Origin: Actinomyces johnsonii
Lineage (GTDB): Bacteria > Actinomycetota > Actinomycetes > Actinomycetales > Actinomycetaceae
Reading direction: 5' to 3'
Assembly (NCBI RefSeq): GCF_006546835.1
Contig: NZ_VICB01000004.1
Coordinates: 186,001 to 250,000, forward strand
Length of the DNA: 64,000 bases
Every line of letters begins with the position of its first letter. The first letter of the stretch is position 1. Positions 1 to 64,000 of this stretch are shown here, one piece after another. The translations under genes were made by a program, and so were the position numbers. Below the pieces are notes generated by a model. It searched no databases and was not told the DNA's origin. It saw only the letters and a list, made by a program, of their open reading frames with translations.

Positions 1-1
1 C

Positions 2-217
2 GTCAAGCTGACCCTGATAGTCCTCGTTCTACCCGCCGTAGTGTCCCACGGTGCAGGGGCGTGGCAGTGGCCGCTCGCCGCGATTCCGAGCTGGTGGCCG
101 GTGCGGGCCTACTGGGATCTGATCGACAAGGGGACCTGGTGGCCGGCATGGTTGTTGGGGGCCATCGCGGTCAACCTTACGGTCGTGGCGCTCGGGTGGC
201 GCCGGGTCGTGCCGTGA
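2..217 (+). CDS. C-terminal fragment of an ABC-2 type transporter permease (5' end outside window)
   Basis: This open frame has no start in the window and ends at the TGA at 215-217, leaving 71 residues. It opens with a hydrophobic stretch (VKLTLIVLVLPAVVSHG). A loop with Trp-Pro pairs follows (PSWWPVRAYWDL), then a last membrane segment (WLLGAIAVNLTVVALGW) and a basic end (RRVVP). The same layout, two helices around a Pro/Trp/Arg loop and a short Arg-rich tail, ends the ABC-2 permease at 35453-36262. I therefore read it as an integral membrane subunit of an ABC exporter. The substrate cannot be inferred, and the family call rests on topology only. Confidence 0.55.
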   Translation, partial: VKLTLIVLVLPAVVSHGAGAWQWPLAAIPSWWPVRAYWDLIDKGTWWPAWLLGAIAVNLTVVALGWRRVVP

Positions 218-702
218 GCTGCGGCGAAACCGTGAACCAGGCGGTTCTGGCGGCATTCGTGAGACGTTCCGGACCGGCGGACCCGGACGGAAAGGGGCCA
301 GTCGTGCCCACACCTGTGACGAAGCTTCTGACTGAACCGTCGCCGGCGCAGGAAATCGCATGATTGACAGGGCTCTTGCTGGGGGTGGCGAGGAGCGCTG
401 AAGGTCCCTTCGCAACAGACTCGGACGCACCCATCACCATCCGTACTTGATGAGCACCCCGCGCCCAGGATCGCCACCCCCTGTCACCGTTACCACGACC
501 CCACCGCGCCGCCCCATCGACGCGATCTCCAAGCCCGCCCCTGTCGCGCCGATGGGTACCCTTCCCGCGGTTCCTGCGGTACTGCCCGGGCCGCCGACCT
601 GCGGGCGGGAGCCTGCGCCGTGGGCGAAAAGGGCGTCATGGCGGGCATAGCGGACGGGGGCGTCGCGTTAGCGTTGGCGATACCGAACATGAGAGGACTG
701 AC
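218..702. other. Intergenic stretch upstream of clpP1, no convincing gene
   Basis: These 485 bases lie between the permease tail and clpP1. A TTGACA hexamer at 364-369 has no good -10 at the right distance. Just before clpP1, at 666-680, the run GTTAGCGTTGGCGAT partly resembles the ClgR operator known to control clp genes in actinobacteria, but the match is weak. A GC-rich open frame without a usable start lies on the minus strand at 434-667. The clpP1 promoter must be here, but I cannot place it. Confidence 0.4.
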
Positions 703-1341
703 GTGAGCGAGCTCTATACACCCGCTGCGGTCGCCCCGCCCCAGGCAGCCGACGTCAACGGTGCAGGCTTGGGGCTGACCGACTCCATCTACAACCGCCT
801 CCTCAAGGAGCGCATTATCTGGCTCGGCTCCGAGGTGCGTGACGACAACGCCAACGCCATTTGCGCCCAGATGCTGCTGCTGGCCGCCGAGGATCCCGAG
901 CGGGACATCTACCTCTACATCAACAGTCCCGGCGGCTCGGTCACCGCCGGCATGGCCATCTACGACACGATGCAGTACGTCCAGCCCGACGTCGCTACCG
1001 TGGCCACGGGCCTGGCCGCCTCCATGGGGCAGCACCTGCTGTCGGCAGGCGCCAAGGGCAAGCGCTATCTCACCCCGCACGCCCGCGTGCTCATGCACCA
1101 GCCCTCGGGTGGCGCCGGGGGGTCGGCCACGGACATCCGCATCAACGCCGACCTCATCATCAAGATGAAGCAGGAGCTCGCGGAGATCACGGCGGCCAAC
1201 ACCGGGCACACGGTGGAGGAGATCATCGCCGACTCCGACCGGGATCATTGGTTCTCGGCCCAGGAGGCCCTCGAGTACGGCTTCGTCGACCACATCGTGC
1301 GCTCCAGCCGGGAGATCGGCAAGCAGAACGGAGACAACTGA
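703..1341 (+). CDS. clpP1: ATP-dependent Clp protease proteolytic subunit ClpP1
   Basis: Serine protease subunit of the cytoplasmic ClpP1P2 tetradecamer, which degrades substrates unfolded by ClpX or ClpC. The 212-residue product has the family length. The catalytic Ser is S107 in [11 protein letters not shown], the His is H132 in [10 protein letters not shown], and the Asp lies in the DRD at 179-181 before [13 protein letters not shown]. The oxyanion-loop segment [11 protein letters not shown] is intact. The start is the GTG at 703, preceded by GAGAGGA at 691-697. The ATG of clpP2 follows one base after the stop, so the pair is translationally linked. In studied actinobacteria both ClpP proteins are needed for a mixed-ring active enzyme, which fits this arrangement. 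Confidence 0.96.
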
Positions 1342-1342
1342 C

Positions 1343-2017
1343 ATGTCCTCGACCCGTCCCTACTTCGAGGCCGTCGCCCGCCAGGCCGGCGCCATGCCGC
1401 AGGCCCGCTACGTACTGCCCCAGTTCGAGGAGCGCACCGCCTACGGCTTCAAGCGTCAGGACCCCTACGCTAAGCTCTTCGAGGACCGCATCGTCTTCAT
1501 GGGTGTTCAGGTCGACGACGCCTCGGCCGACGACATCATGGCCCAGCTGCTGGTCCTGGAGTCCCAGGACCCCGACGGCCTCATCACCATGTACATCAAC
1601 AGTCCCGGCGGATCCTTCACGGCACTGACGGCCATCTACGACACCATGCAGTACATCAAGCCGCAGGTGCAGACCGTCTGCCTGGGGCAGGCCGCCTCCG
1701 CCGCCGCCGTCCTGCTGGCCGCTGGAAGCCCGGGCAAGCGCCTTGCCCTGCCCAACGCGCGCGTCCTCATCCACCAGCCCGCCATGGAGGGGATGCAGGG
1801 CCAGGCAAGCGACATCGAGATCGTTGCCGACGAGATCGACCGCATGCGCTCCTGGCTCGAGGACACCCTGGCCGCGCACACCGGCCAGGACCGCGAGAAG
1901 ATCCACACCGATCTTGAACGGGACAAGATCCTCACGGCCGCGGCCGCCAAGGACTACGGGATCGTGGACCAGGTGCTCACCTCCCGCAAGGCGCCCGCCT
2001 CCCCGCATTCCTCCTGA
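1343..2017 (+). CDS. clpP2: ATP-dependent Clp protease proteolytic subunit ClpP2
   Basis: Second ClpP paralogue, 224 residues, presumed to form the other heptameric ring of the mixed ClpP1P2 peptidase. The catalytic Ser is S119 in [12 protein letters not shown] and the His is H144 in [11 protein letters not shown]. The C-terminal Asp region reads [19 protein letters not shown]. Its N-terminal segment (about 40 residues before the core) is longer than in ClpP1. GGAGAC at 1330-1335 serves as ribosome site, inside the end of clpP1. A strong hairpin at 2036-2067 follows, so clpX probably has its own promoter in 2068-2238. Confidence 0.96.
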
Positions 2018-2035
2018 AGGCGTCGTCGCTGCTTA

Positions 2036-2067
2036 CGGTGCTCCCGCCGGCCTTGGCGGGAGCACCG
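2036..2067 (+). terminator. Strong hairpin after clpP1-clpP2
   Basis: A perfect 13-bp stem pairs 2036-2048 (CGGTGCTCCCGCC) with 2055-2067 (GGCGGGAGCACCG) around a 6-base loop. There is no T tract, which is common for actinobacterial terminators. It starts 18 bases after the clpP2 stop. Confidence 0.75.
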
Positions 2068-2238
2068 ACCGAGCAGCCGGTGAAAATGAAACGCGCAAAC
2101 GCTGGCAGCATGGTGCCCAACGTGGCATATTGCGGACTGGACACGCCGCCATGTCCTCGATGCACCTGCCGGCTCAGCCCGTAGGCTGACGCAGGGTCAC
2201 CCGGGCAGGGGGACCGATGACGAATCTGGAGGAAAACT

Positions 2239-3536
<1,298 letters not shown>

Positions 3537-3540
<4 letters not shown>

Positions 3541-3893
3541 GCAGGGGACAGGACGGCGTTCCCCCGCAGCTGGCCGTCTACCGCGCCACCATCGACAACC
3601 TCGACGCCGCCCTCGTTCATCTCCTGGCTGAGCGCTTCCGCTGCACTCAGCAGGTGGGCCTGCTCAAGGCCCGCCTGGACCTGCCGCCGGCCGACCCCGG
3701 ACGCGAGCGCCAGCAGGTGGCGCGCTTACGGGCGCTGGCCGAGGAGGCCGGCCTCGACCCGGTCTTCGCTGAGAAGTTCTTCGCCTTCATCGTCGCCGAA
3801 GTCATCCAGCACCACGAGGAGATCCGCGACGGCCGTGGGGCCGAGCGCGCCCGGCAGGCGGGACTGGAGGCACCGACGGACGCAGCCGTCTAG
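3537..3893 (+). CDS. Chorismate mutase, AroQ type
   Basis: A small all-helical enzyme expected to convert chorismate to prephenate, the first step to phenylalanine and tyrosine. The 118-residue protein shows the AroQ pattern: the opening helix [20 protein letters not shown], the [14 protein letters not shown] connector with catalytic basic residues, and the last helix [16 protein letters not shown]. Its ATG lies in the ATGA overlap with clpX, so it is the last gene of that transcript. The C-terminal 20 residues are low complexity. Downstream, 3897-3903 and 3930-3936 form only a weak stem. Confidence 0.88.
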
Positions 3894-4110
3894 GCGCGCT
3901 CCCGGTAACTCGCCTCGACGCCCGCCATTGGGAGCGGGTTGCGGAAGGAGGGGCGGTGGGTCGCTTAGCAGGCTCTATACCAGTGGATGTCGATGCCGCT
4001 GGGCGGTTCGGTCGTAAATGGGCGGTTGGGGAGGCGTCCCTTTGCGCGGGGTTGCGGCCTGTGGGTGTCGGGAGGGGCAGGCCGGGGAGCCGCCTGTGCT
4101 GCGCGGGCCT

Positions 4111-4226
4111 TGATCGGGAACGTACTTCGTGATCGGGAACTGCGTTGTCCCGCAGACGACTGGGGGCGGACGCCAGTGGTTTGCGGGATGGGTACGTTCT
4201 GGATGGGAAACGCAGTTCTCGATTGG
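4111..4226. repeat. Long imperfect palindrome between convergent genes
   Basis: The arm 4112-4163 is matched by the reverse complement of 4173-4226 over about 50 bases with scattered mismatches. Conserved blocks include ATCG-GAAC, GAAC, TCCCGCA and ACTGG. The left arm also carries a tandem direct repeat of GATCGGGAAC (4112-4121 and 4131-4140). It sits in the 504-base gap between the chorismate mutase (plus) and an acyl-CoA synthetase (minus). A transcript from either side could fold into a long hairpin, so a bidirectional terminator or a mobile palindromic repeat are both possible. The rest of 3894-4397 holds nothing I can support. Confidence 0.6.
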
Positions 4227-4397
4227 CGGCCGCCCGTTCCGCGCCGCTGTCGAGGCGGGCAAGTGCCGACTAGTGGGGGTCGGGGCTGGTGCGGTGTCCG
4301 TCGTCTCGCGCCGCCTACCGACGCGGCGTCGCGGAAGCGTCCGCAAGCCCCGGGGCGACCCGGGGCAGCCGAGCCCAACAGACTCGCACAACTGCCC

Positions 4398-6299
4398 CTA
4401 TTCCTGCGACGGCGAGGCAGCGGCGCTGGGGACGAGTGGCGTGCGCGTGTAGAGCGCGTCGATCTCCGCCGCGAAACGCTTCTCCGCCTCGGCACGGCGC
4501 ACTTTGAGAGAGGGCGTGAGCAGGCCGTTGGCCACCGTGAAGTCCGTGGGAAGCACCTTGAAGGTTCGAATCGACTCTGCCCGTGAGACCGCCTCATTGG
4601 CTCTGGCCACTGCCCGCTCCAGCGCGGCGCGCACCCTCGGGTCCTGGGCGGCGTCGACCACGGTCATCTCCTCCAGGCCGTGGGACGACAGCCACAGCGG
4701 CAGCATCTCCGCGTCCAGCGTGACGAGAGCCCCGACGCACGGCCGGTTCTCACCCACGACGAGCACCTGACTGACCAGCGGGTGGCCCCGCAGCCGGTCC
4801 TCCAGGGGAGCCGGGGCGACGTTCTTACCCCCGGCGGTCACGATGAGCTCCTTCTTGCGCCCCGTGATCCGCAGGAACCCCTCGGCGCCCTCGAAGGACC
4901 CGATGTCACCGGTGCGTAGCCAGCCGTCGGCGGTGAAGGCTTCGGCCGTGGCCTCGGGATTGTTGTGGTAGCCGGTGAAGGTGCCGATGCCCCGAACCAG
5001 GATCTCCCCGTCCCCGTCGAGGCGGACCGCACAGCCGGGAAGCGGCGTGCCGACGGTACCGATCCGGGTGGCGCCTGGCAGGTTCACGGCGCAGGGCCCC
5101 ATCGTCTCGGTCAGGCCGTAGCCCTCCAGGACGGTGACCCCCGCGCCGCGGTAGAAGTGCCCCAGGCGCTCGCCCAGCGGCCCGCCCCCGGAGATCACAT
5201 GGGTGACCTGCCCGCCCAGGACGGAGCGCAGGGTGGAGAAGACGATCCGGTCGAAAGCCGCGCGCTGGGCCTTCAGCCTGCGCGACGGTCCCTCGGGGGT
5301 GTCCAGGGCCCGTGAGTAGGCGATCGCGGTCTTAGCCGCCAGACGGAAGACTTTCTGCCTGGCGCCGGTCGCCTTGGCGTCCGCGGCGTTGTAGATTTTC
5401 TCAAAGACGCGAGGCACGGCCAGAACCGCGGTGGGTTGGAAAGAGCCCAGGTCCGCCACCAGGTTGCGCACATCGGGCACATGGCCCAGGACGCCCGAGC
5501 GCGAGCAGACGATCGCGATTTCTACGAACCGGCCGAGCACATGGGCCAGTGGCAGGAACAGCAGGAATCGGACCTCCGCCCCGCCCAGGACCTCGGGCAC
5601 ATGGGGGCAGACGTTGACGCACAGGTGCACCAGGTTGCCGTGGCTGAGCTCGACGCCCTTGGGACGGCCCGTGGTGCCCGACGTGTAGACGATCGTCGCC
5701 AGGGACTGCGAGGTCAGGGCCGCGCTGCGCTGGTCGAGCTCGGCGGGCTCCACACCCCGACCGGCCTCGATGAGCCCCAGGACGTCTTGGCGCTCCACGC
5801 ACAGGACGCGCAGGTCCGCCAGTTCGGGCACGGTGGAGGTCAGAGCGCCGATCATCGCGGCCATGGCCTCGTTCTCCACGACCATGAGCTTCACCCCGGC
5901 GTCGGTGAGGATCCACTGGGCCTGATCGGCCGACGAGGTCTCGTAGACGGGGACCACGACGAGCCCCGCCTCCCAGGCGGCGAAGTCCAGCAGCGTCCAC
6001 TCGTACGAGGTGTGAGACATGATGCCCACGGCGTCGCCTGGTTTGAGCCCTTCGGCCACCAATCCCGCGGCGACCTCGCGCACTTGGGCACGGAAAGCGC
6101 TGGCACTCATCTCGCGCCAGCGCCGCCCCAACGGGGACTTGCGGGCGATGAGCCCGCCGTCGGGATTGCGGCGCACGCGCTCGGCCAGTGCCCAGGGTGT
6201 CGTCATGCCGTCGTGGACCGGGATCAGCAGCTCGGTGGCGTGCTCGCCGGACGGGTCGGAGGAGACGGCATCGGCCGGGGAGGTGGAGGCGTCGGTCAT
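4398..6299 (-). CDS. Long-chain acyl-CoA synthetase (AMP-binding), FadD15-like, copy 1
   Basis: Adenylate-forming ligase expected to activate fatty acids to acyl-CoA through an acyl-AMP intermediate. The 633-residue product has the phosphate-binding motif YTSGTTGRPKG at 205-215. It also has the adenine-binding region ISGGGPLGERLGHFYRG then EGYGLTETMGP, the GWLRTGDIG motif and the C-terminal lysine region GRKKELIVTAGGKNVAP. There is no signal peptide, so it is likely cytoplasmic. It lies 37 bases downstream of a close paralogue on the same strand, which points to tandem duplication. No good ribosome site precedes the ATG at 6297-6299. The acyl chain preference is unknown. Confidence 0.9.
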   Translation of the reverse strand: MTDASTSPADAVSSDPSGEHATELLIPVHDGMTTPWALAERVRRNPDGGLIARKSPLGRRWREMSASAFRAQVREVAAGLVAEGLKPGDAVGIMSHTSYEWTLLDFAAWEAGLVVVPVYETSSADQAQWILTDAGVKLMVVENEAMAAMIGALTSTVPELADLRVLCVERQDVLGLIEAGRGVEPAELDQRSAALTSQSLATIVYTSGTTGRPKGVELSHGNLVHLCVNVCPHVPEVLGGAEVRFLLFLPLAHVLGRFVEIAIVCSRSGVLGHVPDVRNLVADLGSFQPTAVLAVPRVFEKIYNAADAKATGARQKVFRLAAKTAIAYSRALDTPEGPSRRLKAQRAAFDRIVFSTLRSVLGGQVTHVISGGGPLGERLGHFYRGAGVTVLEGYGLTETMGPCAVNLPGATRIGTVGTPLPGCAVRLDGDGEILVRGIGTFTGYHNNPEATAEAFTADGWLRTGDIGSFEGAEGFLRITGRKKELIVTAGGKNVAPAPLEDRLRGHPLVSQVLVVGENRPCVGALVTLDAEMLPLWLSSHGLEEMTVVDAAQDPRVRAALERAVARANEAVSRAESIRTFKVLPTDFTVANGLLTPSLKVRRAEAEKRFAAEIDALYTRTPLVPSAAASPSQE

Positions 6300-6336
6300 G
6301 GTGGCAAGTATGCCCGGCCCGGACAGCCGGAGGCGT

Positions 6337-8229
6337 CTACTCCTGCGGTCCTTTGCGCGTGGAGCTGTAGATGTCCGCGATGACTTCGGCGTGAGCTTCC
6401 ATCACCGGACCGCGCTTGACCTTCAGCGACGGCGTGAGCAGGCCATTGGCTTCGGTGAAGTCGGTGGTCAGTACCCTGAAGGCGCGAATCGACTCGGCCC
6501 GGGAGACCGCGCGGTTCGTGCGCGCCACGGCCCGGTCCAGGGCGGCGAGCACCTGCGGATGGGTGGAGGCCTCGACGACGTCCATGGCCGGCAGCCCGTG
6601 GTTGCGCAGCCACTGGGGGAGCATCTCCTTGTCCAGCGTGATGAGCGCGGCGATGAAGGGCTCCTCGTCCCCGACGACGAGCACCTGGCTGATGAGCGGA
6701 TGACCGCGCAGCCGGTCCTCCAGCTGGGCAGGGGCGACGTTCTTACCACCGGCGGTGACGATGAGCTCCTTCTTGCGCCCGGTGATGCGCAGGTAGCCGT
6801 CGTCGTCGAGAGCGCCGATGTCGCCGGTGCGGAACCATCCGTCGGCCGTGAAGGACTCGGCAGTCGCCTTGGGGTTGTTGTGGTAGGTGGAGAAGACGCC
6901 CAGGCCCCGTACCTGGATCTCGTCGTCCTCGCCGATGCGGATCTCATTGCCGCACACGGGTGGGCCGACAGTGCCGATCTTGTTGAGCCAGTCGGTGTTG
7001 ACACTGACCGGACCGATCGTCTCGGTCAGGCCGTAGCCCTCCAGGATGACTAGCCCCAGTCCGCGGTAGAAGTGCCCCAGGCGCTGACCCAGTGGTCCTC
7101 CACCGGAGATGATGAAACGGGCGTTGGGGCCCATGAGGGCCCGGATCTTGCGGAAGACCAGGCGGTCGGCGACCGCGTGGGCCCGGCGTAGCGCGGGGGA
7201 GGGCCCGGTGGGGGTGTCCAGGGCGCGGGAGTAGGAGATGGCGACCTTAGCGGCCCAGCGGAACAGTTTGAGCCTGGCGCCGCTGCCGGCCTTGGCGTCC
7301 GCGGCGTTGTAGATCTTCTCCAGGACGCGAGGGACGGCCAGGACGTAGGAGGGGGCGAAGGACTGCAAGTCCGGCAGGAGTGTCTTGACATCGGGGGTGT
7401 GCCCCAGCACCCCCTCCCCGGCCAGGGACAGCAGTTGGAGGCAGCGCGCGTAGACGTGGGCCAGCGGCAGGAACAGCAGGAGGCGCACATGGGTGCCCCA
7501 CAGGACGCCGGGCAGGTAGCGCACCCCGTGGTAGGGAATGCCGACGGCGTTGCGGTGGGTGAGCTCCACGCCCTTGGGGCGGCCGGTCGTGCCGGAGGTG
7601 TAGATGATGGAGTAGACGTCGTCGACCCTGAGGGCGTTGGAGCGCTGGTCCACCTGCGAGGGGCTGACGCCCGAGCCGGCCTGGACGATCGTCGTGATGG
7701 CGTCGGAGTCCAGGGCGAGGACCTCCACCGTGTGCTCGATGCCAGCGACAGCGCCGCGCACGAGCTCGGCCAGGGTGCCGCTCTCGGTGATGACCAGGCA
7801 CACGTCGGAGTCGGAGACGATCCACTCGACCTGCTCGGCTGAGCTCGTCTCGTAGATGGGGACCGAGATCAAGCCGGCGCGGGCGATGGCCATGTCCAGC
7901 AGGAACCAATCGTAGGAGGTATGCGCCATGATGCCGACGGCGCTGCCCGCTTTCAGCCCCATGCCGATGAGGCCGGCAGCCACATGGGCCACCTCCTCGC
8001 CGAAGGTACGGGCCGAGACCTCCTGCCAGCCGCCTGACAGAGGCGACTTGCGGGCCACGAGTGGCTTGTCGCCGCTGCGGGCGATGCGATCGGCCAGCAG
8101 CCATGGAACCGACCAGTGCGCCTCGGGCTGGAAGGGGATCTCAGTACCGGAGACCCCGCCGGCCATATGGCCGGGGTAGCGCGGTGATCTGGTGCTGTTG
8201 CCGTGGGATGAGGAGGGACGAGAGCTCAC
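6337..8229 (-). CDS. Long-chain acyl-CoA synthetase (AMP-binding), FadD15-like, copy 2
   Basis: Paralogue of the next gene downstream, 630 residues, same predicted reaction (fatty acid + ATP + CoA to acyl-CoA). Motifs: YTSGTTGRPKG at 210-220, ISGGGPLGQRLGHFYRG, EGYGLTETIGP, GWFRTGDIG and GRKKELIVTAGGKNVAP. The GTG at 8227-8229 is used because the ATG just upstream (8235-8237) runs into TGA after three codons. Both copies keep all catalytic motifs, so neither looks like a pseudogene. The two differ mostly in the N-terminal 40 residues and the C-terminal tail. It is divergent from the sugar transport operon starting at 8539. Confidence 0.9.
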   Translation of the reverse strand: MSSRPSSSHGNSTRSPRYPGHMAGGVSGTEIPFQPEAHWSVPWLLADRIARSGDKPLVARKSPLSGGWQEVSARTFGEEVAHVAAGLIGMGLKAGSAVGIMAHTSYDWFLLDMAIARAGLISVPIYETSSAEQVEWIVSDSDVCLVITESGTLAELVRGAVAGIEHTVEVLALDSDAITTIVQAGSGVSPSQVDQRSNALRVDDVYSIIYTSGTTGRPKGVELTHRNAVGIPYHGVRYLPGVLWGTHVRLLLFLPLAHVYARCLQLLSLAGEGVLGHTPDVKTLLPDLQSFAPSYVLAVPRVLEKIYNAADAKAGSGARLKLFRWAAKVAISYSRALDTPTGPSPALRRAHAVADRLVFRKIRALMGPNARFIISGGGPLGQRLGHFYRGLGLVILEGYGLTETIGPVSVNTDWLNKIGTVGPPVCGNEIRIGEDDEIQVRGLGVFSTYHNNPKATAESFTADGWFRTGDIGALDDDGYLRITGRKKELIVTAGGKNVAPAQLEDRLRGHPLISQVLVVGDEEPFIAALITLDKEMLPQWLRNHGLPAMDVVEASTHPQVLAALDRAVARTNRAVSRAESIRAFRVLTTDFTEANGLLTPSLKVKRGPVMEAHAEVIADIYSSTRKGPQE

Positions 8230-8416
8230 GGTTTCATTGTGTCAGGCAGCTCGAGGGGCGGCGCTCCGTTGTGGTGAGAGAACCGGTGGGCTGCTGTGGA
8301 GGTTTTCACAGGCGAGGCCTGACGGCCTTGCGGAGATCGTGGGGCGGTGACGTCCGGTGGGGTGCTTCGGGATGGGAGTTCCTCTGAAGTGCGCGAAGGA
8401 ACGAAGATGAAACGGA

Positions 8417-8476
8417 TTGACCGACCGGTTACAGATGTGTAACGTGGATCTCATGCCCAAGTCGACGCGCGTCGAC
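8417..8476 (+). promoter_or_regulatory. Sugar operon promoter with two palindromic operator candidates
   Basis: TTGACC at 8417-8422 and TAACGT at 8440-8445 are separated by 17 bases and fit a sigma-70-type promoter. GTTACA-GATG-TGTAAC (8428-8443) is an inverted repeat overlapping the spacer and -10. The perfect 16-bp palindrome GTCGACGCGCGTCGAC (8461-8476) lies where the early transcript starts. Either could be the operator of the LacI-family regulator at 13764-14777. The rest of the 309-base gap (8230-8538) carries no gene. AAGGAGG at 8524-8530 is the ribosome site for the next gene. Confidence 0.6.
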
Positions 8477-8538
8477 ACTGTGGGTCCTTCCGGAACGGAG
8501 TCGGTGGGCTCCGGAACAGTTTCAAGGAGGAAACACGC

Positions 8539-9831
8539 ATGACACCCCTACCCCGTCGTCAGTTCATCCAGGGTTCTGCCCTGGCGGCGGCGCTGGCCTC
8601 AATGGCGGCCTGCTCCACCTCCAGCGGGAACGACGACGGTCCCGTCACCTTTGAAGGCACCGGACCGATCACCTGGGTTCAGGGCAAGGACAACTCCGGC
8701 GGCAAGGTGCAGGCCAGGATCGATGAGTGGAACAAGGCCAACCCCGGCGAGGAGGTCAAGCTCATCGAGCTCTCCGCGGAGGCCGACCAACAGCGCACGG
8801 CATTGGTCAATGCCGCCAGGATCAACTCCAACGCCTACGACGTCGTCTCCCTGGACAACGTCTGGGTCTCCGAGTTCGCCGCCAACCGGTGGGTGGTCGA
8901 GCTGCCCGAGGACGAACTCAAGAACGACGATATCCTTGAGCCCGTCTGGCAGACGGGTGTCTATAAGGACAAGTTCTTCGCCGTTCCGTTCCACACGGAT
9001 GCCCCGGTGATGTTCTACCGCAAGGACTTCCTGGCGGAGGCCGGCGTCGCGGTTCCCACGACCTGGGACGAGGTCAAGGCTGCCATCGACGCGGTGCGGG
9101 CCCTGCCCGGTCACGAGAACATCGGCGGCTTCGGAGGGCAGTTCGCCAAGTACGAGGGCCTGACCTGCTGCGCCTCGGAGTTCATCCACACCGCCGGCGG
9201 GGGCTTCTACGACCCGGATAACCAAGTGATCGTCGACTCTGCCGAATCGGTCACCGGTCTGCAGTGGCTCATCGACGGCTTCTCCCAGAACTACATCCCC
9301 AAGGAGTCCCTGGAGTGGAAGGAGGAGGACGGCCGCAATGCCTTTGAGGCGGGCAACCTTCTCTTCTACCGTCAGTGGCCCTACCAGTACGCCAATAACA
9401 AGGAGGCCCTGGGGACGGAGAAGTTCGACGTCGCCGCCCTTCCGAGTATCGACGGCAAGGACTTCGTGCCGACCCTGGGCGGGCACAACTGCGCCATTAC
9501 CAAGGGATCGAAGAACAAGGCCACCGCCTTGAAGTTCGTCAAGTGGTGGATCAGCGAGGACTCCGAACGCTACCAACTGGAAACTCAGACACTCGCACCG
9601 ATCCTCGGGTCGCTCTACGAGGACGCCGATCTGCTGCAGAAGTTCCCCTACCTGCCGATCCTCAGGCAGAGTCTTGAGAACGCCAAGAGCCGTCCTCAGG
9701 CCGTCTACTACGGCGACGTCACCGCGAAGATCCAGGACAACATCTACCCCGCGATCCAGCAGCCGGGGAGTAAGGCGGCCAAGGACGTCATCGCCAGCCT
9801 GAGCAACGACCTGAAGAAGCTGGAGGGGTAA
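8539..9831 (+). CDS. ABC sugar transporter substrate-binding lipoprotein
   Basis: Extracellular solute-binding protein of a carbohydrate ABC importer (family 1, MalE-like), 430 residues. The N-terminus has a twin-arginine-like run (PRRQFIQGS), a hydrophobic segment and a lipobox LASMAAC with the lipidated Cys at 25. Export and membrane anchoring are therefore likely. The body shows the family order VKLIELSAEADQQRTALVNA, then VVSLDNVWVSEFAANRWV, then FFAVPFHTDAPVMFYRKD. It heads an operon with two permeases. The neighbouring alpha-glucosidase suggests an alpha-glucoside such as trehalose, maltose or isomaltose. No ATPase gene is present, so a shared MsiK-type ATPase elsewhere is likely (inference). 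Confidence 0.9.
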   Translation: MTPLPRRQFIQGSALAAALASMAACSTSSGNDDGPVTFEGTGPITWVQGKDNSGGKVQARIDEWNKANPGEEVKLIELSAEADQQRTALVNAARINSNAYDVVSLDNVWVSEFAANRWVVELPEDELKNDDILEPVWQTGVYKDKFFAVPFHTDAPVMFYRKDFLAEAGVAVPTTWDEVKAAIDAVRALPGHENIGGFGGQFAKYEGLTCCASEFIHTAGGGFYDPDNQVIVDSAESVTGLQWLIDGFSQNYIPKESLEWKEEDGRNAFEAGNLLFYRQWPYQYANNKEALGTEKFDVAALPSIDGKDFVPTLGGHNCAITKGSKNKATALKFVKWWISEDSERYQLETQTLAPILGSLYEDADLLQKFPYLPILRQSLENAKSRPQAVYYGDVTAKIQDNIYPAIQQPGSKAAKDVIASLSNDLKKLEG

Positions 9832-9911
9832 GGCCACGGCAACGGCCGCCGCCGCGAGTGGCGCCCCTGAGACAAACCGGTCATGTCAACAAGGACGGTC
9901 AAAGGACACTC

Positions 9912-10949
9912 ATGAGTACAACGACGCACTCCGAACAAGTCGTCAACCGCCAGTCCAAGAGCTCCAAGGCCCAGGCCCGTCTGGCCTGGATGCTCATCTC
10001 TCCGACGGTGCTGGTGCTGACCATCGTCATTCTCATCCCCATCGCCCAATCCCTCTACCAGTCGCTCTTCGGGCGACCCCGCCTGGAGGACGACGGCTTC
10101 TTCTCCACGACCGAGCCGTTCGTGGGCCTGAAGAACTACACCGATATCTTCTCCGGTGCAGGCGAACGGTTCTGGGTGGCCTTCTACAACACCACCCTCT
10201 TCGGCGTGGTCACCGTGGTCCTGGAGACCATCCTCGGTGTGGCCATGGCGCTTATCATGCACAAGGCGATGAAGGGACGCGGCATCGTGCGTGCCTCCAT
10301 CCTCGTTCCCTGGGCGATCCCCACCGCCGTCTCCGCCATCCTGTGGGGCTGGATCTTCAACCAGAACGGTGTCGCCAACGCGATCCTGGGCCAGCACGTC
10401 ATGTGGGCCTCGGGGGATCTGAGCGCCAAGATGGCCATCATCATCGCCGACGTGTGGAAGACGGCTCCCTACATCGGGTTGCTCACCCTGGCTGGGCTCC
10501 AGCTCATCCCCGACGAGGTCTATGAGGCTGCCAAGATCGACGGTGCGAGCGCCTGGAAGCGTTTCACCTCCATCACCCTTCCGCTGGTCAAGCCTGCGCT
10601 CGTCGTGGCCGTGGTCTTCCGGGCCCTGGACGCCCTGCGCATGTTCGACCTGCCCTACATCCTTATCGGTCCTAGGAAGAGCAGCGTGGAGACCCTCTCC
10701 ATGCTGGTCCAGGACGAGAGCTCCAACTCCCGCTACGGCAGTGCCGCGGCCTACGCCCTCATCCTGTTCCTTTACGTCTTCGTCTTCGCCATCGCCTTCC
10801 TGAAGATCACCAACACCGACCTCAGCGGTAACGACGAGGCTCGGCGCAAGCGCAATGAGCGCAAGCTGCCGGTCAGCGCCTTCTTCAAGCGCTCCGGCTC
10901 CTCGACCCCGGCCTCCCAGACGGCTACCGAAAGGAATCAGCAGGCATGA
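9912..10949 (+). CDS. ABC sugar transporter permease 1 (MalF-like)
   Basis: Inner-membrane permease of the sugar importer, 345 residues with about six membrane segments, the first at LAWMLISPTVLVLTIVILIP. The EAA loop that contacts the ATPase reads EAAKIDGASAWKRF from about residue 205. I chose the ATG at 9912 rather than the one at 9858 because AAAGGA at 9901-9906 precedes it and the conserved sequence begins after it. The C-terminal 35 residues are charged and cytoplasmic. The end overlaps the next permease by ATGA (10946-10949). Confidence 0.92.
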   Translation: MSTTTHSEQVVNRQSKSSKAQARLAWMLISPTVLVLTIVILIPIAQSLYQSLFGRPRLEDDGFFSTTEPFVGLKNYTDIFSGAGERFWVAFYNTTLFGVVTVVLETILGVAMALIMHKAMKGRGIVRASILVPWAIPTAVSAILWGWIFNQNGVANAILGQHVMWASGDLSAKMAIIIADVWKTAPYIGLLTLAGLQLIPDEVYEAAKIDGASAWKRFTSITLPLVKPALVVAVVFRALDALRMFDLPYILIGPRKSSVETLSMLVQDESSNSRYGSAAAYALILFLYVFVFAIAFLKITNTDLSGNDEARRKRNERKLPVSAFFKRSGSSTPASQTATERNQQA

Positions 10950-11809
10950 GCACCTCCACCGCTGTACCGGTTCGCAAGACCAAGAGGGACTGGGGAAGCC
11001 TCTTCTCCAACGTCGGAATCGTCCTCATCGTCATCTACTGCCTGGCGCCCTTCTACTGGATGCTGGTCTCCTCGCTGCGCCCTGACAGCGAGATCTTCGA
11101 GAACAGCTGGTGGCCCCGCCACCCCTCCTTCGAGAACTACAAGGCGGTCTTCTCCTCGAAGAACGACTTCGCCAACGGCCTCATCAACTCCCTCATCGTC
11201 TCGATCGTCGTGACGATCGTGGCACTGGCCGTGGCGACCTTCACCGCCTACGCCCTGGCACGCCTCGACTTCCGGGGCAAGGGCCTGCTCATGCTCCTCA
11301 TCATCGCCACCTCGATGTTCCCGCTCGTGGCCATCATCGTGCCCCTGCTGAAGAACTTCGCCGCCTGGGGCTGGACGGACACCTACCAAGCGATGATCGT
11401 CCCGGACCTGTCCTTCTCCCTGCCCCTGGCCGTGTGGAACCTGACGAGCTTCTTCAGGCAGATGCCCCAGGAGCTCGAGCAGTCCGCCATGGTCGATGGA
11501 TGCACCCCCGGCCAAGCCTTCCGCAAGGTCATCCTCCCTCTGGCCGCGCCGGGCATCTTCACCACCGCCATCATCATCTTCATCGGCGCCTGGAACGAGT
11601 TCCTCGTGGCCGTCACGATGATCATCAAACCCTCGATGCAGCCGGCCACGGTGCTGCTGTCGAAGTTCACCGGTGATTCCCAGTTCAACACGCCCTTCGG
11701 CTCTCAGATGGCGGCCGGCGTCATCATGACGTTGCCGCTGGTGCTCATGGTGCTCTTCTTCCAGCGTCGCATCGTGGCGGGTCTGGCCGCCGGCGGACTC
11801 AAGCAGTAG
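10946..11809 (+). CDS. ABC sugar transporter permease 2 (MalG-like)
   Basis: Second membrane subunit of the importer, 287 residues. It has six hydrophobic segments beginning with VGIVLIVIYCLAPFYWMLVSS, and an EAA loop EQSAMVDGCTPGQAF from about residue 178. The start lies inside the stop of the first permease, so synthesis is coupled. A 14-bp terminator-like stem lies 53 bases past the stop (11863-11901), separating the transporter genes from the glucosidase gene. Confidence 0.92.
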   Translation: MSTSTAVPVRKTKRDWGSLFSNVGIVLIVIYCLAPFYWMLVSSLRPDSEIFENSWWPRHPSFENYKAVFSSKNDFANGLINSLIVSIVVTIVALAVATFTAYALARLDFRGKGLLMLLIIATSMFPLVAIIVPLLKNFAAWGWTDTYQAMIVPDLSFSLPLAVWNLTSFFRQMPQELEQSAMVDGCTPGQAFRKVILPLAAPGIFTTAIIIFIGAWNEFLVAVTMIIKPSMQPATVLLSKFTGDSQFNTPFGSQMAAGVIMTLPLVLMVLFFQRRIVAGLAAGGLKQ

Positions 11810-11862
11810 TGCCGGCGCGGCCAGAACCCGGATCGCTGTAGGGTTTGTCCGCCACAGGCTCT

Positions 11863-11901
11863 CTCTGCGGGACGGCAGTATCGCGCCGCCGTCCCGCAGA
11901 G
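11863..11901 (+). terminator. Hairpin between sugar permeases and alpha-glucosidase
   Basis: The 14-bp stem 11863-11876 (CTCTGCGGGACGGC) pairs perfectly with 11888-11901 across an 11-base loop. No T tract follows directly, but a pyrimidine-rich run covers 11935-11980. It could end or attenuate the transporter transcript before the GH13 gene. Confidence 0.7.
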
Positions 11902-12016
11902 GACGTCTGTGACTCCCGCCGGCTCAAGGGGCATCTTTCTCTGTACGTCTCTGCTCTTCTCCTTCCTCCTTCTCTCTCACCTCGCCGCAGCGTTGCGGCC
12001 CGACCAGGACCCGCCC

Positions 12017-13783
12017 ATGACCTCGACCAGCTCCTGCTCTCAGAGCCTCGTGCCGCGCACAGACACCGATGCCTGGTGGCGCGACGCCGTCATCTACCAG
12101 ATCTATCCCCGCTCCTTCGCCGACACCAACGGCGACGGGATCGGCGACATCCAGGGCATCCGCGGGCACGTCGACTACCTGGCCGCGCTCGGTATCGATG
12201 CCGTGTGGCTTTCGCCGTTCTACCCCTCGCCCCAGGTCGACGCCGGCTACGACGTCTCCGACTACTTCGATCTGGCCCTCGAGTACGGATCCCTGGAAGA
12301 CCTCGACGCCCTCATCGCCGATCTCCACGAAGCCGGCATCCGCGTGGTCATCGACCTGGTGCCCAACCACTCCTCCGACCAGCACGAATGGTTCCGCTCC
12401 GCCCTGGCCGCAGGCCCGGGCTCCCCCGAGCGCGACCGCTACATCTTCCGCCATAGCGACGACGGCGCCCCGAACAACTGGGGCTCGCTGTTCGGAGGCT
12501 CCGCCTGGCAGCCGGTCGAGCCGCTCACCGGCCGCAGCCGGGACCGCGGTTGGTACTACCTCCACCTGTTCGCCGCCGAGCAGCCCGACTTCAACTGGTC
12601 CAACGAGGACGTCCACGAGCACTTCCGCACCTTCCTGCGCTTCTGGGTGGAGCGGGGCATCGACGGGTTTCGTGTCGACGTCGCTCACGGACTGGTCAAG
12701 GCCGAGGGTCTGCCCGATGACGACCTCGGCCCGGACCGGTGGAACGTCGTTGCAGCAGAAGACGAGGATGCTGCCGCCGCCCGTGAGAAGCTGCCTGACG
12801 TCGGCCCCGCCTTCAACCAGCCCGGGGTCCACGACATCTACCGCGAGTGGCGCAGTGTCCTGAACGAGGTCGGCACGGACATCCTCATGGTCGCCGAAGC
12901 CTGGGTACCCACCGAGGCGGATGCCGCCCTGTACGTGCGCGCAGACGAGATGAGCCAGGCCTTCAACTTCCCCTTCCTGACCGCCGGGTGGGACGCCGCT
13001 GAGCTGCGCCGCGTCATCGACGTCTCCCTGGCCGAGTACGGTGCCGTCGGGGCTCCGGCCACCTGGGTGCTGTCCAACCACGACGTCGTACGCCACGCCT
13101 CCCGCCTGGCCTACCCCGCCGACATGGACACCAACCCTGGGATCGGACCGAACGACCCCCAGCCCGACGCCGAGCTTGGCCTGGCCCGGGCGCGCGCCGC
13201 GACCCTGTTCATGCTGGGGCTGCCCGGCAGCGCCTACCTCTACCAGGGGGAGGAGCTGGGACTGCCCGAGCACACCACCATGGAGGACGAGGCCCGCCAG
13301 GACCCCTTGTGGGAGCGCACTAACCACCTCGTGCCGGGGCGCGACGGCTGCCGGGTTCCCCTGCCCTGGACTCGGGACGGGGTCTCCTACGGGTACAACA
13401 CCACCGGTCGTACTTGGCTGCCCCAGCCCGAAGGGTGGGGCGACTACTCGCCTGAGGCCCAGGAAGGGCTCGAGGACTCCACCCTCGCCCTGTACCGGCG
13501 GGCCATCGCCCTGCGGCGCGAGCGCCGGCTCGGGCACGGGGCTGTGGAGTGGCTGGCGTCAGAGCCCGGAGTCCTTTTCCTGCGCAACGGAGTGACAGGT
13601 GTCGTCCTCAACACCACTGAGCATCCGGTGATGATCGAGGACACCGGCAGGCCTCTCATCATCTCTTGGCATTCTGCCGATCGGGGCGGGGCAGATGCTA
13701 CGGAAACCGTCGTCCTGCCGCCCAATGGCGCCTGTTGGCTGGATCTTCCGCAAGGAGGACCTGATGGCGGCGACCCGTGCTGA
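12017..13783 (+). CDS. Alpha-glucosidase, glycoside hydrolase family 13
   Basis: Cytoplasmic exo-acting hydrolase expected to release glucose from short alpha-glucosides imported by the upstream transporter. The 588-residue protein has the (beta/alpha)8 motifs AVWLSPFYPSP, VIDLVPNHSSDQHEWF, GFRVDVAHGL (nucleophile D221), VAEAW (acid/base E294) and LSNHDVVRH (D356). TNGDGIGDI at 38-46 is the calcium-type loop usual in oligosaccharide-specific members. It looks like the actinobacterial GH13 subfamily 30, but trehalose or isomaltose activity is not excluded. The ATG at 12017 follows AGGA at 12006-12009. A longer frame from 11909 would add an unlikely hydrophobic leader. The 3' end overlaps the regulator gene by 20 bases. 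Confidence 0.9.
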   Translation: MTSTSSCSQSLVPRTDTDAWWRDAVIYQIYPRSFADTNGDGIGDIQGIRGHVDYLAALGIDAVWLSPFYPSPQVDAGYDVSDYFDLALEYGSLEDLDALIADLHEAGIRVVIDLVPNHSSDQHEWFRSALAAGPGSPERDRYIFRHSDDGAPNNWGSLFGGSAWQPVEPLTGRSRDRGWYYLHLFAAEQPDFNWSNEDVHEHFRTFLRFWVERGIDGFRVDVAHGLVKAEGLPDDDLGPDRWNVVAAEDEDAAAAREKLPDVGPAFNQPGVHDIYREWRSVLNEVGTDILMVAEAWVPTEADAALYVRADEMSQAFNFPFLTAGWDAAELRRVIDVSLAEYGAVGAPATWVLSNHDVVRHASRLAYPADMDTNPGIGPNDPQPDAELGLARARAATLFMLGLPGSAYLYQGEELGLPEHTTMEDEARQDPLWERTNHLVPGRDGCRVPLPWTRDGVSYGYNTTGRTWLPQPEGWGDYSPEAQEGLEDSTLALYRRAIALRRERRLGHGAVEWLASEPGVLFLRNGVTGVVLNTTEHPVMIEDTGRPLIISWHSADRGGADATETVVLPPNGACWLDLPQGGPDGGDPC

Positions 13784-14777
13784 CGTAGCCCGAGCGGCGG
13801 GGGTGTCGCCCTCGACCGTCACCTATGTCCTGTCCGGACAGCGCTCGACGCGCTCGAGCACCCGGGAGCGGGTCATGCGGGCCGTGCGCGAGCTCGACTA
13901 CCACCCCAATACCGCTGCCCGTTCTCTGGCCTCGCCGGTGCTGCGCACCGTGGGGGTACTGTTCCGACGTCAGCGCTCGACCATTGACGCCAATGACCTC
14001 GACTACGTCGACGGCATTCGCCGGGCCCTGGAACCCAGCGGACTCCAGGTCGTCATCCCGGTCATGACATCTTCGGCGCCGCTGATCGAGCTGCGCTCAC
14101 TCGTGCGCTCGGGATCGCTGGGCGGTGTCATCCTCATGGATGTGTCTCAGGGCGATGAGCGTGAGGCGATGCTCCTGGAGGAGAAGATCCCCACTGTTCT
14201 CATCGGATCCTCCGGCTGCACCGTCGGGGCGCCGGGCGTCGACACCGACTTCGCCCAGATGGCGCACGAAGCCGTGAAGCACCTGGCCGGGCTCGGGCAC
14301 CGGCGCATCGTCGCACTCATGCGGGAGACCAGCGCCGACGACGCCCATGCGCGCCAGGACCAGGCCCAGGAGCTTCTGCGTGCCGCGGTCGACCTGGGGG
14401 TGGATGTCCTGGTGCGCCAGGTTCCGGAGCTGGCGCTGGCCGGAAGCGAGATTGTGGGAGCGGACGGACTGGTGGAGGGGCGCAGCGCCGTCGTCTCCAA
14501 CAACCCTGCCGCCCTGGTGGGGCTCGCCTGTGCGGCGCAGGCCCACGGGCTGTCCATTCCCACCGACCTGTCCGTACTCACCCTCGGGGTCACGGAGTGC
14601 CGCGGGCGGCAGGGAGAGGCCTTCAGCGAGTTCAGCGTGGACCGCGAGGCGATGGGAACTGCCGCGGGCTCGATCCTGATAGCCTGCCTGAGGGGAGAAC
14701 CGGAGCCGGCAGAGCATCGCACGCTCATGCCCGTCTTCCTCAGGAACCGCGGATCCACGGTGCGCTGCCGGAGCTGA
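13764..14777 (+). CDS. LacI-family transcriptional regulator of the sugar locus
   Basis: DNA-binding repressor, 337 residues. The N-terminal helix-turn-helix reads TRADVARAAGVSPSTVTYVL (about 4-23), followed by the hinge region YHPNTAARSLASP. A periplasmic-binding-protein-like effector domain then starts at LRTVGVLFRR. The start at 13764 is preceded by AAGGAGG at 13752-13758, and the first 20 bases overlap the glucosidase gene, giving coupled expression. Its likely targets are the palindromes at 8428-8443 and 8461-8476 before the transporter. The inducer is probably a sugar from the transport or cleavage step (inference). Confidence 0.88.
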   Translation: MAATRADVARAAGVSPSTVTYVLSGQRSTRSSTRERVMRAVRELDYHPNTAARSLASPVLRTVGVLFRRQRSTIDANDLDYVDGIRRALEPSGLQVVIPVMTSSAPLIELRSLVRSGSLGGVILMDVSQGDEREAMLLEEKIPTVLIGSSGCTVGAPGVDTDFAQMAHEAVKHLAGLGHRRIVALMRETSADDAHARQDQAQELLRAAVDLGVDVLVRQVPELALAGSEIVGADGLVEGRSAVVSNNPAALVGLACAAQAHGLSIPTDLSVLTLGVTECRGRQGEAFSEFSVDREAMGTAAGSILIACLRGEPEPAEHRTLMPVFLRNRGSTVRCRS

Positions 14778-14856
14778 GGAGCAGACACGAAACCACCCGC
14801 ATAGTTGCACGATGTGCCAGACTCAGCGGTGAGTCGATGTTGCTGAGGATGATGGG

Positions 14857-15843
14857 ATGGCGCCGAGTAGAACCCGCGTGGTCAACACTCTGATCGGCCT
14901 CCTGACCGTGGCCGTGGTCGGTCTGACCGTCCTTCCGTGGCTGGTCCCCAGGATTCAGGAGGCGGTGCGGGACAAACCCAACTCCGACCGGGTTCTGGCG
15001 GCGGTCAAAGAGCATCAGGCGGTGATCGACGCCGAGCGGACCGATCCCGAGGCCTCCACTGGGGCCTCCCCACCCATGCGAGCCGAAGAGACCATCCGTA
15101 CCGAGCGTGATCGGCTCGCCCAGATGGGAATTCGGTGGAGGGACGTCAAGAGCGAAGTGAAACTCGTCAAGGCGGCATTCCATGACAATGGGACTGTGCG
15201 CGCTACTACGAAGGTCACGACGAGCATGATCTATGGAGACTCCTCCGATGTCGTGACTACAGAGGTGGTCCCGCATGTTCTGACTCTCACCGGTAGTGAC
15301 GGAGCCGGCTACAAGGTGGTACAGGATGTCATCATCGAGCCCGAGCTGACGGGGAGCCCTCCGGACAGGGCGCATGTCGCGCGGGCGGTCACCGCTGCGT
15401 TCGGTGCGATCGCCCTGGCGGCGATGGCCCTGTCCTGGTGGAAGCGCAGCCGTACACCCCACATGTCCCTCACACCCCGCGTGTTCCCCTGGTTCAGGTT
15501 CGGTTGCGCGTTCGCGTTGGCGATCGGGCTCGCCTGGATGTTCACCGTCGACAACGCCGAGGTTGAGGACGAGTTCGGCGCCGGATCGGTGTTGTGCATG
15601 CGGGAGCGCTTCTCCACGCTCGAGTTCGGGTACTTCTCCCACGACTGCGTCGTGCAGAGCCGGATCGACGTCCTTGCAGCATTGCTGACCGCGATCGTCA
15701 TCGTCCTCATCGAGTACCGGATCCTGCTGAGCCTTGAGGCGAGAACCAATCGCGTGAGCCTGCCCGGTGCGTCCCAGAACGACGACGGTGGCGCCACCCC
15801 AGGACGGGGCGGCGCCACCGTTCGTCAGAAGACCGGCTGCTAG
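14857..15843 (+). CDS. Membrane protein of unknown function
   Basis: I do not recognise this 328-residue protein. It has an N-terminal hydrophobic segment (about 9-30), a soluble stretch of about 130 residues with many charged positions (35-165), and three more membrane segments near 176-194, 213-230 and 272-292. A loop between the last two has two cysteines (C247, C264) that could pair outside the cell. The C-terminal tail is Gly/Asp-rich. The start at 14857 has only a modest GAGG at 14844-14847. The gene stands alone and converges on valS with four bases between stops. A hairpin that may act as terminator lies inside its last codons. Confidence 0.7.
   Translation: MAPSRTRVVNTLIGLLTVAVVGLTVLPWLVPRIQEAVRDKPNSDRVLAAVKEHQAVIDAERTDPEASTGASPPMRAEETIRTERDRLAQMGIRWRDVKSEVKLVKAAFHDNGTVRATTKVTTSMIYGDSSDVVTTEVVPHVLTLTGSDGAGYKVVQDVIIEPELTGSPPDRAHVARAVTAAFGAIALAAMALSWWKRSRTPHMSLTPRVFPWFRFGCAFALAIGLAWMFTVDNAEVEDEFGAGSVLCMRERFSTLEFGYFSHDCVVQSRIDVLAALLTAIVIVLIEYRILLSLEARTNRVSLPGASQNDDGGATPGRGGATVRQKTGC
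15786..15820. terminator. Hairpin inside the 3' end of the membrane-protein gene
   Basis: CGGTGGCGCC at 15786-15795 pairs with GGCGCCACCG at 15811-15820 over a 15-base loop, all within coding sequence. Since only four bases separate this gene from valS, the hairpin may serve as terminator for either strand. Confidence 0.5.
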
Positions 15844-15847
15844 CGGC

Positions 15848-18679
15848 TCACTTCTTCTTGGCCGGCTTGGCCGGGGCCTCACCAAGCTCGGCGGCCGTGA
15901 CAGTCACCGATGCGGCTGCGTCGGCCGACTCGGAGTCCGCGGCCTGGGCGGCCTGCTCCACGGTGAAGGTGCCGGTCACCTTGGCCGCCTCGGTCAGGTC
16001 CGCACGCACCGCCTCAATAGCCTCGGCGTACTCGGGCCGGTCGGCGGCGACGGCCAGCGTCACCGAGAGGATCGGCGTCTTCTGGCTCGTCTTAGCTTCC
16101 GACTTCACCTTGCGCAGCGCCGCCAGGGCAGCCCCGGCGCGGGCGACCAGCTCGGCGTCGGCCCCCGCGGAGGCCTCACGCAGGCCGGTTGATTCCGGCC
16201 AGGCCGCCCGGTGCACCGAGCCGCTGCGGTACCAGCTCCACACCTCCTCGGTGGCGAAGGGCAGGAAGGGGGCCAGCAGGCGCACGAAGGTGTCCACCGC
16301 GATCGCCAACGTCGCCCGCGCCGAGCGGACGGCGGCGGGCTCGTGAGAGCCGTCGAAGTCATTGGCCCGGTCCTTGACCAGCTCGATGTAGTCATCGCAG
16401 AAGGTCCAGAAGAAGGACTCGGTGACCTCCAGGGCGCGGGCGTGCCCGAAGCCCTCGAAGGCGGCCGTGGCGGTGTCGACGACGTCGGCCAGCGCGGCCA
16501 GGACCGCCCGGTCGATCGGCTCGCTGACCACCGAGGCGTCCAGGCAGGGGGCGGGCGCCGCGGCCACGGTGGCCTCGTCCGCGTCCCACGGGATCCCCAT
16601 GGACAGGGCGAACTTGGAGGCGTTGAGGACCTTGATGGCCAGGCGACGGCCGATCTTGATCTGGGTCTCCTCGAAGGCCGCGTCCAGGCCCAGGCGCGCC
16701 GAGCTGGCCCAGTAGCGCACGGCGTCGGAGCCGTACTGCTCCAGCAGGCCCATGGGGGTGACGACATTGCCCTTCGACTTGGACATCTTCTTGTGGTCGG
16801 AGTCCAGGATCCAGCCGGACAGGCCGGCGTTCTGCCACGGCAGGGCCGCGAACTCCAGGTCCGCGCGCACCACCGAGGTGAACAGCCAGGTGCGGATGAT
16901 GTCCTGGCCCTGCGGGCGCAGGTCCATCGGGTAGACCCGGCCGAAGAGGTCCTCGTCGGTCAGCCAGCCCGAGGCCAGCTGGGGTGACAGGGAGGAGGTG
17001 GCCCAGGTGTCCATGATGTCGAACTCGCCGACGAAGCCGCCGGGCTTGCCGCGCTGGTCCTCGGTGTAGCCGGACGGGACGTCGGAGGAGGGGTCCACCG
17101 GCAGCTCGGACTCGTCCGGGGTCAGGATCGCGTCGTAGTCGACCTCGCCGTCGGAGCCCACCTTGTACCACAGCGGGAAGGGGACGCCGAAAAAGCGCTG
17201 GCGCGAGACCAGCCAGTCGTTGTTGAGGCCCCGCACCCAGTTCTCGTAGCGCACGCGCATGAAGTCCGGGTGAAACTCCAGCTGGCGGCCGCGCTCCAGC
17301 AGCTCGTCGCGCAGATCGGCGCCGGAGGTCGGGTTCGTCCACTCCTTACCGCCGTTGCGGATGTACCACTGGCGGGAGGTGACGATCTCCAGGGGCTTGT
17401 CGCCCTTCTCAAAGAAGTTCGTCTGACGCACCGTCTTGACGGGCTCGCCGCGCATCTCACCGGTCTGCGCCAGGTGGGCCACGATGGCCTCGCGGGCGGA
17501 GAAGGTGGTCTTGCCGGCCATGGCCCCGTACGCCTCGCGGCCGGCCTCGGAGGTGATCCACTCGGGTGTCTCGGTCTCGATGCGCCCGTCCTTGCGCAGG
17601 ATGGCGCGCAGCGGCAGCTGCAGGTCGCGCCACCAGTCGATGTCGGTGGTGTCTCCGAAGGTGCAGCACATGGCGATACCGGCGCCCTTGTCCTTCTCCG
17701 CGGCCGGGTGGGGCAGGACCGGCACCTTGACGCCGAAGACGGGGGAGGACACCGTGGTGCCGAACAGGGGCTGGTAGCGCTCGTCATCGGGGTGGGCCAC
17801 GAGGGCCACGCAGGCGGGCAGCAGCTCGGGACGGGTTGTCTCGATGCACACGTCGATGCCGTTCTCCACCGGGGCGCCGGCGGCCTCGGCCTTGGCGGCG
17901 GCCTCCTCGTCCACGATATGGAAGGCCAGACGGTGGTAGAAGCCGGGGTACTCGCGCGACTCCAGCTCGGCCTGAGCCACCGCCGTCTGGAAGGTGACGT
18001 CCCACAGGCCGGGCGCCGCCGCCTGGTAGGCCTCACCGCGCTCAAGGTTGTGCAGGAAGGCGGTCTGGGCGACCTTGCGGGCCCGCTCCCCGATGGTCTG
18101 GTAGGTGTGCGACCAGTCCACGCTCAGGCCGAGCCGGCGCCACAGGGCCTCGAACTGCTTCTCGTCCTCGACCGTGAGGCGCTCGCACAGCTCGACGAAG
18201 TTGCGACGCGAGACCGGCACCTGGTCGCGGGCCTTGATCGACTTGCCCTCGCCGCCGGTGTGCGGCGGGGTGAAGTCTGGGTCGTAGGGAAGGGAGGGGT
18301 CGCAGCGCACTCCGAAGTAGTTCTGGACGCGGCGCTCGGTGGGCAGGCCGTTGTCGTCCCAGCCCATGGGGTAGAACACCGCCTTGCCGCGCATGCGCTG
18401 GAAGCGGGCCACTGTGTCGGTGTGGGTGTAGGAGAAGACGTGCCCCACGTGCAGGGAGCCGGAGACCGTCGGCGGCGGGGTGTCGATGGAGAAGACCTCC
18501 GCCCGCTCGGCGCTGCGGTCGAAGGCGTAGGTTCCCTCGGACTCCCAGCGCTCGCCCCAGGCGGTCTCCAGGCCGTCGGTCGACACCTTGGCCGGCACTC
18601 GCGGGCTGTGAGGCTCGGAGGGCAGCAGACGGCTGGACGATGACGGGGCAGCGGCGGGGCTCGTGGGGGTCTCAGACAT
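15848..18679 (-). CDS. valS: Valyl-tRNA synthetase
   Basis: Class I aminoacyl-tRNA synthetase that charges tRNA-Val, 943 residues. The HIGH-type motif is HVGH at 77-80 (TVSGSLHVGHVFSYTHTD) and KMSKSKGN lies near 631. The segment GWDDNGLPTERRVQNYFG and the editing-domain region IDVCIETTRPELLPA are present. The C-terminal part ends in a lysine-rich tail (KPAKKK). The N-terminal 30 residues are low complexity. CAGAAT at 18687-18692 lies seven bases upstream of the ATG on the minus strand and no Shine-Dalgarno sequence is seen, so a leaderless transcript is possible. Convergent with the preceding membrane protein, divergent from the ARC operon. Confidence 0.96.
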   Translation of the reverse strand: MSETPTSPAAAPSSSSRLLPSEPHSPRVPAKVSTDGLETAWGERWESEGTYAFDRSAERAEVFSIDTPPPTVSGSLHVGHVFSYTHTDTVARFQRMRGKAVFYPMGWDDNGLPTERRVQNYFGVRCDPSLPYDPDFTPPHTGGEGKSIKARDQVPVSRRNFVELCERLTVEDEKQFEALWRRLGLSVDWSHTYQTIGERARKVAQTAFLHNLERGEAYQAAAPGLWDVTFQTAVAQAELESREYPGFYHRLAFHIVDEEAAAKAEAAGAPVENGIDVCIETTRPELLPACVALVAHPDDERYQPLFGTTVSSPVFGVKVPVLPHPAAEKDKGAGIAMCCTFGDTTDIDWWRDLQLPLRAILRKDGRIETETPEWITSEAGREAYGAMAGKTTFSAREAIVAHLAQTGEMRGEPVKTVRQTNFFEKGDKPLEIVTSRQWYIRNGGKEWTNPTSGADLRDELLERGRQLEFHPDFMRVRYENWVRGLNNDWLVSRQRFFGVPFPLWYKVGSDGEVDYDAILTPDESELPVDPSSDVPSGYTEDQRGKPGGFVGEFDIMDTWATSSLSPQLASGWLTDEDLFGRVYPMDLRPQGQDIIRTWLFTSVVRADLEFAALPWQNAGLSGWILDSDHKKMSKSKGNVVTPMGLLEQYGSDAVRYWASSARLGLDAAFEETQIKIGRRLAIKVLNASKFALSMGIPWDADEATVAAAPAPCLDASVVSEPIDRAVLAALADVVDTATAAFEGFGHARALEVTESFFWTFCDDYIELVKDRANDFDGSHEPAAVRSARATLAIAVDTFVRLLAPFLPFATEEVWSWYRSGSVHRAAWPESTGLREASAGADAELVARAGAALAALRKVKSEAKTSQKTPILSVTLAVAADRPEYAEAIEAVRADLTEAAKVTGTFTVEQAAQAADSESADAAASVTVTAAELGEAPAKPAKKK

Positions 18680-18799
18680 GAGGCCGATTCTGTCACGGCG
18701 CGGCCGCAGGCCTCGACACGGCCCGGTGTGAGGTCGGCAGGCCTCGGAGGCACTCGGTCGCCCCCAAAGCGCGCATCCGGGTTACGAAACGCGCACAGA

Positions 18800-18817
18800 T
18801 TGGTACGCTTGTACCAA
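18800..18817 (+). promoter_or_regulatory. Promoter and operator candidate of the pupylation operon
   Basis: TTGGTAC-GCTT-GTACCAA is a perfect 7-bp inverted repeat with a 4-base centre. It contains TACGCT (18804-18809), which fits a -10 box, so a bound regulator would block the promoter. No clear -35 is seen. It lies 54 bases before the ARC start in the valS-ARC divergent gap. Confidence 0.4.
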
Positions 18818-18871
18818 CACGGATCGAGGGGACCCCGCAGCGGCCCCGGGCCGCAGTCGAGGAGGACGCGC

Positions 18872-20521
18872 ATGGATGAGGAACCGGTGGAGCACAAGGA
18901 CCCAGTGGCGCAGACGATGTCGGGCGTCTCCCGGAACCCCTTAGCGGAGGCTGGCAGCGAGACCGGAGGGGACGTCACCGACCGCCTGCGGGAGCTCAGC
19001 GAGCACGCCGGGGTTCTCAGTCGCAAGAACACCCACCTGGCCAACGCCCTGCGGGCGGCGCGTCAGGAGCTGGCGGCTTTGCACGAGGACGTCAAGGCCC
19101 TTCAACTCCCGCCCCTGGCGCACGCCACGGTCCTGGTCGTGGATGCCACTGCACGCACCGCCGATGTCTCCATCGCTGGGAGGCGCCACCGGGTGGGCGT
19201 GGGGCCTGCCGTCGTGTCCTCCTCGCTGCACCCGGGCGACGATGTCGTCCTCAACGAGCATCTCGTCATCACCGCGACCTGCCCCTCGCCCCGCTTTGGT
19301 GAGGTCGTCACCGTCAAGGAGACCTACGACGACGGCACCGTCCTCGTCCTGGCCCGCCACGACGAGGAGCAGGTCCTCACCCTCTCCGCCGCCTTGACCG
19401 ACCGCCGCCCCCGGGTGGGCGACGCGCTCGTGGCCGACCTGGCCGTGCGCATGGCACTGCGCCCCGTGGTGCGCTCCGAGGTTGAGGAGCTCGTCCTGGA
19501 GGAGGTGCCCGACGTCGGGTACGAGGACATCGGCGGACTGGGCGAGCAGATCGAGCTCATCCGCGATGCCGTCGAGCTGCCCTTCCTGCATCCCGACCTC
19601 TACCGCGAGCACCGGCTCACCCCACCGCGCGGCGTGCTGCTCTACGGGCCGCCCGGCTGCGGCAAGACGCTCATCGCCAAGGCGGTCGCCGCCTCCTTGA
19701 GCGCGGGCGGGCGGGGCGAGGCCTACTTCCTCAACATCAAGGGGCCCCAGCTGCTGGACAAGTACGTGGGAGAGACCGAGCGGCGCATCCGCGTCATCTT
19801 CGCCCGGGCCCGGGAGAAGGCCGCCACCGGGGTGCCCGTCGTCGTCTTCTTCGACGAGATGGACTCCCTGTTCCGCACCCGCGGATCGGGGCGGTCCTCG
19901 GACGTGGAAACCACCGTGGTCCCGCAGATGCTCGCCGAGATCGACGGCGTCGACGAGCTTGACAACGTCGTGGTCATCGGGGCCACCAACCGCGAGGACA
20001 TGATCGACCCGGCGATCCTGCGGCCGGGCCGCCTCGACGTCAAGATCCGCATCGGCCGACCGGACCGGGACGGCGCTGCCGAAATCCTGGCGACCTACCT
20101 GACGCCCGACCTCCCGATCAGCGAGGAGCTCCTGGCCGCCCACGGCGGCGCGCAGGGGGCGGTGGACGCTCTTATCGAGCAGGTGGTCGAGGCCCTCTAC
20201 ACCCGCCGCCGCGCCACCGAGATGGTTGAGCTCACCCGCTCCGACGGGCAGGTCGAGATCCTCCACGTCGCCGACCTCGTCAGCGGCGCCATGCTCGCCA
20301 ACATCGTCGACCGGGCCAAGAAGGCGGCGGTCAAGGACTTGGTCACCGGCGGGAAGCGCGGTCTGACGCAGGAGCACCTGCACCGCGCCGTTATCGAGGA
20401 GATCATGGAGAACGAGGGCCTGCCCGCCACCGTCCACCCCGACGACTGGGCCCGCGTCAGCGGGCGGCGCGGCGCCCCGGTGACCTCCATGGCCGTGCTC
20501 CAGCGCCCCCGGGAGGAGTGA
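18872..20521 (+). CDS. arc: Proteasome-associated-type AAA ATPase ARC (Mpa homologue)
   Basis: Hexameric AAA unfoldase that in mycobacteria captures pupylated proteins. The 549-residue product has a coiled coil at about 36-76 that would bind Pup, then a tandem OB region (about 85-200). Walker A is GPPGCGKT at 259-266, the pore loop KYVGETE at 297-303 and Walker B VVFFDEMD at 324-331. The second homology region follows, ending GATNREDMIDPAILRPGRLD. The C-terminus ends PREE. The Gly-Gln-Tyr-Leu tail that Mpa uses to open the 20S gate is absent. The ATG at 18872 follows GGAGG at 18861-18865. It is the first gene of arc-dop-pup-pafA. Confidence 0.93.
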   Translation: MDEEPVEHKDPVAQTMSGVSRNPLAEAGSETGGDVTDRLRELSEHAGVLSRKNTHLANALRAARQELAALHEDVKALQLPPLAHATVLVVDATARTADVSIAGRRHRVGVGPAVVSSSLHPGDDVVLNEHLVITATCPSPRFGEVVTVKETYDDGTVLVLARHDEEQVLTLSAALTDRRPRVGDALVADLAVRMALRPVVRSEVEELVLEEVPDVGYEDIGGLGEQIELIRDAVELPFLHPDLYREHRLTPPRGVLLYGPPGCGKTLIAKAVAASLSAGGRGEAYFLNIKGPQLLDKYVGETERRIRVIFARAREKAATGVPVVVFFDEMDSLFRTRGSGRSSDVETTVVPQMLAEIDGVDELDNVVVIGATNREDMIDPAILRPGRLDVKIRIGRPDRDGAAEILATYLTPDLPISEELLAAHGGAQGAVDALIEQVVEALYTRRRATEMVELTRSDGQVEILHVADLVSGAMLANIVDRAKKAAVKDLVTGGKRGLTQEHLHRAVIEEIMENEGLPATVHPDDWARVSGRRGAPVTSMAVLQRPREE

Positions 20522-20525
20522 GGAC

Positions 20526-22295
20526 GTGGCATCGACGAGTTCCCATCGGGCCCCCGGCCGCGAGGTGACGGTCATGGGGATGGAGACCGAGTACGGCATC
20601 CTCGGTGCTGAGCCCGAGGACGTCGTGGCGGCCTGTCTGGAGGCCGAGATTGAGCAGGGGCGCTGTCCGGGTGTGCGCTGGGACTACTCGGGGGAGTACC
20701 CTCTGCGCGACGCCCGCGGTTTCGAGGTGGACCGCTCAGCGGTCGATCCCTCCATGCTCACCGACGTCCCTGGAGCCGCGTCCGTCGAGGGGCCCGTCCC
20801 CGGGCGACTGCGCACCACCGTCGTCGCGCGGCTGACCGCCCAGGAGGAGGCCTGGCAGCGCGGCACCGCCACCTGCCTGTCCAGTGGCGGGCGCCTCTAT
20901 GTGGACCACGGCCACCCCGAGTACGCCACCCCCGAGTGCACCGGGGCCGCGCAGGCCGCCCTGGCCGACCGGGCCGGGGACCTCCTGGTGGCCCGGGGGG
21001 CCGAGCTGTTGCGCCGTCGTGGCGTGGCGGCCCGCCTGTTCAAGAACAACGTCGACGGCAAGGGCGCCACCTACGGCACCCACGAGAACTACCTCGTGCC
21101 CCGTTCGATCGACTTCGACGACCTCACCCAGGCCCTCGTGCCCCTGCTCGTGGTCCGCCCGCTCCTGGTGGGCTCCGGTCGGGTCGGCATCGGGGCCGTG
21201 GCCCGGGGCGCCGACTTCCAGATCAGTCAGAGGGCCGACTACCTGGAGAAGGTTGTGGGCCTGGGAACCACGGTGGACCGCCCCCTGGTCAACACCCGCG
21301 ACGAGCCCCACGCCGACCCCGAGCGTTGGCGGCGCCTCCACCTGGTGCCCGGAGACGCCAATTGCTTCGACACGATGACCTGGCTCAAGCTCGGCATGAC
21401 CTCCCTGGTGCTCCAGGTCCTGGCCGACGGCGTCCCCGCAGCCTGGCGCCGCCTGCGCCTGGCCGACCCCGTGACCCAGGCCCGGGAGGTCTCCCGCGAC
21501 ACCCGCCTTCGCGGCGCGCTCGAGCTGGCCGACGGTCGGCGCCTGAGCGCCCTGGAGATCCTGGAGCAGTACCTCGAGACGGTGCGCGGCCACCTGGGGG
21601 ACCAGGGACGCGCCGCGCCGGCGCCGGTGGGCGACCCCCTGCGCCCGGACCTGTCGGCGCTGGCCGACGGCGCAGACACCGACGGAGCCGAGACCGGCGC
21701 GATCCTCGCCTTCTGGCAGGCCTCGCTGCGCGAGCTCGAGACTCTGCGCGCCGGGGGCGACGGGTCAGAAGGCCCGGGAGACTCGGAAGGCCTCGCCGGG
21801 CACCTGGAGTGGGTCGCCAAGAAGCAGCTTCTGGACGCCACCGCTCGCCGCCACCCCGATGCGCACGGGCACGATGTCCTCCACGCCGTCGACCTGGCCT
21901 GGTCCGAGCTGTCTCCGGCCGGGCGAGGCCTGGCCGAGCGGGTGCCCGCCGGCGTCGACGCACGCGGTGGGCTCGACGAGCAGATGGGGGAGGCGTCCCT
22001 CGCCGAGCCGCCCGCCACGACCCGGGCCTGGCTTCGCGGTAGGCTCGTGAGTGCCTTCCCCGGCCAGGTGGTCGCCGCCGGCTGGCACTCCATGGTTCTG
22101 GAGACCGGTGAGAAGGACCAGCGTCGCCTGCCCCTGACCGACCCCCTGTCCTTCACCCGCGCCATCGCGTCACCGGCCGTCGAGGGCGCCGCCGACGTCG
22201 TCGAGGTCCTGACGCGCCTGACGGGCGAGCGCCTGGACCGCCTAGCGCCCACCACCGAAGCCGTGACCGTACCCGCCACCCCGTCAGGAGAATAG
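20526..22295 (+). CDS. dop: Depupylase/deamidase Dop
   Basis: Carboxylate-amine-ligase-fold enzyme that converts the C-terminal Gln of Pup to Glu and removes Pup from targets. The 589 residues start with the nucleotide-site motif MGMETEYG (17-24). A Dop-type loop insertion follows (VDRSAVDPSMLTDVPG), then GGRLYVDHGHPEYATPEC, FKNNVDGKGATYGTHENYL and LVNTRDEPHAD. The GTG start at 20526 is four bases after the ARC stop. Its presence beside a Pup ending in Gln is consistent with a required deamidation step. Confidence 0.93.
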   Translation: MASTSSHRAPGREVTVMGMETEYGILGAEPEDVVAACLEAEIEQGRCPGVRWDYSGEYPLRDARGFEVDRSAVDPSMLTDVPGAASVEGPVPGRLRTTVVARLTAQEEAWQRGTATCLSSGGRLYVDHGHPEYATPECTGAAQAALADRAGDLLVARGAELLRRRGVAARLFKNNVDGKGATYGTHENYLVPRSIDFDDLTQALVPLLVVRPLLVGSGRVGIGAVARGADFQISQRADYLEKVVGLGTTVDRPLVNTRDEPHADPERWRRLHLVPGDANCFDTMTWLKLGMTSLVLQVLADGVPAAWRRLRLADPVTQAREVSRDTRLRGALELADGRRLSALEILEQYLETVRGHLGDQGRAAPAPVGDPLRPDLSALADGADTDGAETGAILAFWQASLRELETLRAGGDGSEGPGDSEGLAGHLEWVAKKQLLDATARRHPDAHGHDVLHAVDLAWSELSPAGRGLAERVPAGVDARGGLDEQMGEASLAEPPATTRAWLRGRLVSAFPGQVVAAGWHSMVLETGEKDQRRLPLTDPLSFTRAIASPAVEGAADVVEVLTRLTGERLDRLAPTTEAVTVPATPSGE

Positions 22296-22298
22296 ATA

Positions 22299-22487
22299 AT
22301 GAGTGAGTTCGCCCAGCCGTCCCGCAGCCGTCAGGACGACCCCGCCCCCGACGACGATCCGGGTCCGGCCCCCGCCGGACCCGCCCGGGGCCAGGGCCTG
22401 GAGTCGGTCCTGGACATGATCGACGACGTCCTGGCCGTCGACGCCCAGGAGTTCGTGCGCGGCTTCGTCCAGAAGGGCGGCCAGTGA
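22299..22487 (+). CDS. pup: Prokaryotic ubiquitin-like protein Pup
   Basis: Small intrinsically disordered modifier, 62 residues. It is acidic and proline-rich up to residue 34, then has the helix-forming ARC-binding region LESVLDMIDDVLAVDAQEFV and the C-terminal GGQ. The Gln must be deamidated by Dop before PafA can attach Pup to lysines. The ATG at 22299 follows AGGAGA at 22286-22291. Its stop overlaps the pafA start (GTGA, 22484-22487). In organisms with a proteasome, prcB and prcA usually follow pup; here pafA does. Confidence 0.95.
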   Translation: MSEFAQPSRSRQDDPAPDDDPGPAPAGPARGQGLESVLDMIDDVLAVDAQEFVRGFVQKGGQ

Positions 22488-24040
22488 GCGCCAGCGGCCC
22501 AGGTCCGCGCGTCACCGGCCTGGAGACCGAGTTCGGCGTCCTGTGCGCCCCCGCCAGGCCGCAGGCAGCCGCGAAGGGGGACCTGCCAGACGTGGAGCGG
22601 GCGGCGGCGCTCATCTTCCGTCACCGACCCGCCGGATACCGCAGCACCAACCTGTTCCTGCCCAACGGTGGGCGCCTCTACCTCGACATCGGTGACCACC
22701 CCGAGTACGCCACCGCCGAGTGCGTGCGCGTGCGCGACCTCATCGCCCAGGACCAGGCCGGGCGCGCGATCCTGGCCGCCATGGCGCAGCGCGCCGCCGC
22801 GAGCCTCGCTCAACGGGGAACCCCGGCCCGGCTCCACCTCCTGGCCAACAGCACCGACTCGGCCGGTCACACCTACGGCTGCCACGAGAGCTACTCCGTG
22901 CCCCGCCACCTGCTCGATGACTCGCCCGGGGCCCAGGGCGTCGACGGCGGGAGCGGTGAGGCCGTCATGGCGGTGCTCACCTCTTTCCTGGCCACCCGCC
23001 CCGTCCTGGTCGGCTCCGGGCGCCCTCTGGGGGCAGGCGCCGCCAACGGGAACATGGACGGCCCGGGCGCTGGGGACGAAGAGGCGGCCTGGGGCCTGTC
23101 TCCGCGCGCCCCGCACCTCAAGACCCTGACCTCCGCCGACACGACCGGGCAGCGAGCCCTGGTCAACACCCGCGACGAGCCCCACGCCGATGCCGCCCGT
23201 CTGCGCCGCCTGCACGTCACCTGCGCTGACACCACCATGGCCGAACCGACGACGGGACTGCGCAGCGCCGTGACTCTCCTGCTCCTGGACGCCCTTGAGG
23301 CCGGGTGGGACTTCACCGATCTCTCCCTGACCGACCCACTGGCCACGCTGTCCGCACTGGGGGAGAGTCCCTGGGGAGACGTCCCGGTCGCCACCATCGA
23401 CGGCCGCCGCCTGACCGCCGTCGATATCCAGGAGGCCTTCCTGGAGCGACTCGCCTCCTACCTGGACGACACCGGTGTGCCCGACTTCCTCCGCGGCGCC
23501 GAGCACCTGCTGGAGGACCTGGCGCCCCGCGTCATCTCCGCGCTGCGCCACCACGACGCAGGTTCCATCGACACCGAGATCGACTGGGCGATTAAGCGCC
23601 GCCTCATGCGCGCCCAGCGCGAGCGCCACCCCCGGCTGTCCGGTGAGGCGCTGGAGGCCCTGCGCTCGCGGGTGGACCTGGCCTATCACGACCTCAACGA
23701 CGAGACCGGACTCGCCCCGCGCCTGACCGCGCAAGGGGCCATGGCGCGCCTGTGCGAACCGGAGGAGATCGAGCGCGCTCACCACGCGCCCCCGACGACG
23801 CGCGCCGCCCTGCGCGGAGCCTTCGTGGCGGCCTGCCTGGAGGTGGGCGCCGACTTCTCGGTGACCTGGGAGAGCCTGCGCCTGGACTCGCCGCCCACCG
23901 CACCGGTCGACCTGTCCGACCCCCTGGCGGCGGTTCATGAGGTCGCCGAGGCCCTGACCGAGCGGGTCAAGCACCTGCGCCCCGAGGAGATGCACCGCAT
24001 CGACCTCGTGGGACGCGGGGGCCTGGGCGCGCCTGGTTAG
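22484..24040 (+). CDS. pafA: Pup-protein ligase PafA
   Basis: Ligase that activates the Pup C-terminal Glu with ATP and links it to target lysines. The 518-residue product has GLETEFG (12-18), LPNGGRLYLDIGDHPEYAT with the catalytic base at D68, GHTYGCHESYSVPRHL, and LVNTRDEPHADAARLRRLHV. It is a paralogue of Dop but lacks the Dop loop. The GTG start is inside the pup stop. No downstream hairpin is obvious before the ECF operon promoter at about 24154-24182. Confidence 0.94.
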   Translation: MSASGPGPRVTGLETEFGVLCAPARPQAAAKGDLPDVERAAALIFRHRPAGYRSTNLFLPNGGRLYLDIGDHPEYATAECVRVRDLIAQDQAGRAILAAMAQRAAASLAQRGTPARLHLLANSTDSAGHTYGCHESYSVPRHLLDDSPGAQGVDGGSGEAVMAVLTSFLATRPVLVGSGRPLGAGAANGNMDGPGAGDEEAAWGLSPRAPHLKTLTSADTTGQRALVNTRDEPHADAARLRRLHVTCADTTMAEPTTGLRSAVTLLLLDALEAGWDFTDLSLTDPLATLSALGESPWGDVPVATIDGRRLTAVDIQEAFLERLASYLDDTGVPDFLRGAEHLLEDLAPRVISALRHHDAGSIDTEIDWAIKRRLMRAQRERHPRLSGEALEALRSRVDLAYHDLNDETGLAPRLTAQGAMARLCEPEEIERAHHAPPTTRAALRGAFVAACLEVGADFSVTWESLRLDSPPTAPVDLSDPLAAVHEVAEALTERVKHLRPEEMHRIDLVGRGGLGAPG

Positions 24041-24153
24041 GCTCCCTCGAGCCTCGCGCTGGCGTCCTTCAGCACTCATTCGTCACCCGGTTCTCTCGTC
24101 TTTTCAACGGTTAGTCCTGATCGTCCTATAGCTGCTCCGTGCCTGTTCAGCCC

Positions 24154-24202
24154 TTGCGGGAACCCCCAAGAAGGAGTACATACTTAGGTGTGCCTCACCA
24201 AA
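24154..24202 (+). promoter_or_regulatory. Promoter with DtxR/IdeR-like iron box
   Basis: TTGCGG (24154-24159) and TACATA (24177-24182) are 17 bases apart. The 19-base element from 24184 (TTAGGTGTGCCTCACCAAA) matches the DtxR/IdeR consensus TTAGGTWAGCCTWACCTAA at TTAGGT, GCCT and ACC and covers the expected transcription start. Repression by an iron-loaded DtxR-type regulator would follow. AGAGGA (24221-24226) is the ribosome site of the next gene. Confidence 0.6.
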
Positions 24203-24232
24203 GCCGGTGGGGTGCTGACGAGAGGATCCGGT

Positions 24233-24886
24233 ATGGCCGGCACAGCCAGTTCAGTCAGGACAGCAGCGACCAACCCCGCCAGTGGCAACGGTGGTGCCCG
24301 GGCGACGAACATCGCCTCGCCGCGCAACCTCATCAACGTGGGAGTCTTCACCGCCCTGTACTTCATCGCCCTGTTCACCTCCGGGATGCTCGGAGCGATC
24401 CACCCGATCATGATCTTCATCGGCGGGATCCTCGGCATCCTCGTCGAGGCGATCATCTGCATGCTCTACGTGGCCCGGACCCGGGCCTTCGGCGCCTACG
24501 CCATCCTGGGGCTCATCATCGGCATCCTCATGGTCGCCACCGGACACGCCTGGGTCACACCCCTGATCGCAACCGTCCTGGGACTCGCCGCCGACACCAT
24601 CACCCGCGCCGGTGGATACGCCAGAACCGCCACCAACGCCCTGGGGTTCGCCGTCTTCTCCATGTGGGCCATCAGCCCGATCCTCCCGGTGATATGGGCC
24701 TCGGACGCCTACTTCGCCGACATCCGCGAGTCCATGGGGGACACGTACGCCAGAGACCTCCAGTCGCTGATCAGCATGAAGTTCCTTCTTGGGTGGATGC
24801 TCGTCATCGCACTCGTGGCCGGTGCTAGCGCTCTGCTGGGAATGAAGGTGCTGCGCAAGCACTTCGAGCGCGCAGGCGTCGCCTGA
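24233..24886 (+). CDS. ECF transporter S component, MptD-like
   Basis: Substrate-binding membrane subunit of an energy-coupling-factor importer, 217 residues. After a polar N-terminus of about 30 residues come five or six hydrophobic segments: LINVGVFTALYFIALFTSG, IMIFIGGILGILVEAIICML, AYAILGLIIGILMVA and others. This layout resembles the MptD/Trep_Strep group. I use the ATG at 24233 because AGAGGA lies seven bases upstream. A GTG at 24188 lies inside the DtxR-like box. It is followed two bases later by the T component. The iron-box context suggests an iron, haem or siderophore substrate, but sequence alone does not identify it. Confidence 0.75.
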   Translation: MAGTASSVRTAATNPASGNGGARATNIASPRNLINVGVFTALYFIALFTSGMLGAIHPIMIFIGGILGILVEAIICMLYVARTRAFGAYAILGLIIGILMVATGHAWVTPLIATVLGLAADTITRAGGYARTATNALGFAVFSMWAISPILPVIWASDAYFADIRESMGDTYARDLQSLISMKFLLGWMLVIALVAGASALLGMKVLRKHFERAGVA

Positions 24887-24888
24887 GC

Positions 24889-25710
24889 ATGCGGCGTCCA
24901 CAGATCTCGATGTCCCCGGCCGGCCCGGCAGCGCCGGAAGCGCCGCGCCCGCAGAGCCGCTCGCTCCTCGATGCCCCGTTCGGGGCGCGCCCTCGCTCCG
25001 GCGCCAGCGCTATTGCCCGTGTTCGTGCCGATCCGCGCAGCAAGTTCCTGCTGCTCCTGGTGTGCAATGTGCTGGTGATGGGGGTTGCCCCCACCGGCGC
25101 CGTCGGACTCATCGCGGTCCTGGTGGGGGTGCTCATCGCCCTGGACGAGCCGGTGCGCGTCCTCATGAGCTACTGCGCCATCACCGCGATGTTCTGGGGA
25201 CTGACTCAGCTGCCTCAGTGGCGGCCGAGCGGGCTCGCGGTGTTCCTCGGAGTCGTTGCCTACTGGCTGCTGCGCTTCGCCATCTCACTGTCTTTGGGGG
25301 CATGGTTCGTCACCACCACCCGCGTGAGCACCCTGCTGGCGGCCCTCAACCAGCTGCGCGCGCCGCGGTTCCTCACCATTCCGCTGGCGGTGCTCTTCCG
25401 GTTCGTGCCGGTGGCCCTCGATGAGGCCAGGGGCGTCATCGAGGCCATGCGGCTGCGTGGCTACAGCGGCTCCTACCTGTGGCGCCACCCGCTTCAGTGC
25501 ATTGAGAAGCTCGTGGTGCCCGTCCTGGCCGCCTCGGCCCGTAGCGCCGACGACCTCTCGGCCGCGGCTCTCATCAGGGGTCTGGGAGGCGGCGGCCGCC
25601 CCACCGTCGTCGATCGTCTGCGCTTCGGGAGCGCCGACGCCGTGCTCCTCGCACTGAGCGCCGCCATGGTGGCGCTCGCGCTGTTGCCCGCCCCGGGGGC
25701 GTGGCGGTGA
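24889..25710 (+). CDS. ECF transporter T component (transmembrane coupling protein)
   Basis: Membrane scaffold that couples the ATPases to the S component, 273 residues. A 45-residue polar N-terminus precedes the membrane core starting at KFLLLLVCNVLVMG. The two Ala/Arg-Gly type coupling motifs appear as MRLRGYSG and ALIRGLGG in the cytoplasmic loops. The ATG at 24889 follows the S-component stop by two bases. The end overlaps the ATPase gene by ten bases, so all three are translated together. Confidence 0.85.
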   Translation: MRRPQISMSPAGPAAPEAPRPQSRSLLDAPFGARPRSGASAIARVRADPRSKFLLLLVCNVLVMGVAPTGAVGLIAVLVGVLIALDEPVRVLMSYCAITAMFWGLTQLPQWRPSGLAVFLGVVAYWLLRFAISLSLGAWFVTTTRVSTLLAALNQLRAPRFLTIPLAVLFRFVPVALDEARGVIEAMRLRGYSGSYLWRHPLQCIEKLVVPVLAASARSADDLSAAALIRGLGGGGRPTVVDRLRFGSADAVLLALSAAMVALALLPAPGAWR

Positions 25711-27182
25711 GCCCGCTCGATGAGACGAGGCTGGGCATCAGAGGCGTCTCCTACGCCTATCCCACCGGCCAGCAGGTGCTCGACGGCGTTGATCTGGATG
25801 TCGCTCCCGGAAGTCTCACCCTCGTGTGCGGGGCCTCGGGGTCGGGCAAGTCCACGATCCTGCGGCTGCTCAACGGCCTCATCCCGCACTTCCACGACGG
25901 CGAGCTCACCGGCCGGGTCTTCGTCGGGGACGAGGAGGTCTGCGACACCCCGATCGAGCGCTCCGGCCTGCGCACCGCCACGGTCTTCCAGAATCCCGCC
26001 TCCCAATTCTTCACGACCACTGTGGCCGACGAGCTCGCCTTCGCGCCCCAGAACTACCAGGTCCCCGCGCCGGAGATCTGGCAACGTCGCAACGAGGCCC
26101 TGGAGACGCTGGGCATCACCGACCTGGCCGAGAGGGAGCTGTGCGGCCTGTCCGGCGGACAGACCCAGAAGGTCGCCTGCGCCCAGGCCCTGGCCCAGCA
26201 GACCCCCGTCATCCTCCTGGACGAGCCCACCTCTAACCTGGACCCGCGGGCGATTGACGACGTGCGCGCCGCCATCGAACGGCTCAAACAGTCCGGCCGG
26301 ACCCTCGTGGTGGCCGAGCACCGCATCTACTTCCTGCGCGGACTCGTCGACGAGGCCGTCATCATGGGGCGGGGACGCGTCCTGTACCGGATGAGCGGCG
26401 AGGAGCTGTGGCGGATCGAGGACGAGCGGCGCAGGCGGCTGGGCCTGCGCACCCTGGAGCGGCCCCGCCTGGCCGCGAGCCCCGAGCCCGTCGCTGCCCG
26501 GGCCGGCCACGCGGATAGGACGGCCGACGACGTCGCGAGTAACGGCGTCGAGCATCCCTCCCGCGCGGCCGGTGGCGCACTGCGGGCCGAGCCCGACGAG
26601 ACTCCCGGAGGTCCGCAGGAGGGCGGTCTGCGTATCGAGAACCTGAAGGTCGAGCGCGGCGGCCGCCTCATCCTCGACATCTCCGAGCTCTTCTTCCCCG
26701 CAGGTGCGATCACCGGCGTCATGGGTGCCAATGGGATCGGCAAAACAACCCTGGCGCGAGCCGTCTGCGGTCTGCAACGCGCCCGCAGGGGCGTGCGCAT
26801 CGCCCTGGACGGTAAGGAGCTTGCCGCCGGGCAGGCCTTCCTCGTCATGCAGGACGTCCACCGCCAGCTCTTCGCCGAGTCGGTCTCCCGGGAGGCCGGC
26901 CTTCCGCAGCTCAAGCGCCTCGACCTGGCCGACCTGGCCGACCGTCACCCGCTTTCGCTCAGCGGCGGGCAAAAGCAGCGCCTCGTCATCGCCACCGCGA
27001 TCGACCAAGACGCCCGCGTCCTCATCCTGGATGAGCCCACCTCCGGTGTCGACCACCGACATCTCGTGGCTATCGCCGCTGAGCTGCGGGACCTGGCGCG
27101 CGAGGGGCGCGTCGTCATCGTCATCAGCCACGACATCGAGTTCCTTAACGAGTGCACCGACCACGTCATTGAGATTGAATGA
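25701..27182 (+). CDS. ECF transporter A component, fused double ATPase
   Basis: Two ABC ATPase domains in one 493-residue chain, powering the S and T components before it. Domain 1: Walker A GASGSGKST at 44-52, signature LSGGQTQKV, Walker B VILLDEPTSNLD. Domain 2: Walker A GANGIGKTT near 343-351, signature LSGGQKQRL, Walker B VLILDEPTSGVD. They are joined by a Gly/Pro/Glu-rich linker around residues 250-310. Two in-frame GTGs (25701, 25707) are possible starts. The second gives a GTGA overlap with the T-component stop. Confidence 0.9.
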   Translation: MAVSPLDETRLGIRGVSYAYPTGQQVLDGVDLDVAPGSLTLVCGASGSGKSTILRLLNGLIPHFHDGELTGRVFVGDEEVCDTPIERSGLRTATVFQNPASQFFTTTVADELAFAPQNYQVPAPEIWQRRNEALETLGITDLAERELCGLSGGQTQKVACAQALAQQTPVILLDEPTSNLDPRAIDDVRAAIERLKQSGRTLVVAEHRIYFLRGLVDEAVIMGRGRVLYRMSGEELWRIEDERRRRLGLRTLERPRLAASPEPVAARAGHADRTADDVASNGVEHPSRAAGGALRAEPDETPGGPQEGGLRIENLKVERGGRLILDISELFFPAGAITGVMGANGIGKTTLARAVCGLQRARRGVRIALDGKELAAGQAFLVMQDVHRQLFAESVSREAGLPQLKRLDLADLADRHPLSLSGGQKQRLVIATAIDQDARVLILDEPTSGVDHRHLVAIAAELRDLAREGRVVIVISHDIEFLNECTDHVIEIE

Positions 27183-27203
27183 CATCTCACTGAAGGTAAA
27201 TAA

Positions 27204-27232
27204 TGATAATGATTTGCAAGTATGACGATATT
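27204..27232 (+). promoter_or_regulatory. Zur/Fur-like metal box before the second ECF module
   Basis: TGATAATGATTTGCA at 27204-27218 matches the actinobacterial Zur pattern TGANAATGATTTTCA with one mismatch. It also fits the Fur hexamer model (AATAAT-GATAAT-GATTTG, 27199-27216). The local AT-rich patch stands out in a GC-rich region. A possible -35/-10 pair (TGATAA 27204-27209, GATATT 27227-27232, 17 apart) overlaps it. It differs in type from the DtxR-like box before the first module. Confidence 0.55.
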
Positions 27233-27343
27233 CGAGTAGATGTGCGGTCATCGCGCTGGCGCGCCTGAGGTGGTGCGTCCTCGGTACTCCGGTACGACGT
27301 CGGACTGTTCACCACGACCTGCGAGAACACACAAGGAGAAGAA

Positions 27344-27979
27344 ATGAGTCCCACCAACCGCACAGCGACATCGACTGGGCAGGAGCGGCCCACCGTACGC
27401 ACGTCGTCGCGCTCGGGTCTGGCCGACTCCGCGCTCGGCACCCGCAATCTCATGACGATCGCTGCCCTGGCCGTAGTCTCGATGATTCTCCTCGTGCCGC
27501 TGAGCTACCTGGCCCCGGCGGCGGGAGCCTCCCGAGATGCAGTGCTCTTGGGCTGCGCGATCATGGGACTGTGGCTCGTGCCGTACCTGCTGCCCGCCAC
27601 CGTCGTGCGCCGCCCCGGCGCCGTGATGATCGCGGCCCTTCTCATGGGCATCATGTGTGTCTTCACCACTCCGACCGGCCCTGCGGCCATTGTCGGCAAC
27701 CTCATCGGCGGAGCCTTCGTCGAGGTACCCCTGGCTCTCCTGCTCTACCGGAAGTGGACCTGGTGGTCCTACCTGCTCTCGGCGATGACCTTCGGTCTGC
27801 TTAACGGCATCATGTACGTCTCCGTCATGAGCGCCTCGGCGGGCGTCGCCTCCGCGAGTGCCGGCGTCATCATCGCCGTGGTTTCGGCACTTGTCGGTGG
27901 CGCCATCACCATCGTCCTGACCCGGCTGCTCAACCGCGCCGGTGTCGGCATCGACCACCGCGCGACCGGCCGTGCCTGA
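27344..27979 (+). CDS. ECF transporter S component, YkoE-like
   Basis: Second putative substrate-binding subunit, 211 residues. A 35-residue polar start is followed by about six hydrophobic segments: MTIAALAVVSMILLVPLSYL, GPAAIVGNLIGGAFVEVPLA, WSYLLSAMTFGLLNGIMYV and VIIAVVSALVGGAITIVL among them. The GNLIGGAFVEV stretch recalls YkoE-type S components of thiamine-precursor transporters. The upstream metal-type box argues for a metal or siderophore role, so the substrate is open. AAGGAGA at 27333-27339 precedes the ATG. It overlaps the fused energy-module gene. Confidence 0.7.
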   Translation: MSPTNRTATSTGQERPTVRTSSRSGLADSALGTRNLMTIAALAVVSMILLVPLSYLAPAAGASRDAVLLGCAIMGLWLVPYLLPATVVRRPGAVMIAALLMGIMCVFTTPTGPAAIVGNLIGGAFVEVPLALLLYRKWTWWSYLLSAMTFGLLNGIMYVSVMSASAGVASASAGVIIAVVSALVGGAITIVLTRLLNRAGVGIDHRATGRA

Positions 27980-30461
27980 GTCAGCGCTCGCCGTGTCCGA
28001 TGCGCCCGCGGTGGAGCAATCGCATGGCGAGCCGGCAGAACCGGCGCTGGTGAGGATCGAGGGGCTCAGCGTCCACTACCTCGGGCGCGAGAGCTGGGTC
28101 CTGGACTCAGTGAGCCTCACCCACCTGCGCGGCCAGGTCACAGCCGTCATCGGTCCGTCGGGCTGCGGCAAGACCACGCTGGTGCGTGCCTTGTGTGGTC
28201 TTATCCCGCACTGCCTGCCCTCGGAGTACTCCGGCAGCCTGAGCCTGGACGGTACCGAGGTCGCCGATGCCACCGTCCAGGCCCTGGCCGAGACCGTCGC
28301 CTACGTCGGTCAGAACCCCGACGCCGCCGTCGTCACCCGCACCGTCCACGACGACGTCGCCTTCCCGCTGCAGAACCTGTGCCTGCCCCGCAGTGAGATC
28401 ACCTCGCGGGTTCACGAGGCCCTGCGCGCCGTGGGCCTGATCGAACGCATCTGGGATGACCCCTGGAGACTCTCAGGCGGACAGCGCCAGCGTCTCGCCG
28501 TCGCTGTCGCCCTGGCCATGCGCCCGCAGCTCCTCGTCCTCGACGAGCCCACCAGCACCATCGATGCCACTGGGCGCGAGGAGTTCTACACACTCATCTC
28601 CTCCCTGACGGCCTCCGGGACGGCAGTCGTCGTCATCGACCATGACCTCGACCCGGTACTGCCCATCGTCGACCAGGTCCTCGCCCTCGATGCCGCCGGA
28701 AGCATCATCGCCATCGGCACCCCGCGCGAGGTCTTCATGGGGCACCGCGGCGAGCTGACCGACGCCGGCGTATGGATGCCCCGGTCCCTGCGCGACCTCG
28801 ACGATGACCTCCTCGCGGGTTCTTCCGGGCAGGGAATGCCATTGACCTGCGCCGAAGCCGGAATCCGGGTGCCACGGCTCACCGACATGTGCGCGGACGG
28901 CGAGGTGCGTTACCTGGAAAAGCAGACACGGGACTCCGCTGAGAGCTGGCAGCGGGTCGAGGCGATTGACACCCGCGACGCGCTCGCGGGCGTGACTCGT
29001 CAGGAGCCCAGAACCAGCGTGGAGCTGGTCGACCTCGAGGTTCCGGGGCGTTCGCCCAGCGTGTCCATGCAACTGGGCGGCGGGGAACTTGTGGCGCTCG
29101 TCGGCCCCAACGGCGCGGGCAAGTCCTCGATCCTGTCCGCCCTGGCCGGTCTCGTGCGCTCCACCGCACGCAAGGCGGTGGTTGGTGGCCGGGAGGTGGG
29201 TAGGGGCAGGCACCTGGTCGGCTACGTCTTCCAGAATCCGGAGCACCAGTTCGTGGCCACCACCGTCGGGGTCGAGCTCGCCGTCGGAGGCACCTCTCCG
29301 GAACGGGTTAACCAGCTCCTTCAGCAGTTCCATCTGACCGCCCACCGGAACCATCACCCCCTGACCCTCTCAGGCGGCCAGGCCCGCAGGCTCTCGGTAG
29401 CCACCATGGTCAGCGAGGAGCGCGACGTCGTCGTCCTGGACGAGCCCACCTACGGGCAGGACTGGGATAACACCTGTGAGCTCATGGACTTCATCGACCA
29501 GCTGCGCCATCAGGGGCGCACGGTCATCATGGCCACACACGACCTCGAGCTCGCCCTGGAGCACTGCACCCACATCATCGCACTGCCAGGGCCGACGTCG
29601 CGAACCGGCACGGACCCCGATCGGGCGCAGCAGGTCACCGAGGTCGACGACGCAGACGATACGGCGAAGGCAGACGACAGCGGGTCGGCGGCCTCATCTC
29701 CCGGCCCATCCGACCCTCGCCCGGTGCCGCCCCGGCCCCAACCGCGACGCGGCTTGTTCACCTCGCTCAACCCCCTCACCCTCTTCGCGTCGGTCCTGCC
29801 GGTCATGGTGATGGTCTTCGCTCTGCGCAACTATCACCTCAACCTGGGCGTCCTGCTGGCCTCCTCGGTCCTGGTCATCGCCGCACGCGCCTCCCTGCGG
29901 CGCACCATGGCCTCGGTGATTGCCCCCTGGGCGGTCACTACGCTCATGATCTGGATCTTCAGCAGCGGAAGCCACCATCAGGAGACTGCTGCGCGCCTTT
30001 ACGACCTGGGTGACGCGGTGACAGGAGGTACCGGCATCGGTGCGCTCGTCGCACTCGTCCTCGTCTCCGGAGTCTCCACCGACCCCGAAGCTCTCATCCG
30101 CACCCTGACCACCACCTTCCGCATGCCCTACCGTCTGGGGGCCGCGGGCACCGCGGCCATCGCCTTCATCACCCGATTCCACGACGACTTCGTACTCCTG
30201 CGCACCGCCAGGGCACTGCGCGGAATCGGAGGGCGCTGGGGGCTCGCGGCCCCCGTGGTCCGCTGGGTCGGATCCGTTCTGCCGCTGATGATCCTGGCCA
30301 TCCAGCACGCCGAGCGCGTCGCCCTGTCCATGGACTCGCGCGCCTTCGGCGCCCATCGGCGGCGCACCGAGATGACCGATGAGCCCTGGAGAGCGCGCGA
30401 CTGGTGCGTCGTCGTGCTCACCTGGGCGCTGGTCACCGTCACCTGGAACACGCTCCGTTGA
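27942..30461 (+). CDS. Fused ECF energy module: two ATPase domains plus T component
   Basis: An 839-residue chain combining what is usually two or three proteins. ATPase 1 has Walker A GPSGCGKTT (71-79), signature LSGGQRQRL and Walker B LLVLDEPTSTID. ATPase 2 has Walker A GPNGAGKSS near 384-392, signature LSGGQARRL and Walker B VVLDEPTYG. An acidic, proline-rich linker follows at about 550-600. A C-terminal membrane part (LNPLTLFASVLPVMVMVFAL onward) carries the T-type coupling segment RTARALRGIGG. The start is uncertain: the frame opens at the GTG at 27942 (38-base overlap with the S gene), and another GTG is near 27991. The ABC pair follows 10 bases later. Confidence 0.85.
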   Translation: MSASTTARPAVPESALAVSDAPAVEQSHGEPAEPALVRIEGLSVHYLGRESWVLDSVSLTHLRGQVTAVIGPSGCGKTTLVRALCGLIPHCLPSEYSGSLSLDGTEVADATVQALAETVAYVGQNPDAAVVTRTVHDDVAFPLQNLCLPRSEITSRVHEALRAVGLIERIWDDPWRLSGGQRQRLAVAVALAMRPQLLVLDEPTSTIDATGREEFYTLISSLTASGTAVVVIDHDLDPVLPIVDQVLALDAAGSIIAIGTPREVFMGHRGELTDAGVWMPRSLRDLDDDLLAGSSGQGMPLTCAEAGIRVPRLTDMCADGEVRYLEKQTRDSAESWQRVEAIDTRDALAGVTRQEPRTSVELVDLEVPGRSPSVSMQLGGGELVALVGPNGAGKSSILSALAGLVRSTARKAVVGGREVGRGRHLVGYVFQNPEHQFVATTVGVELAVGGTSPERVNQLLQQFHLTAHRNHHPLTLSGGQARRLSVATMVSEERDVVVLDEPTYGQDWDNTCELMDFIDQLRHQGRTVIMATHDLELALEHCTHIIALPGPTSRTGTDPDRAQQVTEVDDADDTAKADDSGSAASSPGPSDPRPVPPRPQPRRGLFTSLNPLTLFASVLPVMVMVFALRNYHLNLGVLLASSVLVIAARASLRRTMASVIAPWAVTTLMIWIFSSGSHHQETAARLYDLGDAVTGGTGIGALVALVLVSGVSTDPEALIRTLTTTFRMPYRLGAAGTAAIAFITRFHDDFVLLRTARALRGIGGRWGLAAPVVRWVGSVLPLMILAIQHAERVALSMDSRAFGAHRRRTEMTDEPWRARDWCVVVLTWALVTVTWNTLR

Positions 30462-30471
30462 GGAGAGCATC

Positions 30472-32364
30472 ATGACCAACGACACGACTCACCAGACGAC
30501 GAAACGCACTGCCAAACCGCAGGACGACCGGCGCAGTGGCACCGCCGATGCCGTCCGGCGCGGCGTCACCGTCGGAGACCTCATTCGGCCGGCGCGCCCG
30601 GCCATGATCGTCTCCGGCCTGCTGACCGCGCTCGGAGCGCTGATGTCCATCGCCCCCTTCGAGGCCCTGCGCAACATGGCGGCCATATGGCTGGGCGAGG
30701 CCTCACCGGAGGGGTGGCGTGGCAGCCTGTGGTCCTGGGCGGCGCTCGCAGTCGTAGCCCTGTTCGCCTCCCAGGCCCTCTACCTGGCCGGCCTCGGGAT
30801 CACGCATCTGGCCGAGGCCCGGCTGCGACACCACCTGCGTGAGCGGGTCGTCGAGGCCATCAGCGGCCTGCCCCTGGGACGGGTGGCGCAGATCCCGCAC
30901 GGCACCATCCGCAAGATGGTCTGCGACGACACCACCGCCATCCACACCCTCGTGGCCCACATCCCCTGCGACGCCACCAACGCCGTCGTCATGGCAGTGG
31001 CCGGAGCGGCCTATCTGCTGTGGACCGACTGGCGCCTGGCCTGCGCGCTGCTGGGGCTGTGGGTACTAACCCTGGGGGTCATGTCCCTGACCCTGGCCGG
31101 CATGTCGGGTATCACCGAGCGCTTCGGCGCCGCGCAGACCGCGCTGGCCGCCGCGACCGTGGAGATGATCGAGGGCATCAAGGAGATCAAGGGCTTCCAG
31201 GCCACCGACGCCTCCCGCACCCGTTTCAGCCGGGCCCGCACCGAGTTCTCCAGGCTGTCATACGAGTGGGTGAGCAGGTCCGGCCGAAGCATCAGCGCCA
31301 TGACGGCGGTCCTGCGCCCCTCCACGGTCTTCGCCACGGTCGCGCTCCTGGCCGTCCTGTTCACCTCCCAGGGGTGGACGCCGCTGTCCGCGACGCTGCC
31401 CTTCTTCCTGGTGGCCCTTGGGCTACCGGAGGGGCTCATGACCCTCATCGGCCTCATGCAGCACATGTACGAGTCCAGAATGGCCGCCCAGGCCACCGCA
31501 GAGCTGCTCTCCCAGTCGCCGATGCCCGAGGGGACTCACAACGACGGTGAGGGGCCGGCCCCCGGGCGCGTCGCCGTCGAGGACGTCACCTTCTCCTACG
31601 AACCGGGCTCTCCGGTCCTGCGCGGCGTGTCCTTCACCGCTGAACCGGGAACCGTCACGGCGCTCGTCGGCCCCTCCGGGGGTGGCAAGTCGACCCTGGC
31701 CCGCCTCATCGCCCGCTTCTACGACGTCGACGACGGTGCTGTGCGCATCAGCGGCATCGATGTGCGCGAAGCGACCTTCCCCTGGCTGCTCTCGCGCGTG
31801 GCGATCGTCCTGCAGGACGTCGCCCTGGCCCACGAGTCCGTCCACGACAACATCGCCCTGGGACGCCCTGGTGCCACGCGGGAGCAGGTCGAGGCGGCCG
31901 CCCGCGCGGCCTGCATCCACGAGCGCATTACGCGTCTGCCTCACGGCTACGACACGATCCTGGGAGATACGGGCGGGTTCCTCTCCGGCGGAGAGCGCCA
32001 GCGCGTGACCCTGGCGCGCGCCTACCTCCAGGACGCCCCCGTCCTCGTCCTGGACGAGGCCACCGCCCAGGCAGACCCCGCCTCCGAGCGCGACATCCAC
32101 CAAGCCCTGTCCCGACTGGCGGCCGGGCGGACCGTCATCATCATCGCCCACCGCCTGTCCACGATCCGCGATGCCGACCAGATCCTCGTCGTCGACGCAG
32201 GACGCATCGCCGAACGCGGCACGCACGAGGAGCTGCTGGCTGCAGGCGGCCGTTACGCCGCCATGTGGAGCAGCCAGGACCTGAGCGAGGAGACCGACGC
32301 CGCGGCACTGACCGCCCTGACCGAGCCATCCGGGGCCAAGACCGCCGGGCGGGAGGAGAAATAG
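30472..32364 (+). CDS. ABC transporter permease/ATPase half 1 (IrtA/MsbA-type fold)
   Basis: Exporter-fold half transporter, 630 residues. About six membrane helices lie in 35-330, beginning AMIVSGLLTALGALM. The ATPase domain has GPSGGGKST near 400-408, signature LSGGERQRV near 504, and VLVLDEATAQADP. The start at 30472 follows AGGAGA at 30461-30466, directly after the fused ECF gene. It is one base from the second half transporter, so a heterodimer is likely. In mycobacteria such a pair (IrtAB) imports iron-siderophores despite the exporter fold. The adjacent metal-box ECF genes make a similar role plausible, but this is inference. Confidence 0.85.
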   Translation: MTNDTTHQTTKRTAKPQDDRRSGTADAVRRGVTVGDLIRPARPAMIVSGLLTALGALMSIAPFEALRNMAAIWLGEASPEGWRGSLWSWAALAVVALFASQALYLAGLGITHLAEARLRHHLRERVVEAISGLPLGRVAQIPHGTIRKMVCDDTTAIHTLVAHIPCDATNAVVMAVAGAAYLLWTDWRLACALLGLWVLTLGVMSLTLAGMSGITERFGAAQTALAAATVEMIEGIKEIKGFQATDASRTRFSRARTEFSRLSYEWVSRSGRSISAMTAVLRPSTVFATVALLAVLFTSQGWTPLSATLPFFLVALGLPEGLMTLIGLMQHMYESRMAAQATAELLSQSPMPEGTHNDGEGPAPGRVAVEDVTFSYEPGSPVLRGVSFTAEPGTVTALVGPSGGGKSTLARLIARFYDVDDGAVRISGIDVREATFPWLLSRVAIVLQDVALAHESVHDNIALGRPGATREQVEAAARAACIHERITRLPHGYDTILGDTGGFLSGGERQRVTLARAYLQDAPVLVLDEATAQADPASERDIHQALSRLAAGRTVIIIAHRLSTIRDADQILVVDAGRIAERGTHEELLAAGGRYAAMWSSQDLSEETDAAALTALTEPSGAKTAGREEK

Positions 32365-32365
32365 C

Positions 32366-34105
32366 ATGTGGAGCCTGCTGACGCGAATCGTCAATGCCGC
32401 CGAGATGCGGACCATCACCGCCTGGTTCGCAGCCTCCGCCGTCCTTCAGGGCCTCACCCTGGCCCTCATGATCCCCTTCCTCCGCGCCCTCTACTCCCGC
32501 TCGGAGTCCCTGACCGCCTGGCTGATCGCTGTCGTGCTCATGGGAGTGAGCACCGTCGTCGTCGACACCACGGCCATGCACCGCTCCTACCGGGTCAGCG
32601 TCTTCGAGGTCTGCGACACGATGATCGACCGCATCGCCGAGCACGTCCTGACCCTGCCCCTGGGGTGGTTCAGCGCCGAGCGGGAGGCCGCCGTCGTCAA
32701 CGCCACCTCCAAGGAGGTCAACACCCTCTCCCACCTGGCCTCCATGGTGATCCCCAATCTGTGCAACGCCTTCATCGTCCCGCTGGTCATGGTGGTGGCC
32801 ACCGCCGTCGTCGAGTGGCCCCTGGCGCTTATCATGGCCGCCACCATCATCCCGCTGATCCTCGCGTGGCGGCTCATGGGAGCCGCAACCACCCGCGCCA
32901 ACGAGATGGAGGACCGCACCTCAAGCGCCGCCGCCGGGCGTCTCGTGGAGTTCGCCAGACTCCAGCCGGTGCTCCGGGCAACCGGCGTCACCAAGACGGG
33001 CTGGGAGCCGGTGCGAGCCTCCCTGGAGGCCGACTCCGAGTCCACCCTGGACGGCTTGCGGGTCAAGGGCAGGCCCGGCCAGTACTTCAACCTCATCGTC
33101 AACATCGCCTTCGTCCTGGTCACGGCGGTCGGTCTGTCACGCGTGAGCGGGCACCGGCTCGACGTCGTCGGATACCTCGCGATCATGGCGGTTACCGCGC
33201 GCACACTCCTGCCACTGACCAAGGCCGCTCTGTACGCCTCCGAGGCGGACAACGCGAAGGTCGCCCTGCGGGCCGTGGGGGACATCCTCGACGCGCGTCC
33301 CCTGCCCGACCCCGAGCCCGGCCAGGAGATCGAGCCCCGGGGAACCACGATCGCCCTGAACGACGTCTCCTTCTCCTATGATGCCGGCCGCCCCGTCCTG
33401 GCGGGCGTCTCCATGACCGCCCGCCAGGGCCGGGTGACTGCCCTGGTGGGCCCGTCGGGGGCGGGCAAATCCACAATCCTGCGCCTGGCCGCCCGGTTCT
33501 GGGACGTCGACGACGGGACGGTCACCATCGGCGGCGCACCGGTGCGCTCCATGCGGACCTCGACGATCATGGGCATGACCTCCATGGTCTTCCAAGACGT
33601 CTACCTGTTCGACACTACGATCCGGGAGAACCTGCGCATCGCCCGGCCCAGGGCCACCGATGCCGAGCTGGCCGAGGCCGCTCGGCGCGCCCGCCTGGAC
33701 CGCGTCATCGAGGCGCTCCCGCACGGGTGGGACACCCAGGTCGGCCCCGGTGGGCTGAGCCTGTCTGGCGGGGAACGTCAGCGCGTCGCCATCGCCCGCG
33801 CCTTCGTCAAGGACGCCCCGATCCTCCTACTCGACGAGATCACCTCGGCCCTGGACGGGGAGAACGAGTCCGCCATCACCGAGGTGGTGCGCGAGCTCTC
33901 CGAGGGCCGAACCGTCATCGTGGTGGCCCACCGCCTGTCCACCGTCCGCCAGGCCGACGAGGTCGTCTTCCTCGAACCGACCCAGGCCGGTGCCCGCGTG
34001 GCCCAATGCGGTACGCCCCGGGAGCTGGCGGCCGTCCCCGGCCCCTTCCGCGAGTTCATCGAGGCCTCCACGGCCTCCTTGCGCTGGCACATCCGCCAGG
34101 AGTGA
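32366..34105 (+). CDS. ABC transporter permease/ATPase half 2 (IrtB-type fold)
   Basis: Partner half transporter, 579 residues. Membrane helices fill about 15-300 (ITAWFAASAVLQGLTLALMI, LCNAFIVPLVMVVATAVVEW). The nucleotide-binding domain has GPSGAGKST near 362-370, LSGGERQRVAIARAF, and ILLLDEITSALD. In this partner Ile replaces Ala of the usual DEA, so the Walker B glutamate is kept. It begins two bases after the stop of half 1. A strong terminator (34148-34188) ends the 10-kb ECF/ABC block 43 bases downstream. Confidence 0.85.
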   Translation: MWSLLTRIVNAAEMRTITAWFAASAVLQGLTLALMIPFLRALYSRSESLTAWLIAVVLMGVSTVVVDTTAMHRSYRVSVFEVCDTMIDRIAEHVLTLPLGWFSAEREAAVVNATSKEVNTLSHLASMVIPNLCNAFIVPLVMVVATAVVEWPLALIMAATIIPLILAWRLMGAATTRANEMEDRTSSAAAGRLVEFARLQPVLRATGVTKTGWEPVRASLEADSESTLDGLRVKGRPGQYFNLIVNIAFVLVTAVGLSRVSGHRLDVVGYLAIMAVTARTLLPLTKAALYASEADNAKVALRAVGDILDARPLPDPEPGQEIEPRGTTIALNDVSFSYDAGRPVLAGVSMTARQGRVTALVGPSGAGKSTILRLAARFWDVDDGTVTIGGAPVRSMRTSTIMGMTSMVFQDVYLFDTTIRENLRIARPRATDAELAEAARRARLDRVIEALPHGWDTQVGPGGLSLSGGERQRVAIARAFVKDAPILLLDEITSALDGENESAITEVVRELSEGRTVIVVAHRLSTVRQADEVVFLEPTQAGARVAQCGTPRELAAVPGPFREFIEASTASLRWHIRQE

Positions 34106-34147
34106 CGCGCAGGCCGGCCATCTCGAATACGACAGATTCACGGACTG

Positions 34148-34188
34148 ACGCTGTCTCATACCGAGCGGTATGAGACAGCGTTTCTGTT
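34148..34188 (+). terminator. Intrinsic terminator with embedded TACC-N4-GGTA motif
   Basis: A perfect 15-bp stem pairs 34148-34162 with 34167-34181 around GAGC and is followed by TTCTGTT. The stem apex reads TACCGAGCGGTA, the same pattern as two operator candidates about 70 and 90 bases downstream. The element may thus be both terminator and regulator site. Confidence 0.8.
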
Positions 34189-34222
34189 GCTATGAGAGCC
34201 CTCAAGGCTCTATGAAACCTTA

Positions 34223-34260
34223 TTGAAATACTGTCTGGTATTGTGAATACCGACTGGTAC
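34223..34260 (+). promoter_or_regulatory. Promoter region with two tandem TetR-type operator candidates
   Basis: ATACTGTCTGGTAT (34228-34241) and ATACCGACTGGTAC (34247-34260) are near-identical 14-base direct repeats 19 bases apart. Each contains an imperfect palindrome (TAC-N6-GTA or TACC-N4-GGTA). TTGAAA at 34223-34228 may be the -35. They lie before an ABC-2 transporter operon whose third gene is a TetR-family regulator, the probable ligand. AAAGGAGAGGA at 34310-34320 is the ribosome site of the next gene. Confidence 0.6.
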
Positions 34261-34324
34261 GGATCAGATTGGTGGTCTGGTCGGGTACTCGGTTTCGGTT
34301 AGCAGAACGAAAGGAGAGGACTTC

Positions 34325-35278
34325 ATGGCCGATGTACTAGCCATTGAGGACCTTCATAAGCACTTCGGAAGCGGGGCGCACACCGTGAGAGCCAACGCCG
34401 GTGTCACCATGCAGGTGGGGGCCGGCGAGGTGGTTGGGCTCCTCGGGCACAACGGCGCGGGCAAGACCACGCTGGTCAACCAGGTGGTGGGGCTGTTGCG
34501 TCCAACCTCCGGAAGCATCCGGCTCGACGGCGTCGACGCCGTTGCCAACCCCGCTCTCGCCCGCCGCCTCACCAACGTCCAGGCACAGGCCAATGTCCCC
34601 ATCACGGGGCTCACGCCGCTGCTGGCCATCGACCTGGTAGGGCGCATGCGAGGAGGGCGTCCGCGCCAGACGCGCAGGCGCGCCGAGGAGCTCATCGAGG
34701 CTCTCGACCTGGGGGAGTGGGCGATGACTCCCGCGCAGAAAGTTTCCGGCGGTATCGCCCGCCTGACAGCCTTCGCCATGTGCGCCGTCGTCCCCGGGCG
34801 CCTGGTCATCCTCGACGAGCCCACCAACGACGTCGACCCGGTGCGCCGCCGTCTGCTGTGGGACCAGATTCGCCTCCTGGCCGATGCCGGATCCGCAGTC
34901 CTCCTCGTGACCCACAACGTGCGGGAGGCCGAACGGGCTGTCGACCGGCTCACCGTCCTGGATCACGGCCACGTCCTCGCTGAGGGAACTCCCGCAGCGC
35001 TCGTTGCCGGTCACGGATCGCCCTTCGTCCTGGAGGTCAGTCGGACTCACGGTCGGCGGTTCGAGTCGCCCGCGGGAATGACGCTGACACAGCACGATGC
35101 CGTGCGCGCATCCGTAGCAGTGCCCTCTGACCGTACGGCGCAGGCCGTGGAGTGGGCCGCTCACGCCCTCAAGGACGGAGCGATCGAGCGCTACGAGCTG
35201 GCGCCGATCTCACTGGAGGACGTCTACGTGGACCTTACCGGGGGCGCGGGTGAGGAGGCGCGCCGTCGTGCCGCGTGA
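34325..35278 (+). CDS. ABC-2 type transporter ATP-binding protein
   Basis: Cytoplasmic ATPase subunit of an efflux-type ABC system, 317 residues. It has Walker A GHNGAGKTT (about 41-49), a signature of unusual form VSGGIARL, and Walker B LVILDEPTNDVDP. The C-terminal 80 residues are a domain typical of drug-export ATPases, ending EDVYVDLTGG. It pairs with the permease at 35453. The TetR-type sites upstream imply induction by a transported compound, which cannot be named from sequence. Confidence 0.88.
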   Translation: MADVLAIEDLHKHFGSGAHTVRANAGVTMQVGAGEVVGLLGHNGAGKTTLVNQVVGLLRPTSGSIRLDGVDAVANPALARRLTNVQAQANVPITGLTPLLAIDLVGRMRGGRPRQTRRRAEELIEALDLGEWAMTPAQKVSGGIARLTAFAMCAVVPGRLVILDEPTNDVDPVRRRLLWDQIRLLADAGSAVLLVTHNVREAERAVDRLTVLDHGHVLAEGTPAALVAGHGSPFVLEVSRTHGRRFESPAGMTLTQHDAVRASVAVPSDRTAQAVEWAAHALKDGAIERYELAPISLEDVYVDLTGGAGEEARRRAA

Positions 35279-35293
35279 AGCGGAACAAGACCC

Positions 35294-35393
35294 GGTCCAA
35301 CCCGAAGCCACGTCGTGCGCACCGGCTCCCCAACGAGCTCAAGGTCAACGACCTGGAGGTCCAACCCGAAGCCACGTCGTGCGCACCGGCTCC
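35294..35393. repeat. 36-bp exact direct repeat between ABC ATPase and permease
   Basis: The 36 bases at 35294-35329 recur exactly at 35358-35393, start to start 64 bases. Both copies begin GGTCCAACCCGAAG and end GCACCGGCTCC. They occupy most of the 174-base gap between the two subunits. The spacing is not a multiple of three, so the repeat is not a repeated peptide in one frame. A small frame (35275-35481) crosses it but overlaps the permease start and is not supported. Confidence 0.75.
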
Positions 35394-35452
35394 TCGCTGT
35401 TGCGCGGGCATGACCTCCGTCCCCACAGAATCAGGAAATGAAGGAGAACCCG

Positions 35453-36262
35453 ATGTCTACTCCAACCAGTACGACTGCTGATCCGGACCAGGCCGGTGGT
35501 ACCGGCCTCAGGGCGGTGTCCCGGACGACTCCGCTCTGGCGCCAGCTCGGCCTGCTTGTTCAGTGGCAGTTCCGCCGCAGCCTGCCCATGCTTCCTCTCT
35601 TCATCATCGTCCAGACGCTGCTGTCCGTCTCAATGGTCCTGGGATACGGGCTCATAGTGGGCCACCCCGGCCGCGAGGCGAGCCTCTACCTGGCCGGCGG
35701 CGGCCCGGCGGTCGCGCTCATCTCGGTAGGTCTCATCATGACGCCCCAGTGGGTCTCCCAGTCGCGCACCGAGGGCAGCCTGGACTGGATGCGTACCCTG
35801 CCCGTCCCCAGAGTCGCCTTCCTCCTGGCTGACCTCGCGATCTGGACCGCTCTCGCGCTACCCGGTCTGGTCGTGGGCGTCCTCGTCGCCAATGCCCGCT
35901 TCGATGTCGACCTCGCCCCGCAGTGGTGGCTGATACCCGGCGCCGTGCTCGTCGCCCTGACAGCAGCCTGCATCGGCTACGCCATCGCCACCCTCCTGGC
36001 TCCGGCCCTGGCCCAGATCCTCTCCCAGGTGCTCGCCTTCGGCATCATGCTGTTCTCACCCGTCAGCTTCCCCACCGACAGGCTCCCCGACTGGGCACAG
36101 GAGATCCACCGCTGGCTGCCCTTCGAGCCCATGGCGCAGGTGGTGCGCGCCGGTCTGTTCTCCCACGACGCCACCATGCCCATCCGTTCCTGGATTCTGC
36201 TGGGCGGATGGTGCCTGGTGGCCGTTGCCGGAGCGTCATGGGCCCTGGGAAGGCGGCCCTGA
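35453..36262 (+). CDS. ABC-2 type transporter permease
   Basis: Membrane subunit of the export system, 269 residues with six hydrophobic segments: LPMLPLFIIVQTLLSVSMVL, VALISVGLIMT, LADLAIWTALALPGLVVGVL, PGAVLVALTAACIGYAIATL, AQILSQVLAFGIMLFSPVSF and SWILLGGWCLVAVAGASWAL. The loop PTDRLPDWAQEIHRWLPFEP is characteristic of ABC-2 permeases. I use ATG 35453 because AAGGAG at 35441-35446 precedes it. The upstream ATG at 35438 lies at the ribosome site itself. Partner of the ATPase at 34325. Confidence 0.87.
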   Translation: MSTPTSTTADPDQAGGTGLRAVSRTTPLWRQLGLLVQWQFRRSLPMLPLFIIVQTLLSVSMVLGYGLIVGHPGREASLYLAGGGPAVALISVGLIMTPQWVSQSRTEGSLDWMRTLPVPRVAFLLADLAIWTALALPGLVVGVLVANARFDVDLAPQWWLIPGAVLVALTAACIGYAIATLLAPALAQILSQVLAFGIMLFSPVSFPTDRLPDWAQEIHRWLPFEPMAQVVRAGLFSHDATMPIRSWILLGGWCLVAVAGASWALGRRP

Positions 36263-36368
36263 GCCGGCCGGGATGCCCGCATGGTCGGGGCCCGGTGGAG
36301 GAAGTGGCGGATGCGGGGGAGGGAGCGCTGTAAAACCCTTCTTGAGGGACCTCCTCTACAGTGGGGAC

Positions 36369-37172
36369 ATGACCGCCAGGAGCTCCGCCCGCGGGCCGAA
36401 CAGTGACAGTGATGACTCCGGGGCCTCCGCCTCCGATAACATCAGGGATGCGACGCGCGCCCTCAATGAGGCGATCAGCGCCTTCTCCCGTGCGGTGGGG
36501 GCGGCCGGCCAGGGAGCGAGGCAGAGCAGTGAGAATGCCGTAGCGGCTTCCCTGGACCTCGCCTCCCGGAAGTTGGCCTCCGCCTCCACCGCAGTCAGCG
36601 GCGCTGCCCCGGGGCGGGGCGGTGGACGCCGTCGGAGTGAGGAGACCAGGGCACGGATTCTTGCCGCTGCCAGGGAGGTATTCGCCGCCGAGGGCTACGA
36701 GGGCGCCTCGGTCAGTGATATCGCCTCGGCCGCCGGGTTCACCAAGGGCGCCTTCTACTCCTCCTTCCCCTCCAAGGAGGCGCTGTTCCTGGAGGTCGTC
36801 ACCTGTGGTGAGGAGAGCTCGGATGAGGCCGCGCGGGAAATGTCGAGCCCCGACCAGTGGGGCGAGCAGCTCCAGGAGCTTCCCATGGAGGATGTTGTCC
36901 TGCACCTGGAGACCTGGCTCTACGCGATACGCCACGAGGACTCCCGGGACCGACTGGCCGGCTCCTGGCGCCGCTGGCTGAGAGAGACCTCTCTCATGGT
37001 GGCCCGTTCCCACGGACGCCAGGAGTCGAGCCAGCAGGACGAGGAGACGGCATTCGGACTCCTGGCGGTGGGCATCTTCGGCCGCGTGAGCGCAGCCGTC
37101 ACCACCTCGCAGGAGGTCGAACCCATCATCCAGCGCCTGTCCGAGCGTCTCCTTGAGGGTGGCGGTAACTGA
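36369..37172 (+). CDS. TetR-family transcriptional regulator with long N-terminal extension
   Basis: Putative repressor of the preceding ABC-2 transporter, 267 residues. The TetR DNA-binding domain only begins near residue 86 (RRRSEETRARILAAAREVFA). Its helix-turn-helix is SVSDIASAAGFTKGAFYSSF, then PSKEALF. The first 85 residues are an Ala/Ser-rich, partly helical extension not usual in the family. TACAGT at 36357-36362 lies six bases before the ATG with no separate Shine-Dalgarno site, so the mRNA may be leaderless. TACC-N4-GGTA sites at 34154-34171 and 34228-34260 are its likely operators. An alternative start at 36225 would lengthen it further. Confidence 0.82.
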   Translation: MTARSSARGPNSDSDDSGASASDNIRDATRALNEAISAFSRAVGAAGQGARQSSENAVAASLDLASRKLASASTAVSGAAPGRGGGRRRSEETRARILAAAREVFAAEGYEGASVSDIASAAGFTKGAFYSSFPSKEALFLEVVTCGEESSDEAAREMSSPDQWGEQLQELPMEDVVLHLETWLYAIRHEDSRDRLAGSWRRWLRETSLMVARSHGRQESSQQDEETAFGLLAVGIFGRVSAAVTTSQEVEPIIQRLSERLLEGGGN

Positions 37173-37176
37173 CGTT

Positions 37177-37264
37177 CCTCCTCCGCCGAGAGCGACATGT
37201 TTCGCGTAGGGGCACGGAAAAACAGTTGCCCTTCGCGAAAAGTGTTCTTCTCGGTGGAGGGAGG
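37177..37264. repeat. Long imperfect hairpin between convergent tetR and cbiX genes
   Basis: The arm 37177-37214 (CCTCCTCCGCCGAGAGCGAC onward) pairs with 37227-37264 over about 37 bases with a few mismatches and one bulge. Shared blocks are CCTCC, CCGAGA, TTTCGCG and AGGG. The 12-base loop is A-rich. It fills the whole gap between the two stops and is placed to terminate both transcripts. Confidence 0.7.
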
Positions 37265-37273
37265 GCCTCGCGG

Positions 37274-37960
37274 TCAGGCGACCATCTCCCGGTAGCGGTG
37301 GACCACCAGCTCGGCGACCGCCGGGTGGTCGCCGATGGGAGCGGCCACGACATCGGCGCCCGTGGAGTGCAGGGCCCGGTGGAAACGCCCCTCCGCCAGC
37401 AGGTAGGTGGCCACGCCCACCCGCCTGGCACCCCGGGCCCGGGCCGTGCTCACCGCGTCACGGACGCCGGGGCGCGCACCCGAGAGGTAGGCGGGCGTAA
37501 CTCTGCGCCCCAGACGCGCCTCGAGCAAGCAGGTGATGGCCTCAACCTCCTCCAGCGCTGCCGCCTGACGCGATCCGGCCGCGCCCAGGACGACATGATC
37601 TAGCCCTGCGATTCCGCCCAGGGGAGTGGATGCCTCGTGAAGCCGCTGCGCGACGGCCTCCACCAGGTGCTCCTCGACCCCCAGGTGTTCGGTGACCGTC
37701 CCCGATCCGTGCCGGTCCACCGCGGCCGGTACGTCATTGAGGACGTGATAGCCGCGGGCCAGGAAGAAGGGCAGCACCACCGGATCCACCAGCCCCTCGA
37801 GCGCCGTGGCCGGGTCCGGGGGCTGGAGTTCGATGTAGCCGGTGCGCACCTCCACTCCCGGCAGGATCGTGCGGACGCGCTCGGCGGTACTGAACATGAC
37901 TGAGGACGGCCCGGGTCGGCGCGAGCCGTGGGCGAGCAGTACCAGAGGACGGGTACTCAT
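37274..37960 (-). CDS. CbiX/SirB-type sirohydrochlorin chelatase
   Basis: Expected to insert Fe2+ into sirohydrochlorin (or Co2+ into its analogue), the last step to siroheme. The 228-residue protein has the metal-site His in LLAHGSRRPG (H11), VVLPFFLARGYHVLNDVP, and a second half starting HVVLGAAGSRQAAALEEV. This is the double-domain layout common in actinobacteria. It is the last gene of the sulfate-assimilation operon, whose sulfite reductase needs siroheme. The start overlaps the upstream permease stop (ATGA). Iron specificity is inferred from context. Confidence 0.85.
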   Translation of the reverse strand: MSTRPLVLLAHGSRRPGPSSVMFSTAERVRTILPGVEVRTGYIELQPPDPATALEGLVDPVVLPFFLARGYHVLNDVPAAVDRHGSGTVTEHLGVEEHLVEAVAQRLHEASTPLGGIAGLDHVVLGAAGSRQAAALEEVEAITCLLEARLGRRVTPAYLSGARPGVRDAVSTARARGARRVGVATYLLAEGRFHRALHSTGADVVAAPIGDHPAVAELVVHRYREMVA

Positions 37961-39000
37961 ACCGGCTCCACCACCAGATCTGCGTGCGTGCGAGAACGGG
38001 CCGGCTCGACCGGCGTCGGCCCGACGGGACCACCGGCGGTGATCGGATCGTCCGGTGCGGCGGCCCCAGGTGCGCGGTCGTGCCGGTGGGTGGATCGGAC
38101 CTCCTTAAGCGCCTGATCGGTCTCCTCGCGGACGTCCTTGGCGGTAGTCCGCGCCTTGCGGACCGCCAGAGCCAGGAAGGCCGCCCACACCGCCCCGAGT
38201 GCGCCGTACAACAGGACCCCAGTCCGGGCTGAGGACCCGGCCCAAGACAGCAGGACACGCAGGTTCGTGGCCAGGATCAGACCGCCGACGGCAGTGCCCA
38301 GCACCGTTCCGGGCAGACGGGAGACCAGCCAAGCGGCGACCGGTGCAGCCACCAGCCCGCCGGCCAGCAGGGCCAGGACGATCCCGAGGCTGATGCCCGC
38401 CGTTCCCAGGCCGGTGAGGAAACCGGCCGAGGCCGCCACTGTCACGAGGAACTCCGAGGCCCCCACCGAGCCGACCACTGTGCGCGGTGCCGTGCGACCG
38501 CCAGTGAGCAGGGTTGTTGTCACCACCGGACCCCAGCCGCCACCGCCGGTGGCGTCGACGAAACCGCCCACCAGCCCCAGGGGAACCAGGAGCCGCCTGC
38601 CGTGCGGGGAGCGCCGGCTACCAGAGCCTCGGGGCGGGCGCAGGGCGAAACGCCCCAGAACATAGGCCCCCAGCAGGATCAGCAGGCTCGCCGTCACCGG
38701 GGTCGCCGCGCGGGTCGACAGGTGTGACAGGACTGTGGCGCCGCTGAAGGCCCCCACCGCACCGGGCAGCCCCAGCCGGACCACCAGGCGGGGGTCGGTG
38801 TTGCCCAACCGCCAGTGGGAGGCCCCCGAGGCCAGGGTCGTGCCGATCTCAGCCAGGTGCACCGAGGCCGAGGCCAGTGCCGGACTCAGCCCGGCCAGAA
38901 GCAGCAGGGAGGACGAGGTCATGCCGTACCCCATCCCGAGGGCGCCGTCGACCAGCTGAGCGGCCAAACCGACGAGGGTGAGAAGAACAAGCTTGCGCAT
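37957..39000 (-). CDS. TauE/SafE-family sulfite/anion permease
   Basis: Integral membrane protein, 347 residues with eight or nine hydrophobic segments. The family N-terminal repeat AAQLVDGALGMGYGMTSSSLLLLAGLSP is present and is repeated as VGGFVDATGGGGWGPVVTTTLLTG. A hydrophilic tail of about 60 residues follows the last segment. Family members move sulfite, sulfonates or other sulfur anions. Within this operon, export of excess sulfite or uptake of a sulfur anion are both reasonable. The start at 39000 follows GGAG on the minus strand. A longer frame upstream is not needed. Overlaps cbiX by ATGA. Confidence 0.85.
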   Translation of the reverse strand: MRKLVLLTLVGLAAQLVDGALGMGYGMTSSSLLLLAGLSPALASASVHLAEIGTTLASGASHWRLGNTDPRLVVRLGLPGAVGAFSGATVLSHLSTRAATPVTASLLILLGAYVLGRFALRPPRGSGSRRSPHGRRLLVPLGLVGGFVDATGGGGWGPVVTTTLLTGGRTAPRTVVGSVGASEFLVTVAASAGFLTGLGTAGISLGIVLALLAGGLVAAPVAAWLVSRLPGTVLGTAVGGLILATNLRVLLSWAGSSARTGVLLYGALGAVWAAFLALAVRKARTTAKDVREETDQALKEVRSTHRHDRAPGAAAPDDPITAGGPVGPTPVEPARSRTHADLVVEPV

Positions 39001-39041
39001 CAGTGACTCCAGGACGTTCGGTCTGCATGTGCCGAGGCGGG

Positions 39042-39824
39042 TTAGGCGGCGGGATTCGCCGGCCGGGTCACCTCGACGACTCGGTCGGCCCAGTACGGGC
39101 TCAGGGTGACGACGTCGCCGATGACGATGACCGCGGGGGCGGTCACGCCGTACCGGGCGGCGACGTCGGCCAGACATCGCAGCTCGGTGGTGGTCACGCG
39201 CTGGTCGGGGTGGTAGCCGCGCTCGATGATCGCCGCCGGAGTGGCCGCGTCGCTGCCGGCCTCCAGCAGGGAGGCGACTGAGTCCCGCAGCCGGGAGACC
39301 CCCATGAGCAGGATGAGGGTGTGATCGCGGCGCTGGGGGAGCACCCCGAGATCCGCATGGGCCGTGATGACTGAGAAACCGCGCGACAGCCCCCGGTGGG
39401 TGACGGGGATCCCTGCCGCGGCGGGCACGGCGATGGCACTGGTGATCCCCGGAACGACCTCGACGGCGACACCGGCCTTGCGGCAGGCGGCGGCCTCCTC
39501 TCCGCCGCGCCCGAGCACATAGGGATCGCCGCCCTTGAGACGGACCACCCCTTTGCCGCGGCCGGCCAGGTCGACCAGGAGCGCATCGATCTCTTCCTGG
39601 CTCATGACGTGCCGGCCGCGCCGCTTGGAGGCGTCGATGACCTCGGTATCGGGTCCAAGGTCCTCCAGGAGGTCCCGGGGCGCCAGCGCGTCGACGACGA
39701 CCACGTCCGCCAGGCCCAACAGCTCCAGGCCGCGGGCGGTGATGAGACCGCTGCTGCCCGGGCCACCGCCCACCAACGCCACCCAGCCGGCGGTGGCGGC
39801 GTGGGGGGAGAACTCGCGGGGCAT
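39042..39824 (-). CDS. cobA: Uroporphyrinogen-III C-methyltransferase (SUMT)
   Basis: SAM-dependent methyltransferase converting uroporphyrinogen III to precorrin-2, the branch to siroheme. The 260-residue protein has ALVGGGPGSSGLITARGLELL at the N-terminus and VRLKGGDPYVLGRGGEEA with the SAM-binding Gly loop. VVPGITSAIAVPAAAGIPVTHRG and ILLMGVSRL follow. It is the single-domain form and lacks the CysG-type oxidase/chelatase part. The separate CbiX downstream would provide the chelatase, and no precorrin-2 dehydrogenase is in the operon. It lies three bases after cysN. Confidence 0.92.
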   Translation of the reverse strand: MPREFSPHAATAGWVALVGGGPGSSGLITARGLELLGLADVVVVDALAPRDLLEDLGPDTEVIDASKRRGRHVMSQEEIDALLVDLAGRGKGVVRLKGGDPYVLGRGGEEAAACRKAGVAVEVVPGITSAIAVPAAAGIPVTHRGLSRGFSVITAHADLGVLPQRRDHTLILLMGVSRLRDSVASLLEAGSDAATPAAIIERGYHPDQRVTTTELRCLADVAARYGVTAPAVIVIGDVVTLSPYWADRVVEVTRPANPAA

Positions 39825-39827
39825 GCC

Positions 39828-41186
39828 TCAGCTCCTGCCTGGGGAAGCGGCCGCACCCGGTTCACTGCTGCCAGCGCCCGCCAGCTGCACCATGCCCGCC
39901 CCGAGTGTGCCGCCCTCGTGGGCGTCGATGAGGAGGAAGGCGCCGTCGGACCGTGAGACCGAATAGTCGGCCAACGGCACCGGCGAGGCCAGACGCAGCC
40001 GCACCAGGCCGATGTCATTGAGCTCAAGAGCATCCGCCGGCACCGTGGTCAGGTCGTCCAGGTCGAGGCGGCCCTCAATGGTGCGCACGATCGCCTGGAC
40101 CGTCTGGGCACCGTGCTTGAGCAGCACCCGCTCCCGGGGGCGCAGGGACTCCTCGCTCAGCCAGGACACGCGGGCGGAGACCTCGGTGAGCACTTGGGGC
40201 GCGTCGCCCGCCGCGGCCAGGGTGTCGCCACGGGCGACGTCGACGTCGTCAGCCAGACGAACCGTCACCGACTGGCCCTCGACGGCCTCCTCCAAGCTGC
40301 GCTCGCCCAGGTCGATGCCGGTCACGCGCGATCGCCTGCCCGAGGGCAGGACCACGACGGGGTCGCCGACACGTACCGTGCCTGAGGTGATCTGCCCGGC
40401 GTAGCCGCGGTAGTCGCGCAGCTCGGGCCTCGGCGCCGCACCCTGGGGGCGGATGACCAGCTGGACCGGGAGACGGAAGGAGCCCTCATCGCGGGCGGTG
40501 GGCAGGGACTCCAGAAGCCCCAGCAGGGTCGGCCCCTCGTAGAAGGGCGTGCCGGCCGAGGCCTCGACGATGTTGTCCCCCAGGAGCGCGGAGGTAGGAA
40601 GGACATGGATCTCGGCCACACCCAGCTCCGCGGCCACGGCGCGGATATCGGCCTCGATGGCGGTATAGACCTCGGCGGAGAAGTCCACCAGGTCGATCTT
40701 GTTGACCGCGACGATGACGTGCGGGACCCGCAGGAGGGCGGCGACCGCCAGGTGGCGGCGTGTCTGCTCCAGGACCCCGTTGCGGGCGTCCACCAGCAGC
40801 ACGACGACGTCGGCCGTGGAGCAGCCGGTGACCGTGTTGCGGGTGTACTGCACGTGCCCGGGGCAGTCAGCCAGGATGAAGGAGCGCTGCGGGGTGGCGA
40901 AGTAGCGGTAGGCGACGTCGATCGTGATGCCCTGCTCCCGCTCGGCCCGCAGCCCGTCGGTCAGCAGTGCGAGATCGGCACTGGTCAGCCCCCTGTCCAG
41001 GCTGACCTGCTCGACGGCGGCCAGCTGGTCTCGCAGGACGGACTTGGAGTCGAACAGCAGGCGGCCCACGAGCGTGGACTTGCCGTCGTCGACGCTGCCG
41101 GCCGTGGCCAGTCGCAGCAGCGAGCCGGTGGCGGCGGCGCGCGCCTCGGCCTCGGCGGGGATATCGGTGAGGGTGGGGGTGCTCAT
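39828..41186 (-). CDS. cysN: Sulfate adenylyltransferase subunit 1 (GTPase) CysN
   Basis: EF-Tu-like GTPase that drives ATP + sulfate to APS with CysD. The 452 residues include Walker A GSVDDGKST at 30-38, DCPGH at 107-111 and NKID at 162-165. The domain-2 beta barrel begins near FRLPVQLVIRPQG. There is no APS-kinase (CysC) extension, which fits the APS-type reductase encoded upstream. Its ATG overlaps the cysD stop by one base. Confidence 0.95.
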   Translation of the reverse strand: MSTPTLTDIPAEAEARAAATGSLLRLATAGSVDDGKSTLVGRLLFDSKSVLRDQLAAVEQVSLDRGLTSADLALLTDGLRAEREQGITIDVAYRYFATPQRSFILADCPGHVQYTRNTVTGCSTADVVVLLVDARNGVLEQTRRHLAVAALLRVPHVIVAVNKIDLVDFSAEVYTAIEADIRAVAAELGVAEIHVLPTSALLGDNIVEASAGTPFYEGPTLLGLLESLPTARDEGSFRLPVQLVIRPQGAAPRPELRDYRGYAGQITSGTVRVGDPVVVLPSGRRSRVTGIDLGERSLEEAVEGQSVTVRLADDVDVARGDTLAAAGDAPQVLTEVSARVSWLSEESLRPRERVLLKHGAQTVQAIVRTIEGRLDLDDLTTVPADALELNDIGLVRLRLASPVPLADYSVSRSDGAFLLIDAHEGGTLGAGMVQLAGAGSSEPGAAASPGRS

Positions 41187-42196
41187 CAGAAGTAGCCCTC
41201 CTTCTTGCGGTCCTCCATGGCCGCCTCGCTCAGGCGGTCATCGGCGCGGGTGGCTCCCCGCTCGGTCAGGGTGGAAGCGGCGACCTCCAGGACGATGTCG
41301 TGGTTGGTGGCGGCGTCGGACTCGACGGCGCCCGTGCAGGACATGTCGCCCACGGTGCGGTATCGCACCGTGCGAGTAACCACCTGCTCACCGGCGCGCA
41401 GCGCGTTGACGCCGCCGGCCGCCAGCCACATCCCGTCACGCAGGAAGACCTCGCGCTCATGGGCGTAGTAGAGGTCGGGCAGGGAGATGTCCTCGCGCTC
41501 GATGTAGCGCCACACGTCGAGCTCGGTCCAGTTGCTCAAGGGGAAGACCCGCACGTGCTCCCCGGGACGGTGACGGGGATTGAGCAGATTCCACAGCTCG
41601 GGGCGCTGGTTGCGCGGGTCCCACTGGCCGAACTCGTCACGCAGGGAGACGATGCGCTCCTTGGCCCGGGCCTTCTCCTCGTCGCGGCGTCCGCCGCCGA
41701 AGACGCCGTCGAAGCCGCCCTCCTCGATGGCGTCGAGAAGCGGGATTGTCTGGAGAGGATTGCGTGTGCCGTCGGTGCGCTCGCGCAGACGGCCGTCGTC
41801 GATGTAGTCCTGGACGCGGGCCACCACCAGCCGCAGGCCGAGGTCTTCGACCGTCTGGTCGCGGTAGGCCAGCACCTCGGGGAAGTTGTGACCGGTGTCC
41901 ACGTGCAGGACGGGGAAGGGGATCGGAGCGGGCCAGAAGGCCTTGCGCGCCAGGTGCAGCATGACCACGGAGTCCTTGCCTCCGGAGAACAGCAGGACGG
42001 GGCGGCGGCATTCGGCGGCGATCTCCCGGATGACGAGGATGGCCTCGGCCTCCAGGACGTCAAGAATGCCCAGGGCCTCGGCGGCCATAGGGGCCTCGGA
42101 AAGGTCGGCGAGACCGGACGGTTCGAGGTCCGGCGCCTGAATGGGGTCAGGGGAGGGGGCAGGGGCCGGCTGGGTGTGGGTCAGGGTGATGCTCAT
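41186..42196 (-). CDS. cysD: Sulfate adenylyltransferase subunit 2 CysD
   Basis: PP-loop subunit of ATP sulfurylase, 336 residues. The nucleotide loop is SGGKDS at 71-76, followed by VLHVDTGHNFPEVL and FGGGRRDEEKARAKER. The C-terminal end is EAAMEDRKKEGYF, a family hallmark. The first 45 residues are proline-rich and not conserved. The start at 42196 forms an ATGA overlap with the cysH stop. A much longer frame upstream only runs through cysH in another phase. Confidence 0.95.
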   Translation of the reverse strand: MSITLTHTQPAPAPSPDPIQAPDLEPSGLADLSEAPMAAEALGILDVLEAEAILVIREIAAECRRPVLLFSGGKDSVVMLHLARKAFWPAPIPFPVLHVDTGHNFPEVLAYRDQTVEDLGLRLVVARVQDYIDDGRLRERTDGTRNPLQTIPLLDAIEEGGFDGVFGGGRRDEEKARAKERIVSLRDEFGQWDPRNQRPELWNLLNPRHRPGEHVRVFPLSNWTELDVWRYIEREDISLPDLYYAHEREVFLRDGMWLAAGGVNALRAGEQVVTRTVRYRTVGDMSCTGAVESDAATNHDIVLEVAASTLTERGATRADDRLSEAAMEDRKKEGYF

Positions 42197-42987
42197 AGGT
42201 GGATTCCGCATTCTGTCTTGGTGAATCCGGCCCAGCGGCCGGAACGGGGATCGTCTCCGGGTTTGACTCGCGCTGTGCACGGGGCGCAGCCGATCGAGGG
42301 GTATCCGTCGTACAGGAGGGGGTTGATGAGCACGCCGTGCTGGTCGGCGTAGCCGGTCAGGTCCTCCATGCTCCAGGCGGCCAGGGGGTTGATCTTGACG
42401 ATCTCGTGAGTGGAGTCCCAACCGACCAGGGGCGTGTGGGTGCGGGTGGGGGCGTCCTCTCGGCGCACCCCGGTGGCCCACGCCTCGTAGCTGCTCAGGG
42501 CCCGGGCCAGTGGCTCGACCTTGCGCAGACGGCAGCAGGCGACCGGGTCTCGCGACCACAAGTCCGGTCCGTAGAGCTCGTCCTGCTCGGCCACGGTCAG
42601 CTCGGGCGTCACGTCGACGACGGTGACGTCCATGGTGGCGGCCACCGCGTCGCGGGTGCCCATGGTCTCCGCGAAGTGGTACCCGGTATCCAGGAAGAGG
42701 ACGTCGACACCGGGAAGGACCCGGGAGACCACGTGAGGCAGGACGGCATCGGCCATGGAGCAGGCCACGGCGAGTGTGTCGGGGAAGTTCTGGGCCGCCC
42801 ACTGGACGACGTCGAGGGCAGGGGCATCGTCACCGAGCTCGCGCGCGCCGGCCTCGGCCAGGGCACGCAGCTCCTGCGTAGATCGCAGCGGAGCCCGGCC
42901 TGTGCCCTGAGACTTCGGGGCGACAGCAGGATCGTGGCGTGGCAGGTCCAGGTGCACCCGGGTGCCCTTAGCGGTAACGGCGCTCAC
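42193..42987 (-). CDS. cysH: Assimilatory APS/PAPS reductase CysH
   Basis: Thioredoxin-dependent reductase giving sulfite from adenylyl sulfate, 264 residues. It has the cysteines of the [4Fe-4S]-type (APS) class: C151-C152 (VACCRLRKVEPL) and C234/C237 (GCAPC). The catalytic tail is ECGIHL with C260. LFLDTGYHFAET is the PP-loop-side motif. The lack of an APS kinase in the operon agrees with APS as substrate. Its ATG overlaps the sulfite reductase stop. Confidence 0.94.
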   Translation of the reverse strand: MSAVTAKGTRVHLDLPRHDPAVAPKSQGTGRAPLRSTQELRALAEAGARELGDDAPALDVVQWAAQNFPDTLAVACSMADAVLPHVVSRVLPGVDVLFLDTGYHFAETMGTRDAVAATMDVTVVDVTPELTVAEQDELYGPDLWSRDPVACCRLRKVEPLARALSSYEAWATGVRREDAPTRTHTPLVGWDSTHEIVKINPLAAWSMEDLTGYADQHGVLINPLLYDGYPSIGCAPCTARVKPGDDPRSGRWAGFTKTECGIHL

Positions 42988-44687
42988 TGCAGGGCCTCCT
43001 CATCGGCTCGGTGCGCCCACTGGGCGAAGGTCTCCTCGGGAATGCGCTGATCCAGGTACCGGCGCACCAGGCGCTCGACGTAGTCGGTCAGGTCGGAGGC
43101 GGGAACCTTGAGGCCCCGCACCGTACGGCCCAGGCCGGCCTCGGCGCGTCCGTCGGCTGCCAGGCCACCGCCCAGGTGCACCTGGAAGCCGGGCACCTGC
43201 TCGCCGTCGACCGTGATGATCTGGCCCTTAAGGCCGATGTCCGCGATCTGGATACGGGCGCAGGAGTTCGGGCAGCCGTTGACGGTCAGGGTGATGCGCC
43301 GCTCGAGGTCGGTGTCGGCCAGGCGAGCATCGAGCTCGGACGATACGCGCGCCGCCAGCTTCTTGGTCTCCACGATCGCGAACTTGCAGAACTCCAGTCC
43401 GGTGCAGGCCAGGGTCGAGCGGGTGAAAGCGCCCGGATTGGGATCGAGCCCCAGCTCTCGCAGGCCGGCGACGGCGTCGTCGACTTTGTCAGCCGGTACG
43501 TCCAGGAGCAGCAGGTTCTGCAGAGGGGTAGTGCGCACCCGGTCTGAGCCGACCCTGCCGGCCAGGTCGGCCAGGCCCAGCAGGACGTCGCCGCTCAACC
43601 GGCCGACGGGTGGCTTGGCCCCCACCCAGAAGCGGCCGTCCTTCTGCTCGTGGACGCCGATGTGGTCGGAGTCCCCGCTTGGCTCCTCAGGTGCCGGGCC
43701 GTCGGGCAGGGTGCGTCCCAGGTAATCCTCCTGGAGGACCTGGCGGAACCTCTCCGGCCCCCACTCGGCCATGAGGAACTTCAGTCGGGCCTTGTTGCGC
43801 AGGCGACGGTACCCGTAGTCGCGGAAGATGCGGATGACGCCGTACCAGACGTCGAGGGCGTCCTCCGGCGTGACGAAGGCCCCCAGCCGCTGGCCCAGAC
43901 GTGGGGCGGTGGACAGGGCGCCTGCCACCCACAGGTCGTAGCCGGGACCGAGCTCGGGGTGGTTGACGCCGACGAAGGAGATGTCGTTGATCTCGTGGAG
44001 GATATCGAGGCTGGGGGAGCCGGTGATGGCGGTCTTGAACTTGCGGGGCAGATTGGCCAGGTCGGGGTCGCCCAGGTAGGTATCCTTGATGGCCCGTGCC
44101 AGCGGGGTCGGATCGATGACCTCGTCCTTGGCGATGCCGGCCACCGGGGAGACCAGGAACCCCCGGGGCGTGTCCCCGCAGCCCTCGATCGTAGTCAGAC
44201 CCACCGACTCCAGGCGCTGCCACAGCTCGGGCACACTGCCGATCTCCACCCAGTGGAGCTGAATATTCTGGCGATCGGTGATGTCGGCGGTGCCGCGGGC
44301 GAAGTCGTTGGAGACCGAGCCCAGCACGTGAAGCTGCTCGCGGCTCAGGCTCCCACCGTCCAGACGCACCCGCTGCAGGAAGTAGCGGTCGGAGAGCTCG
44401 GAGGCGTCCAGCCGGGCCGTACGGCCGCCGTCGATCCCCTGCTTGCGCTGGGTGTACAGACCCCACCAGCGGAAACGGCCGTTGAGGTCGTCGGGGGCGA
44501 TGGTCTCGTAGCCGCCTGGGCCGTAGGTGTTCACGATCCGCTCGCGTACCGCCAGCGGGGACCCGTCCTGTTTGAAGGCTTCGTTGTCATTGAGCGGCTT
44601 ACGCCCGTCGAGGGCCCACTGGCCGTTCGACTGGGCCTTGCGCGGTGGGCGCACGGTGCGGGCAGGTGGCGTGACGGTGGTGGTCAT
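42984..44687 (-). CDS. sirA: Ferredoxin-type sulfite reductase (siroheme, 4Fe-4S)
   Basis: Reduces sulfite to sulfide with six electrons, 567 residues. The siroheme/[4Fe-4S] cysteines are TLACTGLEFCKF (about 427-433) and NGCPNSCARI (about 471-475). Earlier motifs include RYFLQRVRLDGG, DITDRQNIQLHW and TTIEGCGDTPRGF. The start at 44687 is preseded by GGAGGAG on the minus strand; an upstream in-frame ATG (44720) has no such site. It is the first structural gene of the operon. Nitrite-reductase relatives share these motifs, so the sulfite call rests on the cysHDN context. Confidence 0.93.
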   Translation of the reverse strand: MTTTVTPPARTVRPPRKAQSNGQWALDGRKPLNDNEAFKQDGSPLAVRERIVNTYGPGGYETIAPDDLNGRFRWWGLYTQRKQGIDGGRTARLDASELSDRYFLQRVRLDGGSLSREQLHVLGSVSNDFARGTADITDRQNIQLHWVEIGSVPELWQRLESVGLTTIEGCGDTPRGFLVSPVAGIAKDEVIDPTPLARAIKDTYLGDPDLANLPRKFKTAITGSPSLDILHEINDISFVGVNHPELGPGYDLWVAGALSTAPRLGQRLGAFVTPEDALDVWYGVIRIFRDYGYRRLRNKARLKFLMAEWGPERFRQVLQEDYLGRTLPDGPAPEEPSGDSDHIGVHEQKDGRFWVGAKPPVGRLSGDVLLGLADLAGRVGSDRVRTTPLQNLLLLDVPADKVDDAVAGLRELGLDPNPGAFTRSTLACTGLEFCKFAIVETKKLAARVSSELDARLADTDLERRITLTVNGCPNSCARIQIADIGLKGQIITVDGEQVPGFQVHLGGGLAADGRAEAGLGRTVRGLKVPASDLTDYVERLVRRYLDQRIPEETFAQWAHRADEEALQ

Positions 44688-44825
44688 TGCTCCTCCATGA
44701 CGGTGGCGTGTCATTGGCACGTGAGGAGCGTCCGGGGCGGCCTGGTGCGCGCTGCTGCGTACAGAGTCTGCAGAGCCGTTCGGTTGGCGTCAGCCGTCTC
44801 AACGGGGCCTTCCGGACGCTTCATT

Positions 44826-44874
44826 GCGCCGGATACCTCGTTGCGGGGGTTGAAGTCCCCGTGGTGTCAGGCGC
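44826..44874 (-). promoter_or_regulatory. Nested hairpin after the cysteine leader peptide
   Basis: On the minus-strand RNA, GCGCC (44870-44874) pairs with GGCGC (44826-44830), enclosing an inner stem CGGGG/CCCCG (44857-44861 with 44844-44848). It begins four bases after the leader stop, so a ribosome stalled at the Cys codons would affect its folding. A further 9-bp pair, 44812-44820 with 44727-44735, lies between it and the sulfite reductase gene. Confidence 0.5.
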
Positions 44875-44877
44875 TGG

Positions 44878-44964
44878 TCAGGCCCGACAACACATGACCG
44901 CGTGAGCACGCAGAATGTCAGCGGGATAAACACCGCTGAAAAGAGCTGCGTGAGAGAAGGTCAT
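44878..44964 (-). CDS. Leaderless cysteine-attenuator leader peptide (28 aa, ends CCRA)
   Basis: A short frame upstream of the sulfur operon, too short for ordinary gene calling. It reads MTFSHAALFSGV, then YPADILRAHAVMCCRA, then TGA (44878-44880). Two adjacent TGT codons are the third- and fourth-last sense codons. The ATG lies exactly seven bases after TATTGT (44972-44977), where transcription should begin, so the mRNA would start with this codon and need no ribosome site. Cysteine-rich leaderless ORFs before cys genes are known cysteine-responsive attenuators in mycobacteria. The RAHAVMCCR end resembles such actinobacterial leaders. Likely role: sense cysteinyl-tRNA and control sirA-cysHDN expression. 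Confidence 0.75.
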   Translation of the reverse strand: MTFSHAALFSGVYPADILRAHAVMCCRA

Positions 44965-44971
44965 GGCCGAA

Positions 44972-45000
44972 ACAATAGCGACGGGTTTATCTGACAGCAA
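44972..45000 (-). promoter_or_regulatory. Promoter of the sulfur-assimilation operon
   Basis: On the minus strand, TTGCTG (45000-44995) and TATTGT (44977-44972) are separated by exactly 17 bases, a good sigma-70-type fit. The expected start point is 44964-44965, at the ATG of the leader peptide. Confidence 0.7.
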
Positions 45001-45055
45001 GCAAGAACGATGTGTGCTTCCAGTCACGAGGTCGTTGCCAGGGGCGATCTTTTTT

Positions 45056-45101
45056 GCGTAAGCGAGCGAAAAAATGGCGGCCTTACGCGGGACATGTCCC
45101 G
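45056..45101 (-). terminator. Inverted repeats after proC
   Basis: GCGTAAG (45056-45062) pairs with CTTACGC (45082-45088), directly followed by the perfect 14-bp palindrome CGGGACATGTCCCG (45088-45101). Runs of A and T (45050-45055, 45069-45074) flank the first stem. It probably ends the proC transcript. The palindrome could also be a protein site upstream of the sulfur-operon promoter. Confidence 0.5.
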
Positions 45102-45156
45102 TCGGCGCGCGAAAATGGTTGGGAGCGGGGTGGGACCTGCCGGCTCGCGTTCGCGG

Positions 45157-45981
45157 CTACGCGCCCAGCTCGCGATCCCGTTCGACGATGGCCTCGAAGG
45201 CGCGTACGACGGCGTCGGAGAAACCGGCACGCTCCAGGGCCACCATGCCGGCCACCGAGGTGCCGCCGGGGGAGCAGACCGCGTCGATGAGGTCAGCCGG
45301 GGTGCGGCCGTGCCCGCCCTCGGTGGTGCGCTGGGCCTCGGTCTGTACGGTACGGGCAGTCCCCAGCACCGCCTGGGCCACGATCTGGACGGCCAGGGCC
45401 TTGGGGATGCCGCCCATGACGCCGGCGCGCGCCAAGGCATCGACGAAGGCGCACACCAGGGCGGGGGAGGAGCTCGCCAGACCGATGAAGGAGGAGAAGT
45501 CCTTCTCCTCCAGGATCACAGTGCGCCCGATGGACTCCATGAGGGTGCGCACCGTCTCCAGGTCGTGAGCACCCACGTTGCGCCCCGGGGCCAGCGCCGT
45601 CATCGACTCGCCCACGGCCGCCGCCATATTCGGCATGGTGCGCACCACCCGGGTGCCGTCGGGCAGCATCGACTCGAGACGCTCGAGCGTGAGACCGGCC
45701 GCGATGGAGACCACCAGGGGTTTGCTGCGGCCGATGGCTTCGGACAGGCGGGTCAGGACGGTGGGGATGACGTAGGGCTTGAGGCCCAGGATGAGGACGT
45801 CGCTACGCAAGACCAGATCGGCGGCGTCGGGCACGTGGACGGCCCCGACCTGGGCAGCCAGGCGCTCAGCGGAGCCGTGCTTGCTGGTGAGAAGCAGGTG
45901 CCCGGCCGGCGTTCCCGCGGCCACCGCCCCCCGCACGATCGCGCTGACCATGTTGCCGGCACCGATGAAACCGATCCGCAT
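45157..45981 (-). CDS. proC: Pyrroline-5-carboxylate reductase
   Basis: Final enzyme of proline synthesis, reducing pyrroline-5-carboxylate with NAD(P)H. The 274-residue protein begins with the Rossmann motif RIGFIGAGNMVSAIVRG. It has VLILGLKPYVIPTVL, VVSIAAGLTLERLES and RTMPNMAAAVGESMTAL. The C-terminal signature is DLIDAVCSPGGTSVAGM, the substrate-binding region. It appears to be a single-gene unit on the minus strand. Confidence 0.94.
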   Translation of the reverse strand: MRIGFIGAGNMVSAIVRGAVAAGTPAGHLLLTSKHGSAERLAAQVGAVHVPDAADLVLRSDVLILGLKPYVIPTVLTRLSEAIGRSKPLVVSIAAGLTLERLESMLPDGTRVVRTMPNMAAAVGESMTALAPGRNVGAHDLETVRTLMESIGRTVILEEKDFSSFIGLASSSPALVCAFVDALARAGVMGGIPKALAVQIVAQAVLGTARTVQTEAQRTTEGGHGRTPADLIDAVCSPGGTSVAGMVALERAGFSDAVVRAFEAIVERDRELGA

Positions 45982-46119
45982 GAGGGCCTCCTGCTCGTCT
46001 GTGATGTGAGACCAACACGGTACCGCGCCGGTGCCCCGGACGGAGCGACTTCCGGGGAGTCGGGTGTCTGGTGCCGCAGGGACCTCGCCCCGTGCGGCAC
46101 GCGCAGCATCCGGTTCGCC

Positions 46120-47487
46120 CTACAGGACCATGGCGGCGATCCAGCCGGCGATGAGCAGGGGGATGTTGAAGTGCAGGAAGGTCGGGATGACCGAGTCACG
46201 CATGTGGTCGTGCTGTCCGTCGGCGTTAAGACCTGCCGTGGGACCCAGCGTGGAGTCCGACGCCGGTGAGCCGGCGTCCCCCAGCGCTCCTGCGGTCCCG
46301 ATGAGGGAGACTGTGGCAACCGGCGAGAAGCCCAGGGACAGGCACAGTGGCACGTAGATCGCCGAGATGATCGGCAGGGTGGAGAAGGACGAGCCGATTC
46401 CCATGGTCACGATGAGACCCACCAGCAGCATGACAAAGGCGGCCGCGGGCTTGGAACCGGCGAACAGGGAGGTCGCCGACTTCACCAGCGGCTCGATCTG
46501 CTTGGTCTCCTTCAGGACGGCGGCGAAGCCCTGGGCCGTGATCATGATGAGCCCGATGAGGGCCATCATTCGCATGCCGCCGGTGAAGACGTCGTCGGCC
46601 TCGGCGATGGTGACGACCCGCGTGGCCATGAACAGCAGCAGGCCCATGAGCGCCCCGACCAGCAGCGGGTCGGCCTCGGAACCCGTCCAGGTCAGTACGG
46701 TCTGGACCGCGAAGCAGGCCACGACGGCGACCAGCGCGATCGCCACCTTGCGGCGGTCGATCTCGACGGGACCGGAGATCTCCTCGCCCGAGTCGGAGTC
46801 GGTGCCGGTGTCGATCCGGTAGGTACGGGGTTTGCGGTAGGTGACGAACACGGCGATGAGCAGGCCCGTGATCATGCCCAGCGCCGGGATCCCCATGGCG
46901 TGGGTCGCCGAGATGCGGGAGACATCCAGGCCCGCGTCCTTGATATTGGCGTAGAGGATGTCATGGAGGAAAACCCGCCCGAAGCCCAACGGCAGGAACA
47001 TGTAGGTGGTCACCAGGCCGAAGGTGATGGCGCAGGCCACCGCACGGCGGTCCAGCTGCAGTCGACTCATGACGATGAGCAGCGGCGGCACCACCAGCGG
47101 GATGAAGGCGATATGAACCGGGATGAGGTTCTGGCTCATGATCGCCATGGCCGTCAGTCCTCCCAGCACCATCATCGTGGTCACGCGCACGACTCGCTGG
47201 GAAGCGGAGCCGTCCTCGGTCTCGATCCTGGCGATGAGCCAGTTCGCCAGCAGCTGGGGCAGGCCCGAGTGCGCCACTGCCATGGCGAAGGCGCCCAGCA
47301 GGGCATAGGACAGGGCGATCTTGGCGCCGTCGGCCAGCCCGTTCTGGAAGGCCACCATCGTCTGACTGATCCCCAGGCCCGCGCTCAGCCCGCCCACGAG
47401 CGCGCCGACGAACAGTGAGAGCACCACATGGACGCGCAGCGTCGCCAAGATGAGCATGACCAGGACGGCGAGGATGACGGCGTTCAT
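46120..47487 (-). CDS. Na+/H+ antiporter-family permease (YuiF-like)
   Basis: Polytopic membrane protein, 455 residues with about eleven hydrophobic segments. It starts with NAVILAVLVMLILATLRVHV and has the paired hairpin-type motifs NGLADGAKIALSYALLGAFA and MGIGSSFSTLPIISAIYVPL. The region TAGALGDAGSPASDSTLGPT is a conserved ion-site-like segment. A central acidic loop (TGTDSDSGEEISG) divides two halves. The YuiF-like group is annotated as antiporter and has been linked to amino-acid uptake in Bacillus; the substrate here is unknown. The true start is 47487 after GGAAGG. The long upstream frame is spurious. Confidence 0.82.
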   Translation of the reverse strand: MNAVILAVLVMLILATLRVHVVLSLFVGALVGGLSAGLGISQTMVAFQNGLADGAKIALSYALLGAFAMAVAHSGLPQLLANWLIARIETEDGSASQRVVRVTTMMVLGGLTAMAIMSQNLIPVHIAFIPLVVPPLLIVMSRLQLDRRAVACAITFGLVTTYMFLPLGFGRVFLHDILYANIKDAGLDVSRISATHAMGIPALGMITGLLIAVFVTYRKPRTYRIDTGTDSDSGEEISGPVEIDRRKVAIALVAVVACFAVQTVLTWTGSEADPLLVGALMGLLLFMATRVVTIAEADDVFTGGMRMMALIGLIMITAQGFAAVLKETKQIEPLVKSATSLFAGSKPAAAFVMLLVGLIVTMGIGSSFSTLPIISAIYVPLCLSLGFSPVATVSLIGTAGALGDAGSPASDSTLGPTAGLNADGQHDHMRDSVIPTFLHFNIPLLIAGWIAAMVL

Positions 47488-47605
47488 GGAGAGCCTTCCG
47501 ATGGGGACGGGCTGTGCTGTGTTTCGCGAGCGGTCCTGGGCGGGGCCCCCTGCGAATCGGGGACGATTGTGCCAGGCGGGCGTGACGGGGACGTATCGTG
47601 GACCG

Positions 47606-48388
47606 ATGAGCGAGAACCGCAACAATGTCACCAGCAGCATCCCATCGGCCCGCCGCGCCCTCGTCACCGGGGCCTCGACCGGTATCGGCGCCGCAACCGT
47701 CAGGCTTCTGCGCTCCCACGGCTGGGAGGTCGTCGCCACCGCGCGGCGGGTGGAGCGCCTCGAGGCCCTCGCCGCCGAGACCGGCTGCACCTGGGTGGCC
47801 GCCGACCTCCAGGAGCCAGACGACGTCGAGCGCCTAGCCCGCGAAGTGCTCGACGGTGGCCCGGTCGATGCGGTCGTCAACAACGCCGGTGGCGCGCTGG
47901 GGGTCGACCCGGTCGCTGAGGGCAGCGCCCAGGAGTGGGCCACTATGTATGAGCGCAACGCGCTCGCCGCCCTGCGTGTGAGCCAGGCCTTCCTTCCCGG
48001 TATGCGCCGGCGGGGCGGGGACCTGGTGTTCCTCACCTCGACGGCCGCACACGACACCTACCCCGGCGGGGGCGGCTACGTGGCCGCCAAGCACGCCGAG
48101 CGGATCATCGCGAACACGCTGCGCCTGGAGCTGGTGGGCGAGCCGGTGCGCGTCATCGAGATCGCGCCCGGCATGGTGGCCACCGAGGAGTTCTCCCTCA
48201 ACCGTCTCCACGGTGACGCCGAGGCCGCCGCGAAGGTCTACGCCGGCGTCGCCGAGCCGCTGAGCGCCGACGACGTCGCCGCCTGCATCGTCTGGACGCT
48301 GGAGTTGCCCGCCCACGTCAACATCGACTCCATGGTGGTGCGGCCGCGGGCCCAGGCCTCCAACACGCTGGTGGCCCGCGAGCAGTAG
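47606..48388 (+). CDS. Short-chain dehydrogenase/reductase (YdfG-like)
   Basis: NAD(P)-dependent oxidoreductase, 260 residues. The cofactor motif is VTGASTGIGAA at 20-30, NNAG is at 92-95, and the catalytic triad is S145, Y158 and K162 (GGYVAAKHA). R47-R48 after the second strand (ATARRVERL) favours NADPH. Similarity in pattern to YdfG suggests a 3-hydroxy acid or serine-type substrate, without certainty. It is divergent from the antiporter gene, sharing a 118-base gap. No strong ribosome site precedes the ATG at 47606. Confidence 0.85.
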   Translation: MSENRNNVTSSIPSARRALVTGASTGIGAATVRLLRSHGWEVVATARRVERLEALAAETGCTWVAADLQEPDDVERLAREVLDGGPVDAVVNNAGGALGVDPVAEGSAQEWATMYERNALAALRVSQAFLPGMRRRGGDLVFLTSTAAHDTYPGGGGYVAAKHAERIIANTLRLELVGEPVRVIEIAPGMVATEEFSLNRLHGDAEAAAKVYAGVAEPLSADDVAACIVWTLELPAHVNIDSMVVRPRAQASNTLVAREQ

Positions 48389-48547
48389 GGGAGAGAGCTT
48401 GCCCCAAGACCGGTGAGCCGCCGGTGTGCTGCTGAGGGACTGCCGGACATAGGTGGCCCACAGGTCTGACCTGCCGCGGGCACAGTGCGGGGTCCTAACG
48501 TGCGTCCCAGTCCCGGCCGGGCCGGGAATCAGACTGAAAGGACACCC

Positions 48548-49462
48548 ATGAGCAAGCACGTCTCCTCCGGTGACGACAACGCCGCGGCCTCCCAACGCGA
48601 CGCGGTCACGGAGAGCCTCACCACTCGGGGAACCGCCGACGACGCCGAGAATCGCCTTCCGCAGGGCGCCCCCGGCGGTCGGAACGGCGACGGTACCAAG
48701 GACGCCGTGGGCACCGCCGCGAAAGACTCGGTGAAAGACTCTGTCAAGGACGTCACGAAGGACTCCGCCAAGGAACCCGGAGCGAAACGTACGCAGGCCG
48801 GTGATGCCGCCGGTGCCACCGCGCAGATCCCCGCTGATCGTTCCGATGGGGCGGCTGCGGATGCGTCGGCTGGCAAGACTCGGGCGGCTGGAGCCGGCAG
48901 TAGTACCGCCGACACGAGATTGGCAGGGACATGGGTGTCCCCGGATACTCAGAACGCCGCGACCATCGGCGTGGGCGGCCCCGTCGCCGACGCTGCTAAG
49001 AAGGCGCGCGCCAAGACTCGCAAGCCCTGGTACCGCCGTCGCGTCGTCGTCGGAGCTGCCGGGGTCGCATTGCTGGCGGGATCGTTCGCGGCCGGTTGGG
49101 GGACCAACGAGCTCCTCGGCAATGACAGCCGTGACGGCACCGCCGGCCGCGCTCAGCAGGACTCCGGCAACGGGCAGGGCATGCCCGGAGGGGGCCCGGG
49201 CGGTCCCGGCAGGCAAGGAGGCCCCGGGGGCCAGGGCGGTGCCGGTGGGCAGATGCCCGGTGGCGGCCCCGGAGGTCAGGGCGGCCCCGGCGGGCACAAC
49301 GGCCAGGGCGGTCCAGCGGGAGGTTCCGGTGGAGCCGGCCGGACCACTCCCAACGGTGACGCGCCCGGCGGCTCCGGTTCGGGCGAGGCCGGTCAGCAGG
49401 GCGGCTCCGGTTCCTCGGGTGTCCTCCAGCAGCAGGACTCCACCGAGGGCACAGAGGGCTGA
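48548..49462 (+). CDS. Glycine-rich, membrane-anchored protein of unknown function
   Basis: I do not recognise this 304-residue protein. Residues 1-160 are disordered, Ala/Asp-rich, with a lysine-aspartate repeat at 58-74 (three KDS units and related KDV/KDA). A basic stop (KTRKPWYRRR) precedes one membrane segment at about 166-184. Residues 205-290 are almost only Gly, Pro, Gln and Ser in collagen-like GGPGG patterns. The positive-inside rule puts the Gly-rich tail outside the cell. AAAGGA at 48537-48542 supports the ATG at 48548. A surface or cell-wall-associated role is possible. No enzyme motif is present. Confidence 0.7.
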   Translation: MSKHVSSGDDNAAASQRDAVTESLTTRGTADDAENRLPQGAPGGRNGDGTKDAVGTAAKDSVKDSVKDVTKDSAKEPGAKRTQAGDAAGATAQIPADRSDGAAADASAGKTRAAGAGSSTADTRLAGTWVSPDTQNAATIGVGGPVADAAKKARAKTRKPWYRRRVVVGAAGVALLAGSFAAGWGTNELLGNDSRDGTAGRAQQDSGNGQGMPGGGPGGPGRQGGPGGQGGAGGQMPGGGPGGQGGPGGHNGQGGPAGGSGGAGRTTPNGDAPGGSGSGEAGQQGGSGSSGVLQQQDSTEGTEG

Positions 49463-49480
49463 TGGCGTCGCCATCGGGTT

Positions 49481-49525
49481 TCAACGTTTTCTGCAAGGAC
49501 AATGCGCAGCTGTGTTTGTCCCCGA
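49481..49525 (+). repeat. Intergenic repeat copy A (before the aldo/keto reductase)
   Basis: TCAACGTTTTCTGCAAGGAC starts a 45-base element that matches 50609-50652 at roughly three quarters of positions and has a weaker relative at 54630-54674. A GGACAA/TTGTCC stem is contained in it. A shared ACGGTCGCTG lies downstream (49565-49574 and 50682-50691). Confidence 0.6.
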
Positions 49526-49622
49526 TCGTTCCCGAAGTCTCGGTTGAGGTCGGCGGACTCGGCGACGGTCGCTGATACGTTATGCACCGTTCGCCGTGAT
49601 GGAACACGAAGGGAGTACTTCG

Positions 49623-50570
49623 ATGACTGATGCACACCCTCGCATGGCGCTCGGCACCATGCACTTCGGCACCCGCCTGCCCGCCGCTCAGTCCCGGGAA
49701 ATCCTCGACGCTTACCTGGATCTCGGCGGCCTGTGGATCGACACCGCCAACTGCTACGCGTTCTGGGGCTCCGAGACCGGGTTCGGGGGTCAGAGCGAAA
49801 CCGTGATCGGCCACTGGCTGTACGACCGCGGGGTGCGAGAACGGGTGAGGATCAGCACCAAGGTCGGCGCGGAGCCGACTCGCCCCCATGGCTTCCCGGG
49901 CGCAGTGGAAGGCCTCGGGAAGGACACCGTCAACCGGGCCATCCGGGACAGCCTGCAGCGCCTGCAGACGGAGCGCGTCGACATGTACTGGGCTCATATG
50001 GAGGATCGAGAACAGCCGGTCGCGGATATCGCCGAGACCTTTGGCGACCTGGTTGATCAAGGACTGACCGCACGGATCGGGCTGTCCAACCACCCGGCCT
50101 GGTACGCCGCCGCAGCCAACGTGTACGCCCAGCAGCGGGGCTTGGCCGGCTTCAATGCTCTGCAGCTGCGGGAGTCCTATCTTCACCCCAGGCCAGACGT
50201 GCCTGTTGAGGGCGAGGATCATCCACACGGGATGATGACGATCGAGAGCAGGGACCTCGCCGAGCGCTGCGGACTGGACCTGTGGGCCTACACGCCGCTG
50301 CTGACCGGCGCCTACGAGCACCCGGAGCGCCCGCTTCCCGAGGCCTACAGGCATCCGGGGACTGACAACCGGCTGATGGCGCTGCGCAAATGGTCGGACA
50401 GTCTGGCCATGAAGCCGAGCCAGGTCGTTCTGGCCCTCCTCAACGCCCAGCAGCCGGCCATCACCCCCATCGTGGGCGTCAGCAGCGTCACCCAGTTGAC
50501 CGAGGCGGTCGAGGCGACCCGTTTCAGCCTTCCAGAGGAGGCCGTCGAGGAGCTCAACGCAGCCGGCTAG
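49623..50570 (+). CDS. Aldo/keto reductase
   Basis: NADPH-dependent oxidoreductase with TIM-barrel fold, 315 residues. The catalytic tetrad is visible as D40 and Y45 (WIDTANCYAFWG), K80 (ISTKVGAE) and H125 (YWAHMEDRE). The C-terminal cofactor region reads IVGVSSVTQLTEA. The substrate is not predictable. GGGAG at 49611-49615 supports ATG 49623. It is a single gene bracketed by two copies of an intergenic repeat, which suggests insertion or exchange as a cassette (inference). Confidence 0.9.
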   Translation: MTDAHPRMALGTMHFGTRLPAAQSREILDAYLDLGGLWIDTANCYAFWGSETGFGGQSETVIGHWLYDRGVRERVRISTKVGAEPTRPHGFPGAVEGLGKDTVNRAIRDSLQRLQTERVDMYWAHMEDREQPVADIAETFGDLVDQGLTARIGLSNHPAWYAAAANVYAQQRGLAGFNALQLRESYLHPRPDVPVEGEDHPHGMMTIESRDLAERCGLDLWAYTPLLTGAYEHPERPLPEAYRHPGTDNRLMALRKWSDSLAMKPSQVVLALLNAQQPAITPIVGVSSVTQLTEAVEATRFSLPEEAVEELNAAG

Positions 50571-50608
50571 ACCGAGCGGATCCGAGCCGGCGATCAGCAG
50601 CCCACAGA

Positions 50609-50654
50609 TCAACATTTTCTTCAGGGACGACGCGTATCCGTGTTGTCCCTGAAG
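50609..50654 (+). terminator. Hairpin and repeat copy B after the aldo/keto reductase
   Basis: CTTCAGGGACGAC (50619-50631) pairs with GTTGTCCCTGAAG (50642-50654), a 13-bp stem with one G-T pair, framed by CAAC (50610-50613) and GTTG (50660-50663). It is likely the terminator of the reductase gene. The same sequence is the second copy of the repeat at 49481-49525. Confidence 0.65.
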
Positions 50655-50799
50655 TTCTTGTTGGTGTCTGCAGAATCAGTTACGGTCGCTGGCTCCGGGA
50701 CAGGTGGGCACCCAGCCGCTATTCCAACCGTGAGTGTGGGGAGGACGACGTTGTCGGGAGTGGCGATGAACTGGCCCCTACGGTGCGCCGCCCACTACA

Positions 50800-51000
50800 C
50801 TCCCCGGAGCAAAGGCACAGACCCGGCCATCACCGGCGAGCCTCCGGAAGAACCGGGCCGCTGCGGCGCACCAGCACCGCCGGCCCTCAGTAGAACCGGA
50901 CGGGACAGCCCGTCACAGCTGGAAACGAAGCGGTCGTGCAGGCCGTCCCAGTCGGGGCGCGCAGCACGGCAAGCGAGGTGGTACCGCGGTGCGGCACCAG
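50800..51000 (+). promoter_or_regulatory. T-box riboswitch (isoleucine) before ileS
   Basis: The hallmark AGGTGGTACCGCG lies at 50976-50988. Its TGG-ACC core would pair with the acceptor end of uncharged tRNA. Upstream, CCCGG (50822-50826) and CCGGG (50853-50857) close a short stem I. Its loop carries ATC (50829-50831), an Ile codon, as specifier, followed by ACCGGCGAGCC. The short stem I is typical of actinobacterial ileS T-boxes, which act on translation rather than termination. No terminator with T run follows, and a GC-rich hairpin (51055-51067) lies next to the start region. Confidence 0.85.
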
Positions 51001-51097
51001 CCGGACGCCAGTTCCGGCCGGGAGCCGTCGTCGTCCTCGTCAGGCCCAGGGCATCCGCCCGGGGCGGCAGGAACGAGTGAGACGAGAGCACACCGCG

Positions 51098-54000
51098 ATG
51101 GTTGAGAAGATGGCCGACAGCACCGCCACCGCCGGCAGCAGCGAGCCGACCGGCGCCGCCTTCTACCCCTTGCACCGGCCGGGGGAGCAGATCGACCCCT
51201 CGCCCTCCTTCCCCGCCATCGAGGAGGAGGTTCTGGCCTACTGGAAGACCGACGGCACCTTCCAGGCTTCCATCGACAACCGCGGCGAGCCCTGCGACGA
51301 GTTCGTCTTCTACGACGGTCCGCCCTTCGCCAACGGCCTGCCCCACTACGGCCACCTGCTGACCGGATACGTCAAGGACGCAGTGGGGCGCTATCAGACC
51401 CAGCGCGGCAAGCGCGTCGAGCGCCGCTTCGGCTGGGACACCCACGGCCTGCCCGCCGAGCTCGAGGCCCAGCGCCTGCTCGGCATCGACGACGTCACCG
51501 AGATCACCCGCCCCGGCGGCATCGGCATCGAGAAGTTCAACGAGGAGTGCCGCACCTCCGTCCTGCGCTACACCAAGGAGTGGGAGGACTACGTCACCCG
51601 CCAGGCGCGCTGGGTCGACTTCGACAACGACTACAAGACCCTCGATCCCGACTACATGGAGTCGGTGCTCTGGGCCTTCAAGCAGCTGTGGGACAAGGGA
51701 CTGGCCTACCAGGGCTACCGCGTCCTGCCCTACTGCTGGCACGACCGCACCCCCTTGAGCAACCACGAGCTCAAGATGGACGACGACGTCTACCAGGACC
51801 GCCAGGACAACACGGTCACCGTGGGACTGCGCCTGGAGGAGCCGCTGCGCCAGGGCGCCGAACGCCCCGAGTTGGTCCTCATCTGGACCACCACGCCCTG
51901 GACGCTGCCCTCCAACGTGGCCATCGCCGTGGGCCCTGACGTCGAGTACGCGACCGTCCACGTCGATGAGGACCTCGACTCGCCGGTCGCCGGCCAGGAC
52001 GTCGTCATGGCGCGGGACTTGCTGGGCTCCTACGCCCGCGAGCTCGGTGAGGAACCGCAAGTGCTGGCCACCTGCACCGGGGCCGACCTGGTGGGGCGGC
52101 GCTACCACCCGATCTTCGACTACTTCGACGACGCCGCCCACCGGGCCGAGGGCGCCGCGCCCGGACCGAAGGCCTGGACGATCATCGCCGCCGACTTCGT
52201 CACCACCTCCGACGGAACCGGACTGGTCCACATGGCCTCGGCCTTCGGTGAGGACGACATGATCGCCTGCTCCGGGGCCGGCATCGAGACCGTCGTCCCC
52301 GTCGACGACGGCGGCTGCCTGACCGAGGAGATACGCGACTACGCCGGGCTGCAGGTCTTCGAGGCCAACAAGCCCATCGTCGCCGACCTGCGTGACGGCA
52401 CCGGCCCGCTGGCCCGCCGCGACGAGAGCCAGCGCGCCGTCCTGGTGCGCCAGGCCTCCTACGTGCACTCCTACCCGCACTGCTGGCGCTGCCGCAAACC
52501 GCTCATCTACAAAGCGGTCTCCTCCTGGTTCGTACGCGTCTCGGCGATCCGCGACCGCATGGTCGAGCTCAACCAGGACATCGACTGGTACCCCGGTCAC
52601 ATCAAGGACGGCATCTTCGGCAAGTGGCTGGCGGGCGCCCGCGACTGGTCCATCTCCCGCAACCGGTTCTGGGGTGCCCCCATCCCGGTGTGGGTCAGTG
52701 ACAACCCCGACTACCCGCGCACCGACGTCTACGGCTCCTACGCCGAGCTCGAGCGCGACTTCGGCGTGGAGGTCACCGACCTGCACCGGCCCTTCATCGA
52801 CACCCTCGTGCGCCCCAACCCCGACGACCCCACGGGCAAGTCCATGATGCGCCGCATCCCCGACGTCCTGGACTGCTGGTTCGAGTCCGGTTCGATGCCC
52901 TTCGCCCAGGTGCACTACCCCTTCGAGAACGTCGAGTGGTTCGAGTCGCACTACCCGGGCGACTTCATCGTGGAGTACATCGGCCAGACCCGCGGCTGGT
53001 TCTACACTCTCCACGTCCTGGCCACGGCCCTGTTCGACCGGCCCGCCTTCACCTCCTGTGTCTCCCACGGCATCCTCCTGGGCAACGACGGGGCGAAGAT
53101 GAGCAAGTCGCTGCGCAACTACCCGGACGTCTCCATGGTCTTCGACCGCGACGGGGCCGACGCCATGCGCTGGTTTCTGCTCTCGGCGCCGGTCATGCGC
53201 GGCGGCAACCTCGTGGTCACCGACAAGGCCATCCGCGACACGGTGCGCCAGGTGGTGCTGCCGCTGTGGAACACCTGGTACTTCTTCGCGCTCTACGCGG
53301 GCCAGGTGGGGGAGACCGGCTACGTCACCGACGGCGTCGACCTCGACGACGCGAGCCTGTTCGCCAAGCGGGGCGGCCTGCACGTCATGGACCGCTACGT
53401 CCTGGCCCGCACCAAGGACCTGGCCGATACGGTGGCCGCCCAGATGGACGGCTACGACATCACCGGTGCCTGCGCCACAATCCGCGACTTCCTCGACGTT
53501 CTCACCAACTGGTACCTGCGCACCTCGCGTCAGCGCTTCACCGACGGCGACAAGACCGCCTTCGACACCCTGGCCACAGTGCTGCGCGTACTCACCGAGG
53601 TCATGGCCCCGCTGGCGCCACTGGTGAGCGAGGAGATCTGGCGCGGCCTGACCGGCGGACGCTCCGTGCACCTGACCGACTGGCCGGTACTGCCGGTCCA
53701 TGTCGCCGACGCCGAGCTCGTGACTGCCATGGATGAGGCCCGTGCTGCGGTCTCGGCGGCCCTGAGCCTGCGCAAGGCCGAGAAGCTGCGCGTGCGTCAG
53801 CCGCTGCGCAGTCTGACCATCGCCACGGCCGACCCGGCCGGACTGGCCCCCTTCCGGGAGCTCGTGGCCGAGGAGGTCAACGTCAAGGAGGTACGGGTCC
53901 TGGACGCCGAGTCCGCCGGCTACGAGGCCAGGGCGGACCTGACCCTCAACCCGCGCGCCTTCAGCCCCGAGGTCCGCAAGCTCACCTCCAAGCTCTTCGC

Positions 54001-54472
54001 CGCCGTCAAGGCGGGCCAGTGGGAGCTCACCGAGGACGGGGACGTCCGCTTCGACGACGTCCTGGCGGGCGGCGCCCCCGTGGTCCTAGAGGCGGAGGAC
54101 GGCGCCTTCACTCTGAACACTCGCATCGAGGTCGACGACGACTCCCTGGCCGCCACCATGCTGCCCTCGGGAGCCTTCGTGGTCCTGGACACCGCCCTCG
54201 ACGACGCCCTGGAGGCCGAGGGATGGGCCCGCGACCTGGTGCGCCTGGTCCAGGACGAGCGCAAGGCCGCCGGCCTGCACGTAGGCGACCGCATCCGCCT
54301 GGAGCTGACCGTCCCCGAGGACAAGGGCGCCTGGACCGGCGCCCACCTGGACCTCGTCAAGCGGGAGGTCGGCTGTGTGAAGGCCTCCGTCATCGCCGCC
54401 CCCGGCGTCAAGGAGCCCACCGCAACGGTCGAAAAGGTCATCGAGAAGTCCACGGAGGTGGACGGGGCCTGA
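51098..54472 (+). CDS. ileS: Isoleucyl-tRNA synthetase
   Basis: Class I synthetase charging tRNA-Ile, 1124 residues from this start. The HIGH motif is HYGH at 83-86 ([20 protein letters not shown]) and KMSKS is at 667-671. [18 protein letters not shown], the editing region [12 protein letters not shown] and [18 protein letters not shown] are present. It is the longer, eukaryote-like type found in mycobacteria, which tends to be insensitive to mupirocin (family knowledge, not tested here). Start choice is uncertain: ATG 51098, or the in-frame GTG 51077 four bases after AGGA. T-box control precedes it and a perfect 15-bp terminator follows. Confidence 0.95.
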
Positions 54473-54496
54473 CCGAGACACGGGCCTGAGCACCTA

Positions 54497-54535
54497 TGGG
54501 GCCGGCAGACCGCATGAAGTGGTCTGCCGGCCCCA
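54497..54535 (+). terminator. Terminator after ileS
   Basis: A perfect 15-bp stem pairs 54497-54511 (TGGGGCCGGCAGACC) with 54521-54535 around a 9-base loop. No T tract follows. It separates ileS from the cas operon. Confidence 0.8.
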
Positions 54536-54902
54536 CAGGTATGTCCAGCCACCAGGATTCTCGGCTTGTATCGCGATGGAACACGTGAAAGGGTGCGGCA
54601 CCGAATCATCATCTCCGGTTGAAGGAGCCTCAACAACTTTCTGCATAGGGACGGGCATCAGTATTCCCCCTGTGCTCCAGGTCTCATGATGAGCGATTCG
54701 AGTGCTATTATCAGCCGTGGAAACTCGGCCCCTGAGACCCATGTGATTGAAAAACTGAACTGTTTCTGGGACGGGCTGTTACTGCTGAGCGGCAGCACAC
54801 AGTTTCCGCTGAAACACTCCAGATTTCCCCCGCGGACGGACCTCAGTGTCGAGGTCCATCCGGTATCCCATTCGGCTCCCCCCTCCAACGAAAGAGACCC
54901 TT
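54536..54902. other. Gap before cas3: repeat copy C and probable cas promoter region
   Basis: 54630-54674 (TCAACAACTTTCTGCATAGG onward) is a divergent third copy of the intergenic repeat found around the aldo/keto reductase. TTGAAA at 54747-54752 has no matching -10. GTTTC-CGCT-GAAAC (54802-54815) is a small palindrome that could be an operator. No CRISPR repeat, leader or gene is visible here. The sequence is less GC-rich than its surroundings. Confidence 0.45.
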
Positions 54903-57854
54903 GTGACGCTCTCGGAGCAAGCCCGATCCGCGTGGGCCAAATTCGGCTACAACCCCGAGAATCGCCACTGGCTCCCCCTCTGGCTGCATCTGCTCGACGC
55001 CGCTGCGGTGGCCGAGCACCTCGCCAGACGCTGGCTGGCGCCCACCGTCTGCGAACTCATTGAGCGCGAGTTCGAGGACTCCGACTCAGGACTGACCCCG
55101 GTGGAAGAGTTCTGTCTGCTCGCCTCCTGGATCGCCGGTGTGCACGACATCGGCAAGTGCACCCCGGCCTTCTCCGTCCAGGTCCCGGGACTGGACGACC
55201 GCATGAAGGAGGCAGGGCTGATCCACGAGCCGGTGGATCCTCTCGAACGGCGCAAGGTACCGCACGCCCTGGCTGGGCACTTGATCCTGGAGAACTGGCT
55301 TATGGACGGGCACGGTTGGGACCTTGAACCCGCCGAGGCCCTCGCCTCCGTCGTCGGCGCCCATCATGGCATCCCGCCCACGACGGCGGCTCTCACCACC
55401 GACTACTACGGGCATGAGCACCTCCTCGGCGAGGATGAGACGTGGAGCGCGACCCGCCGCGAGCTCCTCGAACTCGTCACACGACGCACCGGCGCCGCGG
55501 CTCTTCTTCCTCACTGGGCGCGCCACCGATGGTCCCAGCCCTTCCTTGTGGAGCTCTCGGGGCTGCTCATCGTCTCGGACTGGATCGCCTCGACCGAAGC
55601 CTATTTCCCGCTGCTGCCCCTCCAGGACGATGGTGCGCGCCTGCTCGCGCCCGACGCCCATACCCTTCGTGTGGCCACCGGCCTGTCGCGTCTGGAGATC
55701 CCCGCGCCATGGCGTCCCTGCGACGAGGGCACCGCTCCCGGCTGCCTGCTCACCAGCCGTTTCAACCTGCCCGACGATGCCCGCGCCACCGACGTCCAGG
55801 TGCGCACACTCCAGGCCGCCCGCTCCATGGGCCTGCCGGGCATGCTCATCGTCCAGGAGTCCGCGGGAGGAGGGAAGACCGAGGCGGCCCTTATGGCCGC
55901 CGAGGTGCTCGCCGCCCGCACTCGCCGCTCCGGAATCCTCTTCGCCCTACCCACCCAGGCGACGACAGACGCCATGTTCTCTCGCGAGCTCGACTGGCTG
56001 GAGAGTATTGAGCAGGCCTACGCCGACGAGGGAGCGCCGTCGGAGTTCGCCGCTCAGCTCCTGCACGGACGGTCTCGACTCAACAAGGAGGCCCAGCTTC
56101 TGCGACGCCGCGGTTACGAGATCCGCGACCGGCTCCTCGGATCGCTCGACGACTCGACCGGCGAGACCCCACGCCCTATCGGGATCGGATGGGATGAGGA
56201 GGAGGCTCGAACGGGCCGTGCCGCAGACTCCGAGGACGGCCGCAGAGCCGACCTGGCGATCCTGGCCTGGTTCAGTGGGCGCAAGAAGTCGATGCTGTCG
56301 GACTTCGTCGTCACCACCGTGGACCACCTGCTGTTCGGGGCAATGCGTTCCCCGCATCTGGCCATGCGACACCTGGGACTGTCCCGCAAGGTCGTCATCG
56401 TCGACGAGGTGCACTCCTACTCCACGTACATGAACGTCTACCTGGACCGGGTCCTGACCTGGCTCGCAGCCTACGGGGTTCCGGTGGTGCTCCTGTCGGC
56501 CACACTGTCCGAGGCCCGCTGCTCGGCCATGGTCGACGCCTACCGACGGGGCCTGCGCCTGGCAGTGGGGGAGCGTGTCCACCGTCGTCCCGCCCCCGAG
56601 AACGTGCACACTCCCTTCCCCTGCCTGGTCACTGCTGGTGAAGATCGCATCGAGGTCGTCCCGACCGCGTCGGGACGACGCAGCACAGTGCGGATCAGAC
56701 GGCTTACGAAGGATGCTCTGATCCCGCTCTTGGAGGAGGGCCTCGTCGATGGCGGCTGCGCGTTGGTGGTCCGCAATACGGTGCGGCGCGCCCAGGAGAC
56801 CTATGAGCGGCTGCGCGAGCACTTCGGCGAGGACGTCAGTCTCAACCACGCCCGGTTCACGATCGGCGACCGGCTCGCCAAGGACAAGGATCTTCTCAAC
56901 CGCTTCGGCCCTCCGCGCAAGGCTGGAAAGCGCCCGAGCAGAGCCATCGTCGTCGCCACCCAGGTCGTCGAGCAGTCCCTCGACGTCGATTTCGACCTGC
57001 TCGTCACTGACCTCGCTCCCATCGACCTGGTTCTCCAGCGTATGGGACGCCTGCACCGTCACCAGCGGCGGCGGCCGCCCCGACTTGCCGAGCCCGCCTG
57101 CTACATCGACTGCCTGCCGTCGACGTCGTCCCCCGAGCCCTCGTTGGAACCGGGGGCCAAGGCGATCTACGGCGAGCAGGACATGCTCATGAGCGCGGCC
57201 GCACTGGACCGGGTGATCGACGGCTCCGGCATCGTCACGGTTCCCGACGATGTCCACGACCTCATCGAGGCCGTCTACGGTCCCGATGCCCCAGTGCCGC
57301 CGTCGTGGAAGGAAGCCGTCGACCGAGCTCGGGAGACATACGCGACGAGCAACCGTGCGAAGCATGAGGCCGCTCAGGGTTTTCTTCTGAATGAGCCCGA
57401 GCGGAGAGGGAAGAGTGCCTCCCTGATCGGCTGGCTGCACGTGACGGCCTCCGACAACGAGGAGAGGGGACGCGCCCAGGTCCGCGACGGCGAGGACTCC
57501 CTCGAGGTCATCCTCCTGGACCTGCGCCGGGTAGGCGGCCAGGAGGAGCTGCGCACCCTGCCATCCGCACCGGAGGCTCCAGGAGCCATGATCCCCACAG
57601 ACCGCGCCCCGGACAAGAAGATCGCCCGCGCCATGGCCTTGTCCGCCGTGAGGCTGCCTCCGCGCCTGAGCAATCCGCACCGGATTGACCAGGTCATCGA
57701 TGAGCTGGAGAAATGCGTCGTGCCCGCTTGGCAGGATGATCCGCAGCTCCGAGGACAGCTGTTCCTTCTCCTGGATGAGGGCCGGGCGCAACTGGCCGAC
57801 ACCGTACTCGAGTACTCCCCATCCACCGGACTCAAGGAGGTCCAATCAGAATGA
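54903..57854 (+). CDS. cas3: CRISPR-associated helicase/nuclease Cas3 (type I-E)
   Basis: Effector that is recruited by Cascade and degrades invading DNA. The 983-residue chain has an N-terminal HD nuclease domain (H29 in WLHLLDAAAVAEHL, HD at 81-82 in GVHDIGKCTPAF, then VVGAHHG). A superfamily-2 helicase follows: Walker A GGGKT 322-326, DEVH 501-504, SATLSEARC, QVVEQSLDVDFD and QRMGRLHRH. The start is the GTG at 54903 because the longer frame from 54846 has no ribosome site. The end overlaps casA by ATGA, so it is the first gene of a single cas transcript. There is no fused Cas2 domain. Confidence 0.95.
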   Translation: MTLSEQARSAWAKFGYNPENRHWLPLWLHLLDAAAVAEHLARRWLAPTVCELIEREFEDSDSGLTPVEEFCLLASWIAGVHDIGKCTPAFSVQVPGLDDRMKEAGLIHEPVDPLERRKVPHALAGHLILENWLMDGHGWDLEPAEALASVVGAHHGIPPTTAALTTDYYGHEHLLGEDETWSATRRELLELVTRRTGAAALLPHWARHRWSQPFLVELSGLLIVSDWIASTEAYFPLLPLQDDGARLLAPDAHTLRVATGLSRLEIPAPWRPCDEGTAPGCLLTSRFNLPDDARATDVQVRTLQAARSMGLPGMLIVQESAGGGKTEAALMAAEVLAARTRRSGILFALPTQATTDAMFSRELDWLESIEQAYADEGAPSEFAAQLLHGRSRLNKEAQLLRRRGYEIRDRLLGSLDDSTGETPRPIGIGWDEEEARTGRAADSEDGRRADLAILAWFSGRKKSMLSDFVVTTVDHLLFGAMRSPHLAMRHLGLSRKVVIVDEVHSYSTYMNVYLDRVLTWLAAYGVPVVLLSATLSEARCSAMVDAYRRGLRLAVGERVHRRPAPENVHTPFPCLVTAGEDRIEVVPTASGRRSTVRIRRLTKDALIPLLEEGLVDGGCALVVRNTVRRAQETYERLREHFGEDVSLNHARFTIGDRLAKDKDLLNRFGPPRKAGKRPSRAIVVATQVVEQSLDVDFDLLVTDLAPIDLVLQRMGRLHRHQRRRPPRLAEPACYIDCLPSTSSPEPSLEPGAKAIYGEQDMLMSAAALDRVIDGSGIVTVPDDVHDLIEAVYGPDAPVPPSWKEAVDRARETYATSNRAKHEAAQGFLLNEPERRGKSASLIGWLHVTASDNEERGRAQVRDGEDSLEVILLDLRRVGGQEELRTLPSAPEAPGAMIPTDRAPDKKIARAMALSAVRLPPRLSNPHRIDQVIDELEKCVVPAWQDDPQLRGQLFLLLDEGRAQLADTVLEYSPSTGLKEVQSE

Positions 57855-59518
57855 CGCAGCGTTTCAATCTTCTCGACGAGCCCTGGATCCGGGTGACCAG
57901 GCTCGACGGCGCTCCCGACGAGGTCTCCCTCCTCACCCTGTTCCGGGAGGCGACGGACATCGCCGGGATCCACGGCGAAATCGCCAGCCAGGACGTGGCC
58001 ATCCTGCGCCTGCTGCTGGCCATCTGCCACCGCGCCATGGATGGGCCGGAGGACCTGGACACCTGGAGGGAGTACTGGGAGGAGCCCGAGCGCCTGGGGC
58101 GGGACGCCAGTGCCTACCTCGAGCGCTACCGGGAGCGCTTCGACCTGCGCGACCCGGACCGTCCCTTCTTCCAGGTTGCGGGTATCCACGCAGCATCGGG
58201 CAAGACCTCGGGGCTGGAGTCCCTCATCGTGGATGTCCCCAACGGAAATCCCTTCTTCACGACTCGTATTGCTCAAGGACTGGAATCCATCGGCTGGGCG
58301 GAGGCGGCCAGATGGCTGGTTCACGTTCACGCCTTCGACCCGTCCGGCATTCGCACCGGAGCCGTCGGCGACCCTTGGGTCAAAGGGGGAAAGGGGTATC
58401 CAATCGGCCCCGGGTGGACAGGGCAGATCGGCACCGTGACCGTGACGGGCGAAAGCCTGGAGCGGACGCTGCTCCTCAACACTGCCGTCTGCGAGGACCT
58501 CCCTGATCTGGTTGACGTCGATCCGGAACAGGATCTCGCTCCGTGGGAGCACGAGAATGACGGTCCGGCGGGTTCCCATGACCTGGAACCTACGGGACCT
58601 GTTTCCTGCTATACGTGGCAGACGCGCCGCGTGCTGCTGCACGGCGATGATGCGGGAGTCACCGGTCTTTTCCTCGGCAATGGAGACAAGGCAACACCTC
58701 AGAACCGGTATCTGGTGGAACCGATGACCGCATGGCGCTTCTCCGAACCCCAGACCAAGAAGTTCAAAACGCCCGTCTACATGCCGCGTAAGTTGCCGAC
58801 GGACAGAGCATTCTGGCGGGGCCTGTCAACCGTCGTGGCTCAGCTGAGTCCGAAGGTTACGGTAAAAGGTGCAGGGGAAGTGACACGATACCGTTCTCCC
58901 GGTGTCGTCTCCTTCTATCAGGAGCTCATGCGCCGCAGAATCGTGCCTGCAGGCGGCCTCATTCCTTTACGTGCCGTCGGCATTGAGTACGGAGCCCAGG
59001 AGGCGGTCGTCACCGAGCTCGTTGACGACGTCCTCTCCCTGCCTGCTGGCCTACTCGACCCCGAGAACACGCGACTGCTCGCCGTTGTGCACGACGCTAT
59101 GGAGGAGACGGAGCATGCCGCCTCCGCACTGCGGAACCTGGCCGGGAACCTGGATCGTGCTCGCGGTGGGAGCCCGGATACGGCGTCGGCTGCGCGCGAG
59201 CATGCCAGTGCCGCCTTCTACCAGGTCATTGATGAGCGTTTCCCCCGATGGCTCGCATCCCTCGACGCAGCGGACCCGGTCAGGGCACGCGAACAGTGGC
59301 GCAGGCTGCTGCGCTCCGAGGCATGGGAGCAGCAGGAGGCGCTGGCATCCGCCGCGCCTGATACCGCCTTCGCCGGGCGTGGAGAGGGAAAGGGACGGAT
59401 GGACGTCGGCAAGGCGTTGTTCTTCTTCCGCCGTGCTCTGAACGTGGCCGTACCGGCACCTGCGCAGCAAGACAGCACCGCTGAGAACAATAAGAATGAA
59501 GAAAGGACACCGGCATGA
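57851..59518 (+). CDS. casA: Cascade large subunit Cse1/CasA (Cas8e)
   Basis: Large subunit of the type I-E surveillance complex, involved in PAM reading and Cas3 recruitment, 555 residues. It shows the family opening FNLLDEPWIRVTRLDG, the HGEIASQDVAILRLLLAICHRA segment and RPFFQVAG. The conserved centre is GNPFFTTRIAQGLESIGWAEAARWLVHVHAFDPSG, with GYPIGPGWTGQIG after it. The C-terminal four-helix part is charged. Both ends overlap neighbours by ATGA. Confidence 0.93.
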   Translation: MTQRFNLLDEPWIRVTRLDGAPDEVSLLTLFREATDIAGIHGEIASQDVAILRLLLAICHRAMDGPEDLDTWREYWEEPERLGRDASAYLERYRERFDLRDPDRPFFQVAGIHAASGKTSGLESLIVDVPNGNPFFTTRIAQGLESIGWAEAARWLVHVHAFDPSGIRTGAVGDPWVKGGKGYPIGPGWTGQIGTVTVTGESLERTLLLNTAVCEDLPDLVDVDPEQDLAPWEHENDGPAGSHDLEPTGPVSCYTWQTRRVLLHGDDAGVTGLFLGNGDKATPQNRYLVEPMTAWRFSEPQTKKFKTPVYMPRKLPTDRAFWRGLSTVVAQLSPKVTVKGAGEVTRYRSPGVVSFYQELMRRRIVPAGGLIPLRAVGIEYGAQEAVVTELVDDVLSLPAGLLDPENTRLLAVVHDAMEETEHAASALRNLAGNLDRARGGSPDTASAAREHASAAFYQVIDERFPRWLASLDAADPVRAREQWRRLLRSEAWEQQEALASAAPDTAFAGRGEGKGRMDVGKALFFFRRALNVAVPAPAQQDSTAENNKNEERTPA

Positions 59519-60243
59519 CTGTGTCGGATACCAGTACACACGCCAACCCCGCGGATGCACTACCGCCCGGAGTGAGCCAGCGGCCCTACCGTCCGCGGCT
59601 GGAGGAGAATGCCGGTCGCCTCGTCGACCAGCGCATTGGCGGAACGAAGAGGCAGGAGGGCCTGCAAGCCCGCTATCGGCGCAATGAGGCTCGAGCACGC
59701 GGCGAGCTGGCCGCTCTGCGCAAGGGCGCGAACAGACCTCCCGGAGAGCTCCCCGAGATCTGGGCGCTCACTAGCGTCCACGTTCCCGACTATGCGGGAG
59801 ACTCCCCAACGTGGGAGGAGATTGCCGTCCATACCGCCATGACGCTCTATGCCGTGCACCAGCAGTCACGGACCGAACCTATGTTCGTGCCCGGAAGAGG
59901 GCTCGGCCATGCCGCCCGCAGCCTGATCGGTCCACCTGACGACGAGAACCCTTCGGCCCGAGCGCGCTTCAACGCCCTGGTCACCTCGACGACCGTCACC
60001 GAGCTACGCCACCACCTGCGGGGCTTCATCTCGCTACTCCGAGCCCGGAGCATCTCTTTGGATCACGCCATGCTCGCAGACGACATCCTCCACTTCCAAC
60101 AACCGGGCGGAGCCAGAAAGGTTCGTCTGACCTGGTCACGGGAGTACCAGTTCCTATCTGCCGAATCCCTAGCCTCTTCCGACGATGCCACCCCGGCATC
60201 TGCGACCAACTCAACGACAACCGCGCCAACCCCGGAGAACTGA
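59515..60243 (+). CDS. casB: Cascade small subunit Cse2/CasB
   Basis: Small helical subunit that bridges the Cascade backbone, 242 residues. Visible features are ARARGELAALRKGANRPPGELPEIW near the start, the AVHTAMTLYAVHQQSR helix, GRGLGHAARSL, and LRHHLRGFISLLRARSISLDHAMLADDILHF. The final RKVRLTWSREYQF is the usual Cse2 end. The C-terminal 25 residues are Ser/Thr/Ala-rich. Overlaps casA by ATGA and ends two bases before cas7. Confidence 0.9.
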   Translation: MTVSDTSTHANPADALPPGVSQRPYRPRLEENAGRLVDQRIGGTKRQEGLQARYRRNEARARGELAALRKGANRPPGELPEIWALTSVHVPDYAGDSPTWEEIAVHTAMTLYAVHQQSRTEPMFVPGRGLGHAARSLIGPPDDENPSARARFNALVTSTTVTELRHHLRGFISLLRARSISLDHAMLADDILHFQQPGGARKVRLTWSREYQFLSAESLASSDDATPASATNSTTTAPTPEN

Positions 60244-60245
60244 CA

Positions 60246-61373
60246 ATGAGCACCTACATCGATATTCACATCATCCAGAACCTTCCGCCCTCCTGCGTCA
60301 ACCGGGACGACTCGGGCTCACCCAAATCTGCTGTTTACGGTGGTGTCCGGCGTCTGCGGGTCTCCAGCCAGTCCTGGAAACGAGCCGCGCGCCTGTACTT
60401 CAATGATCTGCTGGATGCCGATGACGTCGGCGTACGCACGAAGCGAGTCATCGAGGTGCTGGCCTCGACGATTGCGAAGGATGCGCCTGAACTTGCGGAG
60501 AACGCCGCCGCGCTCGCCGAGGGAGTGTTCAAGGCTGCCAAGATCAAGCTCTCACCTCCGCGCGGCAAGAAAGATGGGCCTCAGGAATCCGGATACCTCC
60601 TGTTCCTGTCCACCAGCCAGATCGCGCGCCTGGCCGATTTGGCCATCGCCTCGACCCGCAGCGGCGAGACACTCGACGCCAAGGCAGTCAAGAAGATCTT
60701 CAAGGAGGAGCACGCCGTCGACATCGCGCTCTTCGGACGCATGGTTGCTGACGACACCGATCTCAATGTCGACGCCGCCTGCCAGGTGGCCCACGCCATC
60801 TCCACGCACGCCGCCGAGAACGAGTACGACTTCTTCACCGCCGTCGACGATGAGAAGAACCGCTCCGAGGAGGAGGACGCCGGCGCCGGCATGATGGGCA
60901 CGGTCGAGTTCTCCTCGGCCACCATGTACCGCTATGCCACCGTCAATCTTGACATGCTGGTCGAAAACCTCGGGGACGGCGGCGCTGCGCTGCGGGCGCT
61001 AGAGGTCTTCATCAAGGGCTTCTGCCTGTCCATGCCCACCGGCAAGCAGAACACGTTCGCCAACCGGACCCTGCCGGAGACCATCGTCATCTCCATACGC
61101 GACGACCAGCCCATCTCCCTCGTCGGTGCCTTCGAGAAACCGGTGCCGGAGGCCTCCGGCACCGGTTACGCCGACCGGTCGGTGGGCGAACTGGCCCGGT
61201 ATGCCGAGACGATTGAGAAGAACTACGGGTTAAGGCCGCTGAGCAGCTTCGTCGTCGCCCTCAAGGACTCCGACGCCGTCTCCTCGCTCGGTGAGCGTGT
61301 GCCCTTCGCCGACCTGCCCGGACGGGTCCGTCAGGTCGTGGATCCCCGAGTGTGCCGTGAGGAGCGGGTCTGA
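60246..61373 (+). CDS. casC: Cascade backbone subunit Cas7/Cse4/CasC (type I-E)
   Basis: RRM-fold protein that coats the crRNA spacer in several copies, 375 residues. It has the I-E signature DIHIIQNLPPSCVNRDDSGSPKS, YGGVRRLRVSSQSWKRAAR and VDIALFGRMVADD. It ends with SMPTGKQNTFANRTLPETI. TGATG at 61371-61375 overlaps stop and start with cas5. Confidence 0.95.
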   Translation: MSTYIDIHIIQNLPPSCVNRDDSGSPKSAVYGGVRRLRVSSQSWKRAARLYFNDLLDADDVGVRTKRVIEVLASTIAKDAPELAENAAALAEGVFKAAKIKLSPPRGKKDGPQESGYLLFLSTSQIARLADLAIASTRSGETLDAKAVKKIFKEEHAVDIALFGRMVADDTDLNVDAACQVAHAISTHAAENEYDFFTAVDDEKNRSEEEDAGAGMMGTVEFSSATMYRYATVNLDMLVENLGDGGAALRALEVFIKGFCLSMPTGKQNTFANRTLPETIVISIRDDQPISLVGAFEKPVPEASGTGYADRSVGELARYAETIEKNYGLRPLSSFVVALKDSDAVSSLGERVPFADLPGRVRQVVDPRVCREERV

Positions 61374-62089
61374 TGACCGTCCTCCTCCTGCGACTCGCAG
61401 GACCTTTGCAGGCCTGGGGGGTGAAATCTCGCTTCACCGTCCGCTCCACCGAGCTCGAGCCGACCAAGAGCGGCATCATCGGCATGCTGGCGGCCGCTGT
61501 CGGCCGTCGCCGGACGGACCCGATCGAGGATCTCCTGTCCCTGCGGTTCGGGGTGCGCAAGGACCAGCCCGGTCGGGTCATCAGGGACTTCCACACGGCG
61601 CGCACCCTTGACGGCAAGGACTCCATGCCCCTGTCGAACCGGTACTACCTCGCCGATGCCGTTTTCCTCGCAGGTATCGAAGGCAATCGCCCCCTCCTGG
61701 AGGGCATTGACGAGGCGCTTCACCATCCGGCCTTCCCTCTGTATCTCGGCAGGCGCTCATGCCCGCCGACGCCACCGGTGTCTTTGGGCCTTCGGGAGGC
61801 GGCGCTGCTCGATGCGCTTCGGGCAGAGCCCTGGCTCGCCTCACCATGGTTCCAGAAGCGGCATCGCAGCCATGTCTTCGACGCGGAGCTGCTTGTCGAC
61901 CAGGAGGCCGTACCCGTAGGGGAGCGGGGCACGGCCTGTGGCAGTCGTGATGTACCGGCCTCCTTCGATCCTCGACGCCGCGACTACGACTTTCGCCAGG
62001 TTGAACGGCTCATGACACGGGTGAGCACTCGTAAAACAGACACTCACGATCCCATGCTTGTGCTGGAGGAGGCGAACCAGTGTTTCTGA
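61373..62089 (+). CDS. casD: Cascade subunit Cas5/CasD (type I-E)
   Basis: RAMP protein that caps the 5' handle of the crRNA, 238 residues. It begins LLLRLAGPLQAWGVKSRF, followed by RSTELEPTKSGIIGMLAAA. The conserved SNRYYLADAVFLAGIEG and FPLYLGRRSCPPTPPVSLG follow. The last ten bases overlap the cas6e start. Confidence 0.94.
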   Translation: MTVLLLRLAGPLQAWGVKSRFTVRSTELEPTKSGIIGMLAAAVGRRRTDPIEDLLSLRFGVRKDQPGRVIRDFHTARTLDGKDSMPLSNRYYLADAVFLAGIEGNRPLLEGIDEALHHPAFPLYLGRRSCPPTPPVSLGLREAALLDALRAEPWLASPWFQKRHRSHVFDAELLVDQEAVPVGERGTACGSRDVPASFDPRRRDYDFRQVERLMTRVSTRKTDTHDPMLVLEEANQCF

Positions 62090-62766
62090 CGAAGATCGAT
62101 CTGGCCCCGGAGCGCCGCCTCGCGCGCAAGTATCTGGGTTCGCCCCAGGTCATGCACGCCGTCGTCATGGGCGCCACCGGCGGTCATGAAGGGAACGGAC
62201 CCGGACGCGTCCTGTGGCGGGTTGACCGGGGTGTGACGACGGCGCTGTACATACTCTCGCCGTTGGAGCCTGACTGCTCTCAGCTCGTCGCGGAGGCGGG
62301 GGCTGCCGGCACCCAGGCGCGGACCCTGGACTACTCGCCGTTCCTCGCCTCGTTGGATGCCGGGCAGCTGTGGGCCTTCCGCCTTGCGGCGAACCCGTCC
62401 TACTCGACCTCGAAGGGACCGGGAGTGCGCGGACAGCGGTACGGGCACGTCACCGTTGAACAGCAGCGGCAGTGGCTCATTGAACGCACCCCACGACTCG
62501 GCTTCGAACTCATGCCCGTGGACCATGCTGATGGTGAGGGAACTGACGAGGCTGTCTTGGTCGCGCACCGGGAGCGCCCCGTTTTCAGCCGGCGACGACC
62601 AGGGGGTGGGGGATACGACCGCGTGACTATCAACCGCACCGTCTACGAGGGGGTTATGCGTATCACTGATCCTGAGTCCCTGTGCCGTGCGCTCGTCACC
62701 GGGATCGGCAAATCCAAGGCCTACGGCTGTGGGCTCATGACGCTCGCCCGGGTGCAGCAGGTTTGA
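62080..62766 (+). CDS. casE: CRISPR pre-crRNA endonuclease Cas6e/CasE
   Basis: Cuts the CRISPR transcript at each repeat and stays bound to the 3' hairpin, 228 residues. It has the opening FLTKIDLAPERRLARKYLGSPQVMHAVVM, with the usual active-site His in VMHAVVM. RVLWRVD and the C-terminal glycine-rich loop GIGKSKAYGCGLMTL are also present. The GTG start at 62080 overlaps cas5, and two bases separate it from cas1. Confidence 0.93.
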   Translation: MFLTKIDLAPERRLARKYLGSPQVMHAVVMGATGGHEGNGPGRVLWRVDRGVTTALYILSPLEPDCSQLVAEAGAAGTQARTLDYSPFLASLDAGQLWAFRLAANPSYSTSKGPGVRGQRYGHVTVEQQRQWLIERTPRLGFELMPVDHADGEGTDEAVLVAHRERPVFSRRRPGGGGYDRVTINRTVYEGVMRITDPESLCRALVTGIGKSKAYGCGLMTLARVQQV

Positions 62767-62768
62767 TC

Positions 62769-63707
62769 ATGGTCAGAATGCTGTCGGTTCCGGTAACGGC
62801 GCTGCCCCGTGTCCAGGACCGGATGTCCTTCCTCTACCTGGAGCACTGCGTGGTGCATCGAGAGGATGGTGCCCTGACCGCGCGCAACGACCAGGGCACC
62901 ATCCGCGTCCCTGCTGCCTCGCTGGTCGCCGTCCTCCTTGGCCCGGGAACGTCGGTCAGTCACCAGGCGATGAGCCTGCTCGGTGAGTGCGGGACGACGG
63001 CGGTCTGGGTCGGTGAACGCGGTGTGCGCTACTACGCGCACGGCCGCTCCCTGGCTACCTCCACCCGACTGTTGGTGGAGCAAGCGGCAAGGGTCTCCTC
63101 TCCCCAGAAGCGGCTGCGGGTGGCCCGCGAGATGTACTGCATGCGCTTCAGCGGCGAGGATGTTGACGGGCTCACCATGCAGCAGCTCAGGGGGCGGGAG
63201 GGGGCCAGGGTTCGTGAGGTGTATCGAGACAACTCCAGACGTACCGGGGTCCCCTGGGCCCGACGCGACTACCGTCCCGATGACTTCGAGGCGTCGGATC
63301 CGATCAACCAGGCGCTTTCAGCTGCGCACGCGGCTCTGTACGGCGTCGTCCACGGGGTGATCGTCTCCCTGGGCTGTTCTCCGGGTCTTGGCTTCGTCCA
63401 CACCGGGCACGACCGGTCCTTCGTGTACGACGTCGCGGACTTGTACAAGGCGGAGACGACAATACCTATCGCCTTCGACGTCGTCTCCGAGGGGATGGAG
63501 GACCTCACCGGGACCACGCGGCGGCGCGTTCGGGACAAGGTCTTCGAGCTCAAGGTCATAGAGCGGACGGTCAAGGACATCTACCGCCTGCTCGAGGTTG
63601 AGGATCTGGAGGATATGAGCATCAACGTAGTCTCCCTGTGGGACTACCAGCAGCGTGCTGTAGCCGGTGGAGCGAACTACGCCGGAGAGGATGCAGGTGG
63701 ATGGTAG
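62769..63707 (+). CDS. cas1: CRISPR adaptation integrase Cas1 (type I-E)
   Basis: Integrase that with Cas2 inserts new spacers, 312 residues. Metal ligands are E144 (RGREGARVREVY), H211 (GLGFVHTGHDRS) and D221/D224 (YDVADLYK), matching the E. coli I-E enzyme. A second Met codon (62778) is a possible start. The stop overlaps the cas2 start region by seven bases. Confidence 0.96.
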   Translation: MVRMLSVPVTALPRVQDRMSFLYLEHCVVHREDGALTARNDQGTIRVPAASLVAVLLGPGTSVSHQAMSLLGECGTTAVWVGERGVRYYAHGRSLATSTRLLVEQAARVSSPQKRLRVAREMYCMRFSGEDVDGLTMQQLRGREGARVREVYRDNSRRTGVPWARRDYRPDDFEASDPINQALSAAHAALYGVVHGVIVSLGCSPGLGFVHTGHDRSFVYDVADLYKAETTIPIAFDVVSEGMEDLTGTTRRRVRDKVFELKVIERTVKDIYRLLEVEDLEDMSINVVSLWDYQQRAVAGGANYAGEDAGGW

Positions 63708-64000
63708 TTCTGATCCTGTCGGCAGCCCCCGCCTCGTTGCGGGGATCCATGACCCGCTGGCTGCTTGAGGTCTCTCCCGGGATCTTCGTCGGGCATCTCT
63801 CAGCTCGAGTGCGAGAGCAGCTGTGGGAACTGGTCCGCACATACATCGGGGAGGGGCGGGCGCTGTTGATCTGGTCGGTGCGATCTGAGCAGCGGTTCGC
63901 GGTCGCCTCCCTGGGGCATGAGCGTGAACCTGTCGACATCGAGGGGTGTCTTGTTATGCGCAGCCCGTACCGGCAGATCGGGGGAACGCAGGCGATTCCC
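63701..64000 (+). CDS. cas2: CRISPR adaptation protein Cas2 (type I-E), cut by window end
   Basis: The frame opens at ATG 63701 inside the end of cas1 and is still open at 64000 after 100 codons. It starts MVVLILSAAPASLRGSMTRW, followed by LLEVSPGIFVGHLSARVREQ. LLIWSVRSEQRF and REPVDIEGCLVMRS follow. This is the E-type Cas2 pattern (PPRLRG, WLLEV-GVYVG, SA-IRE, P-D-DG). By family length the core ends near residue 95, so only a short tail should lie beyond the window. A CRISPR array usually follows cas2. Confidence 0.93.
   Translation, partial: MVVLILSAAPASLRGSMTRWLLEVSPGIFVGHLSARVREQLWELVRTYIGEGRALLIWSVRSEQRFAVASLGHEREPVDIEGCLVMRSPYRQIGGTQAIP

Follow-up and report, generated by a model that had tools for sequence, protein, structure and literature searches.

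The window analysed here, a 64,000-nucleotide stretch of Actinomyces johnsonii DNA, carries on its minus strand a short reading frame sited upstream of a cysteine/sulfur assimilation operon, as judged from the location of cysI and from NCBIfam and Pfam matches (Table 1). Seven genes of this operon run in one direction and overlap or are separated by a 3-nt gap wherever their starts are clear. NCBIfam nitrite/sulfite reductase models match the product of the first gene, cysI, below their cut-offs, so that its specificity for sulfite is deduced from the neighbouring genes. The true start of cysD probably lies near 42.2 kb, as homology begins at residues 237-247 of the frame, and the coordinates of the exporter gene describe the longest frame, which opens inside the preceding gene and has an uncertain start. 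Elsewhere in the window, a large plus-strand ORF (54846-57854) resembles, by eye from its translation, a CRISPR-associated Cas3 helicase.

Table 1. Features of the cys leader and of the downstream operon (positions in the window; all on the minus strand)
Feature	Position	Strand	Remarks
Predicted promoter	44972..45000	-	-35 TTGCTG 45000-44995, N17, -10 TATTGT 44977-44972
Leader ORF	44878..44964	-	28 codons, MTFSHAALFSGVYPADILRAHAVMCCRA-stop; ATG at 44964
Cys-Cys codons, putative regulatory	44887..44892	-	TGT TGT, near leader ORF stop
Block 1	44882..44889	-	TGTCGGGC; over Cys2-Arg-Ala codons; 6-8 bp with block 2 in 28/28
Block 2	44865..44874	-	GCGCCTGACA; 3 nt past stop; possible partners: blocks 1 and 3
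Small GC hairpin	44844..44861	-	sequence variable; between blocks 2 and 3; in forced-helix structures
Block 3	44826..44833	-	TCCGGCGC; near-invariant (L014 differs); possible partners: blocks 2 and 4
Block 4	44812..44819	-	GCGTCCGG; invariant 28/28; can pair with block 3 or 5
Block 5	44728..44735	-	CCGGACGC, with variants; near SD; 9 contiguous bp with block 4
Anti-SD	44723..44729	-	GCTCCTC; overlaps 3' end of block 5; 7 bp with GAGGAGC
cysI Shine-Dalgarno (SD)	44689..44696	-	GGAGGAGC; ahead of cysI ATG 44687
cysI / NirA-type sulfite reductase	42984..44687	-	first operon gene; Pfam NIR_SIR, NIR_SIR_ferr above cut-off
cysH, (phospho)adenylyl-sulfate reductase	42193..42987	-	NF002537 above cut-off; PF01507
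cysD reading frame	41186..42802	-	TIGR02039 above cut-off
cysN, sulfate adenylyltransferase large subunit	39828..41186	-	TIGR02034 above cut-off
Uroporphyrinogen-III C-methyltransferase (siroheme synthesis)	39042..39824	-	TIGR01469 above cut-off
TauE/SafE-family sulfite exporter	37957..39177	-	PF01925 above cut-off; no NCBIfam match
CbiX-family sirohydrochlorin chelatase-like protein	37274..37960	-	PF01903 above cut-off; NCBIfam matches below cut-off

A preliminary description of this DNA had proposed a TTGCTG-N17-TATTGT promoter and a 28-codon frame ending in VMCCRA-stop 190 nt before cysI, and we obtained the same coordinates and translation. On the minus strand the leader ATG is located 7 nt downstream of the -10 hexamer, and the cysI ATG follows 190 nt past the leader stop. 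The promoter hexamers agree with the consensus in 3 and 4 of their 6 positions, and a consensus promoter scan of 44000-46000 found none, the leader promoter included. A leaderless start is predicted because the -10 element is placed 6-7 nt ahead of the leader start codon in all 28 genomes compared. The hairpins had been described as starting four bases past the leader stop, which needs correction: the 5' arm of the first hairpin (block 1) consists of codons before the stop, namely the second cysteine codon (Cys2), the Arg codon and most of the Ala codon, and its 3' arm (block 2) follows the stop after a 3-nt gap. The leader RNA folds better than shuffled sequences (z -3.26, with 1 of 200 shuffles as good). 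On the plus strand, a terminator-like hairpin with a T run (45028-45051) is situated between the leader promoter and proC. On the minus strand, the AUGACC with which the leader opens (44959-44964) is complementary to GGUCAU (44894-44899), immediately ahead of the Cys codons; a helix of this type of at least 5 bp was found in 26 of 28 genomes and could gate re-initiation at the leader.

Within the genus, cysI is present in 28 of 49 genomes searched. The preliminary description had suggested looking for conservation of the CCR end in relatives, and in each of these 28 genomes the leader indeed ends in MCC[RQ]A, five of them having one extra residue; the residue after Cys-Cys is Arg in 10 and Gln in 18. 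The peptides begin with M-T throughout, and their middle is variable, on which ground a functional small protein was rejected. Translation would start at ATG in 26 leaders and at GTG in two. The distance from TANNNT to the start codon is exactly 7 nt in 26 of the 28 and 6 nt in the other two (L028 and L029), and a TTG -35 element with a 17-18 nt spacer is found in 20. In all genomes the Cys run near the stop is minimal, with two adjacent residues; Cys2 is invariably encoded by TGT, Cys1 by TGT (23) or TGC (5). When a leaderless-type frame was defined as TANNNT 5-9 nt before ATG or GTG, carrying CC or CxC, such a frame was found upstream of cysI in 28/28 genomes, compared to 0.06 loci in total expected from dinucleotide shuffles. 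The leader upstream of cysI is not a product of chance, but real and conserved. Its exact motif ATGTGYTGYCRGGC-N7-GCGCCTGA occurs once per genome in the 28 cysI-bearing genomes and in none of the 21 genus genomes without cysI; allowing up to three mismatches added seven further places, all at three mismatches. Among 213 genomes of the family, a search for CysI (E up to 1e-60) returned the same 28 only, in 1 of 36 genera. The closest named relative found was Actinomyces naeslundii NCTC 10301 (L100), whose CysI is 97% identical.

Alignment of the 28 sequences revealed that conservation skips the middle of the peptide and continues past the stop, with block 1 reading TGTC[AG]GGC. Five blocks can be recognised which may pair alternately with each other and finally, via a sequence flanking block 5, with the cysI SD or start codon. 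Each of the resulting five helices is represented by a contiguous match of at least 5 bp in 28/28 loci; these lengths are the longest contiguous matches within windows, and short helices are partly expected by chance. The core of block 2, GCGCCTGA, is invariant in 28/28, and its spacing from the Cys codons is constant. TGT at Cys2 is the form which fits block 2, and the Arg/Gln exchange (CGG/CAG) leaves the base in question paired with block 2, by G-U or A-U, among 21 distinct rows. The longest contiguous 2:3 pairing measures 5 bp, except for 9 bp in L014, and that of 3:4 ranges from 5 to 9 bp; the sequence changes in L014 keep both helices at 9 bp each. For 4:5 the range is 6-12 bp, with only 6 bp in L018, L022, L023 and L026, the match in L026 falling outside the block 5 core. 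Stems resembling the small GC hairpin between blocks 2 and 3 are visible by eye in other rows of the alignment, and this hairpin is absent from the RNAalifold consensus.

The flank of block 5 matches the SD or the start codon of cysI over 5-7 bp in all 28 loci. The partners differ: GCUCCUC pairs with the SD in L002-L010, CCU(C/U)CAG pairs with the SD in L018, L022 and L023, and GCUCAUG pairs with CAUGAGC over the start codon in L017, L019, L021, L024 and L025. Summed over 13 representatives, the complementarity between flank and ribosome-binding site amounted to 209, compared to 143.9 (sd 6.7) for randomised flanks, none of 400 of which reached this value. Taken singly, L013, L026 and L028 are unremarkable.

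A ribosome was taken to extend about 16 nt from the first base in its P site to its leading edge. Placed with Cys2 in the A site, it would cover block 1 and end 2-3 nt before block 2; placed at the leader stop, it would cover block 2. A 26-nt ribosome mask is used in PMC13236596. Nascent RNA ending before block 4 was folded with ribosomes at these positions, on native sequences and without a shuffle control. With the ribosome stalled at the Cys codons the probability of helix 2:3 rounded to 1.00 in 28/28; with the ribosome at the stop it was 0.00, a consequence of masking block 2; with no ribosome its mean was 0.12, exceeding 0.5 in L013, L014 and L027.

Forcing the alternative helices revealed how they might act on cysI. 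Opening the region from SD to AUG cost 5.91 kcal/mol on average with 2:3 and 4:5 forced, compared to 9.35 kcal/mol with 3:4 forced, and was easier with 2:3 and 4:5 in 27 of 28 loci and harder in L012. Mean SD accessibility was 0.44 in the former and 0.20 in the latter state; mean accessibility of the start codon hardly changed (0.48 vs 0.47) and fell in the naeslundii group. In 14 representatives of the 28 loci the difference in opening energy was 4.03, which dropped to 0.97 when the block 5 flanks were shuffled. In 8 of these 14, no more than 1 of 15 shuffles reached the observed value; the other six were not exceptional singly, and in L022 the value was reached by 7 of 15 shuffles.

The view of the locus as a cysteine attenuator, put forward in the preliminary description, is supported in that the predicted leaderless start, the position of the Cys codons and the alternative RNA pairings all fit. 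We conclude that the leader is probably a cysteine-responsive attenuator which acts on translation. From the leader and its conservation, the blocks with their complementarities and the folding predictions, all of which are computed, we infer the following course of events. Transcription would begin at the leader AUG, and a ribosome would translate the 28 codons of this leaderless message. With ample Cys-tRNA, it would reach the stop, where its leading edge lies over block 2, or depart, whereupon 1:2 would form. With block 2 covered or engaged in this way, 3:4 would form and block 5 would stay free, so that its flank, GCUCCUC in the present sequence, could pair with the cysI SD and cysI would be poorly translated. 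With scarce Cys-tRNA, the ribosome would wait at the Cys-Cys codons, covering block 1 with its edge 2-3 nt before block 2; 2:3 would then form before block 4 has been made, leaving block 4 free to take block 5. The 4:5 helix would draw off the anti-SD, open the ribosome-binding site and allow translation of cysI. On balance, and with somewhat less assurance than for the attenuator as such, we favour a five-link relay (1:2, 2:3, 3:4, 4:5, 5:SD/AUG) which would pass the position of the ribosome over ~190 nt to the cysI start, its core being fixed and its last link apparently rebuilt clade by clade as an anti-SD or anti-start-codon sequence. Downstream genes may be reached by overlap or translational coupling; an extension of the control to all seven genes is plausible, since their reading frames overlap or nearly touch.

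Several results do not favour such a relay. An unforced equilibrium simulation left mean SD accessibility unchanged between states (0.22, 0.23, 0.21 and 0.21). In this simulation the search for block 5 picked out the SD in place of the block in L002-L014, hit a wrong site in L023 and gave no match in L026; the 4:5 and 5:SD values of these loci were set aside. In 23 of 28 loci, the RNA beyond a stalled ribosome is more stable with 3:4 than with 2:3 plus 4:5. Because 3:4 is mostly the more stable and mean SD accessibility does not change at unforced equilibrium, the proposed switch would need co-transcriptional capture of 2:3. Covariation was tested on 21 of 22 distinct rows, L026 being dropped on account of an indel. 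It is absent for 1:2 and 3:4, as blocks 1-4 are nearly invariant, and was not seen per column for the pairing of block 5 with the ribosome-binding site (5:6). For 4:5 it is modest, with a score of 0.107 vs 0.080 that was reached by 3 of 500 controls, and with three pairs changed on both sides, a value reached by 136 of 500 controls; this control leaves the relatedness among genomes in place. RNAalifold predicted 16 consensus pairs for 24 distinct segments, with both sides changed in none of them.

The output is most likely initiation of cysI translation by uncovering of the SD or start codon rather than an intrinsic terminator, which is disfavoured as no U-tract terminator was listed on the leader strand in a scan of 44000-46000; the two terminator-like sites in this region are both on the plus strand and upstream of the leader promoter. 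A riboswitch or T-box was rejected, as Rfam gave no match in the window and three hits far below the gathering score, all on the plus strand. Attenuation by cysteine might also operate through termination of another kind, Rho-dependent or not: a finished leader would leave the spacer of ~190 nt bare and transcription would stop before cysI, which a stalled ribosome or helix 2:3 would prevent. Such a mechanism seems unlikely to us. The spacer is C-rich by eye, and Rho-dependent termination was proposed for cys leaders without terminators by Seliverstov et al. 2005 (PMC1262725). However, besides the missing U-tract terminator, termination does not require that the block 5 flank match the SD or start codon, a match found in 28/28 loci and, in the 13 representatives together, beyond randomised flanks. 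Both processes, termination and a translational switch, could act together.

That the product rather than the translation of the leader matters, as a functional small peptide or as an arrest peptide whose end VMCC[RQ]A would act in the ribosome tunnel without any sensing of tRNA supply, is very improbable. Within the peptide, conservation resides in the last residues, but the nucleotides encoding them are those which pair with block 2: the Arg/Gln swap keeps this pairing, Cys2 is always the TGT that fits block 2 whereas Cys1 varies, and conservation runs on beyond the stop. Blocks 3 and 4 form an imperfect, nearly invariant inverted repeat (TCCGGCGC-N6-GCGTCCGGA), so that blocks 3-5 might instead be DNA operator repeats for a protein regulator, with an incidental leader. 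We give this idea hardly any credence, as it leaves unexplained block 2 and its fixed distance from the Cys codons, the anti-SD and anti-AUG flanks, and the sequence changes in L014, which leave 2:3 and 3:4 with 9 bp each.

A covariance model of the leader was searched against the 213 genomes of the family (E up to 0.1), and the matches held credible were the 28 cysI leaders and one further match (E 4.4e-6). The latter was found in G018, a genus member without cysI, before the gene for an ABC transporter ATPase (L099:3907-4103). This relative encodes a peptide end MCCRP-stop with TGC at Cys2; blocks 3-5 are kept, blocks 1 and 2 have changed together (UGCCGG:CCGGUG), and a GCUCA:UGAGC pairing lies over the start codon. 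No clear leaderless promoter was seen at the G018 copy. By eye, the transporter is possibly one for amino-acid or cystine uptake. The block 3/4 signature was present in none of the 29 other transporter loci examined, of 49 other matches, and G018 alone among the loci examined has it. The sole other leaderless Cys-ORF among these transporter loci (L196) was rejected since its peptide end is not the Cys-Cys stop motif. Eight of the weaker matches in the family were examined (L091-L098) and had no Cys-Cys leader by eye. Among 396 genomes of the order (E up to 0.01), seven matches represent the cysI leaders of the genus, and 12 weak ones examined (L210-L221) had no Cys-Cys leader by eye.

Outside the genus, leaderless-type Cys-rich frames were found at 12 of 76 named cysI loci, in Isoptericola, Antribacter, Myceligenerans, Oerskovia, Sanguibacter, Sediminihabitans, Luteimicrobium, Promicromonospora and Cellulosimicrobium. 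In comparison with shuffles this corresponds to 12 of 75 loci vs 0.15 expected, the truncated L131 being left out. Among the best 30 cysI loci of other genomes of the order, 11 have such frames; by family label, these are 6/6 in f8, 4/5 in f13 and 1/2 in f12, with 0/17 in f5, f7 and f19 (L239 of f12 and L243 of f7 are truncated). Sixty further loci, including the truncated L297, added eight frames, 7/20 in f8 and 1/4 in f14, the latter (L295) being doubtful because of the long distance between its Cys pair and the stop; the other labels gave 0/36, including 0/3 in f13. The named and the order sets overlap, and their counts are not additive. Several of the non-genus leaders carry CGCGCCTGAC, the same sequence as in block 2, directly after the stop. 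In alignments of the f8 lineage, CUCAG/CUGAG repeats and a helix like 1:2 spanning the stop are seen; both sides changed in 0 of 19 consensus pairs, and we do not claim the full relay for f8. A different leaderless-type Cys leader, ending PGCRCR, PGCCCRCC or PGCRCRCH, was observed at the f13 loci L224, L226, L227 and L229.

Leaderless polycysteine short ORFs reportedly act as attenuators of mycobacterial cys operons (Canestrari et al. 2020, Mol Microbiol 114:93), and several operons of M. smegmatis are said to carry such leaders. Actinomyces and the mycobacteria belong to different orders of the Actinomycetota. The leader described here resembles the mycobacterial attenuators in being a short Cys-ending ORF, here predicted to be leaderless, before a cysteine-pathway operon. 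Unlike these, it has two adjacent Cys codons and five conserved, alternately pairing blocks linking them to a ribosome-binding site ~190 nt away, and the exact motif occupies one locus per genome as compared to several operons in M. smegmatis. The mycobacterial attenuators are mentioned in passages of PMC13236596 and PMC9094748, the former of which, citing Canestrari et al. 2020, describes the cysteine genes of M. smegmatis as regulated by translation attenuation, an output that we likewise propose for Actinomyces. In passages on cys leaders, the study of Seliverstov et al. 2005 (PMC1262725) predicts them in Mycobacterium, in Propionibacterium acnes and before cbs of Bifidobacterium longum; these passages report no conserved terminator hairpins, give the mode of action as unknown, and name no leader for A. 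naeslundii, which was among the study genomes. Ours is like those leaders as they are presented there, in that Cys codons come shortly before the stop of a small ORF preceding cys genes, and differs from them by its conserved pairing blocks.

In the open-access literature searched, we found no earlier account of this leader for Actinomyces or related organisms. Translation attenuation by a Cys leader is already known; new is the whole path of alternately pairing blocks to the cysI ribosome-binding site, together with the further hosts. As this path from the Cys codons can be read from the sequence and predicted block by block, the proposed mechanism is directly testable, and the leader may serve to recognise sulfate assimilation that is under cysteine control, both in Actinomyces and, by way of related leaders, in certain other actinobacteria. 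In classical transcription attenuators of the trp/his type, the ribosome at hungry codons chooses between 2:3 and 3:4. The position of the ribosome on the Actinomyces leader would make the same choice; unlike in the trp/his type, neither a terminator nor a U tract was found here, and the links 4:5 and 5:SD/AUG would turn the choice into initiation of translation.
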